Source: Acidobacteriota bacterium (GTDB lineage: Bacteria > Acidobacteriota > Terriglobia > Terriglobales > Acidobacteriaceae). Taken from it: a stretch of 64,000 bases of DNA. The position numbers and the translations under genes were made by a program. Where the stretch lies: contig JABBOG010000003.1 of NCBI GenBank assembly GCA_019351975.1, positions 1 to 64,000 on the forward strand, in the 5' to 3' direction. Positions 1 to 64,000 of this stretch are shown here, piece after piece (within the stretch, counting starts at the first letter, position 1; each line of letters starts with the position of its first letter). A model generated the notes under the pieces. It was given only the letters and a program-made list of their open reading frames with translations. It made no database searches and was not told the origin of the DNA.

Positions 1-176
1 CTGTCCGGTTGTCGTGGCGTCACAGGGCTCGTCCCTCAACCACTCTGCATGAAATCCGACCCGCCGTAGCGAGAGGAATACGTAAGATATACCACCGAAC
101 TCGGCGCATTGCAACACCATCTGTCCGCAGCCGCCTTCAGCCCCTGTCTCAGCCGGCTCTATACTCACAAAAGGAC

Positions 177-923
177 ATGCCCATCGCCAACGATAGCCGC
201 GCCGAACTCGACTCCGCTTCCGTCGCCCCGCACCTCCCTGCCGTACAACTCCACCGTGTCTCGCGCCTCTACGGCAGCTTCGTCGCCCTCCGCGACCTCT
301 CGCTGGCCCTCCAGCCCGGCTCCAGCGTCGTCATGCTCGGCGAAAACGGCGCAGGCAAATCCACCCTCCTCAAGCTCATCGCCGGCCTCGCCTCCCCCAG
401 CTACGGCCACATCACCGTCTTCGGCGACACGCCCCAGAACCAGCGCGGTCGCATCGCCTACATGAGCCACTCCACCATGCTCTACGACGAGCTCACCGGC
501 CTCGAAAACCTCACCTACTTCGCCAGCCTCACCACCCAAACCCTCCATCGCACCCTCCTCGAACACCTCGCCGCTGACGCCATGCGCCAGGTCGGCCTCG
601 ATCCCGCCATCAACAACCTCAGCTCCCGCCGCGTCGGAGACTACTCCCAGGGCATGCGTCAGCGCGCCTCCCTCGCGCGCGTCCTCCTCTCCGATCCCGA
701 CCTCCTTCTCCTCGACGAACCCTTCTCCAACCTCGACGTAGCCTCCGCCCAAAGCATGATCCAACGCCTTCACGCCTACATCGCGCAACCCGGGCAAAAC
801 GGCATCCCGCGCACCCTTCTGCTAACCACCCATCAAGCCCAGCTCGCGAGTTCCCTCGCGCACTCCACCCTCACCCTCCGCGAAGGCCGTCTCCTCTCGC
901 TCACGGAGAACCCACCGCAATGA
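177..923 (+). CDS. ccmA: ABC transporter ATP-binding protein, CcmA-like (haem exporter)
   Basis: ATPase subunit that would power the CcmB membrane partner in haem handling for cytochrome c maturation at the inner membrane. About 248 residues, a normal length for CcmA. Walker A GENGAGKST lies near residues 55-63, an atypical signature YSQGM near 155 and Walker B LLLLDEP near 176-182. I chose the ATG at 177 because AAAGGA precedes it and the ABC domain begins soon after; an upstream in-frame codon at 9 would add an unrelated, basic stretch. The stop overlaps the next start as ATGA, so translation is probably coupled. The CcmA name rests mainly on the neighbouring ccmB and ccmC; alone it could be any ABC-2 type ATPase. 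Confidence 0.8.
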   Translation: MPIANDSRAELDSASVAPHLPAVQLHRVSRLYGSFVALRDLSLALQPGSSVVMLGENGAGKSTLLKLIAGLASPSYGHITVFGDTPQNQRGRIAYMSHSTMLYDELTGLENLTYFASLTTQTLHRTLLEHLAADAMRQVGLDPAINNLSSRRVGDYSQGMRQRASLARVLLSDPDLLLLDEPFSNLDVASAQSMIQRLHAYIAQPGQNGIPRTLLLTTHQAQLASSLAHSTLTLREGRLLSLTENPPQ

Positions 924-1429
924 GCCACGCCAGGCCCCCCGCCAAAACCAACGCCGCCCGCTACCTCGACGCCCTCGGTATCCACTACGAGCTCCGCGCC
1001 TACGACGTCGACCCAGACGACCTCACCGCCATCTCCGTCGCCCGCAAGATCGGCCTTCCGCCCGAGCAGGTCTTCAAAACCCTCGTCACCAAATCATCCG
1101 ACAACACCCACATCTTCGCCGTCATCCCCGGCGACGCCGAACTCGACCTCAAAAAACTCGCCGCCACCGCCGCCACGCGCAAAGTCGAACTCGCCGCCCT
1201 CAAAGACGTCGAGCCCCTCACCGGCTACATCCGCGGCGGCGTCACCGTCCTCGCCGCCAAAAAGCCCTTCCCCGCCTTCGCCGACGAGACCATCGAGATC
1301 TTCGACCTCATCTCCATCTCCGCCGGCCAACGCGGCCTCCAGCTCCTCCTCGCTCCATCCGACTACCTCCGCGCCACCTCCGCCACACTCGCCGATCTCA
1401 CCAAATCCGCCGGAGCCGCCCACCCATGA
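920..1429 (+). CDS. ybaK: YbaK/EbsC-type aminoacyl-tRNA deacylase
   Basis: Predicted Cys-tRNA(Pro)/Cys-tRNA(Cys) deacylase, a cytoplasmic editing enzyme that removes mischarged amino acids. The 169 residues match the family length. Visible family marks are the N-terminal KTNAARYLDALGI stretch, VFKTLV near residues 52-57 with the conserved lysine, and a GYIRGGV turn near 100 in place of the usual GYxxGGxxP. Its start overlaps ccmA by four bases and its stop overlaps ccmB by four bases (ATGA at each end), so it is translationally embedded in a haem-export operon without an obvious metabolic link. The exact tRNA substrate cannot be told from the sequence. Confidence 0.88.
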   Translation: MSHARPPAKTNAARYLDALGIHYELRAYDVDPDDLTAISVARKIGLPPEQVFKTLVTKSSDNTHIFAVIPGDAELDLKKLAATAATRKVELAALKDVEPLTGYIRGGVTVLAAKKPFPAFADETIEIFDLISISAGQRGLQLLLAPSDYLRATSATLADLTKSAGAAHP

Positions 1430-2106
1430 TCTACGCGCAGCACGTCCTCACCCATCTGCGCAAAGACCTCCGTCTCGAATGGCGCACCAAAGACTCCATC
1501 AACGGAATGCTCTTCTTCGCTCTCCTCGTCGTCGTCGTCCTCGCCATGGCCTTCGACCCCGGCGCCTACCCCACCATGACGCGCCAGATCAGCGGCGGTC
1601 TGCTCTGGGTCGCACTCCTCTTCGCCGCCATGACCGCCCTCAACCAATCCTGGGCCCGCGAAACCAACAACAGCGTCCTCGACGCCCATCGCCTCGCTCC
1701 ATCGCCCGCCTCTGCCCTCTTCATCGGCAAAGCGCTCGCAAACTTCATCTTCGTCACCGGCGTCGAGATCGTCCTCGCCCCCGTCTTCACCGTCTTCTAC
1801 AACCTCCACCCCCTCGGCGAAACCTGGAAGCTGCTCATCATCCTTCCTCTGGGCACATGGGCTCTGGTCATCAACGGCACCTTCTTCGCCGCCCTCAGCC
1901 TCCGCACCCGCAACCGCGAAACCCTCCTCCCGCTCGTCCTTCTGCCCATCTCCATGCCCGCCCTGCTCGCCATGATCCAGGCCACCACCGCCGTCCTCAC
2001 CGGCCAGTTCGAACCCATCCTCTGGATCAAAGTCCTCATCGCCTACGTCATTGTCTTCACAACCGCCTGCGTCCTGCTGTTTCCAACCATCCTCGCCGCC
2101 GATTAG
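1426..2106 (+). CDS. ccmB: Haem exporter membrane subunit CcmB
   Basis: Integral membrane partner of CcmA in cytochrome c biogenesis. It has 226 residues, close to the usual 220, with several long hydrophobic segments (for example residues 26-41, 57-69 and 118-145) and the family-like N-terminus HLRKDLRLEWRTKDSINGMLFFALL, which is described here only in outline. The segment SWARETNNSVLDAHRLAP after the second helix is typical of CcmB. It starts inside the stop codon of the ybaK-type gene and is followed after 39 bases by ccmC. Identification is firm from the combination of family pattern and neighbours. Confidence 0.88.
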   Translation: MIYAQHVLTHLRKDLRLEWRTKDSINGMLFFALLVVVVLAMAFDPGAYPTMTRQISGGLLWVALLFAAMTALNQSWARETNNSVLDAHRLAPSPASALFIGKALANFIFVTGVEIVLAPVFTVFYNLHPLGETWKLLIILPLGTWALVINGTFFAALSLRTRNRETLLPLVLLPISMPALLAMIQATTAVLTGQFEPILWIKVLIAYVIVFTTACVLLFPTILAAD

Positions 2107-2145
2107 CGCGCCCAACCACCATGCACGTGCCGCCAACGCGCTAAA

Positions 2146-2910
2146 ATGACCGTTGTGACAAACATTCGCAAATCGTCCAGATCGATGCCAGCGTGGGCGC
2201 TCATCTGGTTCGCCTTGACCCTGATCCTCATCGCCTTCGGCTTCTACCAGGCCATGACTGCGCCCAAAGAAGCCACCATGGGCAATCTCTACCGCGTCTT
2301 CTTCTACCACCTCCCCCACACCATTCTCAGCTTCGTCTTCCCCTATCTCAACTGCATCGCCTCCCTGCTCTATCTCTTCTGGCGCAACCGCAACGTCGAG
2401 CGCGCAGCCGCCTCCGATGCCTTCGCTCTCGCCTCCGCCGAAGTCACCGTACTCTACGCCAGCATCGGCCTCGCTACAGGCATGCTCTGGGGCCGCGCCG
2501 CGTGGGGCATCTGGTGGGCCTGGGACGCACGCCTCACCACCTATCTCCTTCTCTGGCTCCTCTACGTCAGTTATCTCCTCGTCCGCCGTTACTCCGCCAC
2601 CGGCCAGTCTGCCGTCGTCGCTGCTGTCCTCGCCATCTTCGCCGCCATCGACGTCCCCATCTGCTTCATGTCCATCCGCTGGTGGCGCACCCAGCATCCC
2701 GCAGCCGTCTTCGGCGGCGGCCCAGACTCCGGCATCGATCCCAGCATGGTTCCTGCCCTCCTCTGGAACTTCGCCGCCTGGGCCATGTGGGGAGCCTTCA
2801 TCCTCGGCCTCCGCTACGCCATCGAGCGCCGCCGCCAGCGCCGCGCTAACGCCATCGCCCTCGGCTTCCTCACCGATGAACCCCAGCCCATCCTCCAGGA
2901 GGCGCGATGA
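2146..2910 (+). CDS. ccmC: Haem-handling protein CcmC
   Basis: Six-helix membrane protein that presents haem at the periplasmic face for transfer to the haem chaperone CcmE. The diagnostic tryptophan-rich motif WGIWWAWDARLT is seen near residues 120-131, and conserved histidines (for example in FFYHLPH) flank it. At 254 residues it has normal family length. The stop codon shares ATGA with a small ccmD-like reading frame. ccmE, ccmF and ccmH are not in the window, so the rest of the System I pathway must be elsewhere, if it is present. Confidence 0.92.
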   Translation: MTVVTNIRKSSRSMPAWALIWFALTLILIAFGFYQAMTAPKEATMGNLYRVFFYHLPHTILSFVFPYLNCIASLLYLFWRNRNVERAAASDAFALASAEVTVLYASIGLATGMLWGRAAWGIWWAWDARLTTYLLLWLLYVSYLLVRRYSATGQSAVVAAVLAIFAAIDVPICFMSIRWWRTQHPAAVFGGGPDSGIDPSMVPALLWNFAAWAMWGAFILGLRYAIERRRQRRANAIALGFLTDEPQPILQEAR

Positions 2911-3041
2911 TCCCCTTCCACACCCTCTCCCAGCGCCACCTCGTCTACGCCTACTGCGTCGTCTGGCTCTTCCAGTTCGGCTACGCCACCTGGCTCTTCA
3001 TCCAATGGCGCGCCTCCGGCAAATCCCAGAGCCAGCCATGA
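2907..3041 (+). CDS. Small single-helix protein, CcmD-like
   Basis: A 44-residue frame beginning MIPFHTLSQRHLVYAYCVVW, with one hydrophobic helix (about residues 12-32) followed by a short basic tail. Size, topology and position directly after ccmC all fit CcmD, a small protein that helps release haem-loaded CcmE. Its ATG overlaps the ccmC stop by four bases, and its own stop overlaps the next ATG (ATGA at 3038). The ribosome site AGGAGG at about 2896-2901 suits this start. Sequence similarity to classical CcmD is not strong by eye, so the name is an inference from context. Confidence 0.65.
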   Translation: MIPFHTLSQRHLVYAYCVVWLFQFGYATWLFIQWRASGKSQSQP

Positions 3042-4264
3042 GCCCTGACCGACGGCGCTCTGCCGCCGCCAAACCCACCGCCGCACTTCTGCTCTCCATC
3101 GCGCTCATCGGCTGCGGACGCAACCGCTTCCCCACCTACCCCGCCAACTACCACGAGTTCGCCTACGTCTCCAACGGCGACTCCGGCACCGTCACCGCAC
3201 TCGATCTCGTCTACCTCCGCAAAGACCGCGTCATCCCCGTCGGCCGCCAGCCCACCGACATGGCCGTCAACCCTCTCCACAACGAGGTCTACGCCGTCAA
3301 CACCGGCAGCAACTCCGTCTCCGTCATCGACACCACCACCAACCGCGTCGCCCGCACCATCGGCGTCCAGCGCAGCCCCGACTCCATCGGCGTCGCACCC
3401 GACGGCAAGCGCGCCTACGTCGCCAACGCAGCCTCCAACACCGTCAGCGTCATCGACCTCCAGCAACGCCGCCAGGTCGCCGTCGCAGCCACCGGCGAAG
3501 GCCCCGCCACCGCCCGCGTCGCCCCCGACAACCGCACCCTCGTCGTCTCCAACCGCGCCGCCGGCAGCCTCTCCGTCTACTCCATCACCGACTCCAAAGA
3601 TCACCCGCTCCAGTTCCGCGAAGCCTTCCCCGGCTGCATCGGCGCAACCGACGTCGCCGTCGTCGCCAACTCTGCCGGCGAGCCCCAATCCGGCTCCAAA
3701 GCCTTCGTCGCCTGCTCCGGCTCCCACCAGATCATGGTCGTCTGGCTCGCCGCTTCCCCCGACTCCTGGCGCGGCAGACAAGACGCCTCCCTGCAACACG
3801 ATCAACTGCTTTGTACTCTGGACGTAGGCAAAACCCCCACCCACCTCGCCGTCAAACCCGACGGCGGCGAAGTCTTCTCCACCAACTTCGGCTCCGACAG
3901 CATCTCCGAAATCTCCACCTGGACCAACGAAGTCCTCGGCACCTACATGATCGGCGCGCAGCCCTCCAACGCCACCATCAGCGCCGACGACTCCAGCCTC
4001 TGGGTCACCGACTACGGCGCCGACTCCGCCACCATGTACAGCATCGACGACGGCCACGTCGAAGCCAGCGTCCACACCGGCTCCCACCCCATCGCCCTCG
4101 CCTTCTCCGCCGACGAGCACCTCCTCCTCGTCGCCGACGCAGGCTCCGCCGACGTCGCCGTCATCCGCATGCAAAGCAAAGACGGCCCCACCCTCTTCAC
4201 CCTCCTCCCCTCCGGCGGCCATGCCAACGCCATGGTCATCAAATCCTTCCGCGCCAAACTCTAA
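3038..4264 (+). CDS. YVTN-type beta-propeller lipoprotein
   Basis: 408 residues. A short signal sequence ends in a lipobox-like ALIGCG, so Cys near residue 24 is probably lipidated. The body is made of repeated beta-propeller blades of the YncE/YVTN kind, seen as AYVSNGDSGTVTALDL, AVNTGSNSVSVIDT and AYVANAASNTVSVIDL. Such proteins sit on the outside of a membrane and mediate binding or redox-protein interactions, but the substrate is unknown. It is translationally coupled to the ccmD-like gene, so it may serve the same maturation or respiratory system; that link is inference. Confidence 0.8.
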   Translation: MSPDRRRSAAAKPTAALLLSIALIGCGRNRFPTYPANYHEFAYVSNGDSGTVTALDLVYLRKDRVIPVGRQPTDMAVNPLHNEVYAVNTGSNSVSVIDTTTNRVARTIGVQRSPDSIGVAPDGKRAYVANAASNTVSVIDLQQRRQVAVAATGEGPATARVAPDNRTLVVSNRAAGSLSVYSITDSKDHPLQFREAFPGCIGATDVAVVANSAGEPQSGSKAFVACSGSHQIMVVWLAASPDSWRGRQDASLQHDQLLCTLDVGKTPTHLAVKPDGGEVFSTNFGSDSISEISTWTNEVLGTYMIGAQPSNATISADDSSLWVTDYGADSATMYSIDDGHVEASVHTGSHPIALAFSADEHLLLVADAGSADVAVIRMQSKDGPTLFTLLPSGGHANAMVIKSFRAKL

Positions 4265-4361
4265 AACAACTCACCCCGTTCAGCGCCTCTCTGGCTTCCC
4301 ATCCTCCGCACTCGCATTTCTCTAGCGCTTGTGACTTCCAAACGGAAACCGCGTTGGATGC

Positions 4362-5405
4362 TCAGCCCTTCCCCTCAGCCGCGCGCGCCACATCACCCTT
4401 TCGCGCCTCCCTCAACCCATGCCGCGTCGCCGACACATACGCTCCCGCCAGCAGCAGCAGCCCGCTGATAAATCCCCACACAATCAGCCCCACCGACACC
4501 TCAAACGGCCCATAGATCGCTCTGAAATCCATATACGGCAGCGCCAGAATATACGCGTACTTCGCCACCTCCCACAGTAAGCCGACAACAATCGCCGTCG
4601 GCAGCACCGCACGCACTGGCACCTTCCGATTCGGCAACCCCCAATAGATCAGGAAAAAAATCCCAACGCTCGCCAGCGCCCCACATATCTTCAAAAAGCT
4701 GTCCCCAACCACCGTAAAAACGATGTTTTGTGTGTGCCCAAAGAACATCAGCCGCATCACCGCCGCCTGCGATGCACTCAACCCAATCGACATCATCGCC
4801 AGCACACAAACCCCCGCTGCCAGCCCCAGCGACACCACCTGATTCCTCACATAGCTTCGGTTCTTCCGCACGCCCCACACGCTGTTCAGCGCCACTTCCA
4901 GCGGCAGAAACACACCCGTCGTCGTAATCAGCAGCATCACCACCGAAAAAATCCGTGTCTTCGTATGCGCAAACGCCAGCAGCCGCATATTGCGCAACAC
5001 AAAATCCTGGTTGCTCGGCAGAAAATTCGATACCATCTGGCTCACAACACCCACCAGCCGCGGCGAATGGAAGATCCGCTCCGCAATCGTCAACAGCAGC
5101 ACAATGAACGGAAACAGCGACAGAATCACCTGCGCTGCCACGCTGAACGCATACGTGTGAACCTCCGTCTTCGTCATATAGCCCGCAAACGCCACAATCT
5201 GTTGCCAGCTTCCGCCTTGATCCACGGGCTCCGCGTCCGCCGCCTCCAGCCCCGCACAAATCTTCTCCTCACCCGCGGGAACCTTTACCGTGCCCGCGCC
5301 ATCTCCGGCGGCATCCGTCCCATCGGCTGGCTCCTTTGCGGGCGTCGTTAGTGCTGCATCATCGCGCACCCCTTCGGGCACAACACTGTATCTCTGGATG
5401 GGCAT
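4362..5405 (-). CDS. YihY/BrkB family membrane protein
   Basis: Inner-membrane protein of the YihY/UPF0761 family, once mislabelled RNase BN; its molecular role is unsettled. The roughly 347-residue product shows about six hydrophobic helices and the family features AFSVAAQVILSLFPFIVLLL near residue 95 and GVFLPLEVALNSVWGV near 165. N- and C-terminal tails are polar and low in complexity. The ATG at 5405 was preferred, although a GTG at 5423 is in frame. It lies 40-odd bases downstream of queG on the same strand and is probably cotranscribed with it. Confidence 0.85.
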   Translation of the reverse strand: MPIQRYSVVPEGVRDDAALTTPAKEPADGTDAAGDGAGTVKVPAGEEKICAGLEAADAEPVDQGGSWQQIVAFAGYMTKTEVHTYAFSVAAQVILSLFPFIVLLLTIAERIFHSPRLVGVVSQMVSNFLPSNQDFVLRNMRLLAFAHTKTRIFSVVMLLITTTGVFLPLEVALNSVWGVRKNRSYVRNQVVSLGLAAGVCVLAMMSIGLSASQAAVMRLMFFGHTQNIVFTVVGDSFLKICGALASVGIFFLIYWGLPNRKVPVRAVLPTAIVVGLLWEVAKYAYILALPYMDFRAIYGPFEVSVGLIVWGFISGLLLLAGAYVSATRHGLREARKGDVARAAEGKG

Positions 5406-5447
5406 ACTCCAGTCTACGTCCACGTCCGCGCAGACTCACACAAATCT

Positions 5448-6560
5448 CTATGAAATCTCCGGTCCGCTTCGCAGCCGTTCCGCCGCCCATCCCGCCGCCT
5501 CCGCAAGCACCGCGTCTTCGCCCGTCGTCCACACATCCAACTGCGCCAGAAACCTCCGCTCCCCGCTATTTCCCATCGCAATCGCGACATTCCGCAGCAT
5601 CCTCTTCCGCCGCGTTCGCTCCACCGCAGATCCCCGAAAGACGCGATGGAACGCCGCTCCATCCATCTCCGCCAGCCACTCCAGCGCCGGATTCACCAAC
5701 TCCCTCCTCGCCGGCAGCAGGCTCGTCTCCGGCAACGCTGCCTTCCTGTTCCACGGGCACACATCCTGGCAGATATCGCACCCAAACACCTGCCGCCCCA
5801 TCAGCCCGCGCAGCTCTTCCGCAATGCTTCCCTTCTTCTCAATCGTCAGGTACGCAATGCACCGCGACGCATCCATCATCCGCGGCCCCACCAACGCCTC
5901 CGTCGGGCACGCGTCGATGCACCGTGTACAACTCCCGCACCGGTCCACCGCCGCAACGCTCCATCCGCCTTCGTCAATCTCCAACGATGTCACGATCACG
6001 CCCAGCAGCAGCCACGATCCCTGCTTTTGATTCAAGATGCACGTATTCTTCCCCACCCATCCCACGCCCGCGCGCGCCGCATAGCCACGCTCCACAATCG
6101 GCCCCGTATCCACATAGCAGCGCGTCTCAATATCACCGCCAAACCGCTCCTTCAACTCCGCCTCCAGCATCTTCAGCTGCGGCAGCAACACAGCGTGGTA
6201 GTCGCTCGCACGGCCATCGCGCGTCCCGCTCCACGCATACCGCGCAATCCATCCAGCTCCCGCCTCCGCAGCATCCACCGAACGCGGTGCATCCGTGTTG
6301 TAATTCACCGCGCACACCACCACCGAGCGCGCCCACGGAAACGCTCGCCGCACATCACCGCGCACATAGTCACCTTCATCATCGGCTCGCTTCAGGTACT
6401 CCATCTCGCCCGCGTAGCCCGCGTCCACCCACGCCGCAAACCGCCTCCCCTCTTCCTCCGCGCTTTGCTCCTCGAAAACCCGCGCCACCCCAGCAAGATC
6501 GAACCCCAGCGCCTTCGCGCGCTCTTCCACCCATCCGCGGTCTTCACGCGTCACAGCCAT
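5448..6560 (-). CDS. queG: Epoxyqueuosine reductase QueG
   Basis: Cobalamin-dependent iron-sulfur enzyme that reduces epoxyqueuosine to queuosine in the wobble position of tRNAs. Two ferredoxin-type cysteine clusters are visible, CGSCTRCIDACPTEAL and CDICQDVCPWNRK, each ending in the CP typical of 4Fe-4S binding. The central RYAWSGTRDGRASDYHAVLLP region and C-terminal HEAT-like residues also fit. I take the ATG at 6560 (MAVTREDRGW), giving 370 residues; an upstream in-frame start would add an atypical leader. A queuosine-precursor transporter lies at 9371, though not in the same operon. Confidence 0.93.
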   Translation of the reverse strand: MAVTREDRGWVEERAKALGFDLAGVARVFEEQSAEEEGRRFAAWVDAGYAGEMEYLKRADDEGDYVRGDVRRAFPWARSVVVCAVNYNTDAPRSVDAAEAGAGWIARYAWSGTRDGRASDYHAVLLPQLKMLEAELKERFGGDIETRCYVDTGPIVERGYAARAGVGWVGKNTCILNQKQGSWLLLGVIVTSLEIDEGGWSVAAVDRCGSCTRCIDACPTEALVGPRMMDASRCIAYLTIEKKGSIAEELRGLMGRQVFGCDICQDVCPWNRKAALPETSLLPARRELVNPALEWLAEMDGAAFHRVFRGSAVERTRRKRMLRNVAIAMGNSGERRFLAQLDVWTTGEDAVLAEAAGWAAERLRSGPEIS

Positions 6561-6682
6561 GCTTCCATTCTCGCGCAATAACCCACTCTGCCACCCATCC
6601 TGCGCCGCACGAATCACAGATCCACCGCGCGTCTCCATTGACAACTGCGCTTGATCGACGTGTAATTCTCTCGGTACCTATT

Positions 6683-8077
6683 ATGCCTCTGCTCAACGAC
6701 GATCGCCTTTTTCCCGCAGAATCCGCCATTCGCAACGTTGCCAAAAAACTCTACGCCAGCATCCGCGACCTTCCCATCATCAGTCCGCACGGCCACACTC
6801 AAGCCATCTGGTTCGCAGCGAATCAGCCCTTCCCCGATCCTGCAAAGCTCTTCATTCAGCCCGACCACTACGTCCACCGCATGCTCTACAGCCAGGGCGT
6901 TCGCCTCGAAGACCTCGAAATCGGCGTCGACACCATCGCCGACCCGCGCAAAGTCTGGCGCATCTTCGCCGACCTCTACTACCTCTTCCGCGGCACGCCC
7001 ACCCGCCTCTGGCTCGACTACGCCTTTCAGGAGCTCTTCGGCCTCGATCAACGCCTCTCCAGCCAGACCGCCGACCTCTACTTCGACACCATCTCCGCAA
7101 AGCTCCAAACACCCGAGTTCCTGCCCCGCGCCCTCTTCAATCGCTTCAACATCCAAGTCCTCGCCACCACCGACTCCCCGCTTGACTCACTCGCCGACCA
7201 TCAGGCCATTCGCGACTCCGGCTGGAACGGCCGCGTCCTCCCAACCTTCCGCCCAGACTCCGTCGTCGATCCCGACTTCGCCGGCTTCGCCAGCAACATC
7301 CACGCCCTCGGCCAACAGACCGGCGAAGACACCTCCACATGGAAGGGCTACCTCGCTGCTCTTCGTCATGCGCGCAACCGCTTCCGCTCCATGGGCTGCA
7401 CCGCAACCGATCACGGACATCCCACCGCAAACACCGCCAACCTAAGTACAGCCGCTTCCGCTGCGCTCTTCACCAAGATCCTCTCGGGCAAAAGCACCGC
7501 GGACGAGCACGAGCTCTTCCGCGCCCAGATGCTCACCGAGATGGCGCGCATGAGCCTCGAAGACGGCCTCGTCATGCAGATCCACCCCGGCAGCGTCCGC
7601 AATCACAACCTCGAACTCTTCCGAAAATTCGGCCGGGATATGGGTGCCGACATCCCCTCGCAAACAAACTACGTCGAAGGTCTTCGCCCGCTGCTCGACC
7701 TCTTCGGCAACGAAGCCGGCCTCACCATCATCCTCTTCACGCTCGACGAATCCACCTACACCCGCGAACTCGCGCCCCTCGCCGGCCACTACCCCTGCCT
7801 GCGCCTCGGACCGCCCTGGTGGTTCCTCGATAGCCCCGAAGGCATGATGCGCTTCCGCGAACTCGCCACCGAAACCGCAGGCTTCTACAACACCGTCGGC
7901 TTCAACGACGACACACGCGCCTTCCTCTCCATCCCCGCGCGCCACGACGTCGCACGTCGCATCGACTGCGCCTTCCTCGCACGCCTCGTCGCCGAGCACC
8001 GCATCGACCAAGACGAAGCCTTCGACCTCGCGCAGCAGCTCACCAACACCTTGGTCCGCCGCGCCTACAAACTCTAA
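6683..8077 (+). CDS. uxaC: Glucuronate isomerase UxaC
   Basis: Converts D-glucuronate to fructuronate, and D-galacturonate to tagaturonate, at the entry of hexuronate catabolism. The 464 residues equal the family length. Recognisable stretches are SPHGHTQ near residues 34-40 (metal-binding histidines), ATTDSPLDSL near 160-170 and MQIHPGSVRNHN near 298-310. The ATG at 6683 opens the standard N-terminus MPLLNDDRLFP. No other uronate gene (uxaA, uxaB, kdgK) is visible nearby, so the enzyme is encoded alone. It is divergent from queG and convergent with recA, with strong hairpins between. Confidence 0.93.
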   Translation: MPLLNDDRLFPAESAIRNVAKKLYASIRDLPIISPHGHTQAIWFAANQPFPDPAKLFIQPDHYVHRMLYSQGVRLEDLEIGVDTIADPRKVWRIFADLYYLFRGTPTRLWLDYAFQELFGLDQRLSSQTADLYFDTISAKLQTPEFLPRALFNRFNIQVLATTDSPLDSLADHQAIRDSGWNGRVLPTFRPDSVVDPDFAGFASNIHALGQQTGEDTSTWKGYLAALRHARNRFRSMGCTATDHGHPTANTANLSTAASAALFTKILSGKSTADEHELFRAQMLTEMARMSLEDGLVMQIHPGSVRNHNLELFRKFGRDMGADIPSQTNYVEGLRPLLDLFGNEAGLTIILFTLDESTYTRELAPLAGHYPCLRLGPPWWFLDSPEGMMRFRELATETAGFYNTVGFNDDTRAFLSIPARHDVARRIDCAFLARLVAEHRIDQDEAFDLAQQLTNTLVRRAYKL

Positions 8078-8107
8078 CCCGGCAACAACCTCTGCCGGAT
8101 GCAGACT

Positions 8108-8138
8108 GCGGTGCACTCCATCAAAGTGCACCGCAGCC
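8108..8138. terminator. Bidirectional terminator between uxaC and recA
   Basis: A perfect 12 bp inverted repeat, CTGCGGTGCACT and AGTGCACCGCAG, with a seven-base loop, lies between two converging genes. A smaller hairpin (CCGGCA at 8080-8085 with TGCCGG at 8094-8099) precedes it directly after the uxaC stop. Neither has a long T run, so factor-independent termination is likely but not certain. Confidence 0.65.
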
Positions 8139-8143
8139 AAACC

Positions 8144-9217
8144 CTATCCGCGCTTCGTCTTCACCGCAGCCACAGCCTGCTCCGCGCCATTCTCCGGAAC
8201 CGACGGCAGGTCCGCCTCCGTCAGCGCCTTGATCCCCAGCTTCTTCCGAAGCTCGCTGTCAATCCGGCCAAAGATCTCCTTGTTCTCCTTCAGGAACCCG
8301 CGCACATTCTCACGTCCCTGCCCAATCCGCTCGCCCTGGTAGCTGTACCACGCGCCGGACTTGTCTACAATGTTGTTCGCCACCGCCAGATCCAGCGTAT
8401 CGCCCTCACGCGAGATCCCCTCGCCATACAGAATGTCGAACTCCGCATCCCGGAACGGCGCCGCAACCTTGTTCTTCACGACCTTGATCTTGGTGCGTGA
8501 TCCGACAACAACGTCGCCCTCTTTCACCGCACCGATCCTGCGAATATCAATTCGCATCGACGAGTAAAACTTCAGCGCCTTTCCGCCCGTCGTCGTCTCC
8601 GGATTCCCAAACATCACGCCGATCTTCTCGCGTATCTGGTTGATGAAGATCAGGCACGTCCGCGACTTCGACACCGTTCCTGTCAGCTTCCGCAGCGCCT
8701 GCGACATCAACCTCGCCTGCAGCCCCATGTGCGAGTCGCCCATCTCGCCATCCAGCTCGGCCTTCGGCACCAGTGCCGCCACCGAGTCCACCACCAGCAC
8801 ATCGATCGCGCCAGAACGCACCAGCGCCTCCACAATCTCCAGAGCCTGCTCCCCATAATCCGGCTGGCTCACCAGCAAATTATCCGTATCCACGCCCAGC
8901 TTCCGCGCATACGTCGGGTCCAGCGCATGCTCCGCATCCACAAACGCCGCCAGCCCGCCACTCTTCTGCGCCTCCGCGATGATCTGCAGCGTAATCGTCG
9001 TCTTACCCGAGCTCTCCGGCCCAAAGATCTCAATCACTCGGCCGCGCGGCACGCCTCCCACACCCAGCGCCGCGTCAAACGAAATCGACCCCGTAGAGAT
9101 CACAGCGATCGGGCCAACAGCCTCTTTCGCTCCGAGCCGCATCACAGACCCCTTGCCAAACTGCTTATCGAGCTGCGAAAGTGCCGTTTCTATGGCTTTG
9201 CTGCGGTCATCGGCCAC
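8144..9217 (-). CDS. recA: Recombinase RecA
   Basis: ATP-dependent strand-exchange protein for homologous recombination and the SOS response. The 357-residue sequence shows the P-loop GPESSGKT at residues 66-73, the [21 protein letters not shown] stretch in outline, and the L2 loop region [22 protein letters not shown] described only by position (about residues 195-215). The start is GTG, preceded at good distance by GAGGAG; no better ATG exists. A promoter and an operator-like palindrome lie upstream (see the entries at 9249 and 9266). The tail after residue 335 is short and variable. Confidence 0.98.
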
Positions 9218-9248
9218 GATGGTGTGTCTCCTCGGTGGGTAATTTTAG

Positions 9249-9264
9249 GGTTGAACTAACAACC
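9249..9264. promoter_or_regulatory. Palindrome at recA start site, candidate repressor operator
   Basis: GGTTG-N6-CAACC, a perfect 5 bp inverted repeat that extends to six with one flanking pair. It lies immediately downstream of the recA -10 box, over the expected transcription start, which is where a LexA-type repressor would act. The pattern resembles the GGTT...ACC style of LexA sites reported for Geobacter but is not identical. The LexA assignment is inference. Confidence 0.45.
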
Positions 9265-9265
9265 G

Positions 9266-9295
9266 ATAGTAGCACCAAAACTCTTTTGCAGGCAA
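9266..9295 (-). promoter_or_regulatory. recA: Sigma-70-type promoter of recA
   Basis: On the minus strand TTGCCT (9295-9290) and TACTAT (9271-9266) are separated by 18 bases. The expected start of transcription falls about 40 bases upstream of the recA GTG codon. The match is good but no second case was compared. Confidence 0.55.
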
Positions 9296-9370
9296 ACATA
9301 AAGCGAAAGTCCTGTGCACATCTCGCTATCCTGTTGATCCCGTTACCCCACCTTGCGTTACCCTCATCTC

Positions 9371-10057
9371 ATGCGACGCTACCGTTACCTTGACGCCCTC
9401 ACCACGGCCTTTGTCGTCATGCTGCTCGTCTCCAACCTCGTCGCACAAAAAATCGTTCGCATTGGCCCCATCTCCACCTCCGGCGCCATGCTTCTCTTCC
9501 CTCTCACCTACATCTTCGGCGACATCTTCACCGAAATCTACGGCTACGCCGCCTCCCGCCGCGCCATCTGGCTCGGCTTCTTCGGCACCGCCCTCCTCTA
9601 CGCCGTCTCCGCCATCGTCATCGCCCTTCCCTCCGACACCGAGTTCCACAACCAGCAGGCCTTCGTCACCGTCTTCGGCATCCTCCCACGCATCCTCGTC
9701 GCCAGCCTCACCGCCTTTTGGGCTGGCGAATTCGCCAACTCCTACACCATGGCCAAGCTCAAACTCCTCACCCGCGGTCGCTGGCTATGGACCCGCACCG
9801 TCGGCTCCACCGTCGTCGGCCAGGCCGTCGACACCACCCTCGTCATCCTCATCACCTTCATCGGCACCTTCTCCCCCCACAAGCTCTTCCAGATCATCTG
9901 GCAGGGCTACCTCCTCAAAGTCGCCTACGAGGTCCTCGCCACCCCCATCACCTACCTCGTCATCAACTTCCTCAAGCGCTCCGAGCACATCGACACCTTC
10001 GACACCCACACCAACTTCAACCCCTTCCGCTTTGCCTCGAAAAATACGGGCGATTAG
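9371..10057 (+). CDS. yhhQ: Queuosine precursor transporter, YhhQ/VUT family
   Basis: Inner-membrane carrier for the 7-deazaguanine precursors of queuosine. The 228 residues carry about six hydrophobic helices and the family hallmarks LVSNLVAQKIV near residue 18, LLFPLTYIFGDIFTEIYGY near 42-60 and FWAGEFANSYTMAKLK near 118. I used the ATG at 9371; an in-frame TTG six codons upstream is less likely. Together with queG at 5448 it suggests this organism salvages or completes queuosine, although the two genes are in different operons. Confidence 0.88.
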   Translation: MRRYRYLDALTTAFVVMLLVSNLVAQKIVRIGPISTSGAMLLFPLTYIFGDIFTEIYGYAASRRAIWLGFFGTALLYAVSAIVIALPSDTEFHNQQAFVTVFGILPRILVASLTAFWAGEFANSYTMAKLKLLTRGRWLWTRTVGSTVVGQAVDTTLVILITFIGTFSPHKLFQIIWQGYLLKVAYEVLATPITYLVINFLKRSEHIDTFDTHTNFNPFRFASKNTGD

Positions 10058-10101
10058 TCCTCCCAATCGCCCGTCGTCCAGAAGGAGTCGACCCACACCC
10101 G

Positions 10102-10170
10102 CTATCTCGCAGGCGCCTTCGCAAACAACTGCTGAATATCACGAATCGGCGCGTGATCTGGCGATGATGG
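10102..10170 (-). pseudogene. Possible C-terminal gene remnant
   Basis: On the minus strand the last 20 or so codons read SSPDHAPIRDIQQLFAKAPA and stop at 10102, with codon choice like real genes here. Upstream the frame runs into the palindromic repeat at 10191 and then against a plus-strand gene, so no intact gene exists. It may be the tail of a gene cut off by the repeat, or a chance reading. I do not recognise the family. Confidence 0.25.
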
Positions 10171-10190
10171 TTCTGTGCTTAAGCCATCCC

Positions 10191-10268
10191 CTTGAAGGGG
10201 ACGGGCTTCAGCCCGTCCATAACGCCCACAAACATCAGGGGGCTTCAGCACCTGAGGGCCAAGCTTCG
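10191..10268. repeat. REP-like palindromic repeat, copy 1
   Basis: Starts TTGAAGGGG and contains the perfect palindrome GGACGGGCT-TC-AGCCCGTCC (10199-10218), then a second, imperfect hairpin around GGGGGCTTCAGCACCT and a shared TGAGGG. A related copy is at 61922. The space from 10058 to 10362 holds only this repeat and the possible gene remnant. Confidence 0.75.
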
Positions 10269-10362
10269 GACTGAACCCACATCCCACCAAAGCTCCCGCC
10301 ACCACACCCTCACATCCAACCCGTCCCGCCACCCTTCCGCATCTCACCCTCTGGAGGTCTTC

Positions 10363-10542
10363 ATGAAACACGAAATCGACACCGGATTGATCGTTGACAC
10401 CCTTCGCGCCCACGGCCACACCGTCGGCCACATCGTCCCTGTCCCAGACAACGCCGGCGAGTACGAGTTCGAAGTCGATGGCGTCCTCCTCACCCTCGCC
10501 GAAACCCGCGACCTCCTCGAACGCGAAGACGGCGACGTCTAA
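10363..10542 (+). CDS. Small acidic hypothetical protein
   Basis: 59 residues, beginning [20 protein letters not shown] and rich in Asp and Glu towards the end. The ribosome site TGGAGG lies at a proper distance before the ATG, and codon choice matches the genome, so it is probably a real gene. No signal peptide or membrane segment is seen. The repeated valines in the middle suggest a small beta-strand domain. It lies 28 bases before ispG and may be cotranscribed. I do not recognise the family. Confidence 0.6.
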
Positions 10543-10570
10543 TCGCACCAAGCTGGTAAAATCAAGCTGT

Positions 10571-11803
<1,233 letters not shown>

Positions 11804-11822
11804 CTCCCACCCGGTACGCACG

Positions 11823-11864
11823 AACCCGCACCGCAAAACCTCTAACCCGCACCGCAAAACCTCT
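11823..11864. repeat. Two tandem copies of a 21 bp unit upstream of ribE
   Basis: The 21-base unit AACCCGCACCGCAAAACCTCT occurs twice without a mismatch, followed by a decayed third piece. It fills the space between ispG and riboflavin synthase. Confidence 0.85.
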
Positions 11865-11916
11865 AACGCGCGCGAGAAATCCCTCAAAACGCACCGCCCA
11901 GCGATATCCTGTTCCT

Positions 11917-12609
11917 ATGTTCACCGGCCTCATCGAAACCACCGGCACCGTCGCCTCCCTCACAACCATCGACGGAGCCACGCGCCTCACCATCGCCGCG
12001 CCCTCCCTCGCCGACCGCTGGCGCACCGGTGACAGCATCGCCGTCAACGGCGTCTGCCTCACCGCTCTTCCCACCCAAGCCGCTGACAGCGAAGCGCTTA
12101 GCCCCGCCCACTTCACCGCCGACCTCGCCGCCGAAACCATCGCCCGCACCACCCTCGCCAGCCTCACCCCCGGCTCCATCGTCAACCTCGAGCTCCCCAC
12201 CCCCGCCGGCTCACCCCTCGGCGGCCACGTCGTCCAGGGCCACGTAGACGCCACCGGCACCCTCACCGCCCTTACCCCCATCCACCCCGGCCAGCCCTCC
12301 ACCGACTGGCGTCTCACCGTCGAAATTCCCCCCAGACTCACCTCTCAGATCATCCCGCAGGGTTCCATCACCATCAACGGTATCTCACTCACAGTAGCCC
12401 ACTTAGACCTAACCGACGAAGCCCGCCCCAGCATCCAGGTCGCCATCATCCCCCACACCTACGCCACCACCAACCTGCACACCCTCATCCCCGGCACCCC
12501 CCTCAACATCGAAACCGACACCCTCGCCAAGTACGCCGCCGCCCAGCGCACCCTCGCCCACGAAACCACCTGGCTCACCCCCGCCTATCTTCTCGCCAAC
12601 GGCTACTAA
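11917..12609 (+). CDS. ribE: Riboflavin synthase alpha subunit
   Basis: Catalyses dismutation of two 6,7-dimethyl-8-ribityllumazine molecules to riboflavin. The protein has 230 residues with the expected two similar halves: the N-terminal MFTGLIETTGTV and GDSIAVNGVCLT in the first barrel, then GGHVVQGHVDATG and GSITINGISLTV in the second. There is no other rib gene nearby and no FMN riboswitch pattern in the leader; instead the leader holds the 21 bp tandem repeat. Start ATG at 11917 is certain because the family begins at MFTG. Confidence 0.95.
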   Translation: MFTGLIETTGTVASLTTIDGATRLTIAAPSLADRWRTGDSIAVNGVCLTALPTQAADSEALSPAHFTADLAAETIARTTLASLTPGSIVNLELPTPAGSPLGGHVVQGHVDATGTLTALTPIHPGQPSTDWRLTVEIPPRLTSQIIPQGSITINGISLTVAHLDLTDEARPSIQVAIIPHTYATTNLHTLIPGTPLNIETDTLAKYAAAQRTLAHETTWLTPAYLLANGY

Positions 12610-12632
12610 GCTTCACTCGTGCAGCAACTTAG

Positions 12633-13562
12633 CTACGCGTTCACATACGACGAGTCGCCGCCGTTCACGTCGTAACACGCGCCCGTCACCATCGCCGCCG
12701 CATCGCTGGCCAGAAATACAGCCACCGGTGCCACCTGCTCCGGCGTCAGCCACGGCACGCCCAGCGGCACCTTCGGCAGCCGCGCCTTCACCGTCTCCTC
12801 CTCGCTCGGATGCTCCGGCGGTGGCGTCGTCATCGTCGCTCCCACCGCCACGCTCCAGCGCCGGTCATTCCGCGTCAGTGGCGTGTCAATCAGCCCCGGT
12901 TCGATCGAATTGACCGTAATCTTGTGCTTTCCCAGCTCCTGCGCTGCTGACTTCATCAGCCCGATAATCCCCCACTTCGACGCCGAGTACGCCGATCCGT
13001 TCTTCATCCCGTACCGCCCCTGCATCGACGCAATCAGAATCATCCGCCCGCTTCCCCGCCGCACCAGCGCCGGCGCAAACGCCCGCACCGTATTCGCCGT
13101 CCCACTCAGATTGCAGTCGATAATATCGTGCCAGTCAGCGTCCTCCATCTCCAGCAGCGGCTTGAACGCCTGAATTCCCGCATTCGCCACCATAATATCC
13201 ACCCCGCCAAACTCACGCTCCACCTCCTCCACCACGGCACGCAGCTCGCCAATCTTCCGAATATCCGCAACTCTTGTCGCATACGCCGCACCCGTCTTCG
13301 ACCCAATCTCCCCCAGCAGCCGTCCCGTCTCCTCCAGGTCCGCCTTCGTCGCCGGTTCAAACTCCGTAATCTTCGACACCCGCTCGGCCAGATCCACAGC
13401 CACCACCGACGCCCCATTCCGCGCCATATCCACGGCAATCGCCCGCCCAATCCCCCTCGCCGCGCCCGTCACCACCGCCACCTTGCCCCGCAGCATCCCC
13501 GCAAACTCCGTCCCCTGCCACGTATGCTCCGCCGCCGTCTGCTCTTTGCTCGCTTCTGCCAT
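12633..13562 (-). CDS. SDR oxidoreductase, mycofactocin-type
   Basis: Short-chain dehydrogenase of about 309 residues. The dinucleotide motif TGAARGIG and the NAG motif VANAGIQ are present, as are catalytic Ser in IASMQG and Tyr/Lys in YSASK. Between the second strand (VVAVDLAER) and the DIR motif lies an insert, and the region after EPGLIDTP is longer than in ordinary SDRs. Both are features of the mycofactocin-coupled SDR subfamily, which keeps NAD bound and passes electrons to mycofactocin. The substrate is unknown. The start at 13562 (MAEASKEQ) follows GGGAGA; a start at 13598 is also open. Confidence 0.78.
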   Translation of the reverse strand: MAEASKEQTAAEHTWQGTEFAGMLRGKVAVVTGAARGIGRAIAVDMARNGASVVAVDLAERVSKITEFEPATKADLEETGRLLGEIGSKTGAAYATRVADIRKIGELRAVVEEVEREFGGVDIMVANAGIQAFKPLLEMEDADWHDIIDCNLSGTANTVRAFAPALVRRGSGRMILIASMQGRYGMKNGSAYSASKWGIIGLMKSAAQELGKHKITVNSIEPGLIDTPLTRNDRRWSVAVGATMTTPPPEHPSEEETVKARLPKVPLGVPWLTPEQVAPVAVFLASDAAAMVTGACYDVNGGDSSYVNA

Positions 13563-13724
13563 GTGCGACTCTCCCATCCTCCAGGTATCGGTACTCATCT
13601 CTTCGTACTCTCAGATGCACGGAGCTCAAACCGCGTCCACATCCTTGAACGACGCACAAGGGTGCCCAACATCTCGCTGCTGCAATCTAGAAACCACGAA
13701 CCCCGGCCTCACATCCACGAACCC

Positions 13725-14033
13725 CTACCCCAAATCCTCCAACATCGCACTCATCTCGCTTGCCGCATGCGCATTCCCCGTCCGCGCACATGCATTCATC
13801 CCCGCCAGCAGCCGCGCCTTCGCCTCTTCGCTCCGGCCCACCTTCATCAGCGTCTGCGCAGACATCTGATACGCCGGCACATAGTCCGGGTTATGCTCCG
13901 TCGTCGCCTCAAACTCCCGCAGCGCCTCGTCCATCTTCCCCTCCGCCGCATACGCCATCGCCAACCCATACCGCGCAAACGCGTCCGTCGGGTTCTGCCG
14001 CAAAATCTCCGTCAACATCGCAATCTTATCCAT
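13725..14033 (-). CDS. Small TPR-repeat protein
   Basis: 102 residues with two or three tetratricopeptide-like units, for example AFARYGLAMAYAAEGKMDEALREF and VPAYQMSAQTLMKVGRSEEAKARL (stated in outline by their A/G/Y/A spacing). No signal peptide, so it is probably a cytoplasmic protein-binding adaptor. The ATG at 14033 is used; a GTG one codon earlier is also possible. Its neighbours give no clue to a partner. Confidence 0.75.
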   Translation of the reverse strand: MDKIAMLTEILRQNPTDAFARYGLAMAYAAEGKMDEALREFEATTEHNPDYVPAYQMSAQTLMKVGRSEEAKARLLAGMNACARTGNAHAASEMSAMLEDLG

Positions 14034-14154
14034 CACTCCATCCTACGATGGCGACCGAAACGCGACTGTACGCCCGTGTATCTTGACTTATCGACCGATG
14101 GTCCGCTCACGTTCTCGTGATGTGATTCGCTGAGTCGCCTTATGGACGAGAGGC

Positions 14155-16128
14155 TCATGGCCGGACACCAAGCATGTTGAGCTTCACGCCTGCTGCGATC
14201 GGCGTTACCACTGGCGCGGCAACGCCAATGATCTCCAAAACTTCCCAGGTGGTAACACCGGGCTCGCCACGCTTCGTTGGGGGGATAAACATTTCGCTCG
14301 AGCCCCAAACATCTCCTGACCCATCAATCACAATAGTTCCCAGGCCGGTTGCCAATCCCCCGGTATATCCAGTGGGGCCGGAGAGAATCTCGCCCGTGTT
14401 GGACAGCTCAATGACGTTTGACGAACCGGCTGGAATCCACGCGTTATCGTCACCGTCGATCGCAATCGTCACACCATCCCCCTCCGCCCCTTGCATAGCA
14501 GCGGTCGCGTAACCTGATCCGGAGAGGATGGCACCGTCTGGAGAGATCTTTGCGACCTGGGCGTCCGATCCCCCACGAGCCGTCCAAACATTGTTTTGGT
14601 GATCAACAGCAACGGCGGCGCCACCGAAGAAGCCGGCTCCAGTGAGTCCAATCGATGGTGTAAGAGGCGCACCAGAACTGGAGAGTTCGCTGATGGAGTC
14701 AGGGGAAGCCGTATCGTTCGTGATCCAGACGTTACCGGAAGTGGTAATAGCAAGTTCGGTTGGATCGCTGATTCCGCCACCCGTGAAGCCAGTAGTCCCG
14801 GAGAGTAGCTGGCCCGCGTTGGAGAACTCATCAACCTTGTTATCCACTCGGTCTGCGACCCAAAGATTGTTGTTGGCGTCAATCGCCAGCCCGATCGGAA
14901 TGAATCCGTTAAATGTTCCGTTTGGGAAGGTAGCCACGCCCCCGGACTTAAAAAGCACGGTTCCAGTGTTCGATAGTTCCCAAAGACTGCCCTCGTAGTT
15001 ATCACCCCTAGTTCCGACCCAAACGTTCCCGAGAGTATCGACCGCGATGGGGCCCTGGTCGCTGAAGACACCTATCGGATGGACCTGTTGCCCGGAGAGA
15101 TAGCCGTTTTGTCCGGATAGGAAGGTGCCCGCGCTGGATATCTCGGTTACATAGAAGTTGTTGTCGTTGGCCTTGCTGCCGCCGTTGCTGGTGCTCCAGA
15201 CATTGCCCATGGCATCCACAGCCATGCCGTTGATGTAGTTAATGCCGCCACCCGTGAACACCAGCCCCAGGCTGAAGTCATTCGGGGCGGTCGTAAGGTA
15301 CGGCGTAAAAGGCGGGGCTGGAGGCTGCTGCGCGAAGAGTGTAGCCACATTGCTCGCAGGGCTGTGCGCGATAGCAATCATCGCAGATGCCGTATCGCGA
15401 TACGGAGGTGCGGAGCCCGCATCGCCCAGCAGCGACTGGCACGGAGACGAGGTCGCGCCGCTTGAGTGAATGCAGGCAGAGAGGATGTTGGCGAGCGTGT
15501 CGATGGTGGTCTGTGGAACAGTGGCGCTGCCCGACGGGAGCGACGTCGGGGCAAGGCCGGTCGCAGTCGGAGCAAGGTGCGATGCGTTGACGAAGGCGTT
15601 TGCCATCCCTGTCAGCGCCAGCGGCGAGCCACTTGAAGCGACATGCAGCGCATCGTTAGCAAAGCCGGCCAGGGCGAACGACATGGCAACGGTCGTCGCC
15701 TCATCGACGACCCCCGGAGGCACATCGGCCTGCGCCTGAGGGCAGGCTCCGATAGCTGCAAGCTCCGTCGCCGCGCTGTTCTCTCCCATGCCCGAGTCTC
15801 CGCCACGGGTGTAGATATAGACGCTGGCCTGAGCGCCGCAGCGGTAGTACCCGGGGATCGTGAAGCTACCGTCCGCCGCTGTCACGACGTAAGCGCCCAG
15901 GGCGTCCTGAGCGCGGGTCGATCCTGCATCCAGTAGCGAGACGGAAGGCTTGCCGTATCCCGTCTTCGCAACCGCCATCAGGTAGACGCGCGCTCCTGAA
16001 ACGGGAAGCGTCCCACTCAGCAGCTTGCCTGAGATGGGTGCGCCCGTTACTGGAAAGTGGAACCCGTTGCTGCCGCAGCCAACGAAGGCGAAGCAACAGA
16101 ACGCGAGAACAACAAAAAGACGCTTCAA
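14155..16128 (-). CDS. Large beta-propeller lipoprotein (NHL/virginiamycin lyase-like repeats)
   Basis: About 657 residues. The N-terminus MKRLFVVLAFCCFAFVGCGS ends in a clear lipobox (FVGC), so the protein is a predicted surface or periplasmic lipoprotein. The first third, up to about residue 280, is low in recognisable motifs and starts with a carboxypeptidase-regulatory-like stretch (GKLLSGTLPVSGARVYL). The rest is a series of repeats of the form IAVDGxGNVWV..SNxxxNxVxELSNxG, as in NHL or Vgb propellers. The start is TTG, preceded by CAGGAGA. Codons are less C-rich than those of neighbours. Function is unknown; binding of a sugar or peptide is possible. Confidence 0.75.
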   Translation of the reverse strand: MKRLFVVLAFCCFAFVGCGSNGFHFPVTGAPISGKLLSGTLPVSGARVYLMAVAKTGYGKPSVSLLDAGSTRAQDALGAYVVTAADGSFTIPGYYRCGAQASVYIYTRGGDSGMGENSAATELAAIGACPQAQADVPPGVVDEATTVAMSFALAGFANDALHVASSGSPLALTGMANAFVNASHLAPTATGLAPTSLPSGSATVPQTTIDTLANILSACIHSSGATSSPCQSLLGDAGSAPPYRDTASAMIAIAHSPASNVATLFAQQPPAPPFTPYLTTAPNDFSLGLVFTGGGINYINGMAVDAMGNVWSTSNGGSKANDNNFYVTEISSAGTFLSGQNGYLSGQQVHPIGVFSDQGPIAVDTLGNVWVGTRGDNYEGSLWELSNTGTVLFKSGGVATFPNGTFNGFIPIGLAIDANNNLWVADRVDNKVDEFSNAGQLLSGTTGFTGGGISDPTELAITTSGNVWITNDTASPDSISELSSSGAPLTPSIGLTGAGFFGGAAVAVDHQNNVWTARGGSDAQVAKISPDGAILSGSGYATAAMQGAEGDGVTIAIDGDDNAWIPAGSSNVIELSNTGEILSGPTGYTGGLATGLGTIVIDGSGDVWGSSEMFIPPTKRGEPGVTTWEVLEIIGVAAPVVTPIAAGVKLNMLGVRP

Positions 16129-16439
16129 GCTGGTCTCCTGTAAAGCAAGCTGGGAAACTCAAAGACTGAACACGCACCGTTAGACACTTGCGTCAAAACT
16201 GTTGCAAGGAATGGCTAAGAGTATCATGCCCTGCGATGCCAAGGCTCTGGCTGTTGCACATCATCCTAGATAACGCATCTATCCTTGAGCCTTTCGAATG
16301 CCGGTACATCAACTCGTTGGCTGTGATAGCATCAGCCTTCCAAAAACTGCATTCCCGACCACTGCGTCCGCTCCCACCTTCAAGCAGCCCGGCGCCAGTT
16401 CTCCTGTTCCACTTTAACCTCCGCCATTACAATGGAAGC
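16129..16439. other. Divergent intergenic region
   Basis: This 311-base space separates the minus-strand lipoprotein gene from the plus-strand thioesterase. On the minus strand TTGCAA and TCTAAC are 17 bases apart just above the lipoprotein start, a weak promoter candidate. No convincing open frame, repeat or RNA structure was seen. Confidence 0.4.
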
Positions 16440-16961
16440 ATGAACGAAACTCCCGCAACCCGCGCCGTCCGCGACTCCCAGTCCGAGCGCAGCGAGATCA
16501 TCTTCCCCGCCGACTCCAACGCCCTCGGCAACCTCTTCGGCGGCCGCCTCATGCAGTTCATCGACCTCGTCGGCGCCATGGCCGCCAGCCGCCACGCCCG
16601 CGCCTTCACCGTCACCGCCTCCATGGACCACCTCGACTTCGTTGCCCCCGTCAAAGTCGGCGACCTCCTTATCCTGAAGTCCAGCGTCAACCGCGCCTTC
16701 CGCACCTCCATGGAGGTCGGCGTCAAGGCCATGGTCGAGGACGTCCGCGAACAAAAGCTGCGGCACGTCTCCTCCGCGTACCTCACGTTCGTCGCCGTCG
16801 ACAGCTCCGGCCATCGCCTCGAAGTCCCCCAGGTCATCCCCGAAACCCCCCACCAGATCCGCCGCTACGAAGATGCCGGCCGCCGCCGCGAGATGCGCTC
16901 GCCCGAAGTCCTCCGCAAAAAAGATCTCCGCGCCTCCCTCGCTCCAGAGTGGCATCTGTAA
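16440..16961 (+). CDS. Acyl-CoA thioesterase, hotdog fold (YciA-like)
   Basis: Hydrolyses acyl-CoA thioesters in the cytoplasm. The 173 residues contain the family signature NALGNLFGGRLMQFIDLVGAMAA, described here by its parts: NxxGxxFGG near residues 27-36 and D near 41 as the catalytic acid. The second half VDHLDF/VKVGDLL region matches YciA and BACH-type enzymes. The preferred chain length cannot be told. It is not clearly part of an operon. Confidence 0.88.
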   Translation: MNETPATRAVRDSQSERSEIIFPADSNALGNLFGGRLMQFIDLVGAMAASRHARAFTVTASMDHLDFVAPVKVGDLLILKSSVNRAFRTSMEVGVKAMVEDVREQKLRHVSSAYLTFVAVDSSGHRLEVPQVIPETPHQIRRYEDAGRRREMRSPEVLRKKDLRASLAPEWHL

Positions 16962-17012
16962 ACAGTGTTTAGTGGGCAAGGCGCAAGTCACCCGTCCTAC
17001 TGCTTCATACCC

Positions 17013-17054
17013 AATCCCTAATCCCTAATCCCTAATCCCTAATCCCTAATCCCT
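17013..17054. repeat. Six perfect copies of the heptamer AATCCCT
   Basis: Six exact AATCCCT units run head to tail and end just before the ribosome site AGAAGG of the Mrp/ApbC gene. A change in copy number would alter spacing to any upstream promoter without touching the coding sequence. Confidence 0.95.
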
Positions 17055-17066
17055 AAGAAGGCCACC

Positions 17067-17900
17067 ATGTCCCACTCCCACGCACCAACCCCCCAAGGCC
17101 CACAGGCCCTCCCCGGAATCCAGCACATCATCGCCGTAGGCTCCGGCAAAGGCGGCGTCGGCAAGACCACCGTCGCCGTCAACCTCGCCGTCTCGCTCGC
17201 CCGCCTCGGCCACCGCGTCGGCCTCATTGACGCGGATATCTACGGCCCGAACGTTCCCACCATGCTCGGAGCCACCCGCCAGCCCAACATCGTCGGCGAG
17301 AACCAGATTGAGCCGCTGCTGGCTCACGGCGTCAAGTTCATCTCCATCGGCCTCATCTCCCCCGGCGACAAGCCCATGGTCATGCGCGGCCCTATGCTCC
17401 ACCAGATCATCAAGCAGTTCCTCCAACAGGTCGCCTGGGGTGAACTTGACTACCTCCTCGTCGATCTGCCCCCCGGCACCGGCGACGTCGTCATCTCCCT
17501 CGTCCAAACCGTTCCCCTCACCGGAGCAGTCGTCGTCTCCACAGGCTCCTCGGTTGCATTGCAAGACGCCCGCAAAGCCCTCGAGATGTTCCACCAGGTC
17601 AACGTCGAAGTCCTCGGCCTCGTCGAAAATATGTCCCAGATGACGCTCCCCGACGGCACCATCCTCGACGTCTTCGGCGCAGGCGCAACCCAGCAGACGG
17701 CCAAGCAGTACAACCTTCCCTTCCTCGGCTCCGTCGACCTCGACCCGCAGGTCCGCGAAGGCGGCGACCGAGGACTCCCCGCCGCCCTCGCCGGCGACGC
17801 TACGCCGCGCGGTAAGGAATTCTCCGCCATCGCCCAGAAGGTCATCGCACGAACCGCAGACCTCGCCTCAAAAGCAGAAGTCATCCTTGAGATCTCGTAA
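17067..17900 (+). CDS. apbC: Iron-sulfur carrier ATPase, Mrp/ApbC family
   Basis: P-loop NTPase that binds and delivers 4Fe-4S clusters to apo-proteins. The 277 residues begin with a short tail, then the deviant Walker A GSGKGGVGKT at about residues 26-35. Further marks are DADIYGPNVP near 56 and DLPPGTGD near 137. The usual N-terminal DUF59 domain is absent, as in many bacterial short forms. The CxxC for cluster bridging is not obvious in the C-terminal part (the region reads LVENMSQM where many homologues have ENM-x-CP), which is a point to check. The heptamer repeat lies in its leader. Confidence 0.9.
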   Translation: MSHSHAPTPQGPQALPGIQHIIAVGSGKGGVGKTTVAVNLAVSLARLGHRVGLIDADIYGPNVPTMLGATRQPNIVGENQIEPLLAHGVKFISIGLISPGDKPMVMRGPMLHQIIKQFLQQVAWGELDYLLVDLPPGTGDVVISLVQTVPLTGAVVVSTGSSVALQDARKALEMFHQVNVEVLGLVENMSQMTLPDGTILDVFGAGATQQTAKQYNLPFLGSVDLDPQVREGGDRGLPAALAGDATPRGKEFSAIAQKVIARTADLASKAEVILEIS

Positions 17901-18138
17901 GGCAAGCAGCAAAAACCTTGACACGGTGACTACAATTGGAAGTAGAGGATCCGGATCAGCGGATCGCCTTGCGACATGAACCAACTCGCGCTAAGCCCAT
18001 ATCTGCAAACAGTTTGCGCGCACGTCGCTTCAGTAGAAGATCTGCGATAGATCTATGGCCGCAACACTCTGAAAGGAAATAACTTAACTCCGGAACACAG
18101 CAGCTGAGGGGAAGAGAGCATCACCCCGCAACAAACAC

Positions 18139-19260
18139 ATGGCCAAACCGATGACATCCCGACAGCGCGAGATCCTCACCGCCATCATCGAGACTTACAT
18201 CTCGACCGGGGAGCCCATCTCCTCAGGCACCCTCGCGCAAACGGCGTTCGCCAACACCATGAGTTCCGCAACCATCCGCAACGAGATGGCTGAACTCGCC
18301 GAATCTGGTTTCCTTGAACAACCCCACACATCCGCCGGACGCATCCCCTCCGCCGAAGCATTCCGTATCTACGTCAGCCAGCTCACCAGCGCGCCAAATG
18401 CTTCGCCAAACAGGCCAAACACCTCGCCTCCCTACCCTGACGCCTTTCACGCCAAACGCGAGGCGCTCCACGCGCAGATTGAGACCAGTTTCATCGGCCT
18501 CGCCGGTGCATCCGTATTGCTGGAGCGCACATCCCGCGTTCTGGCCAGCCTCTCCAGCGGCGTCGGCCTCGCCATCGGAGCCGCAGCTTCCACAGATCTT
18601 CTGGAACACATACACTTTAGCCGTCTCGCCCAACGCCGCGTTCTCGCTGTCGTCGTTACTCGCAGTGGCACTGTACGCGACCGCGTCCTCACCCTTGACC
18701 ACGACCTTTCGTCCGTTCAGCTCGAGACCTCTGCCAATTTCCTCAACGAACACTTTCGCGGCTGGAATATCGACCGCGTGCGCAACGAACTCGCACGCCG
18801 CATAGCGCACGAACGCACGCTCTATCAGCAGCTCTCCGAAGCCCACCCCGCCGCCGACGCCACCGACCTCTGGTCACGTACCGTTCCGCCCGGCGCCGAG
18901 CAGCAGCAGACCGTATATATCGACGGTGTCGTCAATCTCATCGGCCTTCCCGCCGACCGCGACCGTCTCCGCGCCATGCTCTCCGCCCTCGAAGAAAAGC
19001 AGCGCCTCGTCGAAATCCTCAACGCCTACGTCGACACGACCGAACACTCCGTCCGCGTCGTCTTCGACCTCGAACACCAGGATCCCGGTATGGCTGGCCT
19101 TGTACTCATCGCCGCTCCGGCCCAGATTTCTGGAGATAGTACCGTGGCGATCCTCGGCCCCAAACGCATGAATTACGAGAGCGCCATCAACGCTGTGAGC
19201 TATATCGCCCAGCTTCTGCATCGAATAGACATCGGCGACATCGCCCCTCTGTCACCTTAA
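18139..19260 (+). CDS. hrcA: Heat-inducible transcription repressor HrcA
   Basis: Winged-helix repressor of chaperone genes, normally binding CIRCE elements. The 373-residue protein starts MAKPMTSRQREILTAIIETY, with the DNA-binding helix MSSATIRNEMAELAESGFL near residues 45-63 and the HTSAGRIPS turn near 68-76. No TTAGCACTC-type CIRCE inverted repeat was found in the 240 bases upstream. TTGACA at 17918 is the only strong promoter-like hexamer there. The gene heads hrcA-grpE-dnaJ, with spaces of 35 and 57 bases, and dnaK is not in the window. Confidence 0.95.
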   Translation: MAKPMTSRQREILTAIIETYISTGEPISSGTLAQTAFANTMSSATIRNEMAELAESGFLEQPHTSAGRIPSAEAFRIYVSQLTSAPNASPNRPNTSPPYPDAFHAKREALHAQIETSFIGLAGASVLLERTSRVLASLSSGVGLAIGAAASTDLLEHIHFSRLAQRRVLAVVVTRSGTVRDRVLTLDHDLSSVQLETSANFLNEHFRGWNIDRVRNELARRIAHERTLYQQLSEAHPAADATDLWSRTVPPGAEQQQTVYIDGVVNLIGLPADRDRLRAMLSALEEKQRLVEILNAYVDTTEHSVRVVFDLEHQDPGMAGLVLIAAPAQISGDSTVAILGPKRMNYESAINAVSYIAQLLHRIDIGDIAPLSP

Positions 19261-19295
19261 CCGACCAACCCAACGGCCCCCAGACAGGATGCACC

Positions 19296-19949
19296 ATGAC
19301 ATCTGAAACCAAAACAAGCGTCAAAGATCGCTTCGCACGCTGGTCAAGAAACAGCACAAGTCAAAAGGAAAACCATATGAGCACTGATCAGATCGAACAG
19401 AATGAAATTCACGAGCAGGACTCAGCCGCCGTCGACATCGAAGCAGGCACAGAGTCCCACGAATCCGCTCCGGAGCTTGACCATCTCCGTAACGAACGCG
19501 ACCAGCTAGCCCTGCAACTGGTCCAGTCGCAGGACCGTCTTGCCCGCCTGCAGGCCGAGTTCGACAACGCCCGCAAGCGCGAGATCAAAGAGCGCCAAGA
19601 CAGCCGCGACTACGCCATCCAGTCCGCTATCGAGCCTTTCCTCGGCGTACTCGACAACTTCGCTCTCGCCCTCAACGCTGACGGCGACGTCGCCCAGCTC
19701 CGCACCGGCGTCCAGCTCATCGTCAAGCAGATGGAAGAAGCGCTGCGCACCCTCAACGTACAGCCCGTCGAGACCATCGGCATCCAGTTTGACCCGCGCG
19801 TCCACGAGGCCCTCGGAAGCATCGAAACCGTAGAACATCCCGATCATCAGGTGCTTGAAGAGATTCGTCGCGGCTACAAGCTGCGCGACAAACTCCTTCG
19901 CCCCGCACTCGTCCGCATCGCCAGCAACTCCGCACAAACCAGCGAATAG
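19296..19949 (+). CDS. grpE: Nucleotide exchange factor GrpE
   Basis: Exchange factor for the DnaK chaperone. The product has up to 217 residues: an acidic N-terminal tail, a long coiled coil (about residues 55-115, rich in LRNERDQLALQL-type heptads) and the C-terminal beta domain ending in GYKLRDKLLRPALV. A second start at 19377 (MSTDQIEQ) has a better ribosome site (AAAGGA) and would remove 27 basic residues, so the true start is open. It lies between hrcA and dnaJ. Confidence 0.93.
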   Translation: MTSETKTSVKDRFARWSRNSTSQKENHMSTDQIEQNEIHEQDSAAVDIEAGTESHESAPELDHLRNERDQLALQLVQSQDRLARLQAEFDNARKREIKERQDSRDYAIQSAIEPFLGVLDNFALALNADGDVAQLRTGVQLIVKQMEEALRTLNVQPVETIGIQFDPRVHEALGSIETVEHPDHQVLEEIRRGYKLRDKLLRPALVRIASNSAQTSE

Positions 19950-20006
19950 CATACCTCCAGCAGCCCAATCACACCTACGGAGCACGAACCGCTACACATT
20001 CTTTCT

Positions 20007-21140
20007 ATGCCCACCACGATGAAGACCGACTACTATGAGATCCTGAGCGTCGAACGCACCGCCTCCGACGGCGAAATCAAGTCCGCGTATCGCAAGCTCG
20101 CCATGCAGTTTCACCCTGACCGCAACCCGAACAATCCTCACGCCGAGGAAAAGTTCAAGGAGTGCAGCGAAGCGTATCAGGTACTCTCTGACCCCGATAA
20201 GCGCGCCGCTTACGACCGCTACGGCCACGCCGGCGTCAACGGCTCTGGCGGCTTCCCGGGCGGCGGCAATCCGTTCCAGGGACAAGGTGATCTGAACGAT
20301 ATCTTCGGCGACCTCTTCGGCGAAATGTTCAACATGGGCGGCGGCAACCGCCGCGCCACCCGCCAGCAACGCGGCCGCGATCTCAAGTTTGACATGAAGC
20401 TTGAGTTCGAAGAAGCCATCTTCGGCGTCGAGCGCGAAGTCACCATTCGCCGCGCAGAACCCTGCGAAGACTGCCGCGGCACAGGCTCAGCCGCCGGTAA
20501 ACAGCCTGAAACCTGCCAGCAGTGCGGCGGTCGCGGCCAGATCCGCTCCCAGCAAGGCTTCTTCGCCGTCGCCCGCACCTGTCCCGTCTGCAGTGGCACA
20601 GGCTCCGTCATCCGCACGCCCTGTTCCACCTGCAAAGGCGACTCCCGCGTCACACGCGAGCACTCCATCCTCGTCAAGGTTCCCGCGGGCGTCGAAACCG
20701 ACACGCGCATTCGCTACTCCGGCGAAGGTGAAGCAGGTCGATTCGGCGGCCCGGCCGGCGACTTCTACGTCGTCCTTGAGGTCAAGGCGCACAAATTCTT
20801 CGAGCGCGACGGGGATGACCTCCACTGCGTCATCCCCATCAGCTTCCCGCAGGCCGCCCTCGGTACCGAACTCGAACTTGAAACCCTCGACGGAATCGAG
20901 ACCATCAAGGTCCCGGAAGGCACGCAGAGCGGTCGCGAGATCAAACTGCGCGGCAAAGGCGTTCCCCACCTCAACTCTCACGGCAAAGGCGACCTCGTGG
21001 TCGAGGTCCGCGTGCAGACCCCCTCAAAGCTGAGCAAGCAGCAAAAGGAACTCCTCAAGCAGCTCGCAGAGACCATCTCCGTCGAAAACACACCCCACTC
21101 CCGCGGTCTCTTCAGCAAGGTCAAAGAGATGTTCAGCTAG
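20007..21140 (+). CDS. dnaJ: Chaperone protein DnaJ
   Basis: Type I J-domain co-chaperone. The 377 residues show a J domain with HPD near residues 36-38, a glycine-rich linker ([15 protein letters not shown]), four zinc-binding motifs and the C-terminal substrate-binding barrel. The motifs are [24 protein letters not shown] and CSTCKGDS; the last lacks the final glycine. A start four codons later is possible. A strong hairpin follows the gene. Confidence 0.97.
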
Positions 21141-21161
21141 CATTCCACGCAGCATCCAGCC

Positions 21162-21189
21162 AACAGCGACCGAACTCTCGGTCGCTGTT
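21162..21189 (+). terminator. dnaJ: Terminator after dnaJ
   Basis: A perfect 12 bp stem, AACAGCGACCGA with TCGGTCGCTGTT, has a four-base loop and is followed by TCTTGTCTC. It lies between the converging dnaJ and rsmE genes and may serve both. Confidence 0.8.
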
Positions 21190-21199
21190 CTTGTCTCAG

Positions 21200-21907
21200 C
21201 TACAGCATCGCCGCGCACACCGCCAGGCCCGCAATCGCCGCAGTCTCCGCGCGCAGAATCCTCGGCCCCAGCGTCACATGCTTCCACCCGGCCTCGCTGA
21301 ACAACGTCATCTCCTCTGGAGTCCACCCGCCCTCCGGCCCAACCGCCACAGCAACACTCTCCGCCCCACCTTCCAGCGCAGCCTTCAACGAGTTCTCCTG
21401 CTCCGTCTCCGCAAGTAGCAACGTCCTCTCCGCGCGAACCATCCCCAGCGCCACCTTCAGCGCCACCGGTTCATCCACCGCCGGAACATCGCTTCTTCGC
21501 GACTGCTGCGCAGCCTCCCGCACAATCCTTCGCCAGCGCTCTACTCGCTTCGCCGCGGCCTGCGCCAGGTGCTTCTCTGTTCTCCGCGCAATCACCGGCG
21601 TAATTCTTTCCGCGCCCAACTCCGTTGCCTTCTCAATGCCCCACTCCATGTGATCAAACTTGAAGACCGCCATCAACAGATGCACAGGCAAGGCAGCCTC
21701 CGCCTCAAGCTCCTCATGCAGTACAAACCTCACCTCATCCTCGCCAACAAAACTAATCTCAGCGCGATGCAAAAATCCATTCGCGACCACGTCGAACACC
21801 TGTCCCACTTCAGCACGTAGTACGCGCGCAAGATGCGCAGCCTGCTCCCCTCGCAGCGACGCACTTGTCTCGGTCCACGTATCCGCAATCCATCTTCGTC
21901 TCGTCAT
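21200..21907 (-). CDS. rsmE: 16S rRNA (uracil-1498-N3)-methyltransferase RsmE
   Basis: Methylates U1498 of 16S rRNA using SAM. The 235-residue SPOUT-class protein has an N-terminal PUA-like part (EQAAHLARVLRAEVGQ) and the knotted C-terminal domain with KATELGAERITPV, RIVREAAQQSRR, VGPEGGWTPEE and LGPRILRAETAAI, all characteristic. The start is ATG at 21907. It converges on dnaJ and shares the hairpin at 21162. Confidence 0.95.
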   Translation of the reverse strand: MTRRRWIADTWTETSASLRGEQAAHLARVLRAEVGQVFDVVANGFLHRAEISFVGEDEVRFVLHEELEAEAALPVHLLMAVFKFDHMEWGIEKATELGAERITPVIARRTEKHLAQAAAKRVERWRRIVREAAQQSRRSDVPAVDEPVALKVALGMVRAERTLLLAETEQENSLKAALEGGAESVAVAVGPEGGWTPEEMTLFSEAGWKHVTLGPRILRAETAAIAGLAVCAAML

Positions 21908-21970
21908 GCCTTTCAGAATACTGCGTTCGATGGGCTCGCGAAACCCTCATGAACAAAGGCCGTTAAACAC

Positions 21971-22001
21971 CTCAGAGAATGCGCTGATCGCATTCTCTGA
22001 G
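21971..22001. repeat. Strong inverted repeat in rsmE-thiolase spacer
   Basis: CTCAGAGAATGCG and CGCATTCTCTGAG form a perfect 13 bp stem around CTGAT. No T run follows, so a protein-binding site, mobile-element scar or weak terminator are all possible. Confidence 0.8.
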
Positions 22002-22055
22002 TGTGTTGCCATTACCTTGATGCTTTGCCTTGGTTGCGTTTGCCTGCGCTCCCGA

Positions 22056-22072
22056 TCGATGTTGAACATCGA
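22056..22072. promoter_or_regulatory. Operator-like palindrome upstream of thiolase
   Basis: TCGATGT-TGA-ACATCGA, a perfect 7 bp inverted repeat with a three-base centre, has the size of a dimeric repressor site. No regulator gene is adjacent. Confidence 0.4.
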
Positions 22073-22445
22073 CGCTGCGCTCACAATGATGAAGCAGCTA
22101 ACGAAGGTATAGTTTTCTCGCGCGGAAGAGTCAAGGGAAAAAACTCCGCACATCAAATTTTTTCTGCGCGACGTTTCATAGCGTCCTCTTCTACGACACA
22201 AGATTCATCCTTCCCACACACGATCTACGCGACCCTAGACTCACCCAAGCGACTTCGTCGTCTACTCGCAAACACACTTCCTCCACATATCGCTCGAGCA
22301 GCCGTCGACCGCAAGACCCTCTCGCGTCGAACGCTCAGCGTCGCCTCCTTACGCGTCACACGTCGCGCATCGTATACTTCGTTGTTCCGTTGTCGCGCAA
22401 AGCCAGCGACGTAAACCAGGAGCATCTTAACCGCAGGAGTTCACA

Positions 22446-23627
22446 ATGCGCGAAGTCGTCATCGTCAGTGCAGCCCGCACGCCCGTAGGAAAATTCATGG
22501 GAGCGCTTTCCCATCTCTCCGCCGTCGAACTCGGCGCCATGGCCGTACGCGCCGCCGTCGAGCGCGCTGCCGTAACTCCCGCGGACATCACAGAATGCAT
22601 CATGGGCTGCGTCCTTCCCGCCGGACTCGGCCAAAATCCCGCGCGCCAGGCAGTTCTGCGTGGCGGCCTCGCCGACTCCGTCGCCGCACTCACGATCAAC
22701 ATGGTCTGCGGCTCCGGACTCAAGGCCGTCGGCCTCGCCGCGCAGGCCATCGCACTCGGCGATTCAGAGATCGCCGTCGCCGGCGGCATGGAGTCCATGT
22801 CCAACGCGCCCTATCTCCTCCCCAACGCACGCAAAGGCTTCCGCATGGGCGACGCGAAGGCCGTCGATTCAATGGTCAACGACGGCCTCTGGTGCGCCTG
22901 CGACAACCAGCACATGGGCATGACCGCCGAACTCGTCGCCGACAAACACGCCTTCACCCGCGAGCAGCAAGACACCTACGCTCTCAACTCACACCTCAAA
23001 GCCGCTGCCGCCCAACGCGAAGGCCGCTTCGATGCAGAGATCATTCCTGTTCCTCTCGTAACAAAAAAAGGAGCCCCTCCAGCCTTCCTCACCGCTGACG
23101 AAAGCGTCCGGCCCGACTCTTCGCTCGAAGCTCTCGCTGGCCTCAAACCAGCCTTCAAATCCGATGGCACCGTCACCGCCGGCAACGCACCTGGCGTCAA
23201 CGACGCCGCCGCTGCCGTCGTGCTTATGTCCGCCGACCGCGCACACCGACTCAACCTCACGCCGCTTGCGACCATCCGCGCACAAGCCACCAGCGGCGTC
23301 GCACCCCGCTGGGTCATGCTTGCACCCGTTACCGGCGTACAGAACGTTCTCGCTCGCGCTGGCTGGTCAATCGATGACATCGACCTCTTTGAACTTAACG
23401 AGGCCTTTGCCGTACAGGCGCTCGGCGTATCCAAGGAGCTCGGCATCTCTCTTGATCGCGTCAACGTCAACGGCGGCGCCGTCGCCATCGGTCATCCCAT
23501 CGGAGCCAGCGGCGCCCGCATCCTCACTACGCTGCTCTACGAGATGCAGCGCCGCAACGTGCACAAAGGCATCGCCGCGCTCTGCCTCGGTGGCGGCAAC
23601 TCTGTCGCCATGGCCCTGGAACGCTAA
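22446..23627 (+). CDS. Acetyl-CoA C-acetyltransferase (thiolase)
   Basis: Condenses or cleaves acetoacetyl-CoA in fatty acid, ketone or polyhydroxyalkanoate metabolism. The 393 residues are typical. The acyl-accepting Cys lies near residue 88 in [10 protein letters not shown]; the second site has HPIGASGAR and [10 protein letters not shown] near the end. The start has a clear CAGGAG site. The gene is alone; phaB or 3-hydroxyacyl-CoA dehydrogenase partners are not adjacent, so the pathway is open. Confidence 0.93.
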
Positions 23628-23653
23628 CCCCACGAACGAAAGAACTGCCTCGC

Positions 23654-24928
23654 TCAAGCCAGCGTCGTAGCCTCGCCAGACCGCGCCAGATGCATCAGCC
23701 ATCCCATCAGTAGCAACGCGCCGATGTATATGTACGACTGCAGCAAGTTCCATCCTGCCTTGTCGTACAGGTAGTTGAACGCCGCCAAAAAATTACAGGT
23801 TAGAAACACGGCTACACCCAACATCCATGGTCGCTGCTTCATCCAGCACGCATGCGCAAACCATGCCCACGCCGCGATCCCCACCACAATTCCGTAGTGG
23901 TGTTCCCACGCCATCGGTGACGCCGCTACTGACACAATACCCATCGCCGCCATGTCCGCCGTTGATCCCCTCAACCTCCGCCACGGATACACAAGTACCA
24001 GCCCCACCAGCAGCAACGATGTCGCCACCGTAACCCGATACACCCACGGAATGTACGGCGTGTACACATACGGCGTGTAGCCAAGATTCTCGCCATTGAA
24101 GATCATGCGATTGATCGTCCCAAACATCGACTGGTTCGCATAATGCGACTGCGCTTTGTGGCTCAGCCCCGCCAGCACGCCGATGTAATCCAGATTATTG
24201 TGCCATCCAAACACCACCACTGAAGCCGCCAGCAAAACCGCGCCACAGGCCAGAAACGCCCGCGCCGCACCCCATCGCCGCCGCACCAGCATCCACACCA
24301 GCAGCAGAATGAACTGCGGCTTCACCGCCGTCAGCATTGCTGCAACAACACCAGCGCTGCGCTCCCTTCCCGTCGTCCATAACAACAGCAGCACCGTAAA
24401 TCCAAACGACAGAAACGTCTGCGCATTACCCAGCGAATACCCCTTCATCAGCGGATAGCATCCTAGTGTCGCCAGCACCACCGCAAGTACCGCAGGCCAC
24501 CTAAGCTCCGCGCCACGCTTGCGCAGCAACCACCGCCCCATCACAAGCGACACCGCAGCCACACCCAACACCGCCAGCCACGACAACACTGCCAGCACAC
24601 GCAGCATCGCAGCATCGCCCATGCCAAGCTTGCGCAACGCCCACAGCGGCAACTCACTTGCCAGCGAGTAGATCAGCGTGTCATACAGCTTCGCGTCATA
24701 GATCGGCATCCCCGGATGCGATTGAAAATAATCCAGGGACCTCATCATCGGCAGCCACGAATCTGTCCACTGCCGCATATGAAAAAACGACTTCACATCC
24801 GGAATCATGCTCCCCGGATTGCCCAGATGCAGCACCCTGCAAATCGCCCACTGCACAATGTTCGCGAGGAATAAACTCACCACTACATACACCAGCAAAC
24901 GCCGGTCATGCGTGCCTTCTTCCGACAT
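23654..24928 (-). CDS. Polyprenyl-phosphate-dependent glycosyltransferase, GT87/DUF2029-like
   Basis: Membrane protein of about 424 residues with ten or more hydrophobic helices. Family-like residues are an acidic site in the first outer loop (MIPDVKSFFHM near residues 35-45), AVKPQFILLLVWMLVRRRW in the middle and MAWEHHYGIVV near 345. GT87 enzymes transfer mannose or arabinose from polyprenyl phosphate to envelope glycans. Start at 24928 is preferred because TTGGAG stands six bases before it. No cell-wall cluster is visible around it. Confidence 0.72.
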   Translation of the reverse strand: MSEEGTHDRRLLVYVVVSLFLANIVQWAICRVLHLGNPGSMIPDVKSFFHMRQWTDSWLPMMRSLDYFQSHPGMPIYDAKLYDTLIYSLASELPLWALRKLGMGDAAMLRVLAVLSWLAVLGVAAVSLVMGRWLLRKRGAELRWPAVLAVVLATLGCYPLMKGYSLGNAQTFLSFGFTVLLLLWTTGRERSAGVVAAMLTAVKPQFILLLVWMLVRRRWGAARAFLACGAVLLAASVVVFGWHNNLDYIGVLAGLSHKAQSHYANQSMFGTINRMIFNGENLGYTPYVYTPYIPWVYRVTVATSLLLVGLVLVYPWRRLRGSTADMAAMGIVSVAASPMAWEHHYGIVVGIAAWAWFAHACWMKQRPWMLGVAVFLTCNFLAAFNYLYDKAGWNLLQSYIYIGALLLMGWLMHLARSGEATTLA

Positions 24929-25050
24929 CTGCATCTCCAATGGAACCATGCGCTCCAGTCTACCAAGCACCTACACGTATCACGGCTGCTCAACGGATCA
25001 TCCTCTGGCCGCGGAAGCCTTCCCAGTAGAGCTGCTGTTCACGATTTCAA

Positions 25051-25184
25051 TGTCACTCTCCGTTGTACCCCAAACCGGCGACCCGCGCGAAGCCTTCTTC
25101 CACCTGCTGCGCGACTACTTCAATGCCTACGCCGTCGAGGGCGTACTCACCGCTCCCACAAATGCTGGATCGACGCCGGTCGCC
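25051..25184 (+). pseudogene. Possible truncated gene start
   Basis: From an ATG at 25051 the frame reads MSLSVVPQTGDPREAFFHLL and continues with ordinary codon choice to about 25180, then runs against the sdaA end and becomes an antisense shadow, stopping at 25451. Codon use up to the sdaA boundary looks genuine, so this may be a gene cut by deletion. I do not recognise it. Confidence 0.3.
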
Positions 25185-26681
25185 TCAGCATTCAATGATA
25201 TTCAGCGCCAACCCCGCCAGACTCGTCTCCTTGTACCGCGACTGCATATCCATCCCCGTCCGGTACATCGTCTCGATCACCTGATCGAGCGAAACCTTAT
25301 GCACACCCTGATCGTTCATCGCCAACCGCGCCGCATTTACAGCTTTCACAGCTCCCATTCCATTGCGCTCTATGCACGGAATCTGCACCAGCCCGCCAAT
25401 CGGATCGCACGTCATCCCAAGATTGTGTTCCATCGCGATCTCAGCCGCTGAAGCAATCGCAGCATTGTCGCCTCCCAGCGCCGCCACCAGCCCGCCAGCC
25501 GCCATCGAGCACGCCACACCCACCTCGCCCTGGCATCCAACCTCCGCACCCGAGATGCTCGCATTCTCCTTATACAGAATCCCGATCGCTGCCGACGTCA
25601 GAAAATACCGCAGCAGCCCAGCTTCCTTCTCCGCATCGCCTGCTTCGCCGGCAACATGATGCACGTAGTAATACGCAATCGCCGGGATCACCCCCGCAGC
25701 GCCATTCGTAGGGGCCGTCACAACTCTTCCACCCGCAGCGTTCTCCTCATTCACAGCCATGGCCACCAGCGTCACAGAGTCCAGCGGCGCCAACGGATCT
25801 CGCACCTTCCCCGCCGCCTCCATCGCCGCAAGTCTGCGCGCCAGTCCCGGCGCCCGTCTCCGCACATTCAGCCCGCCCGGCAAAGTTCCCTCCGTCGCAA
25901 TCCCACGCTCAATGCAGTCCGACATGGCCTGCCACAGCGTAAAGATCGCCGCCTTGACTCTGTCTTCTCCAGCCAGCGACTCAGCCAACTGCGTTGTCGT
26001 ATTCCCCGGCCGCAACGGCGACACAATCCTGTCGATCCGCCGCACGATCGTCGGGTCAGACAGCAACGCAACCTCATTCGCAAGCACGATCTCCGCAATC
26101 GACATTCCGTGCAGGCTACCTAAACGCAATAGCTCCTCCGCGCTCGAAAACGCATACGGAACGTCACGCTTCTTTGCCCCGCCATCCGCCGCGGCGAACT
26201 CCTCCGCCGTCAAAATAAATCCACCGCCCACCGAGTACATCACCTGCTCAAACACCACGGCACCGACCGCATCCAGACAGCGAAACCGCATCCCATTCGG
26301 GTGCGTCACCACACCTTCGTCCGGATACATCTGCTCTCGACAAAACCTCAGATCCACAGCAGGATCAAACCGCACATCATGTTCGCCCAGCAGCTTTAGA
26401 CGTGCGCTCGCACGCAACGCCTCTATCCTCGCGCCAATCGTATCCAGATCCACCGTATCGGGCGACTCCCCCAGCAGCCCCATCATCACAGCCCTGCCCG
26501 TACCATGCCCAACGCCTGTCAGCGCCAGCGACCCATAAAGATCTACCGTCATCGCCGCTCCAAACTCTTTCCGCGCCGCCAGCTCCCGCACAAACCACAC
26601 AGCCGCGCGCATCGGCCCTACCGTATGCGAACTCGACGGCCCAATCCCAATCTTAAACAGTTCAAATAGACTCGTTTGCAT
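25185..26681 (-). CDS. sdaA: L-serine ammonia-lyase (dehydratase), single chain
   Basis: Iron-sulfur enzyme that deaminates L-serine to pyruvate. The 498 residues combine the N-terminal beta-type domain ([17 protein letters not shown] near residues 9-25) and the C-terminal alpha-type catalytic part ([15 protein letters not shown] near 330, [19 protein letters not shown] near 385-403, [19 protein letters not shown] near 430-450) whose cysteines hold the 4Fe-4S cluster. The start at 26681 (MQTSLFEL) is preferred to the upstream codon. It might link to the glycine cleavage genes at the far end of the window through serine-glycine metabolism. Confidence 0.95.
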
Positions 26682-26805
26682 CGCCCATCCCATCTCACGT
26701 CCTTATGATTGTAGGCGCGCTTCGCTACCGCGATCACCTCCCATTTCCTCCCGTAAAATGACAGTGCTACACTTAGCCAACCTCCGCCTCAAGGAATCAC
26801 CAGGC

Positions 26806-28398
26806 ATGCTCTTCAAAGCTCGCAGCGCCGCCGTCTACGGTATCGACGCCCACATCATCGACGTAGAAGTAGACTTCTCCGGCATCAAGACACAGGAAGA
26901 GACCTTCGCCACCGTCGGCCTGCCCGACGCAGCCGTCCGCGAATCCCGAGACCGCGTCCGCTCCGCCATCAAAAACTCCGGCTTCGACCTTCCACCCACA
27001 CGCATCACCATCAACCTCGCTCCGGCTGACCTCAAAAAAGAAGGTTCCGGCTTCGATCTCCCCATCGCCATCGGCATCCTCGGAGCCTACGGCGCGCTCT
27101 CCATCAAAGACATCGCCGACTTCGTCCTCGTCGGCGAACTCGGCCTCGACGGCTCCCTCCGCGCAGTACAGGGCATGTTACCCATCGCCATCGCCGCACG
27201 CGCCGCTGGCATCCACAACCTTGTCATCCCTGCAGCCAACGCTCGCGAGGCCGCCGTTGTCTCCGGCGTCAACGTTTACCCCGTCACGTCCCTGCTCGAG
27301 GTTCGCGAACTCCTCAACTCCGCCGCCAACGGCAGCATCTTCGCCCAGCCACTCTCCATCGACAGCGTCGCGCTCCTCAATGACGCCGTCGAATACCATG
27401 CCGACTTTCGCGACGTCCGCGGCCAGCATGTCGCCAAACGCGCTCTCGAGGTCGCCGCCGCTGGCGGCCACAACATTCTCATGATCGGCCCGCCCGGCTC
27501 CGGCAAAACCATGCTCGCCAAGCGCTTGCCCTCCATCCTCACCCCGCTGCGCTTCGAAGAAGCCCTCGAAACCACTAAGATCCACTCCGTCGCCGGCATC
27601 CTGAACCGGGACGAAGGTCTCGTAACCCACCGCCCCTTTCGCTCCCCTCACCACACCGTCTCCGACGCCGGCCTCATCGGTGGTGGCATGATCCCGCGTC
27701 CCGGCGAGGTCTCGCTCGCCCACAACGGCCTCCTCTTCCTCGACGAGCTGCCCGAGTTCCCGCGCAACGTCCTCGAAGTCCTCCGCCAGCCCCTCGAAGA
27801 CGGCATGGTCACCATCTCCCGCGCCGCCATGTCCCTCAGCTTCCCCGCCCGCTTCATGCTGGCCGCCGCCATGAACCCCTGTCCCTGCGGATACTTCAAC
27901 GACAAATCCCGCGAATGCATGTGCACCCCGCCCATGATCCAGCGCTACGTCGCCAAAGTGAGCGGACCGCTCCTCGACCGCATCGATATCCACATCGAAG
28001 TCCCCGCCGTTCAGTACAAAGAACTTCGCAGCGGTGCCAGCGCCGAAGGCTCCACCGAGATCCGCGCCCGGGTGCTCGCTGCCCGCGAGTTGCAACACAC
28101 TCGCTTCCTTGAAACCCCGGCTCGAACCAAGCCCAACTCCCGCGCACCCAGTCGCGCTATCTTCGCCAACGCTCAGATGTCGACCCAGCAGATTCGTACC
28201 TACTGCGAACTTTCAACCGACGCCGAACGTCTCCTCGAACGCGCCATGCAGCAACAGGGCCTGAGCGCACGCGCCCATGACCGCATCCTCAAAGTCGCTC
28301 GGACCATCGCTGACCTCGAAGCCTCACCGTCCATCGCCGTACCCCATATTGCCGAAGCTATCCAATACCGCACTCTCGATCGCAGTTACTGGTCATAA
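26806..28398 (+). CDS. YifB/ComM-type Mg-chelatase-like AAA+ ATPase
   Basis: About 530 residues with three parts: an N-terminal Lon-like/ChlI domain ([17 protein letters not shown] and [14 protein letters not shown]), the AAA+ core with Walker A GPPGSGKT near residue 225, and the C-terminal Mg-chelatase domain ([10 protein letters not shown] near 360). ComM-type proteins are hexameric helicases that promote branch migration in natural transformation. The start at 26806 ([12 protein letters not shown]) is the family start. It is followed by a terminator-free AT-rich space. Confidence 0.92.
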
Positions 28399-28799
28399 AT
28401 ACAGCTTCTGGAATCCCTCACTTAACTTAATACTAAAATAGGGATTGACCTCACCTTCGAAAGAACGTATCTTACAATGAGGAACGTGACGAGGTAGCTG
28501 ACTCTAAGCGCGAAGTGAGTAGCAGCTTGAATTCTCCTCCAGCGTATAAATTGTGCCTACATCTCATGATTCATTTGCACCTCCGGATCCATCGGAGTGG
28601 AATTATGTTGTGTATAAATTAGATTAATTTCATATCGTACAAGTTGAACGTTTTTTACATCTCATCGACGAACCCTCCTTTATTGGAAAGCGTCGTACTC
28701 ACTACAAGGTAGCCGCGCTCTGAACGCGGGCTTCCCTCAGCATCCATGGCAAGCGACCTCCGGATTCATTCCGCAGCTCTCAACAGGAGAACCTTCAAT
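28399..28799. other. AT-rich intergenic region and long leader of rpoZ
   Basis: 401 bases of markedly higher A/T content than coding DNA here. It holds the promoter at 28445, then some 320 bases of possible untranslated leader with a hairpin around CACCTCCG (about 28575) and CGGAGTG, a small AAATTA-GAT-TAATTT palindrome near 28616, and CCGCG/CGCGG near 28712. No family of riboswitch was recognised and no good small ORF was seen. Confidence 0.5.
28445..28473 (+). promoter_or_regulatory. Sigma-70-type promoter upstream of rpoZ
   Basis: TTGACC at 28445 and TATCTT at 28468 are separated by exactly 17 bases, the best such match seen in the window. It would start a transcript near 28480, about 320 bases before rpoZ. 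Confidence 0.65.
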
Positions 28800-29024
28800 A
28801 TGCGTTCCGATCTCATCTTTGGTGCCCTCACGCACGTGAACAATCGTTATAAGCTTTGCCAACTCGCATCAAAGGCTACACGCAAACTGCACAAGCCGAA
28901 TACCCGTCTGCAGGACACCACCAATGAGGTTCTCGACCGCTTCAAGGATACTGTTCCGATGGATACTTCTGCTGAAACCGCTGGCACAGAAGGATTTACA
29001 CCAACAGAGCGCCGCGCTGCCTAA
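28800..29024 (+). CDS. rpoZ: RNA polymerase omega subunit (divergent)
   Basis: 74-residue protein starting [20 protein letters not shown]. The core [19 protein letters not shown] corresponds to the conserved NRYxLxxxAxxRAR block of omega, which binds the beta-prime subunit C-terminus. The ATG at 28800 follows AGGAGA at good distance; an upstream start at 28746 is less likely. The C-terminal tail is polar. A hairpin follows at 29031. Family assignment is by pattern; the usual KPxxxAxEEI ending is not evident. Confidence 0.75.
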
Positions 29025-29030
29025 TATCGT

Positions 29031-29064
29031 GCCGCGCGATCTCATCTCGCGCGGCCGCTTTTCC
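29031..29064 (+). terminator. rpoZ: Terminator after rpoZ
   Basis: GCCGCGCGA and TCGCGCGGC form a 9 bp GC-rich stem with a seven-base loop, followed by CGCTTTTCC. It separates rpoZ from rho, so rho probably has its own promoter in the 180 bases that follow. Confidence 0.75.
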
Positions 29065-29248
29065 TCACATTCCTCTGCTACACTTCAGCAAATCAAGCTT
29101 CTGCTTTCGGCTCCCGTTCCTCAGTACTCCTCCGCGACATCTCCTCTTCTGCACATCTAGTCCGCCATCCCCTGCTTTCAGAGTGATTCCGCACCATCCC
29201 CTCGCACTTCATCAATCCCTCCAATTTATGGAAACGACTCAGGTACTC

Positions 29249-30499
29249 ATGACCATCTCAGAGTTAAAAGAAAAGAGCATTGCCGAACTCGGCAAGCTCG
29301 CACGCGGCCTTGAAATCGCTGGTACAAGCGCCCTCCGCAAGCAAGATCTCATCTTCAAGATCCTCCAAGCCCAAAGCGAAAAAGAAGGACACATCTTCGC
29401 CGAAGGTGTCCTCGAAATCCTTCCCGACGGCTACGGATTTCTTCGCTCACCGGATTACAACTATCTGCCCGGCCCCGACGACATCTACGTCTCCCCTTCC
29501 CAGATTCGCAAGTTCGATCTCAAAACCGGCGACACCATCTCCGGCAACGTCCGGTCACCACACGAAGGCGAGAAGTACTTCGCTCTCGTCAAAATCGAAG
29601 CCATCAATTTTGAATCTCCCGAGGAGACCCGCAACAAAATCCTCTTCGATAATCTGACTCCGCTCTACCCGCAGGAACACATCAAGATGGAGACCGTAAA
29701 GGACGCAATTCCCGGTCGTGTTATGGACCTTCTCTGCCCCATCGGCAAGGGCCAGCGCGGCCTCATCGTCGCCCCGCCGCGCACCGGCAAAACCGTCCTG
29801 ATGCAGTCCATTGCCAACTCCATCACCGCCAACCACCCTGAGATCGTCCTCATCGTCCTGCTCATCGACGAGCGCCCTGAAGAAGTTACCGACATGCAGC
29901 GCTCGGTCAAAGGCGAGGTCATCTCCTCCACCTTCGACGAACCCGCCGCACGCCACGTTCAGGTCGCAGAGATGGTCATTGAGAAGGCAAAGCGTCTCGT
30001 GGAGCACAAGCGCGACGTTGTCATCCTGCTCGACTCCATCACCCGGCTCGCGCGCGCCTACAACACCATCGTCCCTCCCTCCGGAAAGGTCCTCTCCGGC
30101 GGTGTCGACTCGAATGCGCTACAGCGGCCCAAGCGCTTCTTCGGAGCGGCCCGCAACATCGAAGAAGGCGGAAGCCTCACCATCATCGCTTCCGCGCTCA
30201 TCGATACAGGCTCACGCATGGATGAAGTCATCTTCGAAGAGTTCAAGGGCACCGGAAACATGGAAGTCATTCTCGACCGTAAGCTCGTCGACAAGCGCGT
30301 CTTCCCCGCCATCGATATCCAGCGCTCCGGAACGCGCAAGGAAGAACTTCTCATTCCCAAAGACGACCTCCAGCGCACTTGGATTCTCCGCAAGGTCCTC
30401 AACCCCCTCTCGCCGGTCGAAGCCATGGAGCTTCTCTCCGACAAGCTGGGTAAGACCCGCAATAATCAGGAGTTCCTCCACAACATGAGCTCCCTCTAA
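29249..30499 (+). CDS. rho: Transcription termination factor Rho
   Basis: Hexameric RNA helicase that ends transcription. The 416-residue protein has the N-terminal helix-rich part [18 protein letters not shown], the RNA-binding cold-shock-like domain ([35 protein letters not shown], by position 50-85), Walker A PPRTGKT near 175 and the R/Q loops ([33 protein letters not shown]). No large insert is present. ATG at 29249 was chosen; an in-frame ATG at 29228 exists. It ends just before a strong bidirectional hairpin. Confidence 0.97.
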
Positions 30500-30516
30500 G
30501 AAAAAAGAGCGCGCAC

Positions 30517-30551
30517 AAAATAGACGCCTCCATCACGGAGGCGTCTATTTT
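30517..30551. terminator. Bidirectional terminator between rho and glgE
   Basis: AAAATAGACGCCTCC and GGAGGCGTCTATTTT form a perfect 15 bp stem with a five-base loop. A/T pairs on both edges make it a good terminator for both converging genes. Confidence 0.9.
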
Positions 30552-30560
30552 CGCGCTGCT

Positions 30561-32579
30561 TTACAAAGCAGGATGAATACGGAAGACATGAGCGGTGGCC
30601 TCCGGCGAGAGCGCCACATAGGCCCATTGATCTTTCCAGTGGTATACCGCACCCGTAAGCAAGTCCTCAACATCGTAAGATCCGATCCACGGTAAACCGA
30701 GCGCCGGCATAGAAAGATCAAGCCACCCCGTTTGCTCGCCGCTCGGATCCAGATTGACCACGGTGAGGATCACATTGCTGTCATCGCGTGAGGATTTGGA
30801 ATAAGCCAGCAGATTGTCGTTGGAAACAGTGTGAAAGTGAAGCTTCTCATTGCGCTGTAGCGCGAGATTCTCGCGCCGAATGTGATTGAGGCTTGCAATG
30901 AGCGGTGCAATAGAGTTCGGATCAGAGCGGTCCCACTCTCGTATCTGATACTTCTCACTGTCCAGATACTCTTCGCTGGAACTCTTCCCTGTGGAGGGGG
31001 TAGCAGCGCGGCCCTCGAGCAGCTCATACGCGGGTCCGTAGATCCCATAGTTCGAGCTAAGCGTCGCAGCCAGAATCACGCGCTGCCGAAAGATGGCTCG
31101 CCGCTGCGCCAGATCCTCAACCTGAAATTGCGCATGCAGAATATCAGGGGTGTTCGGCCACACATTGGGACGAAAAAAATCCGACACTGGTGCATTACAT
31201 ATCTCCGTAAAGTAATCGACCAGCTCAGCTTTCGTATTGCGCCAGGTAAAGTAGGTATACGACTGCGTAAATCCGCCCTTCGCTAAGGCGTACATCACAT
31301 GAGGCCGCGTAAAGGCTTCTGCCAGGAATATCGTATCCGGTGCGTGTTTGAGAACTTCCGCGATACACCATTCCCAGAAGGGCAGCGCCTTGGTATGCGG
31401 GTTATCCACACGGAAGACGCGCACGCCGCGGTCAGACCAGAACTTGAAGACGCCATAGAGCGCATCCCAGAGGCCGCGCCAATCCGGCGACTCGAAGTTC
31501 AACGGATAGATGTCCTGATACTTTTTCGGCGGATTTTCCGCGTACTGGATTGTCCCGTCAGGACGATGGATGAACCAGCTGGGGTGCTCCGTCACCCAAG
31601 GATGATCTGGCGAACATTGAAACGCAATATCCAACGCAATATCGATGCTGTTCGCCGCCGCGACCTTCATCATCTGGTCGAAATCCTCAAAAGTGCCAAG
31701 CTCTGGCAGAATCGCCGTATGCCCTCCTTCGGCCGCTCCAATGGCCCACGGACTACCAACGTCCCCAGCCTTCGCAGTCACCGAATTGTTCGGACCCTTG
31801 CGGTACGCTACACCAATCGGATGGATCGGTGGCATATACAACACATCGAAGCCCATCCCCGCAATCTCCGGGATCCGGTCAGCAACGTCGCGCAACGTAC
31901 CGTGCTGTCCTGCAACCGCCGAAGCGGAGCGCGGAAAAAGCTCGTACCAGCTCGAGAAGACTGCGCGCTCGCGGTCAACCCAAATACTCAGCTCAGGGGT
32001 ATGCTTCGTGGAAAAGCTGAGATCGGGGTACTTTGCAACCAGCGCCACAAGTTCATCCTGAATGGGCGAATCATAAAACGACAAGTTGGAATCAGCTAAT
32101 GCGCGAAACTTCGTTGCGGCAAGGTTGAGCTTTTTTGCATCCGCACCTTTTGCTCGCGAAGCCGCCGCATCTACATGGTTCGCTCCGATCCGCAACGCCA
32201 GCGGAATATCCTGCGATGATTCCGCCTGAGCCGCAAGACGCTTCGCCAGATCGTGCGTCCACGTGTCAAAGTGATCAACCCACGCTTCGATCGTGAAGCT
32301 CCACGCGCCAAGTTTATCGGTCTCGTTAGGTTCACCGAGCGACAGCGTAGCCGCCCACATATCATTGGGCAGCTCCGTAAAGTTTGCAGTCTGCCACTTC
32401 CGCTGCGATGCGTGGCGATACAGCAGCCGCGCCGCAACATGATCGTGGCCGTCACCGAAGATCGCTGCCGTAATCTCCACGGAATCGCCGAGCACGCATT
32501 TGATCGGATATCGCCCACAGTTTACCGACGGCCTTACATGCTCGATGACGATTCTTTTGCGCCCTTCAATAGGTTTCAT
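30561..32579 (-). CDS. glgE: Alpha-1,4-glucan:maltose-1-phosphate maltosyltransferase
   Basis: GH13_3 enzyme that adds maltose units from maltose-1-phosphate to alpha-1,4-glucan. The 672 residues show the N-terminal sandwich domain (EHVRPSVNCGRYPIKCVLGD) and the GH13 barrel. Key marks are MPPIHPIG, CSPDHPW with the donor-site loop, the nucleophile Asp in FRVDNPHTKALPFW (about residue 391), acid Glu in FLAEAFTRP (about 420) and SNYGIYGPAYELLEG. The ATG at 32579 has AGGAG at 11 bases. It is divergent from the GH15 gene. It works with the TreS-maltokinase gene at 48044. Confidence 0.95.
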   Translation of the reverse strand: MKPIEGRKRIVIEHVRPSVNCGRYPIKCVLGDSVEITAAIFGDGHDHVAARLLYRHASQRKWQTANFTELPNDMWAATLSLGEPNETDKLGAWSFTIEAWVDHFDTWTHDLAKRLAAQAESSQDIPLALRIGANHVDAAASRAKGADAKKLNLAATKFRALADSNLSFYDSPIQDELVALVAKYPDLSFSTKHTPELSIWVDRERAVFSSWYELFPRSASAVAGQHGTLRDVADRIPEIAGMGFDVLYMPPIHPIGVAYRKGPNNSVTAKAGDVGSPWAIGAAEGGHTAILPELGTFEDFDQMMKVAAANSIDIALDIAFQCSPDHPWVTEHPSWFIHRPDGTIQYAENPPKKYQDIYPLNFESPDWRGLWDALYGVFKFWSDRGVRVFRVDNPHTKALPFWEWCIAEVLKHAPDTIFLAEAFTRPHVMYALAKGGFTQSYTYFTWRNTKAELVDYFTEICNAPVSDFFRPNVWPNTPDILHAQFQVEDLAQRRAIFRQRVILAATLSSNYGIYGPAYELLEGRAATPSTGKSSSEEYLDSEKYQIREWDRSDPNSIAPLIASLNHIRRENLALQRNEKLHFHTVSNDNLLAYSKSSRDDSNVILTVVNLDPSGEQTGWLDLSMPALGLPWIGSYDVEDLLTGAVYHWKDQWAYVALSPEATAHVFRIHPAL

Positions 32580-32788
32580 TCGCTCCACGTCTCCTGTTTA
32601 TTTTGATGCATCCGTACATCCACCCTGCTGATCATAACTGCTGCCACAATGTGATGCGTCATCAGAAGGCACGGTGCAATCTGTGCCTCTCTGTTCCGGT
32701 ATGTCATACCATCCTCTATCTGCATCCAAGGGAATGGATAACCAAATACCCGCTAGTTCATACTGAGCGCAGGTTGCTGGAGGACACA

Positions 32789-34615
32789 TTGCCTGAACGG
32801 TTTGCTAAGAAAAAGAGAGTGCCGCTTCACGCAGCACGTATTGAAGATTATGCAGTCATCGGCGACTGCGAGACAGCCGCCCTCGTCAGTCGCGACGGCT
32901 CCATGGACTGGCTCTGCTGGCCGAACTTTGCGTCTCCAGCATGCTTTGCTGCACTCTTGGGCGCTGCGGAAAACGGCTATTGGCAGATTCGTCCATCGTC
33001 CAAAATCATCGAGACTCGCAGGCGCTATGAACCCGGAACGATGATCGTAGAAACCACCTTCGTCACGAAAGATGGTGAAGTTTGCCTGGTTGACTTTATG
33101 CCTCCGCGCGGAAAACACTCTGATGTCGTGCGCATCGCACGTGGGGTTCGCGGCAAAGTTAAGATGCACATGGATCTCGTGCTGCGCTTCGACTACGGCC
33201 TCACAGTCCCTTGGGTGACAAAAGAAAAAGAGGAGATCCGTGCGATCGCGGGGCCGAATATGGTTGTGCTTCGCAGCCAGTGCATGCGCGGCAAACCCGC
33301 TGAGCTGGCGGGCGAAGAGATGAAGACTGTGAGCGACTTTATCCTCCGCGAGGACGACCAGGTATGCTTTACCCTCACGTACGCCGGATCCACTGAAGAA
33401 CTTCCCGCAGCAATCCAGGTAGAACAGGCTCTCCAGGACACTCGCGATTACTGGTGTGAATGGACTGCACGCTCCTCGTATAAGGGGCCCTATGGAGAGA
33501 CCGTTCAACGCAGCCTCATGACGTTGAAGGCCCTTACCTATCGACCCACCGGTGGTGTCGTTGCCGCAGTGACAGCAGGTCTACCCGAAGGTATCGGCGG
33601 AGAGCGCAACTGGGACTATCGCTATTGCTGGTTACGCGATACATCGTTCACCCTCATGGTATTGATCGCAGCCGGTTACACAACCGAGGCCGTGCGCTGG
33701 CGTGCATGGCTGCTTCGCGCCATCGCTGGCTCACCCACTCAAATCCAAAGCCTCTACGGAATCCAGGGCGAGCGTACCCTGGTCGAATGGAACGCAGATT
33801 GGCTTGCCGGTTACGAACACTCCCTTCCTGTCAGAATTGGCAACGCCGCATCCAAACAGTTCCAACTCGATGTGTACGGCGAGGTCTCGGTCGCTCTCAA
33901 TCACATGCCCGACGCGCAGGATGATTCGAGGGCGCCCGCGATCGAACTTGAAGCGAAACTCATCGACCATCTCTGCGATATTTGGCAGATGCCTGATGAG
34001 GGAATCTGGGAGACTCGCGGCGGCGCAAAACACTTCGTCTACAGCAAAGTCATGGCATGGGTTGCTCTGGATCAGGCTGTCAAGCGGCACGAAGCGTTCG
34101 ATGGTACAGGTAACGTTAAGCTCTGGCGAAAAAATAGAGATATGCTGCATAAACAGATTTGCGCCAAGGGCTTCAGCAAGCGCCTCAACTCCTTCACGCA
34201 AAGCTACGGCTCGAAAAATCTGGACGCCTCGTGTCTGCGGCTACTCCTCGTCGGCTTTCTCCCCGCAGACGATCCTCGCATGATTGGAACAGTAGAAGCG
34301 ATTCAGAAACATCTCACGAAAGATGGTCTCGTGCAACGCTATGACACTGCCAAAAGTTCCGACGGTCTCAAGGGAGACGAGGGGACATTCCTCGCCTGTA
34401 GCTTCTGGATGGTAAGTTGTCTGTGGCTTATAGGCCGAAGGGCGCAGGCGGTTGAAATGTTCGATAAGCTACTGGGGTTGTGCAACGACGTAGGTCTCCT
34501 CAGCGAGGAGTACGATCCAAAAGCGAAGCGCATGCTAGGGAACTTCCCTCAAGCTCTATCACATATTGCACTGCTGCACGCAGCATTCACGCTTTCAGCT
34601 ACAGACATGAAGTAA
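32789..34615 (+). CDS. GH15 family glycoside hydrolase (glucoamylase/trehalase-like)
   Basis: About 608 residues. The start is a TTG with TGGAGG five bases before it; no ATG has a comparable site. Family marks are the N-terminal IEDYAVIGDCETAALVSRDGSMDWLCWPNF region, GGERNWDYRYCWLRDTSFTLMVL near residue 270-290 (catalytic-site tryptophan and arginine), and GIWETRGGAKHFVYSKVMAW near 405-425 with the general acid Glu in the pair of catalytic glutamates. There is no signal peptide, so it acts in the cytoplasm on alpha-glucan or trehalose. Placed between glgE and treY, it probably degrades the same glucan. Confidence 0.87.
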   Translation: MPERFAKKKRVPLHAARIEDYAVIGDCETAALVSRDGSMDWLCWPNFASPACFAALLGAAENGYWQIRPSSKIIETRRRYEPGTMIVETTFVTKDGEVCLVDFMPPRGKHSDVVRIARGVRGKVKMHMDLVLRFDYGLTVPWVTKEKEEIRAIAGPNMVVLRSQCMRGKPAELAGEEMKTVSDFILREDDQVCFTLTYAGSTEELPAAIQVEQALQDTRDYWCEWTARSSYKGPYGETVQRSLMTLKALTYRPTGGVVAAVTAGLPEGIGGERNWDYRYCWLRDTSFTLMVLIAAGYTTEAVRWRAWLLRAIAGSPTQIQSLYGIQGERTLVEWNADWLAGYEHSLPVRIGNAASKQFQLDVYGEVSVALNHMPDAQDDSRAPAIELEAKLIDHLCDIWQMPDEGIWETRGGAKHFVYSKVMAWVALDQAVKRHEAFDGTGNVKLWRKNRDMLHKQICAKGFSKRLNSFTQSYGSKNLDASCLRLLLVGFLPADDPRMIGTVEAIQKHLTKDGLVQRYDTAKSSDGLKGDEGTFLACSFWMVSCLWLIGRRAQAVEMFDKLLGLCNDVGLLSEEYDPKAKRMLGNFPQALSHIALLHAAFTLSATDMK

Positions 34616-34743
34616 CTCGGTTACCATAATCCACAAACGCGATTGCAGGCGGGGGATGCAACCCCACGCTTGCTGCGTGTGTCTACTCAGGCACACCTGT
34701 CAGAAACTCTGGCGAACCCAATGACATCAGAAAGAGGCTTGGC

Positions 34744-37416
34744 ATGGCGCGTGTACCCGGATCGACCTACCGCATTCAACTCCACAAACACTTTACATTC
34801 GACGATGCTGCCGACATCGCCGAATACCTCAAGACCCTGGGTCTGACGCACATCTACAGCTCCCCCTACCTGCAAGCCGCGCCCGACAGCATGCACGGTT
34901 ACGATGTCGTAGACCACCGCAAAGTTAACGAAGAGCTCGGCGGAGCCGCAGCGCACGAACGCTTTTGCAAGACGCTCGGCGATGCCGGTCTGGGCCAGAT
35001 TCTCGACATCGTTCCCAACCATATGAGCCTCGGTTCACAGAACAAATATTGGTGGGATGTATTGGAAAATGGCACTAACAGCCGATACGCCAGCTTCTTC
35101 GATATCGATTGGAACTCCTCGGAAGAGCGTCTCCGCGACAAAGTACTCGTGCCAATATTGGCAGATCAATACGGCCGAGTTCTCAGCGACGGAGGCGTCA
35201 AACTTTCTCGACAGGGCGCTATGTTTACAGTCGAAGCCGCTGGTCAAACCTTCCCTGTATCACCGTCCAGCCTATGCGTCATTCTGGGTAAAGCCGCCGA
35301 GTATGCCAAGAGCGATACTCTCAATTTCCTCAGCTCCAGCTTTGCACGCCTGCCATCACCTGACTTCTGGGACCGCCGAACCATTCTCGCCCGTCATCGC
35401 GACAAAAATGTACTGCACGGACTTCTCGAACGGCTTTGCTCTGAAGAAAATAACGTATGTTCTTCCATTGACCGCGTAGTGCGTGAAGTCAACTCAAACG
35501 TGGATGCTTTGGATGAGTTTCTTTCTCAGCAATACTATCGACTCTCCTATTGGAAGACCGCGGACCAACAACTCGGTTACCGGCGTTTCTTCGATGTAAA
35601 CACGCTCATCGGCCTTCGCGTAGAGCGTGAATTCGTCTTTGATGAGACGCACGCTCTCATCGTCAGATGGCTGAAACAAGGCGTTCTCGACGGCGTACGC
35701 GTTGACCACCCCGATGGTCTACGCGATCCCAAACAGTATCTCGACCGGCTGCGCGAGCGCGCTCCGAATGCTTGGATCGTAGGAGAAAAAATCCTGGAGC
35801 CTGGCGAGTGGTTGAGAGACGATTGGCCCATCGAGGGCACCACCGGCTACGACTTTCTAAATGTCGCGATGGGTGTTCTCGTCGATCGTGACGGACTCAA
35901 ACGTCTCGGCGAGCACTACATCGCATTCACAGGAGATAATGCCGCGTTCTCAAGCGTCGCACACGATAAAAAAATTGCAGTCACACAAGAAGCGCTTGGC
36001 AGCGACGTCAATCGACTCACCAGCCTATTCGTAGACATCTGCGAAAATAACCGTGACCAGCGTGACTTCACGCGTGCCGAGATTCGCCGCGCGATTCGAG
36101 AGTTAGCCGCCTGCTTCTCTATCTATCGGACCTATGTCATTCCGGAGCAAAACGCCATTAATGACGAAGATCGCAGTCGCATCACGAGTGCGATTGAATG
36201 CGCCAAGTCCAGCCGCACGGATATCGACGGCGGCCTATTTGACTTTATCCGCGATGTTCTAACGTTGAAGTGCACTGGAACAAACGAGACCGAATTCGTA
36301 AATCGATTTCAACAGTTCACCGGCCCGGTCATGGCAAAGGGTGTCGAAGACACAGCCTTTTACTGCTGGAACAGGCTCATCGCAATGAATGAAGTAGGTG
36401 CGGATCCAGAGTGCGGTGGATTTACCCTGGAATATTTTCACAACTACCAATCGCACGTCCAAAAGACGTTTCCACTTACGATGACGTCGCTAGGGACACA
36501 CGATACAAAGCGCAGTGATGACGTACGCGCGCGCATGATCGTGCTAAGCGAGATACCCGATGATTTCGCCGAAGCTGCAGGACGCTGGAGCGCACTCAAC
36601 GCAACGTACGAAAGCGCCGACCTCATTGACCCCGGCACAAAGTGGTTCCTCTATCAAACCCTCGTTGGCGCATGGCCCATCACAACCGATCGTCTAAAAC
36701 TCTATATGCAGAAAGCGATGCGCGAAGCAAAGGTGCGAACCAGTTGGGTCTCGAACAATGAGGACTATGAGAACGCGCTGAACGACTATATCGACGGCAT
36801 GCTTTCAGACGCTACATTTGTGGCTGACATCGAGGCGTTTATCGCTGGAATCTCCCTCGCTGGTCGTGTGAACTCTCTCTCGCAGACACTTCTGAAATAC
36901 ACATCTCCCGGTGTTCCCGATCTTTATCAAGGCGGTGAACTGTGGGATCTTTCACTCGTGGATCCAGATAATCGTCGGCCGGTAGATTATCGGTTACGCA
37001 AGAAGTTACTCCATGAGCTAGAAACAATGGACCTAATCCAGATCATGGCTCGCAGCGACGATGGCCTGCCGAAGCTATGGTTAATCCACCGCGCAATGCA
37101 GCTTCGTAACGAACATCCCTCCTGGTTTGGAAAGGAAGCTTCTTACATTGCGGTGAAAGCGCAAGGCCAACAGAGCGAACGTGTGCTCGCGTATCTTCGC
37201 GGAGAGGATGTGCTGACCGTTGTACCGCGATACTCCCAACGCGCATCTGCATGGGAAGATACCGCAATCGAGATTCCCAACGGACGATGGAGAGATCAAC
37301 TCTCAGGCCTGGAGTTCGACGGCGGCCAGCTACGCCTTGAAACTCTCTTAGAACTATTTCCCGTAGCACTGCTCTTCAGAAGAACGAATGAAGTGGAGGA
37401 GACCCCAAATGCATGA
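34744..37416 (+). CDS. treY: Maltooligosyl trehalose synthase TreY
   Basis: GH13 enzyme that turns the reducing end of a maltodextrin into a trehalosyl unit. The 890-residue length is normal. The N-terminus VPGSTYRIQLHKHFTFDDA, PSPGSTHGYDV-like SPYLQAAPDSMHGYDVVDH, ILDIVPNHM, DGVRVDHPDGLRDP (nucleophile Asp near residue 320) and WIVGEKILEPGE (acid Glu near 348) are clear. The end overlaps the start of treZ by eight bases, a tight operon. Codons are more A/T-ending than in the TreS region. Confidence 0.95.
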   Translation: MARVPGSTYRIQLHKHFTFDDAADIAEYLKTLGLTHIYSSPYLQAAPDSMHGYDVVDHRKVNEELGGAAAHERFCKTLGDAGLGQILDIVPNHMSLGSQNKYWWDVLENGTNSRYASFFDIDWNSSEERLRDKVLVPILADQYGRVLSDGGVKLSRQGAMFTVEAAGQTFPVSPSSLCVILGKAAEYAKSDTLNFLSSSFARLPSPDFWDRRTILARHRDKNVLHGLLERLCSEENNVCSSIDRVVREVNSNVDALDEFLSQQYYRLSYWKTADQQLGYRRFFDVNTLIGLRVEREFVFDETHALIVRWLKQGVLDGVRVDHPDGLRDPKQYLDRLRERAPNAWIVGEKILEPGEWLRDDWPIEGTTGYDFLNVAMGVLVDRDGLKRLGEHYIAFTGDNAAFSSVAHDKKIAVTQEALGSDVNRLTSLFVDICENNRDQRDFTRAEIRRAIRELAACFSIYRTYVIPEQNAINDEDRSRITSAIECAKSSRTDIDGGLFDFIRDVLTLKCTGTNETEFVNRFQQFTGPVMAKGVEDTAFYCWNRLIAMNEVGADPECGGFTLEYFHNYQSHVQKTFPLTMTSLGTHDTKRSDDVRARMIVLSEIPDDFAEAAGRWSALNATYESADLIDPGTKWFLYQTLVGAWPITTDRLKLYMQKAMREAKVRTSWVSNNEDYENALNDYIDGMLSDATFVADIEAFIAGISLAGRVNSLSQTLLKYTSPGVPDLYQGGELWDLSLVDPDNRRPVDYRLRKKLLHELETMDLIQIMARSDDGLPKLWLIHRAMQLRNEHPSWFGKEASYIAVKAQGQQSERVLAYLRGEDVLTVVPRYSQRASAWEDTAIEIPNGRWRDQLSGLEFDGGQLRLETLLELFPVALLFRRTNEVEETPNA

Positions 37417-39157
37417 TTTTAACCTCTGGGCACCCAAGGCAAAAAAAGTCCAACTACAGTCCGGTGGCAATAATTATCCGATGACAGGACCAGACGAAAC
37501 TGGAACGTGGCATCTAGAAATGCCTGAGGCGACATGCGGACTTGACTACGCCTATTTACTTGACGATGACCCAACAGCGTATCCCGATCCAAGAAGCATG
37601 TGCCAGCCCAATGACGTGCATGGATGCTCTCGCCTCTACGATCAAAGTCTATTTTGCTGGAGCGATCAAAAATGGCAGGCCCCGCCCTTGGCTGCTGCGG
37701 TAATCTACGAGCTGCACATCGGAACATTTAGCCAGGAAGGAACGTTTGATGGAGCGATCAATCATCTGGATCACTTAGCACAACTAGGGATTACGCACAT
37801 CGAAGTCATGCCCATCGCCGATTGGGCCGGTGACCGCGGCTGGGGTTACGACGGCGTTGCACTCTTTGCAGTCTCCGACAGCTACGGCGGCCCAGATGGC
37901 TTCAAACGATTCGTGGACGCATGTCACGCGAAGGATATGGCAGTGATTTTGGACGTAGTTTATAACCACTTTGGTCCGGTTGGAAACTACACGACAAAGT
38001 TCGGCCCTTACCTCACCGAAAAGCATAAGACACCTTGGGGCGCTGCAGTGAATTTTGAAGAAGGCGGCAGTGACCAGGTGCGTCGCTTCTTCTGCGACAA
38101 CGCCCAGATGTGGCTACGTGACTATCACGTAGACGGCCTCCGATTGGACGCTGTGCATGAATTTATCGACCGTTCAGCAATCAATTTCATGGAACAATTA
38201 TCCTCGGAAGTAGAAAGGCTAAGTACAAATCTAGGGCGAAAACTTGTATTGATCGCAGAGAGTGATCTAAATGATCCCAAGGTCGTAAGACCCCGTGAAG
38301 CAGGCGGCTATGGAATGGACGCTCAGTGGAGCGATGACTTCCACCACTCACTTTTTTCACTGTTATACAAAGGCAATCCAGCCACGGGATACTACGGAGA
38401 CTTCGGTAAAGTTCAAGATCTCGCTAAAGCTTTGAAGCACGTATTCGTCTACGACGGAGGCTATTCAAAGTATCGATTACACTCGCACGGCCGTCCCGTA
38501 GAAGGACTCTCTGCTCAACATTTCATATGCTTTATTCAGAATCACGATCAGATCGGGAACAGAGCGAAAGGTGAACGCCTCGAACATCTTGTTGGTCTCG
38601 ATGCAGCAAAGGTAGCTTTAGGACTTACGCTCATGGCTCCATTCATTCCAATGCTGTTTATGGGTGAAGAATTTGCCTCTTCCAGCCCATTCCTCTACTT
38701 CGCGTTTCACAACGAAGAGAAGATGGCCAAGCTCATCTCCGAAGGTAGAAGGAAAGAGTTCGCGGCTTTCGGATTCGAAGATCAAGAGATCCCCGATCCG
38801 GCAGACATGAGCACCTTTGAAAATTCGAAATTAAAATGGGGTGAGGTTCATGAAGGTGATCATGCCCATATGCTCGACTGGACGCAAAAGCTGATAGCAC
38901 TCCGTCGTTCAACCAACGCCCTGAATGATGGTGACATTCACCACATGCACGTCGAGTACGACGCTGACAAACGCTGGCTCACCATGCAGCGAGGCCCCAT
39001 AACGACCATCATCAACATCGGCGAAGCGGAAGTAACATTGCCGCTCAACGGAAGTGCAGCGGTCATCCTTCGCTCGCGCGCCGAAGTGGAGATCCGTGGA
39101 GACTCCATCACACTCGCTCCGATGAGTTTGGCAGTCTTGAACTCGGAGGAGAAGTAG
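37409..39157 (+). CDS. treZ: Maltooligosyl trehalose trehalohydrolase TreZ
   Basis: Releases trehalose from the maltooligosyl-trehalose made by TreY. The 582 residues begin with an N-terminal CBM48-like domain (MHDFNLWAPKAKKVQL), then the barrel: YELHIGTFSQEGTFDGAI, DVVYNHFGPVGNY, the nucleophile Asp in DGLRLDAVHE (about residue 247), acid Glu in LIAESDLND (about 281) and FIQNHDQIGNR. GTGGAGGAG precedes the ATG. The gene overlaps treY, and a NUDIX gene follows after 47 bases. Confidence 0.95.
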   Translation: MHDFNLWAPKAKKVQLQSGGNNYPMTGPDETGTWHLEMPEATCGLDYAYLLDDDPTAYPDPRSMCQPNDVHGCSRLYDQSLFCWSDQKWQAPPLAAAVIYELHIGTFSQEGTFDGAINHLDHLAQLGITHIEVMPIADWAGDRGWGYDGVALFAVSDSYGGPDGFKRFVDACHAKDMAVILDVVYNHFGPVGNYTTKFGPYLTEKHKTPWGAAVNFEEGGSDQVRRFFCDNAQMWLRDYHVDGLRLDAVHEFIDRSAINFMEQLSSEVERLSTNLGRKLVLIAESDLNDPKVVRPREAGGYGMDAQWSDDFHHSLFSLLYKGNPATGYYGDFGKVQDLAKALKHVFVYDGGYSKYRLHSHGRPVEGLSAQHFICFIQNHDQIGNRAKGERLEHLVGLDAAKVALGLTLMAPFIPMLFMGEEFASSSPFLYFAFHNEEKMAKLISEGRRKEFAAFGFEDQEIPDPADMSTFENSKLKWGEVHEGDHAHMLDWTQKLIALRRSTNALNDGDIHHMHVEYDADKRWLTMQRGPITTIINIGEAEVTLPLNGSAAVILRSRAEVEIRGDSITLAPMSLAVLNSEEK

Positions 39158-39204
39158 CCGAGGTCACTGGCAATAGAGATCATGAGCGATCCAAGGAGGC
39201 GCAT

Positions 39205-39792
39205 GTGGCTGCAAAAGCAGAGAAGCCTATTCGAAAGATCAGCAGCAGAGAGGTCTATCGGAATCCGTGGTGTAGCGTACGAGAGGACACGATCGAGCGC
39301 ACCATACATCAGCAGGCGCAGCGTGGCATCTACGGTGTGATGGACAAAGATCCAGCCTGCATCGTAATCCCTCTTGAGCAGACTAACGAGGGTGACTTCA
39401 TCTGGTTGGTGCGGCAGTATCGATACACAGTCGATGGCACGTACTACGAACTGCCGCAAGGAGGTTGGGAGGTTGCAGACGTGCGTCCCGACGAACTTGC
39501 CCGTGGAGAGCTCGCCGAGGAAACAGGTCTGCGCGCAGAACGCATGACGGCACTCGGAAACCTGTGGATCGCATATGGTGCCATGCGCCAGATTCACCAC
39601 GTGTTTCTCGCGGAGGGACTAACGCAAGGCGAAACCGCGCGCGACCCCGAAGAACACGACATGACCGTGCACCGCGTCGCCGTGAGCGAGTTCGAAGCGA
39701 TGATGCTAGACGGACGCGTAATGGATAACTGCACAGTGGCCGCATGGGGGCTGTACCGCGTTTGGAGTGATCGCTCGAGCGCTTTGAGGTAA
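39205..39792 (+). CDS. NUDIX hydrolase with altered box
   Basis: 195 residues. The start is GTG with AAGGAGG eight bases before; an ATG two bases earlier is out of frame. The NUDIX helix reads GWEVADVRPDELARGELAEETGL, where the standard GX5EX7REUXEEXGU has Val for the first Glu and Gly for the Arg, while the metal-binding ELAEETG is kept. Related hydrolases split ADP-ribose or nucleoside-diphosphate sugars. Following treY-treZ, it could act on ADP-glucose or another sugar nucleotide; that is inference. Confidence 0.78.
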   Translation: MAAKAEKPIRKISSREVYRNPWCSVREDTIERTIHQQAQRGIYGVMDKDPACIVIPLEQTNEGDFIWLVRQYRYTVDGTYYELPQGGWEVADVRPDELARGELAEETGLRAERMTALGNLWIAYGAMRQIHHVFLAEGLTQGETARDPEEHDMTVHRVAVSEFEAMMLDGRVMDNCTVAAWGLYRVWSDRSSALR

Positions 39793-39888
39793 CAGGAATA
39801 TGACGCGCCGCTGATTTGGACTAGATAAAGTTCCGACGCCTTGAACCTCGGTCCATAGGCGGCTTCGTGTAGGCTAGTCTTCATCACG

Positions 39889-41028
39889 ATGAAAGTAGGT
39901 GCGCCATTGTTCACAAAGAGTAGGGTATGTCTGTGCGTTGCAATCGGGTTTGCGGTTGGGTTCGCGCGCGCTCAAAGCAAGCCTGCTGCTCAACAGCCTG
40001 TACAGCATGAGTTTGTGATCAAAAACTTTAAGACCGAAAGCGGCGTTGTACTTCCCGAGGTAAAAATTGTCTATGGAACGTATGGCACACTGGATGCCGC
40101 AAAGGATAACGCTGTACTCCTGCCTTCTCACTACATGGCCAATATGCATGGATATGGATGGTTGATCGGAGAAGGCGGCATCGCCAAGGGAAAAGCTTTG
40201 GACCCGACGAAGTTATTTCTCGTCACAAGCGAGTTGTTTGGTAACGGGCGATCAAGCTCCCCCAGCAACACTCCAGAGCCATTCCACGGCCCGCGGTTTC
40301 CCGTGATGACCATGCGGGACAACGTGAACGCAGTCCACCAGATGCTAACCCAACAACTTCGTATACAGCACGTGCGTGCGGTAATCGGGTTCTCAATGGG
40401 AGCGCAGCAGGCCTTTCAGTGGGCCGTGAGCTATCCGGATTTCATGGACAGGATCGTCGCAACTAGCGGTACCGCAAAAACCTACGGCCACGGCATCGTG
40501 CGGCTGGAGGGCCAGATCGCCGCACTTACCGCAGACGAAGCGTTCAAGGGCGGCGATTATGTCGAGGAACCGCAAACAGGCATTCAGGCCTTTTCCATGG
40601 TGTGGACCGGGTGGCTGTACTCACAGGAGTGGTGGCGGCTCGAGTTGTGGCGCACCATCAATCCACCAGGAACAACCTTTGAGCAGGTGGTCGAAGACTA
40701 TAGGAAGAACTTCATTCCAGGCGCAGACGCAAACAACTTGATCCTGCAGATGCGCACATGGGAGTCGAACGATGTCGGCAAGACGCCAGGTTTTGGCGGC
40801 GACGAGCAAAAAGCGCTCCGCTCCATTAAAGTTCCTGTACTCTTCATGCCATCCGCTACGGATATGTACTTCCCAGTCACAGATGCGCGATACGAGGCAC
40901 AGTTTATTCCGAAGGTTACGCTGCTCCCTATTCCTAGCTTATGGGGACATCCTGCAGGAGCAGGTGCCAGCCCGGCGGACGAGAAGTTTTTGAACGAGCA
41001 TGTCGCGGCATTCATGGCTGGCAAGTAA
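39889..41028 (+). CDS. Exported alpha/beta hydrolase of the homoserine O-acetyltransferase (MetX)-like family
   Basis: 379 residues. A basic N-terminus and hydrophobic segment (SRVCLCVAIGFAVGFARAQS) end in a likely signal peptidase site, so it is secreted to the periplasm. The MetX-like core follows: VKIVYGTYGTLD, a TSELFGNGRSSSP region, the nucleophile Ser in GFSMGAQQA (about residue 169), Asp in PSATDMYFP and His in LWGHPAGAG near 360. Cytoplasmic MetX enzymes have no signal peptide, so homoserine acetylation is unlikely; an esterase role is more likely. It ends six bases from the converging VWA gene. Confidence 0.78.
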   Translation: MKVGAPLFTKSRVCLCVAIGFAVGFARAQSKPAAQQPVQHEFVIKNFKTESGVVLPEVKIVYGTYGTLDAAKDNAVLLPSHYMANMHGYGWLIGEGGIAKGKALDPTKLFLVTSELFGNGRSSSPSNTPEPFHGPRFPVMTMRDNVNAVHQMLTQQLRIQHVRAVIGFSMGAQQAFQWAVSYPDFMDRIVATSGTAKTYGHGIVRLEGQIAALTADEAFKGGDYVEEPQTGIQAFSMVWTGWLYSQEWWRLELWRTINPPGTTFEQVVEDYRKNFIPGADANNLILQMRTWESNDVGKTPGFGGDEQKALRSIKVPVLFMPSATDMYFPVTDARYEAQFIPKVTLLPIPSLWGHPAGAGASPADEKFLNEHVAAFMAGK

Positions 41029-41034
41029 ATCCGC

Positions 41035-42273
41035 TTAGTTCACGTGCTTGCTCCGACGCGACATGAAGTCCATAAGGAGATAATTACCCAACGTCTGCGG
41101 CGTCGTAAAATACGCTTTGCCGCGGCACATGGCAGACATCTTCTGCACGAACTGTACAAGCTGGAACTCATCGGCAAGCATAAAGGTGTTAATCATGATC
41201 CCCGCGCGTTTACAGCGTGAAACCTCCTCCAGCGTCTCCGAGATCACAATCGGATCAAGCCCGAACGCATTCTTGTAAATGCGTCCATCCTCCAGCGTCA
41301 GCGCGGATGGTTTGCCATCCGTGATCATCACAATCTGCTTCATATCCTTCCCTGATCCGCGCAAAATTCGCTGCGCAACACGCAGCCCCTCGCGGGTGTT
41401 CGTGTAATGCGGCCCCACCTTGACCCGCGGCAACTGCGAGATCGGAATATGTTCAGCGGAGTCATGAAACAACACGAGATCGATAGAATCCCCCGGATAC
41501 TGCGTGCGAATCAGATGTGCCAGCGCCATCGCAACACGCTTTGCAGGAGTAAACCGATCTTCGCCATACAGAATCATCGAATGCGAACAATCGAGCAGCA
41601 CGACCGTGGCGCACGACGACTGATAATCAGCCTGCTGCACATGCAAGTCCGAGTACTCAAGCTTGAGGATGCCCGAACCTCCGTCGAAACCGCCATCCGG
41701 TCCGCCCTCTCGCGCAAACACTGAGTTCAGCGTTGCAGTGATATCAAGATTGAGCGAATCACCAAACTCATACAGCTTGGACGACCCGTTTGTCTCCACC
41801 CCAGCCGCCTCATGCCGCGTATCATGCCGTCCCAGCGAGGACTTGCCGATAGGCCCAAGCAGATCTCGCAGCGCTTTATAGCCCAGGAAGTCCATACCCT
41901 TGTCGGTCACCTCGAAGCGCGCGCCATCATTCCCTTCGCCCGACTGTCCATCGCCTTCAGAGGGCTCTTCCGCATTCAGATAAGCCTCGTCTTTCATGCG
42001 CTGGATAATCTTGTCGATCAACTCCTCCACCTGCGCATCCTCAAGCTTCTCAAACTGCTCCTGCGAGTCTTCATCCAGCAGCTCGCCCGATTCCAGCGCC
42101 TGCCGAATCGCTTCGCGCAAACTCTCCATGGAGTCATCCATATTTTGAAATGGCGAAAACGGATCTTCGTACCCGGAATCGAGCAGGAAGTCCGAGAGCG
42201 CCTGCATCAGGTCTTCAAGATCGACGCTGGAAGATAAATCGCCGGTAAACTTTGTATATCGAGTAAGTTTCAT
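41035..42273 (-). CDS. VWA-domain protein, Mg-chelatase subunit D/CoxE-like
   Basis: 412 residues. The first part (to about 150) is acidic and helical ([19 protein letters not shown]), the second is a von Willebrand A domain. The MIDAS motif DCSHS lies near residue 227 and ITDGKPSA near 330. Such proteins are partners of AAA+ ATPases of the MoxR/RavA/CbbQ kind, acting on a target protein to insert metal or remodel it. A fitting ATPase is at 45003 on the same strand, but three kilobases away. The ATG at 42273 follows AGGGA; an in-frame upstream start exists but reads into the MFS promoter. Confidence 0.82.
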
Positions 42274-42395
42274 GCTTTTCCCTGTCAGTAGATTAGACGC
42301 TTGCCCGGCTTTGTGGGTGCGACAGCCAAATCCTGGGCGTGAATTATCCTGTTGAAGGATGTTTCTCGGCCTATTGATGACGACGTGGGAGCGGC

Positions 42396-44021
42396 ATGGC
42401 ACAGTCTGCGGTAGTTTCTGTCGATAAAGACAAGGACTACGATAGTGAGTTTCATTTCGAGGCATGGACGCCCAAGTTCAACCCCTGGATCATTGCATTC
42501 ACCGTAACCCTCGCAACTTTCATGGAGGCCCTGGACTCCAGCATCGCCAATGTGGCCCTCCCACATATCGCGGGCACACTCGGGGCCAGCTACGACGAAG
42601 CAACCTGGGTACTCACCTCCTACCTCGTCTCCAACGCAATCGTCCTTCCCATCAGCGGCTGGATCTCCAACAGAATCGGCCGCAAAAACTTCTACATGAG
42701 CTGCGTCGCACTCTTCACAATCTTTTCGCTGCTCTGCGGCCTCGCAAACTCGTTGTCCATGCTCATCGTCTTTCGCGTCATCCAGGGTGCCGCCGGCGGC
42801 GGTCTGCAGCCCAGCGAGCGCGCCATCCTCGCCGATACCTTCCCGCCAGAGAAACGTAGCGTCGCCTTCTCCCTCTATGGCATGGCAGTCGTCGTTGCAC
42901 CTGCGATCGGACCAACCGTAGGCGGTTGGATCACAGACAACTACACATGGCGCTGGATCTTCTTCCTCAATATTCCGGTCGGCATCCTCTCCCTTTTTCT
43001 AACCAGCAGAATCGTGCAGGATCCTCCGTACCTCAAAAGAATCCGTGCCAAAGTCGGCAGCGTTGACGGCATCGGTCTCGGTCTTCTCGCACTTACCATC
43101 GGCGCACTGCAGATCATGCTCGACAAGGGCCAGGAAGATGACTGGTTCGGTTCACGCATCATCATCACATGCGCCTGCCTCGCGTTCTTCGGTCTCATCG
43201 CATTTCTCTACCGCGAACTCACGATAGAACACCCCATCCTGGACCTCTCCCTCTATCGCAAACGCAACTTCGCCATCACCCAGTTTGTCATGCTCATCAT
43301 TGGCGCAGCTTTGTACGCAACCACCGTCATGATTCCGCAGTTCCTTCAAGAGATGATGGGCTACACCGCCATGGAAGCCGGACTTGCCATGTCCATCGGC
43401 GGTCTTGTCCTGCTCCTCCTGTTCCCTCTCGCCGGATACATCGGCCAGAAGCTTGATCCGCGCCTCCTCATCACCATCGGCTTCAGCTTGCTGACCATCG
43501 GCATCTGGCGCATCGGCGACCTCAATCTCGGCATCAGCTTCTGGGACGCCGCCAGTTGGCGCGTCGTCATGGTCCTCGGAATGCCCTTCCTCTTTGTACC
43601 CATCAGCGTCATGTCCTACGTCGGTGTGCCGCAGGAGAAGAACAACGAAGTTTCTGGAATGACCGCCCTTGCACGAAATATCGGCGGAAGCCTGGGAATC
43701 TCCTTCATCAGCACCATGCTCGTGCGCCGCGCACAGGCTCACCAGCAGATCCTGTCGGCACACTCCTACAGCGGCGCTACAGCCGAGCGCGCAATGCGCA
43801 TGGGCATCGCAACCTCGCTCCGGGAACAAGGCTACTCCGCAGCCAACGCAGCCAGCGCTGCAACATCGCGCGTCTACAGCATGCTGCTACAGCAGTCGCG
43901 CGTTCTCGCCTATGGTGACACTGTGCATGTGCTCGTAGTGCTTACCGCATGCCTGATCCCGATTGGCTACCTGATGAAGAAGCCGCGCTTTCGCCCAAAA
44001 CACATCGAGCCCATCGAATAG
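42396..44021 (+). CDS. EmrB/QacA-type (DHA2) multidrug efflux MFS transporter
   Basis: 541 residues with fourteen predicted helices, as in the DHA2 group that exports drugs or lipophilic compounds with proton uptake. Motif C-like signals are seen as VVVAPAIGPTVGGWI near residue 170, and motif A-like ISGWISNRIGRKN near 85. The N-terminus begins with the acidic stretch DKDKDYDSEF. The usual EmrA membrane-fusion partner and an outer-membrane channel are not nearby. It is divergent from the VWA gene, with about 120 bases between their starts. Confidence 0.9.
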   Translation: MAQSAVVSVDKDKDYDSEFHFEAWTPKFNPWIIAFTVTLATFMEALDSSIANVALPHIAGTLGASYDEATWVLTSYLVSNAIVLPISGWISNRIGRKNFYMSCVALFTIFSLLCGLANSLSMLIVFRVIQGAAGGGLQPSERAILADTFPPEKRSVAFSLYGMAVVVAPAIGPTVGGWITDNYTWRWIFFLNIPVGILSLFLTSRIVQDPPYLKRIRAKVGSVDGIGLGLLALTIGALQIMLDKGQEDDWFGSRIIITCACLAFFGLIAFLYRELTIEHPILDLSLYRKRNFAITQFVMLIIGAALYATTVMIPQFLQEMMGYTAMEAGLAMSIGGLVLLLLFPLAGYIGQKLDPRLLITIGFSLLTIGIWRIGDLNLGISFWDAASWRVVMVLGMPFLFVPISVMSYVGVPQEKNNEVSGMTALARNIGGSLGISFISTMLVRRAQAHQQILSAHSYSGATAERAMRMGIATSLREQGYSAANAASAATSRVYSMLLQQSRVLAYGDTVHVLVVLTACLIPIGYLMKKPRFRPKHIEPIE

Positions 44022-44088
44022 AACGGCTCCTCCCCCAGCTCTACCCACCAATGGCGAAGCATCCGACTGTATATATAGCGTAAAGGAT

Positions 44089-44140
44089 GTCATCTCGACC
44101 GAAGCCAAACAGCTTCATCGTTTGGCGCAGTGGAGAGACC
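44089..44140. repeat. 52 bp dispersed repeat, copy 1
   Basis: Begins GTCATCTCGACC, has a CCAAAC...GTTTGG hairpin in the middle and ends GGAGAGACC. The other copy, at 53661, has the same length and five differences by eye. It lies between a transporter and a methyltransferase gene that converge. Confidence 0.85.
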
Positions 44141-44180
44141 TGAAGTTCGTGCAGCCAAACCATGACACCAACAATCTACT

Positions 44181-44849
44181 CTACGGACGCGTCCCTGCAA
44201 GCACCGCGAAGCGGTTGTCTTTGAACCAGCAATCGGCATCCAAAAATCCCGCCGCCCGCATCCAGTCCAGCTGGTCCTCCACCGAAGCGCAGCTGTCGTC
44301 CTGCTGGCGATAAAGAGAATCCGCGATCTGATCAGGCGTCGCACCCGCTTCTCGTACCTGCTGGAGCCACAGTCGCTTATACACTTCATCCAACGCAGGC
44401 GTTGGCCCCGCAACCTGCTCCGCATTGATGAACGCACCGCCCGGCCGCAGCGCCGCATAAATTCGATCGAAGAGTGCCTTCTTTGCAGCATCATCCAGAT
44501 GATGAATCGACAGCGCCGAAACAACCGCATCATAGCCTTCACCGAGCTGCGCCGTCGAGTAATCCGCCGCCTCAAACGTGACATTCGTATCAGCGATAAG
44601 ACGCGTCCGTGCTCGCTGCAGCATCGCATCCGACACATCCATCAAATGGATATGCGCCTCCGGATACCACGACCGAACAAAGCTGGCCAACAGCCCGGTT
44701 CCCGCACCAAGATCGAGAATCTTCTTCGCACCCCCAGGAATAAGATCGGTGGTCCGCCGGTAAAACGCGTCATAACACGGGATAAGCTTTGCGCGATCCG
44801 CATCATAGCTCGGAGCGGTGATGTCAAATACTGTTTGAGTGGTGGACAT
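44181..44849 (-). CDS. Class I SAM-dependent methyltransferase
   Basis: 222 residues with the Rossmann methyltransferase signs: LDLGAGTGLLASF near residue 45 (SAM-binding glycine loop), HLMDVSDAMLQ near 69, FEAADY near 90 and VVSALSIHHLDD near 105. No substrate domain is recognised. The ATG at 44849 has AAGGGGA before it; a longer start at 44927 has no such site. It might modify a small molecule exported by the neighbouring MFS transporter, but that is only a neighbourhood guess. Confidence 0.85.
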   Translation of the reverse strand: MSTTQTVFDITAPSYDADRAKLIPCYDAFYRRTTDLIPGGAKKILDLGAGTGLLASFVRSWYPEAHIHLMDVSDAMLQRARTRLIADTNVTFEAADYSTAQLGEGYDAVVSALSIHHLDDAAKKALFDRIYAALRPGGAFINAEQVAGPTPALDEVYKRLWLQQVREAGATPDQIADSLYRQQDDSCASVEDQLDWMRAAGFLDADCWFKDNRFAVLAGTRP

Positions 44850-44946
44850 GACTGATCCCCTTTGCAATAGAATACAGCCTTCCCACATCCGACCTCGGCA
44901 GTCTCTCGGCTCGCTCGTCGTTCGCAAACGCTAACCCGCAATGGGC

Positions 44947-44977
44947 CGCAGCCATACGTAGATCTTCGATGGCTGCG
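44947..44977 (-). terminator. Terminator after the AAA+ gene
   Basis: CGCAGCCAT and ATGGCTGCG form a 9 bp stem with a 13-base loop just past the stop of the minus-strand ATPase gene at 45003. Confidence 0.5.
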
Positions 44978-45002
44978 ACCCTACAGACATAACGAGTTCA
45001 GA

Positions 45003-46580
45003 CTAGTTAAATCCGCGTCGCGTCCGGTTCCGCGCCATGTCATCGGGATCGCGCTCTTGCAGCTTTCCACGCATCCTCTCGGCCGCCTGCGCTGCATCTT
45101 CATTCCGCCGGCGTTTCTCCCCAGCCGTAAACGTCCTCGCCTCCGACCGCGAGATCTTCTTGTGCGCCGTCATGCCCTCCAGTAAAAACTCAGCCGCAGA
45201 CACCGCCACCTCCACCGGCGTCCGCGAGTTCACCTTCAACGGCGACAGCTTCTCAAACAATCCCTGAATCGTATGCAACTCGGTAAAAACGCGCTGCGCC
45301 GGCTGCTTATCGTTCAACTCAACCGATCCACCAAGATTGAACCACTGCTCAATCTGTTGCGTATTCGTGTCCGCAAAATAATTGTTGAAGACGTTCGCGA
45401 CCGACTGCCGAATCAACTCACGAATCACCGAGTCGGCACCCTTCATCTCGCCCTCATACTCCAGCTCAATCTTCCCCGTTATGCCCGGTAGTGCCGAAAA
45501 AATATCGCCCACCCGCGGCACCACAAGCGACTCACCATGCATCAGCGCGCGCCGCTCCGCATTCGATAGCACAAGCTCCATCGTGCTGATCGGCAGCCGC
45601 TGCGACACCCCGGAGCGCTTGTCCACCTTCTTGTCCTCGCGCGCTATGAACGCGATCTGCTCCACAATCTGCCGAATATAGTGCGGAATGATAATGTGCT
45701 CGATCGCACTGGTATCAGGCGCATACGTCCGTGCCGTCCACGCCTCCTGCTCGGTAATCGTAATCGCTTCATCCAGCGACTCGGGATAATGCGTGCGAAT
45801 CTCGCTGCCAATACGGTCCTTCAGCGGCGTAACAATCTTTCCGCGCGCCGTATAGTCCTCCGGGTTCGCGGAGAAGACAATCGCAACATCAAGCTCCAGC
45901 CGAACCGGGTAGCCCTTGATCTGGACATCGCCCTCCTGCATGATGTTGAACAGCGCCACCTGAATCTTGCCCGCCAGATCCGGAATTTCGTTGATCGCAA
46001 AGATGCCCCGATTCGCCCGCGGCAACAGCCCATAGTGCATCGTCAGCTCGGAGCCCAGCTCATGCCCGGAGCGCGCCGCCTTGATCGGGTCCACGTCGCC
46101 GATCAAGTCCGCGACCGTCACATCCGGCGTCGCCAGCTTCTCCACATAGCGCTGCTCCGGCGTCATCCACGCAATCGGCGTTTCATCCCCCATCGACGCA
46201 ATCAGGTCCCTCGAAAACTTGCTCAGCGGCGCATACGGATTATCCCGCAGCTCCGATCCCGCCACATACGGGCACTGCGAATCCAGCAGCGTCGTCAGCG
46301 AACGCAGAATGCGCGACTTCGCCTGCCCTCGCAGCCCCAGCAAAATAAAATTGTGGCGCGAAAGCACTGCATTCACCACCTGCGGCACCACCGTATCATC
46401 ATAGCCAACGATGCCCGGAAAAAGACTCTCGCCTTCGCGTGCCCCTCCCGGCGCAATCTCTCGCAGACGCGCGATAAGGTTGTCGCGCAACTCATCTTTT
46501 ACGCTGCGTGCAACGCGTTCAGGTGTAAATTCCGAGGATCGTAGCTGGCCAAGTGTGCGCGGGAGTTGAGTCTGCGGCAT
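45003..46580 (-). CDS. MoxR/Mg-chelatase subunit I-like AAA+ ATPase
   Basis: 525 residues. The Walker A motif is GLRGQAKS near residues 82-89, with Ala where the last Gly usually stands before Lys. Walker B reads IFAINEIPD near 195, with Asn in place of the first Asp. The following sensor regions (FSANPEDYTARGKIVTPLKDRIGSEI) are of the MoxR/BchI type. Such ATPases work with VWA proteins as activases or chelatases; the partner would be the gene at 41035. There is no signal peptide or membrane segment. The start is ATG at 46580 with an upstream promoter not identified. Confidence 0.85.
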   Translation of the reverse strand: MPQTQLPRTLGQLRSSEFTPERVARSVKDELRDNLIARLREIAPGGAREGESLFPGIVGYDDTVVPQVVNAVLSRHNFILLGLRGQAKSRILRSLTTLLDSQCPYVAGSELRDNPYAPLSKFSRDLIASMGDETPIAWMTPEQRYVEKLATPDVTVADLIGDVDPIKAARSGHELGSELTMHYGLLPRANRGIFAINEIPDLAGKIQVALFNIMQEGDVQIKGYPVRLELDVAIVFSANPEDYTARGKIVTPLKDRIGSEIRTHYPESLDEAITITEQEAWTARTYAPDTSAIEHIIIPHYIRQIVEQIAFIAREDKKVDKRSGVSQRLPISTMELVLSNAERRALMHGESLVVPRVGDIFSALPGITGKIELEYEGEMKGADSVIRELIRQSVANVFNNYFADTNTQQIEQWFNLGGSVELNDKQPAQRVFTELHTIQGLFEKLSPLKVNSRTPVEVAVSAAEFLLEGMTAHKKISRSEARTFTAGEKRRRNEDAAQAAERMRGKLQERDPDDMARNRTRRGFN

Positions 46581-46687
46581 CGTTTAAGTATAGATGTTCC
46601 AATGTGTGCTTGCGATCCTTTCCTCCTTCCATTCGCCGCAAGCAAAACCCCTGCTCGTATTGCCATCCAATGAACAGGTGCATCTGA

Positions 46688-46750
46688 TCACCTGGAACGC
46701 CGTTGCAGTCACCTCGAACGCCGTTGCAGTCACCTGGAACCCCGTTGCAG
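46688..46750. repeat. Three tandem copies of a 21 bp unit upstream of the MscS gene
   Basis: TCACCTGGAACGCCGTTGCAG is followed by two copies with one substitution each. It sits 27 bases before the MscS-type start codon. Confidence 0.9.
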
Positions 46751-46777
46751 CCATTTCTCGGAAAGAGAGTTTTGCCT

Positions 46778-47872
46778 ATGAAGATGATGTACGAACATCA
46801 TCAATGGTTTTTCGTGATCTTCCTGTTCTGCGGCGCTCTCTTTGCCGCCAACGTCCTCCACTTCGTGCTCTTTCGCCTGCTCAAACGCAAAGCCGTCGCC
46901 GACAACGAAACCAGTTGGGGCATCCAGCAATACCTCGGCAAGCCGGCACGCGCCATCTTCCTGATGACCTGCATCCTCATCGCCCTGCCCTTCGTTCCAG
47001 AAGTCTCTCCCGACATCCTCTACGACATACGCCACGCCACAGCAATGCTGATGGTGGCCGCCCTCGGCTGGTTTGCCGTGGGCTGTGTCTACGTCACGCA
47101 GAATGTCATGCTGCGCAAATACGACCTCAACGTCGCCGACAATCGGCGCGCGCGCGGCGTCCACACACAGTTCCAGGTCTTCCGCAGAATCGCCATCGCC
47201 TTCGTCATCGTCATCACCTTTGGCGCACTCCTGTGGACCTTCAACGACCCCCAGATCTGGCACTACGGCAGCGGCCTCCTTGCCTCTGCCGGAATCGCTT
47301 CACTCATTCTCGCCTCCGCCGCAAAGACAACAGCGTCCAACTTCCTCGCCGGAATGCAGATCGCACTCACCGAACCCATCCGCATCGACGATGTCGTCGT
47401 CGTCGCCGGCGAGTGGGCCCGAGTCGAAGAGATCACATCCGCCTACGTCGTCCTCAAGATCTGGGACCTGCGCCGCCTCATCGTCCCACTCAGCTGGTTC
47501 ATCGAGAATCCCTTCGCCAACTGGACGCGCGACAGCGCAAACATCCTCACCTACTCCTACCTCTATCTCGACTACGAAGTGCCCGTCAAAGAAATGCGCC
47601 CGTACTTCGAGAAGCTCGTCAAAGACTCCGGCATGTGGGACAAAGTTGCTCTCGCCATGCAGGTCACAAATCTCACCCCCCAGGCCATGGAAGTACGTTG
47701 CCTCATGAGCGCGGCAGACTCCAGCACCGCCTTCAACCTCCAGTGCCTCGTACGCGAGGAGATGATGGACTGGGTTCGCGAACACTACCCCAGGGCTTTT
47801 CCCAACATGCGTTATCGCGCCATGTCCGACAACATTCCCCAGACACCGAATCCTCCCCCTCAGCCCGTCTAA
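46778..47872 (+). CDS. Small-conductance mechanosensitive channel, MscS family
   Basis: 364 residues with three or four helices before a MscS core. The pore-lining region GIASLILASAAKTTASNFLAGMQIALTEPIRIDD near residues 170-205 has the Ala/Gly pattern and the I..D end typical of MscS helix 3 and the beta domain. The ATG at 46778 was chosen after GAAAGAGAG; the upstream in-frame extension is encoded by the 21 bp repeats and is not likely to be protein. It stands before the trehalose synthase gene, matching an osmotic role: letting solutes out on down-shock. Confidence 0.88.
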   Translation: MKMMYEHHQWFFVIFLFCGALFAANVLHFVLFRLLKRKAVADNETSWGIQQYLGKPARAIFLMTCILIALPFVPEVSPDILYDIRHATAMLMVAALGWFAVGCVYVTQNVMLRKYDLNVADNRRARGVHTQFQVFRRIAIAFVIVITFGALLWTFNDPQIWHYGSGLLASAGIASLILASAAKTTASNFLAGMQIALTEPIRIDDVVVVAGEWARVEEITSAYVVLKIWDLRRLIVPLSWFIENPFANWTRDSANILTYSYLYLDYEVPVKEMRPYFEKLVKDSGMWDKVALAMQVTNLTPQAMEVRCLMSAADSSTAFNLQCLVREEMMDWVREHYPRAFPNMRYRAMSDNIPQTPNPPPQPV

Positions 47873-48043
47873 TTCACCCGATCCCCAACCCCTATTGCGT
47901 ATACTTCCGTCAGTATGAACAACAACCGCCCGCACCGCTCGTCACGCTTCGCATCTACGTTCCACCCATAACGTTACAAATTGCCTGCTCCACGAACATC
48001 GTCGCCCAAAACCGCATCCAACCAACCGGAGACCCACCCGCAC

Positions 48044-51000
48044 GTGAAGAAGCCCTGCAGCGCCACCGACCCCCTCTGGTACAAAGATGCCATCATCTAC
48101 GAGATCCACGTCCGCGCCTTCGCAGACTCCAACGCCGACGGCATCGGCGACTTTCAGGGCCTCATCTCCAAGCTCGACTACCTCCAGGAGCTCGGCGTCA
48201 CCTGCCTCTGGCTCCTTCCCTTCTTCCCCTCTCCCCTCCGCGACGACGGCTACGACATCTCCAACTACACCGACGTCAATCCCTCCTACGGCACCATCGC
48301 CGACTTCCAGCAGTTCCTCGACGAAGCCCATGCCCGCAACCTCCAGGTCATGATCGAGCTCGTCATCAACCACACCTCCGACCAGCACCCCTGGTTCCAG
48401 CGCGCCCGCCTCGCCCCCAAAGGCTCGCCCGACCGCAACATGTACGTCTGGTCCGACTCCGACAAGCTCTACGACGGCGTCCGCATCATCTTCACCGACA
48501 CCGAAAAGTCCAACTGGACCTGGGACGAAGTCGCCCAGCAGTACTACTGGCACCGCTTCTTCGCCCACCAGCCCGATCTCAACTTCGACAATCCCCGCGT
48601 CATGGAGGAAGTCCTCAACGCCATGCGCTTCTGGATGGACATGGGCGTTGACGGCCTCCGCCTCGATGCCATCCCCTACCTCATCGAGCGCGACGGTACC
48701 TCCTGCGAGAACGTCCCCGAGACCCACGTCAAGATCAAGCAGATCCGCGCCGCCATCGACGCCGAGTACGAAAACCGCCTCGTCCTCGCCGAAGCCAACA
48801 TGTGGCCCGCCGACGTTCGCCCCTACTTCGGCGAAGGCGACGAGTGCAACATGGCCTTCCACTTCCCCCTCATGCCCCGCATCTACATGGCGCTGCGTCA
48901 GGAAGACCGCCTCCCCATCACCGACATCATGGCCCAGACCCCGGCCATCCCCGACAACTGCCAGTGGGGTCTCTTCCTCCGCAACCACGACGAGCTCACC
49001 CTCGAAATGGTCACCGACGACGAACGCGACTACATGAACCTCGCCTACGCCGCCGACACCCGCATGCGCATCAACGTCGGCATCCGTCGCCGCCTCGCGC
49101 CCCTGATGGACAACAACCGCCGCCGCATCGAGCTCCTCAACTCCCTTCTCCTCAGCTTCCCCGGCACCCCCATCATGTACTACGGCGACGAAATCGGCAT
49201 GGGCGACAACATCTACCTCGGCGACCGCAACGGCGTCCGCACCCCCATGCAGTGGAACTCCGACCGCAACGCCGGATTCTCCAAAGCCGTCCCCGCCAAG
49301 CTCTACTTCCCCGTCATCATGGATCCCATCTGGGGCTATCAGGCCATCAACGTCGAAGCCCAGCAGTCAGACGCTTCCTCGCTCCTCCACTGGACCCGCA
49401 ACATGATCGCCCTCCGCAAGATCTTCCAGGTCTTCGGCCGCGGCTCGCTCGAATTCCTCCATCCCGACAACCGCAAAGTCCTCGCCTACATCCGCGACTA
49501 CACCGGCGACGACGGCCACACCGAGACCATCCTCTGCGTCGCCAACCTCTCCCGCTTCGCCCAGCCCGCCCAGCTCGACCTCAGCAAGTACGCCGGCCGC
49601 CAGCCCGTCGAGATGCTCGGCTACGTCCCCTTCCCGCCCATCGACAAGACCCCTTACGCCATCACGCTCGCCCCCTACAGTTTCTTCTGGCTGGAGCTCC
49701 AACCCGCCGACAGCTCCTCCGCTCCGCTCTCCGCGCAGAGCCGCACAGCCGCCTCCGGCCCTCAGACCATCACCACCATGCTCAACGAATCCGGCCTCCA
49801 GCTCTTCAGCTCCCTGCTCCCCGACTACATCGCCAAACAACGCTGGTTCGGCGGCAAGTCCCAGACCATCCGCTCCACGCGCATCCTCTCCACCATCCCC
49901 ATCGACGACGCATCCGTCATCGCCATCGTAGAAGTCTCCTACGAACAAGCCGCTATCGATCTCTACCAGATTCCCCTCGGTATCGCCTCAAAGGACCAGG
50001 CCGCGCTCCTCCAGACCTCCGCACCCCGCTCCATCATCGCCACCATCGACCGCGACAGCCAGGAGATCGTCCTCTTCGACGCATCCGCGAGCACCACCTT
50101 TCAGTCCGCGCTCCTCCAGCGCATCATCAACGCACCCGACAGCAAAGACACCACCGCACCTCCACCCGAAGCCGCCTCCTTCAAAGCCGCATCCGCAGCC
50201 GAGCACACTATCGCCACATCCTCCGACCTCGCCGCAACGCAATCCCTCGCTCTCGACCCCAAACGCTTCGAGGACGTTCCCTCGCGCCTCAGCTCCGCCG
50301 AGCAGTCCAACACCAGCATCCTCTACGACGATCTCGGCATCCTCAAGCTCTTCCGCCATCTCACCCTCGGCGAAAATCCCGACGTCGAAATCACTCGCTT
50401 CCTCACCGAAGTCGCTCACTTCGAGCACATCCCCGCCTACCTCGGCGACCTCCACCGTCCCTCCGACGGCACCACCCTCGCCTTCCTCCAGACCTTCGCT
50501 CCCAACCAGGGCGATGGCTGGGCCTGGACCCTCACCGAGCTCTCCCGCTTCTACGACGCCGTCGCCACCTGCCCTCCGCCGTCCACCCTCGGCCATCCGC
50601 CCAGCTTCACCGCACCCGCACCCGCCGCCGCCGACATCCTCCAGCACGCCAGCGGCTACCTCGCCGCCGCCGAACTCATCGGTCAGCGCACCGCCGAGTT
50701 GCACCTCGCTCTCGCCACCCCCACCGACGACGCCGCATTCCGCGCCGAAGCCTACACCGCCGAAGCCCTTGCCTCCGACCGCCAGCGCATCACCCAGCAG
50801 GTCACCTCCGCACTCGACGCCCTCCAGCGCAGCCTTCCCACCGTTCCACCCGAAACATCCCCCCTCGCCGCCGACCTCCTCACGCAGCGCGCCTCCATCC
50901 TTGGCCGCATCCAGTCCCTCAACGGCGATTCCGCCCTCTTCGGCCAGCGCATCCGCATCCACGGCGACTACCACCTCGGCCAGCTTCTCCGCACCTCATC

Positions 51001-51481
51001 CAAAACCCAGCCCGACTTCCTCATCGTCGACTTCGAAGGCGAACCAGCGCGCTCCCTCGACGAGCGCCGCCAGAAGCAATCCCCCCTTCGCGACGTCGCC
51101 GGTATGCTCCGCAGCTTCAGCTACGCCTCCCGCTCCGCCCTCCAGTCCACATCTGCCCGCACTGCCGCCAACGCAGCCTCGCTCGACGCCTGGGCCACAG
51201 CCTGGGAAAACGCCGCCGGCAACGCCTTCCTGCGGGGCTACCGCGCCGCCGCAGCCGCCAATCCCTCACTCCTTCCCCAGCCTGCGGCCTCCCAAGCCGC
51301 CCTTCTCGCGCTCCTTGTCGAAAAAGCCTCCTACGAACTCCTGTACGAGTTAAACAATCGTCCAACCTGGCTCGTCATACCTCTTACCGGGCTGCTCGCT
51401 ATTGCCCACGCAAATACCGCAGACGAAATGCAGCTCCCATCGCGGTGGCATACTCTCTATCAGGTACCATCATCCACATAG
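48044..51481 (+). CDS. treS: Trehalose synthase-maltokinase fusion (TreS-Mak)
   Basis: 1145 residues. The first 550 form a GH13 trehalose synthase that interconverts trehalose and maltose: [18 protein letters not shown], the nucleophile Asp in [10 protein letters not shown] (near residue 208), acid Glu in VLAEANMWP (near 249), and NHDELTLEM. From about residue 585 ([20 protein letters not shown]) the rest is a maltokinase with the kinase loop [10 protein letters not shown] near 972 and [15 protein letters not shown] after it. The fusion makes maltose-1-phosphate, the substrate of GlgE. The start is GTG at 48044; an upstream TTG is also open. A low-complexity Ala/Ser linker of about 30 residues separates the domains. 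Confidence 0.95.
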
Positions 51482-51551
51482 CTCGTACGCACGCTCGGCA
51501 TAGATCACATAAAGACTTCAAAGCGTCACCCTGATCGCAACCTCCATCGCT

Positions 51552-52784
51552 ATGGCATCCACACCCCTCACTGACGCCGCCTCGCCCGACCTCCAGCCGG
51601 TCCCTGCACCCGTGACCCATCCGGTCGCCGAGCTCGCCATCTGCCTTCCAGCCTTCTCCGCGGAAGCCCTTCCCTCCGCGCTCGAAGCCATCACCACCGC
51701 TTTTCCCGGCGAATCCGTGCTCATCGCCTCCTCTGTCCTCCCGCCCACACCCACCGACTGGCCCACCCTCGAACTCGTTCCCTATACCAGCCCGCGCTCC
51801 GACCTCAACTGGGTCCTCACCGCATCCGACTACGCCGCAGCCGCGCGTCTCGCCGCCGATCACAACACCCGCGCCGTTCTCATCCTCGGTGATCCGGAAT
51901 CCCCCCTCGACGCCCCCATGCTCCGCCGCCTCGCCGACGGCATCCGTGGCACCAGCGTTGACCTCATCCTTCCCCGCTTCTCTCTCGGCCCAACAAACGC
52001 GCTCGTCAACACCGCCCTGCTTTATCCCCTCTCCCGCGCTCTCTTCGGTGCCGACATCCGCTTCCCGCTCCCCGTCGATGCCGCCATCTCCGCCCGCATG
52101 GCGCAGCGCCTTCTTCCCTCCACCCAGCGCCTCGTCTCCCTCAACCAGGGTTCAACCATCCTCTGGCCGGTCGCCGAAGCTGCCATCGCCGGATATTCCG
52201 TACGCGAAATCTCCGCAGGCGACGCACTTCCGCCCACCCCGCCCAGCGAAGACTTCAATACCCTCTTCAGCAGCGTCGCCGGCTCACTCTTCGCCGACAT
52301 CGACGCCAAGGCCACCTTCTGGCAGCGCGCTCGCAACCTTCCCCTCCGTCCGCCCGCACCCACCGAACCCGCCCCGCTCGACCCTCTCGAAGCAACCCCC
52401 GATGTCCTCTCCATGATCGAGAGCTTCCACCTTGCACAGAACAACCTCCAGGAGATCTGGTCGCTCGTCCTTCCGCCCCAGTCCCGCCTCGCACTCAAAA
52501 AGCTCTCCCAGCTCGCGCCCGACGCCTTCACCATGGAACCCGACCTGTGGGCACGCATCGTCTACGACTTCACCCTCGCCTTCCATCTCCGCACCCTCAA
52601 CCGCAACCACCTGCTCGGAGCCATGACGCCCCTCTACCTCGCCTGGGCTGCCTCCTACCTACGCTCCGTCGCTGACCGCCCCGACCGCGCCGCGCATGCC
52701 ATCGAACGCAACGCAACCGCCTTCGAGTCCGAAAAGTCCTACATCGTCTCCCGCTGGCGATGGCCAGACCGCTTCAATCCCTAG
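51552..52784 (+). CDS. Retaining glycosyltransferase-like protein (GT-A, glucosyl- or mannosylglycerate synthase-like)
   Basis: 410 residues, cytoplasmic. No exact family is certain. VDLILPRFS near residue 138, followed by LLYPLSRALFGADIRFPLPVDAAISARMAQRLL, resembles the acceptor/substrate-binding core of GT81 or GT78 enzymes, in which a sugar nucleotide is used to make glucosyl- or mannosyl-glycerate. The metal site expected as DxD near VLILGDPESPLD reads GDPE, so it is degenerate. The C-terminal third is helical and ends in WRWPDRF. It follows the TreS-Mak gene after 70 bases and precedes a mechanosensitive-type membrane protein by 69 bases. Confidence 0.55.
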   Translation: MASTPLTDAASPDLQPVPAPVTHPVAELAICLPAFSAEALPSALEAITTAFPGESVLIASSVLPPTPTDWPTLELVPYTSPRSDLNWVLTASDYAAAARLAADHNTRAVLILGDPESPLDAPMLRRLADGIRGTSVDLILPRFSLGPTNALVNTALLYPLSRALFGADIRFPLPVDAAISARMAQRLLPSTQRLVSLNQGSTILWPVAEAAIAGYSVREISAGDALPPTPPSEDFNTLFSSVAGSLFADIDAKATFWQRARNLPLRPPAPTEPAPLDPLEATPDVLSMIESFHLAQNNLQEIWSLVLPPQSRLALKKLSQLAPDAFTMEPDLWARIVYDFTLAFHLRTLNRNHLLGAMTPLYLAWAASYLRSVADRPDRAAHAIERNATAFESEKSYIVSRWRWPDRFNP

Positions 52785-52853
52785 CCAGCCGCTGCGCCGC
52801 GCTGCACATCCGGCACCTCGCCTTACGCCGCATCGAACCTCAGGAAGGAAACC

Positions 52854-53621
52854 ATGGGACAACAAATCGAATCCGCGCTTCGCCAATCCATCCACCGCAT
52901 CGTCCTCGTCCTCGCCAGCTTTCTTCCCGGCGTCCTTGCCTTTCTCTTCGCGCTGGTCGTCTTTCTCCTCATCGGCTGGGGGCTCTCTGCCCTCGTCCGC
53001 CAAATCCTCACCGCCCTCCGCTTCGACGAACGCCTCGCCTCCCGCGAGTCTCCCGGCTCTCCCGTCCTCGTCGCCGACTGGTCCAGCTCCAACTCCCCCA
53101 CCCTCGTCGCCTCCCGCATCACCTTCTGGATCTGCGTCCTCGCCGGCGTCGCCGTCGGCATCTCCGCATTCGACGCCTCCTACTCCGTCGACTCGCAGTA
53201 CTCCATCTTCCTTCTCCCCTACTTCGCGCACCTCACCGGTGCCATCCTTATCCTCATCGCCGGCAGCCTGCTCGCCCGCTTCCTCGCCCGCTCTGTCCTC
53301 ATCGGCGCAGTCAACGCGCAACTTCAGTACGCCCGCTTCCTCTCCCTCGGCGTCAAGTGGCTCGTCCTCGTTCTCACCGCCGCCATGGCGCTTGATCACC
53401 TCAACATCGGCGGTGGCGTTGTAGAGCTCGCCTTCGGCATCCTCTTCGGCGGCATCGTCCTCACCTTGTCCCTCGCCATCGGCCTCGGCTCACGCGACCT
53501 CGTCAGCCGCTCCATCGAAAAATCCTTCGACAAAGCCACCGATCGCCCCACCCCACCCACCGAAATCAGACCCCTCACCGAGTCCGACCCACCCCCGCGC
53601 CCACGCCTTCGCCACTTCTAA
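52854..53621 (+). CDS. Membrane protein with conserved TM helices, mechanosensitive-channel related
   Basis: 255 residues with about five hydrophobic helices (near 18-45, 88-108, 118-145, 160-180 and 190-213). The pattern LNIGGGVVELAFGILFGGIVLTLSLAIGLGSRDLVSR is like the conserved TM-helix/YggB-related proteins that are related to mechanosensitive channels but lack the cytoplasmic cage. AAGGAAA stands before the ATG. It closes the MscS/TreS/glycosyltransferase cluster and could sense membrane tension or turgor. Substrate and activity are unknown. Confidence 0.7.
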   Translation: MGQQIESALRQSIHRIVLVLASFLPGVLAFLFALVVFLLIGWGLSALVRQILTALRFDERLASRESPGSPVLVADWSSSNSPTLVASRITFWICVLAGVAVGISAFDASYSVDSQYSIFLLPYFAHLTGAILILIAGSLLARFLARSVLIGAVNAQLQYARFLSLGVKWLVLVLTAAMALDHLNIGGGVVELAFGILFGGIVLTLSLAIGLGSRDLVSRSIEKSFDKATDRPTPPTEIRPLTESDPPPRPRLRHF

Positions 53622-53660
53622 ATCCAGGCGTCCGTAGCCGTTCCTATAGAACCAAAGCAC

Positions 53661-53712
53661 GTCATCTCGACCAACGCCAAACGGCTTCATCGTTTGGAGC
53701 AGCGGAGAGACC
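53661..53712. repeat. 52 bp dispersed repeat, copy 2
   Basis: Same length as the copy at 44089, with five differences by eye, among them a change (A to G) in the hairpin loop. It lies between converging genes, with a CCAAACG...CGTTTGG core. Confidence 0.85.
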
Positions 53713-53726
53713 CGCATCCGACCTGC

Positions 53727-55055
53727 CTACTCAATCAACTGCGGCTCACCAGCCATCGCATCCGTCGGCCCGCCCCGCAAATCATCGTCCTTCGTCTCCC
53801 GAATCATCAGCAGCCCCGCAATCGTCAGCACCGCCGAAGCCGACAGGTAGTACCCCACATACTGCAGTCCATACCTCGTCGCCAGCCACGTTGCAATATA
53901 CGGAGCCAGCGACGCCCCCAGGATCCCCGCCAAACTAAACGCCAGCGAGCTCCCCGTATACCGCACCGCCGTCGGAAACAGCTCTGAAACAATCGTCCCC
54001 AGCGGTCCATAGATCATCCCGATCAACGCCATCCCAAGCACCATCATCGCCATCGCCCCGCTCGCACCCGACGCAAACATCGGCCCCAGCACCAGCCCGA
54101 ACAACACAATCGCGACACACACCGCAATCATCACCGGACGCCGCCCGCGCTCCGCCAGCAGCGCCGAAACCGGTATCGTCGCAGCGAAGAACAGCACCCC
54201 CACCAGCTGGATCGTCAAAAAGCTTCCCCGGCTATAGTGCAGTACCGTCGTCCCCCACGACAGCGCAAACACCGTCATCAGATAAAACAGCACAAACGCC
54301 GCCAGGCAAACCAGAATTCCCCCCACCAGCGCCCTTGTATGCCGCCGCAGCACCGCCGTCATCGGTACAGCCACCTGCTCCGCTCCCCCCATGGCCTCAA
54401 ACGCAGGCGTCTCCGTAATCGTCAACCGTACCCATAACCCGAGCAGCACCAGCACCGCACTCAACAAAAACGGCAGCCGCCACCCAAACGCAAAAAACTG
54501 CGCATTACTCAACCATCGCGACAACACCAGGAACGTCCCGCCCGAAAGCAGAAATCCCAGCGGCGCTCCCAGCTGCGGAAACATCCCATACAGCGCGCGC
54601 CGCTTCGGCGGAGCATTCTCCACCGCCAGCAGCACAGCTCCGCCCCACTCGCCGCCCAGCCCAATCCCCTGCCCAAACCGGCACAGCGCCAGCAGCAGCG
54701 GCGCAGCCACCCCCATCGCCGCATATCCCGGCAGCACCCCAATCGCAAACGTCGACACCCCCATCGTCCCCAGCGCCGCCACCAGCGTCTTCTTCCGCCC
54801 TATCCTGTCCCCAAAGTGCCCAAACAACGCCGACCCAACCGGCCGCGCCAGAAACGCTATCCCAAACGTCGCCAGCGAAGCCAGCGTTGATGTCGTCGGG
54901 TCCGACGATGGAAAAAACATCTTCGGAAACACCAGCACCGCCGCCGTCGCATAAATGTAAAAATCGAAAAACTCGACAGTCGTTCCAATCAAGCTCGCAA
55001 ACAGCACCTGCTGCGGAGTGTTTCTGCGTCTTCCTGCTTTTTCTGTAGGCTTCAT
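53727..55055 (-). CDS. MFS transporter of the metabolite:H+ symporter (MHS) family
   Basis: 442 residues with twelve helices. The N-terminal FASLIGTTVEFFDFYIYATAAVLVFPKMFFP and the loop HFGDRIGRKKTL (motif A) near residue 77 are family signatures of MHS carriers such as ShiA, ProP and KgtP. Substrates include dicarboxylates, shikimate, proline and betaine. Transport of an osmoprotectant would suit its position, but the sequence does not tell. The ATG at 55055 is the family-like start. Confidence 0.85.
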   Translation of the reverse strand: MKPTEKAGRRRNTPQQVLFASLIGTTVEFFDFYIYATAAVLVFPKMFFPSSDPTTSTLASLATFGIAFLARPVGSALFGHFGDRIGRKKTLVAALGTMGVSTFAIGVLPGYAAMGVAAPLLLALCRFGQGIGLGGEWGGAVLLAVENAPPKRRALYGMFPQLGAPLGFLLSGGTFLVLSRWLSNAQFFAFGWRLPFLLSAVLVLLGLWVRLTITETPAFEAMGGAEQVAVPMTAVLRRHTRALVGGILVCLAAFVLFYLMTVFALSWGTTVLHYSRGSFLTIQLVGVLFFAATIPVSALLAERGRRPVMIAVCVAIVLFGLVLGPMFASGASGAMAMMVLGMALIGMIYGPLGTIVSELFPTAVRYTGSSLAFSLAGILGASLAPYIATWLATRYGLQYVGYYLSASAVLTIAGLLMIRETKDDDLRGGPTDAMAGEPQLIE

Positions 55056-55155
55056 CGCGGGTCTTCGAATTCTATTGCATCCGGCCATTCTCGCGCTCAA
55101 ACAAAACCGCCCGCAAGCTCCATAAAGCCTGCGGGCAGTCCCTCAAAACCCGCGC

Positions 55156-56406
55156 CTATCCCTGCAAAAAGTCCGGCGACACCGGATTCTCATACGCCGA
55201 GTAATCCCTCGTCACTACCGTCAAACCGCTCGGCGTCACAAAGTAATTCTTCTTGTCCTCCGCCGGATCATATCCAATCACCGTCCCGTCAGGAATATGC
55301 ACATCGCGGTCCACAATCGCGTGCCGAATCCTGCAATGCCTTCCCACATTCACATGCGAAAAAATAATGCTCGAATCCACATCCGCATAGCTGTTCACAC
55401 GCACATCATGCGACAGCACCGAGTTCCGAATCACCGAACCCGATACAATGCATCCCGCGCTCACAATCGAGTTGATGCCCATGCCCGTACGCCCCGGCTC
55501 CCCAAACACAAACTTCGCCGGCGGATACTGATACGCCCGCGATCGCATCGGCCACGCCTTGTCATACAGATTGAACGTCGGCGCAACTGCAGCTATATCC
55601 ATATTGGCCTCGTAATAGGCCTCCAGCGTACCTACATCCCGCCAATACAGCGCCCGCTGCTTGTTCTCGTCCACAAAGTTATACGCGTGGATCTTGTACC
55701 GCCCCAGCAGCTTCGGCAGAATATCGTGTCCGAAATCATGCCGCGAATTCGGGTCTTCCGCATCCTTCACCAACTCCGGCAGCAGCACATCCGTATTGAA
55801 CAGATAGATCCCCATCGAGATGTCCACCATCTCCGGATTGAATGGAGAGCGAATATCCGTCTGCTTCGGCTTCTCGACAAAGCCCACAACCTCGCCGCTC
55901 TTCGCAATCTCCACCACCCCAAAATCCGGCACCTGATCGGGTGTAATCGGCAGCGTCGCTATCGTCACATCCGCGCCCGTCTCGCAGTGGTGCTGCTTCA
56001 TCAGCGCATAGTTCATCTTGTAGATGTGGTCGCCAGACAGAATCAGCACATGCTTCGGCTCTTCGGATCCAATCGAGTAAATATTCTGAAACACCGCATC
56101 CGCCGTGCCCTGATACCAACTCTTCGACACCCGCTGCATCGGCGGCAGAATCTCGATGAACTCGCCCAGCTCGCTCGCCACCACCGCGCCCCAACCCTCG
56201 CGAATATGTCGGTTTAGCGACAGCGCCTTGTACTGCGTCAAAATATAAACCTGACGAAGCCCCGAATTAATGCAGTTCGACAGCGTGATATCGATAATGC
56301 GGTACTGCCCCGCAAACGGAACTGCGGGCTTCGCCCTGTCCCGCGTCAGCGGAAAAAGCCGCTCCCCAGCCCCACCTGCAAGCAAAACGCCAAGCGTATC
56401 TCTCAT
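55156..56406 (-). CDS. glgC: Glucose-1-phosphate adenylyltransferase GlgC
   Basis: Makes ADP-glucose from ATP and glucose-1-phosphate for glycogen and related glucans. The 416 residues include the pyrophosphorylase loop LAGGAGERLFPLTRDRAKPAVPF near residues 9-30, the WYQGTADAV substrate motif near 97, and the left-handed beta-helix at the C-terminus with IVSAGCIVSGSVIRNSVL. The residues for allosteric control were not analysed. It complements the GlgE/TreS genes 8 kb away; glgA is not in the window. Confidence 0.95.
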   Translation of the reverse strand: MRDTLGVLLAGGAGERLFPLTRDRAKPAVPFAGQYRIIDITLSNCINSGLRQVYILTQYKALSLNRHIREGWGAVVASELGEFIEILPPMQRVSKSWYQGTADAVFQNIYSIGSEEPKHVLILSGDHIYKMNYALMKQHHCETGADVTIATLPITPDQVPDFGVVEIAKSGEVVGFVEKPKQTDIRSPFNPEMVDISMGIYLFNTDVLLPELVKDAEDPNSRHDFGHDILPKLLGRYKIHAYNFVDENKQRALYWRDVGTLEAYYEANMDIAAVAPTFNLYDKAWPMRSRAYQYPPAKFVFGEPGRTGMGINSIVSAGCIVSGSVIRNSVLSHDVRVNSYADVDSSIIFSHVNVGRHCRIRHAIVDRDVHIPDGTVIGYDPAEDKKNYFVTPSGLTVVTRDYSAYENPVSPDFLQG

Positions 56407-56527
56407 CGTTCAACCCTCGATCAACTCTCAGATCTTCAATCTCATACACTCTGCTGGGATGCATATTAACGCATCCGCCGACGCCCGAGAGTATCAGCGC
56501 GGAGAATTTCCTGGCAACTCTCTCTAT

Positions 56528-56893
56528 CTACCCCTCAGGAGACTCCGGATTTCGCACATCCGACTTCGCCGGTTTTTGTTCTCCTGCATTCGCGTCCGCA
56601 GCTCCGCCAGTCTCGGTCTCTTCCGTAGTGATCCGCAAGGATTTGAGAAATGTCAGATCGTGCCGCGTAAACGGCCCATCCGACGCGTCCTCCGCATTCG
56701 TCACATCTTCTTCAGCGTCCTCAGCCTCGCTGTCCACCTGGTTCAGACCGATCGTCGCCTCCAGCATCAGCATCACGTCAAAACCCTGCTCGCGAATCTC
56801 CCGCACCACACCCGATATGTTGTCCGACTCGCTCACCGACTCGTGAATCGCCTCACCCAGCTTTTGTATTAGATCTTTGACCTGTTGATTCAA
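56528..56893 (-). CDS. Small hypothetical protein with a conserved helical head
   Basis: About 121 residues, starting from a TTG (LNQQVKDLIQKLGEAIHESV) that has GGAGG five bases before it. The first 55 residues look like a compact helical unit ending in MLMLEATIGL; the remainder is acidic and low in complexity (AEDAEEDVTNAED). No signal peptide or membrane segment. Upstream in-frame codons lack a ribosome site. Function is not recognised. Confidence 0.55.
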   Translation of the reverse strand: MNQQVKDLIQKLGEAIHESVSESDNISGVVREIREQGFDVMLMLEATIGLNQVDSEAEDAEEDVTNAEDASDGPFTRHDLTFLKSLRITTEETETGGAADANAGEQKPAKSDVRNPESPEG

Positions 56894-57106
56894 TGCCACC
56901 TCCGCGTATTGGGCGCAGACCCTGACTTGCTTCTGCGCTCCGCTAATGGAACGCCATCTCCCACGCATTGGGTATTCCGGCTAGAACAAAGGCTGGAACG
57001 GCAGCGGCGGGTATTTCCTTCGGTCTAGACTACGCCGAATCGAACCTGCAAGCCAAATCTTTCCTCAAACGCGCGGCTCCAAAGACCTCGCAGCCGCACC
57101 CCCTCC

Positions 57107-57250
57107 TTACACGACGGTATGGTGATCCGCCCAGGCCTCTTCCAACCTGTGCGCAAGATCCTCCACAGGTTCAATCCGGCGCGAGTTCCACACCAGAAAC
57201 CCCACAACGGACGCCGCCATGCCACCCACCAGCCAGATCATCTTCTTCAT
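57107..57250 (-). CDS. Tiny single-helix membrane protein
   Basis: 47 residues, MKKMIWLVGGMAASVVGFLV followed by a charged tail WNSRRIEPVEDLAHRLEEAW. One N-terminal hydrophobic helix anchors a cytoplasmic amphipathic tail. AAGGGA stands six bases before the ATG, and codon choice looks native. The tail pattern is like small membrane-anchored proteins I associate with Acidobacteriota genomes, but no family name is certain. It was seen by direct translation of the region. Confidence 0.6.
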   Translation of the reverse strand: MKKMIWLVGGMAASVVGFLVWNSRRIEPVEDLAHRLEEAWADHHTVV

Positions 57251-57349
57251 CGTCATTCCCTTCCACGCAGCGCCTCTGTCGGCGCATGCAATCAGTGTTT
57301 GGATGCACCTGCTCGAAAGAACGTTCGCCCCGCCTTCAACCGCCGACTA

Positions 57350-57391
57350 CCAAGTACACTGGACGAACTGCCAAGTACACTGGACGTATTA
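57350..57391. repeat. Two tandem copies of a 21 bp unit before a small membrane-protein gene
   Basis: CCAAGTACACTGGACGAACTG is followed by a near-identical copy that ends next to the ATG at 57391. The first copy is exact over about 16 bases and differs at its end. Confidence 0.8.
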
Positions 57392-57861
57392 TGGATAGGG
57401 TTCGTTTCGGTCGCGCACTGGGGTACGGAGCTCGCCACGCCGCACAATCGCTCAAAAAAGCTGCGGAGGCTGCAAACGCTCCCAACCCCCAACCCGCATC
57501 CGCGCGCCACTCCGCTGAACCCGTCCAGCCACTCACGCAACCCGCTCGCGTAGCGCACCGCGTCGTCCAGACACGCCGCAAGGTCGCCACCACCAAAACC
57601 CACGCCAAGACCCTCGGCCGCTCCGTCTGGTCGCCCCTCGCGCAGTTTTCCAGCGTCCTTTGGCTACAGGTTACTGGCACCTTCTTCACCCTCCTCGCTC
57701 TCTTCCTCTCCGAAGGTCTCTGGAAGAACCACGCGTCCGCTCTCCTCCCTTGGCACACCCACGCCGCCCGCATCTTCTACCTCCAACTGCTCGCATTCCT
57801 CGCCTTCACCTACTTCGCCATCAGCAACTTCGTCCGCGCCCACCTTCGCGGCCGCCGGTAA
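57391..57861 (+). CDS. Hypothetical membrane protein
   Basis: 156 residues. The first 90 are basic, rich in Ala, Pro and Gln, and look disordered. Two hydrophobic helices follow (near 90-110 and 128-147), with WKNHASALLPWHTHAAR between them. There is no family signature I know. The start ATG at 57391 follows the 21 bp repeat; upstream codons are repetitive and lack a ribosome site. Codon use is genuine, so a real gene is likely. Confidence 0.6.
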   Translation: MDRVRFGRALGYGARHAAQSLKKAAEAANAPNPQPASARHSAEPVQPLTQPARVAHRVVQTRRKVATTKTHAKTLGRSVWSPLAQFSSVLWLQVTGTFFTLLALFLSEGLWKNHASALLPWHTHAARIFYLQLLAFLAFTYFAISNFVRAHLRGRR

Positions 57862-57963
57862 TCGGCACACTCCCGTTCGCTCGAACCCTTCCCAGTTTGG
57901 TATCGTGTGAGGTGGCCGCACTGGCGATCATGCCCAATTGCGCCCAGCGAAAGACAGGCATCT

Positions 57964-59160
57964 ATGACGGACATCACATCCACCGCAACCCCCGCGCCGC
58001 TGCGCCGCACCGCCCTCCACACCACCCACCACGGCCATAAAGCACGCATGGTCGACTTCGGCGGTTGGGACATGCCCGTCCAGTACTCCGGCCTCATCGA
58101 AGAGCACATGGCCGTCCGCACCGCCGTCGGCATCTTCGACGTCTCCCACATGGGCGATATCCAACTTCGCGGCCCCAATTCCCTCAATGCCGTCCAGAAG
58201 CTCCTCATGAACGACGCCAGCAAGCTCCAGATCGGCCAGGCGCACTACTCCGCCATGCTCTACCCCAACGGCACCTTCGTCGACGACGTCATCCTCCACA
58301 AGCTCGGCGAAAACGACTACCTCATCGTCATCAACGCCGGAACCCGCGAAAAAGATATCCAGTGGGTCCGCAAAGCCATCGGCAGCATGAGCGGCGTCCA
58401 CGTCACCGACGTCAGCGACTACTACACCCAGATCGCGATCCAAGGGCCCAAAGCCGAAACCACCCTCCAGAAGCTCACGAATGCCGACCTCAAGTCCATC
58501 AAAAACTACTGGTTCACCTGGGGCAAAGTCTGCGGCATCCACAACGTCCTCATCGCACGCACCGGATATACCGGCGAAGACGGCTTCGAGATCTACATCC
58601 CCGCCGACGAACCCACCAGCGCCCGCGTCTGGTCTGAAGTTCTCGCCGCCGGCGCCGAGTTCGGCATCATTCCCTGCGGCCTCGGCGCTCGCAATACCCT
58701 GCGGCTTGAATCCGCCATGGCCCTCTACGGCCACGAAATCTCCGATACCCTCAACGTCTTCGAGGCCAACCTCGGCCGCTACTGCAAACTCGGCCGCGAG
58801 CCTGAACAGTTCGCCGATTTCATCGGTCGCGACGCCCTTCTCGCCGTCCAGCAGTCCGGCGGCCCCGCTAAACGCCTCGTCGGCCTTGAGATGATCGATC
58901 GCGGCATCGGCCGCGACGGCTACCCCGTATTCGCCCCCGACGGCGCCCTGATCGGCGAGATCACCAGCGGTTCTCCCGCTCCATTCCTCAAGAAAAACAT
59001 CGCCCTCGCCTACGTCCCCATCGCCTACACCGCGCCCGGCACCGAGCTCGGCGTCGAAATCCGCGGTCAGAAGGTCAAGGCACAAGTCGTACCCACCCCT
59101 TTCTACAAGCGGCCAAGGTCTGCTCCCAGCGCGCCTATCGTCACCGCGCCGCTCAGCTAA
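57964..59160 (+). CDS. gcvT: Glycine cleavage system T protein (aminomethyltransferase)
   Basis: Tetrahydrofolate-dependent T protein that transfers the aminomethyl carbon and releases ammonia. The 398 residues contain FGGWDMPVQYSG near 35, IFDVSHMGD near 57, NDASKLQIGQAHYS, and the Asp-containing YTGEDGFEIYIP near residue 205. The ATG at 57964 is the family start. It leads the gcv genes. No glycine riboswitch pattern was seen in the 100 bases upstream. Confidence 0.95.
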   Translation: MTDITSTATPAPLRRTALHTTHHGHKARMVDFGGWDMPVQYSGLIEEHMAVRTAVGIFDVSHMGDIQLRGPNSLNAVQKLLMNDASKLQIGQAHYSAMLYPNGTFVDDVILHKLGENDYLIVINAGTREKDIQWVRKAIGSMSGVHVTDVSDYYTQIAIQGPKAETTLQKLTNADLKSIKNYWFTWGKVCGIHNVLIARTGYTGEDGFEIYIPADEPTSARVWSEVLAAGAEFGIIPCGLGARNTLRLESAMALYGHEISDTLNVFEANLGRYCKLGREPEQFADFIGRDALLAVQQSGGPAKRLVGLEMIDRGIGRDGYPVFAPDGALIGEITSGSPAPFLKKNIALAYVPIAYTAPGTELGVEIRGQKVKAQVVPTPFYKRPRSAPSAPIVTAPLS

Positions 59161-59288
59161 CGCGCGCTTATCAGCCTGATCCGCATGCCCGGCACTCGCT
59201 TTCCACCGCCATGCTGCCTACAATTGTTGCAGGCATACGCTGCAACGCAAATGACTTAACCTGATCCAATCCAGATGACGAGGACCGC

Positions 59289-59678
59289 ATGAGCTATCCC
59301 GAAACCTACCGTTACGCTAAATCCCACGAGTGGCTGCTCCTTGAAGGCGACTGCGCCACCGTCGGCATCACCGATTACGCCCAGAGCTCCCTCGGCGATA
59401 TCGTCTTCGTCGAACTCCCCAAAGTCGGCCAGGAGATCGAAGTAGGTTCCACCTTCGGCTCCGTTGAGTCCGTCAAGGCCGTCAGCGACCTCTACTCTCC
59501 CGTCACCGGCAGCGTCACCGCAGTCAACGACAAACTCAACGACGCTCCCGACACCCTCAACAAGTCCGCCAACGACACATGGATCATCAAAGTCTCCGTC
59601 AAGAGCGCCGACGAAGCCAAAACCATGCTATCCGCAGCCGACTACGAGAAATTCGTCGCTGAAGAAACCGGCCACTAA
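59289..59678 (+). CDS. gcvH: Glycine cleavage system H protein
   Basis: 129-residue lipoyl carrier that shuttles the aminomethyl arm. The lipoylated Lys is K63 in VESVKAVSD, and the surrounding hybrid fold (YAQSSLGDIVFVELP, INDKLNDAPDTLNKS) is typical. The ATG has GAGGA before it. The gene lies 128 bases after gcvT. Confidence 0.96.
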   Translation: MSYPETYRYAKSHEWLLLEGDCATVGITDYAQSSLGDIVFVELPKVGQEIEVGSTFGSVESVKAVSDLYSPVTGSVTAVNDKLNDAPDTLNKSANDTWIIKVSVKSADEAKTMLSAADYEKFVAEETGH

Positions 59679-59816
59679 CCCAGCCCGCAGCCGCCACCAC
59701 GCCGCCGTTGCTTTTCTTTCTGTCATTCCCGTAGGGAATCTGCTTCTGCCCTTCTCTACCGAACCGTACATTCGCCCGAGAGTAACGTCAGAAACACCAC
59801 TCGAAGAGGACACTTC

Positions 59817-61220
59817 ATGCGCTACCTGCCCAAATCTCCCGCCGATCGCGAAGCCATGCTAGCCGAGATTGGTGTTCCGTCGATCGACAGCCTCTTCGAG
59901 ACAATCCCCGCCGAGTACCGCCTCACCCACGATCTCAACATCCCCCGCCAGCACTCCGAGTCCGAAATTCTCGACCGCTTCCGCGCCTTTGCCTCCAATC
60001 TCGCCAACGGTGAAATCGCCGAGCTTGCCACACAGCCGGCATCCAAGCCCTTCGCCAGCTTCCTCGGTGCCGGCGCCTACCGTCACTACCGTCCCGTCGT
60101 CATCGACTCGCTCGTCCAGCGCGGCGAATTCCTCACCAGCTACACCCCCTATCAGCCCGAGATCTCGCAAGGCACCCTTCAGGCCATGTTCGAGTTCCAG
60201 ACCATGATCTGCGAGCTCACCGGCATGGAGATCGCTAACGCCAGCATGTACGACGGCTCCACCGGCGCAGCCGAGTCCGTCCTCATGGCCTGCCGCGTCA
60301 CCGGTCGCCAGGGTGCAGTCGTCGCCCGCACCGTGCACCCCGAGTATCGCGAAGTCCTCCCCACCGTCACCAAGCATCAGGGCATCCCCATCACCGAGGT
60401 CGGCTACATCGCCGCCACCGGCCGCGTCGACCTCGCCGCGCTCGACGCCGCCATCACCGATCAGACCGCCGCCGTTCTCATCCAGTCCCCAAACTTCTTC
60501 GGCACCATAGAAGACGTCGCGACCATCGCCGAGATCGCCCACAAAAAGGGTGCGCTGCTCATCGTCTCCATCGCCGAAGCCGTCAGCCTCGGCATCGTCA
60601 AAGCCCCCGTCGAAGCCGACATCGTCTCCCTCGAAGCCCAGAGCTTCGGCGTCGCCGTTGGCTACGGTGGCCCCTACTGCGGCGTCATCGCCTGCAAGGA
60701 AAAGTTCCTCCGCCAGATGCCAGGTCGCCTCGTCGGCGAAACCAAGGACAAGAACGGCAAGCGCGGCTGGGTGCTCACCCTCAGCACCCGCGAGCAGCAC
60801 ATCCGCCGCGAAAAAGCTACATCCAACATCTGCACCAACCAGGCCCTCGTCGCACTCATGGTCACCATCTTCATGACCGTCTACGGAAAGCAGGGTCTGC
60901 GCGAGCTCGCCGAACAGAACCTCGCCAAATCAAAATATCTCCGCGACACCCTCATCGCAGCCGGTGCCACCACCCTCTTCGACGGCACGCCGCGCTTCCA
61001 CGAGTTCGTTCTCAACTCCACCGAATCCGCAGCAGCCCTCAACGAAGCGCTGCTCCAAAAACACATCATAGGCGGTCTCGCCCTGGCCAGGTGGTATCCG
61101 GAGCTAGGCCCCAACGCCACCCTCTGGTGCGCCACCGAACTCACCACAAAGGCTCAGATCGATTCAGCTGCCGCCGTCCTGCAAGCCACACACGAACCGG
61201 AAATGGCAGGAGCGAAGTAG
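59817..61220 (+). CDS. gcvPA: Glycine dehydrogenase (decarboxylating) subunit 1
   Basis: N-terminal half of the split P protein. The 467 residues show [27 protein letters not shown] at the start, and [50 protein letters not shown] near residues 75-150. It forms a heterotetramer with GcvPB and has no PLP lysine. It is separated from gcvPB by two small genes. Confidence 0.95.
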
Positions 61221-61222
61221 CC

Positions 61223-61525
61223 ATGACCCCGCAGCGCCTTCTCAAATGCGTGCTCTGGTCTACGGCGTTTGCGATTGCCGCCTACAGCTGGGTCGCGTAT
61301 TACATCTTCTACGCGCCGGTCCAGTTTCATATTGGCGTCATCATTCCCATCGGTGCGCTCTACCTCAGTCCTGCGTCCTTCTTCCTGCTATCCAAACACT
61401 CCCTTTGGGTCGGCCACGGCTGGGTTGGCGGTATACTCCTGTTTCTTAGCGATCTGATTCTCTACTGCGCAGTCGGTCTCGCCATCGTCTGGTCTTTCCG
61501 TCTCGCCGTGGATTCGAGGCCCTGA
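61223..61525 (+). CDS. Small membrane protein inside the gcv cluster
   Basis: 100 residues with three hydrophobic segments (near 7-30, 35-55 and 66-93), starting MTPQRLLKCVLWSTAFAIAA. AGGAG stands at 9 bases before the ATG and the start lies only two bases after the gcvPA stop. It overlaps the next gene as ATGA. There is no recognised family. Confidence 0.6.
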   Translation: MTPQRLLKCVLWSTAFAIAAYSWVAYYIFYAPVQFHIGVIIPIGALYLSPASFFLLSKHSLWVGHGWVGGILLFLSDLILYCAVGLAIVWSFRLAVDSRP

Positions 61526-61884
61526 TGGACATCACTGCAATCGAAGGTCAGGAACTAGGCTCTGTCGAGTTCGTCGGCGACTACCTCCGGCTCCGCTTTG
61601 GCGAGCCCGGCACCGAGGGCCCGCTCTTCACCCTCTACGCCTGGCCGCACGTCCTCCTCGCCGACTTCTCCATAGCCTTCGGCGAGCCAGAGTACCGCAA
61701 CGCTCTCTGCGCTCAGATCGGCGAAATGGTCGCCAACGCCGCCCTCGAAGAGACCGAATCTCTCACCATTGAGTTCGAAAGCGGCACCGTCATCGCCCTC
61801 AGCCTCCGCGAAGAAGACCTCAGCGGCCCCCAGGCCGGCAGCTTCTCCGCTTCCGGCTCCACCACCGACGAGGAAGATTTTTAG
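61525..61884 (+). CDS. Small hypothetical acidic protein
   Basis: 119 residues, MDITAIEGQELGSVEFVGDY, with alternating beta-strand patterns and a low-complexity Ser/Asp tail (STTDEEDF). It looks like a small beta-rich cytoplasmic protein. The start overlaps the stop of the previous gene. I do not recognise a family. The palindromic repeat at 61922 follows its stop. Confidence 0.6.
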   Translation: MDITAIEGQELGSVEFVGDYLRLRFGEPGTEGPLFTLYAWPHVLLADFSIAFGEPEYRNALCAQIGEMVANAALEETESLTIEFESGTVIALSLREEDLSGPQAGSFSASGSTTDEEDF

Positions 61885-61921
61885 CCAGCGCACATCGGGT
61901 TTTAGCACTAGGATTTTCGTT

Positions 61922-61995
61922 TTGAAGGGGATGGGCTTCAGCCCATCCGTCACCATCAGGAAACAGCGTGGCTTTAGCCACTGAGGGAGATGCTC
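61922..61995. repeat. REP-like palindromic repeat, copy 2
   Basis: Begins TTGAAGGGG and has the perfect palindrome GGATGGGCT-TC-AGCCCATCC (61929-61948), then the hairpin GTGGCT-TT-AGCCAC and TGAGGG. Compared with the copy at 10191 both arms of the first hairpin changed together. It lies between the small gene at 61525 and gcvPB. Confidence 0.8.
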
Positions 61996-62015
61996 CCGTA
62001 AGAAAAGAGGACCAC

Positions 62016-63563
62016 ATGGCAGACAAATTCATCGGTACGCCGCGCAAGGCCACCACACACGTCAACCAGAACGAAGATCTCATCTTCGAGAAGTCCTCCT
62101 CAGGCAAAAAAGGCTACCGCCTTGCCCATCTCGACGTCCCCGCCATTGACCCCGCCACCCTCCTCGGCGACGCCGTTCGCACCGACGACCTCGGCGTCAT
62201 GCCCGAGCTCAGCGAAATCGAGATCATCCGTCACTTCACCCGCCTCAGCACCTGGAACTACGCCATCGACCTCGGCATGTATCCCCTCGGCTCCTGCACC
62301 ATGAAGTACAACCCCCGCATCAATGAGGCGGTCGCGAGACTGGAGGGCCTGGCAGAGGCCCACCCCTATCAGCCCGAGTCCCTCTCCCAGGGCGCTCTCG
62401 GCATCATGAAGCTCCTCTCCGACTGCCTCATCGAGATCACCGGCATGGACACCATCACCCTCCAGCCCGCAGCCGGCGCGCAGGGCGAGTTCACCGGTAT
62501 CCTCCTCGCCCGCGCCTACCACGAGGCCAACGGCAACCCCCGCAAGAAGATCATCATCCCCGACTCCGCCCACGGCACAAACCCCGCCACCGCCGCCATC
62601 TGCGGCTACGAGGTCGCCAACCTCAAGTCGAACAGCCTGGGCATGGTCGACCTCGCCGAGCTCGAGCGCATGGTCGACGAAGACGTCGCCGCCCTCATGC
62701 TCACCAACCCTTCCACCATCGGCGTCTTCGAGAGCGACATCCACAAGATCGCCGACATCCTCCACGCCAAAGGGGCGCTCCTCTACATGGACGGCGCCAA
62801 CATGAACGCGCTCGTGGGTAAGACCCGCCCCGGTGACTTCGGCGTCGACGTCATGCACCTCAACCTGCACAAGACCTTCTCCACACCGCACGGCGGCGGC
62901 GGCCCCGGCTCCGGCCCCGTAGCCTGCAAGAAAATCCTCGAGCCCTTCCTCCCCACACCCGTCGTCAAAACCAATCCCGACGGATCTCTCGCGCTCGACT
63001 ACAATCGTCCGCAAAGTGTGGGCAGGGTGAGGGCCTGGTACGGCAACTTCGGCATGTTCATCCGCGCCCTCGCCTACATCCTCGCCAACGGCCCCGACGG
63101 CCTCCGCCAGACCACCGAAGACGCCGTCCTCAACGCCAACTACATCCGCGCCAAGCTCGAAGGCACCTTCGATCTTCCCTACAAAACCCGCTCGCTCCAC
63201 GAGGTCGTCTTCTCCGACAAGCTCCAGGCGCGCAACGGCGTCAAAACCGGCGATATGGGCAAACGCCTCATCGACTACGGCTTCCACGCCTACACCGTCA
63301 GCTTCCCCCTCGTCGTCTCCGGTTCCATGATGATCGAGCCCACAGAGAGCGAGAGCCGCGAAGAGCTCGACCTTCTCATCGACGCTCTCAAGCAGATCGC
63401 ACGCGAGGCCGAAGAGAACCCCGAACTCGTCCAGACTGCCCCACACACCACCCGCCTCCAGCGCCTCGACGAGACCACCGCTGCGCGCAAGCCTATCCTG
63501 CGCTGGAAGGCCCCCGCCGCCAACAGCGAACTAACCCCAGGCACCGCCGCAAAGGAGTGGTAG
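62016..63563 (+). CDS. gcvPB: Glycine dehydrogenase (decarboxylating) subunit 2
   Basis: PLP-bearing half of the split P protein, releasing CO2 from glycine. The 515 residues hold the Schiff-base Lys near residue 286 in LNLHKTFST, followed by the glycine-rich GGGGPGSGPV loop, and MDGANMNAL near 260. The N-terminus KKGYRLAHLDVPA and the YPLGSCTMKYNP motif near 88-99 are typical. The start ATG at 62016 has AGAGGA before it. An upstream start would read through the repeat. Confidence 0.95.
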   Translation: MADKFIGTPRKATTHVNQNEDLIFEKSSSGKKGYRLAHLDVPAIDPATLLGDAVRTDDLGVMPELSEIEIIRHFTRLSTWNYAIDLGMYPLGSCTMKYNPRINEAVARLEGLAEAHPYQPESLSQGALGIMKLLSDCLIEITGMDTITLQPAAGAQGEFTGILLARAYHEANGNPRKKIIIPDSAHGTNPATAAICGYEVANLKSNSLGMVDLAELERMVDEDVAALMLTNPSTIGVFESDIHKIADILHAKGALLYMDGANMNALVGKTRPGDFGVDVMHLNLHKTFSTPHGGGGPGSGPVACKKILEPFLPTPVVKTNPDGSLALDYNRPQSVGRVRAWYGNFGMFIRALAYILANGPDGLRQTTEDAVLNANYIRAKLEGTFDLPYKTRSLHEVVFSDKLQARNGVKTGDMGKRLIDYGFHAYTVSFPLVVSGSMMIEPTESESREELDLLIDALKQIAREAEENPELVQTAPHTTRLQRLDETTAARKPILRWKAPAANSELTPGTAAKEW

Positions 63564-63889
63564 TGGCTGACAGCCCGGCCAGCCCGAAGCCGCCCACGCC
63601 TCTCTATCGCCACGGCGACGTCTTCCACGCCCGCGCCCCAGAGCTCGAGCGCGAAGAGTTCATGCGCGGTGAAGCCGGTGGCCGTCTCGCCGTGGCTCTC
63701 GATGTCCTCACCGACGCTCTCATCCTCGTCGGCCAACACGGCGTCTACTGCGCCAGCGAGCGCAACCCCGCCGTCCCCAAGATGGACCTTCAGGCCGTCC
63801 TCGCGGGCATCGGCGGAGCCAAAGACCTCATCTCCTCCGCCCTCCTCAAACTCAACGAAGACTCCGAAGCACGCCGTCGAAACCCTTGA
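63563..63889 (+). CDS. Hypothetical protein coupled to gcvPB
   Basis: 108 residues from a GTG at 63563, whose first base is the last of the gcvPB stop (GTAGTG); AAAGGAG stands before it. The sequence VADSPASPKPPTPLYRHGDV leads to a helical part (EFMRGEAGGRLAVALDVLTDAL) and ends in a basic tail. No family is recognised, but the overlap and codon choice support a real gene that is translated with gcvPB. Confidence 0.6.
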   Translation: MADSPASPKPPTPLYRHGDVFHARAPELEREEFMRGEAGGRLAVALDVLTDALILVGQHGVYCASERNPAVPKMDLQAVLAGIGGAKDLISSALLKLNEDSEARRRNP

Positions 63890-63894
63890 CGCAC

Positions 63895-64000
63895 TTACTT
63901 CTTCGCTTCGATCTTCACCGAGACGTCGGTAGTCTCCCACTTCACATGCAGCTCCGTGGAGTCCTTCGTCGTATTCTCAAAACTGATCGTCATCGACTCT
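63895..64000 (-). CDS. C-terminal part of a DUF2911-like protein (partial)
   Basis: The last 34 residues read ESMTISFENTTKDSTELHVK onward to EAKK and stop at 63895; the rest is beyond the window. Alternating beta strands and the ending VKWETTDVSVKIEA are like the C-terminus of DUF2911 proteins, which are periplasmic or exported. Too little is visible to be sure. Confidence 0.5.
   Translation of the reverse strand, partial: ESMTISFENTTKDSTELHVKWETTDVSVKIEAKK

Follow-up and report, generated by a model that had tools for sequence, protein, structure and literature searches.

In Thermoproteus tenax, the operon msc-gt-tpsp encodes a fused trehalose enzyme whose synthase activity depends on a GT4-like glycosyltransferase (GT), as established by activity assay and yeast two-hybrid analysis (passages of PMC3634074). 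According to the same passages, this GT has no synthase activity alone and activates the synthase by complex formation, whereas the MSC protein is similar to the transmembrane region of MscS; the authors called this operon organization unique to Thermoproteus and Pyrobaculum. A second described system is the TreS:Pep2 complex of Mycobacterium smegmatis, in which trehalose synthase (TreS) and a maltokinase associate and the kinase rate is enhanced (abstract of PMC6509496). The roles of the PGK loop, the DxD motif, the acceptor threonine, and the metal histidine in glucosyl-3-phosphoglycerate synthase (GpgS) and mannosylglycerate synthase (MGS) are set out in passages of PMC2581804.

The tie between trehalose metabolism and osmotic state in bacteria is poorly known. 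We analyzed a stretch of 64,000 nucleotides of acidobacterial DNA (referred to as the window), in which the gene of a TreS-maltokinase (Mak) fusion is followed by genes for a 410-residue protein and a five-segment membrane protein (TM protein). We regard the 410-residue protein, with moderate confidence, as a non-catalytic pseudo-glycosyltransferase subunit of TreS-Mak with a partner of the MscS-transmembrane type. The parts of this reading differ in strength: (i) the non-catalytic nature of the protein is well supported, as judged from its sequence, (ii) its partnership with TreS is moderately supported, and (iii) a coupling to membrane tension is suggested only by analogy.

Gene order and membrane protein

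The genes for TreS-Mak, the 410-residue protein, and the 255-residue TM protein lie head to tail, with gaps of 70 and 69 bases (Table 1). Both of the latter open reading frames, which a sequence-only reading had reported as a GT-like and a five-helix membrane protein, are indeed present directly after TreS-Mak. TreS-Mak is considered genuine, because it exceeded the curated cut-offs of TIGR02456 (916.9 bits; cut-off, 678) and TIGR02457 (443.3 bits; cut-off, 375); it also has the expected TreS and Mak motifs, which we take to be catalytic. Other genes of the window are those for GlgE, a GH15 trehalase-like protein, TreY, TreZ, and GlgC; the setting is therefore one of trehalose/alpha-glucan metabolism. 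The host genome (about 95% complete) contains one GlgE and one TreS above the cut-off. A scan for promoters and terminators at the locus gave no clear excess over shuffled sequences.

Table 1. Positions of the main features within the window
Feature	Position	Strand	Remarks
GlgE	30561-32588	-	
MscS	46703-47872		PF00924, 40.4 bits in the window
TreS-maltokinase (Mak) fusion	47981..51481	+	TTG start, 1166 aa; presumably the partner of the pseudo-GT
Putative pseudo-glycosyltransferase, 410 aa	51552..52784	+	Predicted mannosylglycerate synthase fold without active-site motifs; pLDDT 90.4, MGS Z 25.3
GDP codons, residues 113-115	51888..51896	+	Aligned with the DxD metal motif of intact relatives; 101-homologue alignment
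C-terminal RWRWPDRFNP codons	52752..52781	+	Hallmark of the window-type lineage
Five-segment membrane protein, MscS-transmembrane type (PF05552), 255 aa	52854..53621	+	C-terminal HF conserved

We fetched 100 gene neighborhoods of homologues, drawn from the hits among near relatives, in the family, and across the phylum, with about one or more per genus rather than all hits, giving 101 loci with the window. Strict gene-order scoring, which missed locus L121 on account of overlapping frames, found TreS directly upstream of the GT gene in 55 loci, and the TM gene was downstream in all 55. A second set consisted of the best 80 of 215 relatives, the genomes being partly common to the first set; here, TreS was upstream in 69 loci, TM downstream in 77, and both were present in 67. 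The 11 loci without TreS upstream were eight from Edaphobacter, Granulicella, or other Acidobacteriaceae, along with L234, L262, and L192. All eight of the former have TreS elsewhere in the genome (65 to 74% identity); seven of these matches span TreS and Mak, and that of E. modestus covers query residues 22 to 669, with TreS remnants of up to 82% identity left at the old site (L197). L234 and L262 had no TreS or Mak in the locus sequence examined, and L192 was scored without TreS and TM through overlapping frames, the TM gene being present there and Mak being visible by tblastn. GT and TM genes stay together where TreS lies elsewhere. The link with TreS-Mak that the sequence-only reading had drawn is thus borne out by a three-gene order, TreS-GT-TM, that recurs widely.

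That reading had also included an upstream MscS gene and had named recurrence of the order MscS-TreS/Mak-GT-TM as a check. The MscS gene is real in the window, but no MscS (E below 1e-8) was detected in the other loci of the 100- and 80-locus sets, which overlap and in which 53 and 57 loci, respectively, included 1.5 kb or more of sequence upstream of TreS; a tblastn search of the seven nearest loci at 1e-3 likewise gave no MscS. We therefore consider MscS a local neighbor outside the unit. The four-gene unit was rejected for want of an MscS counterpart in the other loci examined, and what is conserved of the proposed order is TreS-GT-TM.

The 255-residue protein has five hydrophobic segments and matches PF05552 in two stretches (28.1 bits; cut-off, 22), in agreement with its earlier description as a five-helix protein related to mechanosensitive channels. 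It had no match to PF00924 (MscS beta domain) at E up to 1, and its score against NF033912 (mechanosensitive ion channel) was 51.9 bits, below the cut-off of 100. When 64 of the 76 extracted membrane proteins were aligned with it, H254 and F255 were invariant in all 65 rows. Its structural model reached a pLDDT of 80.4 and a pTM of 0.56; the comparison with MscS (PDB 2oau) gave a probability of 0.89 over 89 columns with an E value of 3.0. Since the model is weak and the match non-significant, tension sensing is unsupported.

Kinship and predicted fold of the 410-residue protein

Searches with the 410-residue protein (P0001) alone gave no match in Pfam or NCBIfam and none of any meaning among PDB sequences; PF21969 (MGS_GT) at E up to 1 and NF010496 (glucosyl-3-phosphoglycerate synthase; cut-off, 262 bits) did not match it, and a profile of window-type proteins retrieved nothing useful from the PDB. 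Identity as NTP_transf_3 was rejected: the matches, seen in 11 of 27 window-type members, were weak (best E, 0.0026) and were taken to reflect a shared Rossmann-like fold. Of 61 near relatives, 23 carry a homologue, and so do 109 of 200 family genomes; in a larger sample, the protein or an intact relative was present in 245 of 398 family genomes and 44 of 79 genera, the window's own genome being counted each time. This recurrence and the dN/dS values of 0.13 to 0.40 in the closest pairs argue that the protein is more than a chance open reading frame.

As direct searches with the window protein gave nothing useful, its kinship was reached through intermediates and structure. (i) The distant homologues L022 and L023, which stand between TreS and a PF05552 protein, keep a recognizable GT-A start (PF00535, 21.0 and 24.4 bits; cut-off, 23.3), and a profile built from L021 to L023 detected relatives in 80 genomes of a phylum-wide sample of 297. 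(ii) A profile of relatives with intact active-site motifs (21 of the 44 intact GTs) matched GpgS (1.7e-12), MGS (about 5e-9), and MpgS (1.1e-5) in the PDB. GpgS and the intact relatives were paired at PGKG, DxD, the acceptor Thr region, the QP(I/L)GG block, and the metal His. NF010496 matched 21 of the 21 intact relatives given at E up to 0.01, L092 scoring 49.2 bits against a cut-off of 262, and PF21969 (cut-off, 27) scored 28.6 bits with L109 and 24.6 bits with L105. (iii) AlphaFold2, supplied with 79 window-type sequences, modeled the 410-residue protein with a pLDDT of 90.4 and a pTM of 0.87; the alignment was drawn from the 80 loci, with L241 (bad start) and L210 (near copy of L203) omitted. 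Foldseek searches with this model placed MGS at ranks 1 to 8 (E, 1.9e-8), and VIA-align superimposed it on MGS over 323 residues (model range, 28 to 400) with a Z score of 25.3, an rmsd of 4.3, and about 12% identity, compared to Z scores of 13.8 for MpgS and 13.4 for GpgS, the latter over 215 residues. On the basis of the Foldseek ranks and these Z scores, the protein is predicted to have an MGS-type fold that includes the C-terminal helical domain. The kinship to GT81/GT78 osmolyte synthases first suspected from the letters of the sequence is therefore upheld by the intact-relative profile, Foldseek, and VIA-align, which agree; a structural match to GT-A enzymes, whose absence had been named beforehand as an argument against that kinship, was found for both MGS and GpgS.

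Motif loss, shifted constraint, and the tie to TreS

The 101 loci were divided into those with TreS or Mak beside the GT gene (56, window included) and those with neither (45). Among the linked proteins, GKG was kept in 0 of 56, TIT and GG in 1 each, DxD in 2 (L113 and L141), and the metal His in 7, being lost in 49; each of these motifs was kept in 44 of the 45 unlinked proteins. The Asp of the DGG loop was kept in 24 of 56 linked and 45 of 45 unlinked proteins, and this column therefore discriminates less. The sole unlinked locus with a protein of the degenerate lineage is L190, of genome G161, which carries TreS-Mak on another contig (L202, one of the eight relocated cases above, appears to be the same genome). 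Two members of the window's own family, L144 and L168, have an intact, unlinked GT. The nucleotide half of window-type proteins aligns poorly, and single motif columns there are uncertain; in the alignment, the window protein has GDP for DAD and Pro for the metal His and has neither the PGK loop nor the acceptor Thr. The GDPE that had been singled out as a lost DxD does occupy the DxD position, and the "acceptor-side block" thought to be kept falls in the expected part of the alignment but has other residues in place of TIT and GG.

Motif loss comes in degrees, with L104, L112, and L113 altered in part and the window type having lost all motifs. A clade of 12 TreS-linked proteins has mostly kept VGxPTxN and ADGGSRD and has SPES, SPDS, or similar at the DxD position; nucleotide binding may therefore survive there. 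In a tree made with a quick method, the 44 intact proteins were grouped with an SH-aLRT support of 88 (below the star level). The tree requires two changes of the linkage label, which fits one gain of linkage and a loss in L190. The correlation between linkage and motif loss thus corresponds to one event and shared descent, not to many independent events, and an independent-pairs test of it comprised 2 pairs only and had no power.

The 44 intact proteins had mean pairwise identities of 44.6% in the nucleotide half (P0001 residues 11 to 137), 57.7% in the acceptor half (138 to 249), and 29.9% in the C-domain (270 to 397); the corresponding values for 42 window-type proteins were 24.0, 40.7, and 53.5%. 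In the window type, constraint has shifted to the C-terminal helical domain. Forty-nine alignment columns with a residue in the window protein show at least 95% conservation among intact proteins; the window protein keeps 14 of them. Most of the strongly conserved window-type residues fall in the C-terminal half, where two alignments each show invariance or at least 90% conservation at 9 of the 10 positions of RWRWPDRFNP (27 rows, made up of 26 degenerate proteins and the window protein, and 79 rows, window included). The gene is under purifying selection, since dN/dS was 0.13 to 0.40 in the eight closest pairs (dS < 0.4). The median was 0.38 over 552 pairs with dS of 0.05 to 1.2; some distant pairs gave values near 1 (up to 1.02 among 40 pairs listed), in which dS is probably underestimated and which were excluded from use.

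The co-occurrence of the two genes was assessed in 200 genomes of the family, TreS being counted as present at E up to 1e-100. The GT was found in 109 genomes, TreS in 127, and both in 107; motif state was read for the fetched loci only. GT without TreS occurred in G365, which has an intact GT (L144), and in G402, where a contig begins with a GT fragment. The reverse, TreS and no GT, was seen in 20 genomes, 19 of which have a TreS-Mak only 47 to 53% identical to that of the window; in the remaining one (G389), the contig ends within the TreS-Mak frame. G423 combines a TreS of 56% identity with an intact, unlinked GT (L168), and in G152 GT and TreS are both present, 1.7 Mb apart. The 19 genomes with a divergent TreS-Mak and no such protein, together with G423, indicate that TreS needs no pseudo-GT in general.

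A gene fusion is usually read as a sign of partnership, and a natural TreS-GT fusion was found. Genome G495 encodes TreS (residues 31 to 589) and the pseudo-GT (609 to 1039) in one open frame of 1039 aa followed by the TM gene; the linker region scanned contains TTG and GTG codons and no ATG. The frame of G539 (77% identical in the aligned part) likewise continues from TreS into GT until the contig end, with in-frame differences in the linker. As this frame is present in two species, a sequencing error is unlikely. G518 and G466 have one TAG inside the TreS-GT match, so TreS and GT are separate there. Such fusions are rare: one was found among the 109 carriers, and the second only in the same genus.

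Interpretation and comparison with known systems

The predicted fold, motif loss, the shift of constraint, purifying selection in close pairs, three-gene linkage, co-occurrence, the natural fusion, and the T. tenax precedent are the grounds for reading the 410-residue protein as a pseudo-GT. Once its gene had become linked to TreS, a GT-A enzyme of the mannosyl- or glucosylglycerate synthase type would have lost the active site and become a non-catalytic subunit of TreS(-Mak), held by its conserved helical C-terminal domain. The PF05552 membrane protein would be its older partner, which may tether the complex to the membrane or report the membrane state; the interconversion of trehalose and maltose, and the flow through Mak and GlgE into alpha-glucan, would then follow osmotic conditions. 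Its probable role is to regulate or anchor the trehalose enzyme as a built-in part of it, and we infer that it forms a physical complex with TreS-Mak in the window's organism and that it regulates rather than merely anchors. A bolder version, which we put forward tentatively and with more doubt than trust, is that the pseudo-GT bridges TreS-Mak and a cage-less MscS-type protein, such that membrane tension would directly set the fate of trehalose (osmolyte versus maltose 1-phosphate/GlgE to alpha-glucan), a dead osmolyte synthase having been rebuilt into a switch.

Several alternatives were weighed against the pseudo-GT subunit. The protein might be a non-catalytic sensor of a metabolite or nucleotide sugar that acts on the membrane protein, TreS being co-regulated and not a physical partner. 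The pairing of GT with TM probably preceded the link to TreS, because intact GTs already have a TM gene beside them without TreS (12 of 44; 11 by strict scoring), and this, the persistence of the pair where TreS is elsewhere, and the nucleotide-loop motifs mostly kept in the clade of 12 would suit a sensor. We nonetheless hold it to be unlikely, given the TreS-GT fusion in two species of one genus, the co-occurrence with TreS, and the loss of the nucleotide loops, too, from the window type.

Active GT-A enzymes without DxD, including metal-independent ones, are known, and the protein could be a GT of changed chemistry, working without metal or with another donor or acceptor, whose product would be an osmolyte derived from trehalose, maltose, or maltose 1-phosphate. 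The retained fold, predicted with high confidence, the purifying selection, and the osmolyte and alpha-glucan setting are compatible with this. A nucleotide half that is so variable, the loss of the acceptor Thr and GG and, in most linked proteins, of the metal His, and the position of the most conserved residues in the C-terminal half make it improbable. The sequence-only reading itself, a working glucosyl- or mannosylglycerate synthase paired with a solute-release channel, draws on the remote kinship to GpgS and MGS and on the adjoining MscS-like transmembrane protein. It is very improbable: the upstream MscS is not conserved, the TM protein has no PF00924 match, and the active-site motifs of window-type proteins are changed; a working GpgS or MGS was rejected on this motif loss, and with donor, metal, and acceptor motifs all altered the claim that a solute is still made is unsupported. 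A decaying relic without function, as the graded motif loss might be read, can hardly be credited in view of frames that are open in nearly all copies, the low dN/dS of the closest pairs, and the strongly conserved C-terminal motif.

The proposed pseudo-GT subunit can be compared with four known systems. (i) It shares its fold, over model residues 28 to 400 (Z, 25), with the mannosylglycerate synthase of Rhodothermus marinus (GT78; PDB 2bo4, 2bo7, and 2y4m), but is only about 12% identical to it and, when aligned with intact relatives, lacks DxD, the metal His, the PGK loop, and the acceptor Thr. (ii) With GpgS (GT81; PDB 7p5l and 3e25), it has the GT-A domain in common, as also reflected in the profile match of the intact relatives, but the fold match is weaker and the active-site motifs are lost. 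The label "glycosyltransferase" on this family hence need not mean a solute-making enzyme. (iii) In M. smegmatis, TreS and Pep2 are separate chains, and the abstract of PMC6509496 mentions no third, glycosyltransferase-like subunit. (iv) The sequence-only reading took the gene unit to be undescribed; no earlier report of a bacterial TreS-GT-TM arrangement was present among the matches listed (titles and abstract beginnings; open-licence PMC text), but a comparable set, which is the closest system known, has been described in T. tenax (passages of PMC3634074). Both cluster a trehalose enzyme, a GT-like protein, and an MscS-transmembrane-like protein, here as a co-oriented TreS-GT-TM in the window, in 55 loci of the 101-locus set, and in 67 of the overlapping 80-locus set. 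They differ in the trehalose enzyme (TPS/TPP in T. tenax, TreS-Mak in the window), in gene order, in their archaeal and acidobacterial hosts, and in the GT, which is GT4-like with a GT-B fold in T. tenax, as described in those passages, and GT78-like GT-A in the window. The likeness is one of design and need not reflect a common origin. An activation of TreS through a complex with the GT, as in T. tenax, may be envisaged by analogy, its support here being genomic, namely, the natural TreS-GT fusion. In soil acidobacteria, the locus is a widespread, testable case of a GT fold apparently turned into the non-catalytic partner of a trehalose enzyme, for which neighboring lineages offer intact relatives, partial intermediates, and a natural fusion. 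A tension switch of this kind, if true, would represent convergence in bacteria on the arrangement of the archaeal TPSP-GT-MSC system, with a GT-A protein in the GT role, and would point to a design that recurs. Taken with T. tenax, the locus suggests that the combination of a trehalose enzyme, a GT-like subunit, and an MscS-type membrane protein arose more than once.

Trehalose and alpha-glucan genes of the window

The window carries clustered GlgE, TreY, TreZ and GH15 trehalase-like genes, and this cluster, TreS-Mak and GlgC form a trehalose/alpha-glucan island. An MscS-like gene, assigned on the basis of PF00924, lies directly upstream of TreS-Mak; no MscS match was found in the 100 fetched and 80 named neighborhoods of glycosyltransferase (GT) homologues, which are overlapping sets.

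Coordinates of the features discussed (L, loci of relatives)
Feature	Position	Detail
GlgE, GH15 trehalase-like, TreY, TreZ	30561-39157	GlgE on minus strand
MscS-like gene	46703-47872	PF00924
TreS remnants, Edaphobacter modestus	L197:5517-5875	≤82% identity
TreS + pseudo-GT	L280:1644-4760	single open frame
HAD-like phosphatase, genome G032	L022:3-464	judged by eye
Intact GT relative	L106:626-2494	622 aa
Intact GT relative	L109:6427-8295	622 aa

Separation and fusion of TreS and the pseudo-GT

In E. modestus, TreS remnants persist at the old site, adjoining the genes for the pseudo-GT (the TreS-linked type that has lost the active-site motifs) and the PF05552 membrane protein (TM), and another TreS is located away from this site. 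In locus L280, TreS and the pseudo-GT are fused, and a Mak match in that genome is found on a different contig. The GT locus of the window was also present at 46 to 48% identity in four records (L198, L232, L235, and L247) named Rhodanobacteraceae, Limisphaerales, or Verrucomicrobia, which are probably mislabeled bins. In one genome, a HAD-like phosphatase seemingly follows the GT-TM pair.

Long relatives with intact motifs

Two GT relatives that keep the active-site motifs are of equal length. The C-terminal part of the L109 protein contains a TrkA_N domain (71.8 bits), possibly a sign of some link with potassium or osmotic control. L039, the counterpart of L106, looks similar to it by alignment.
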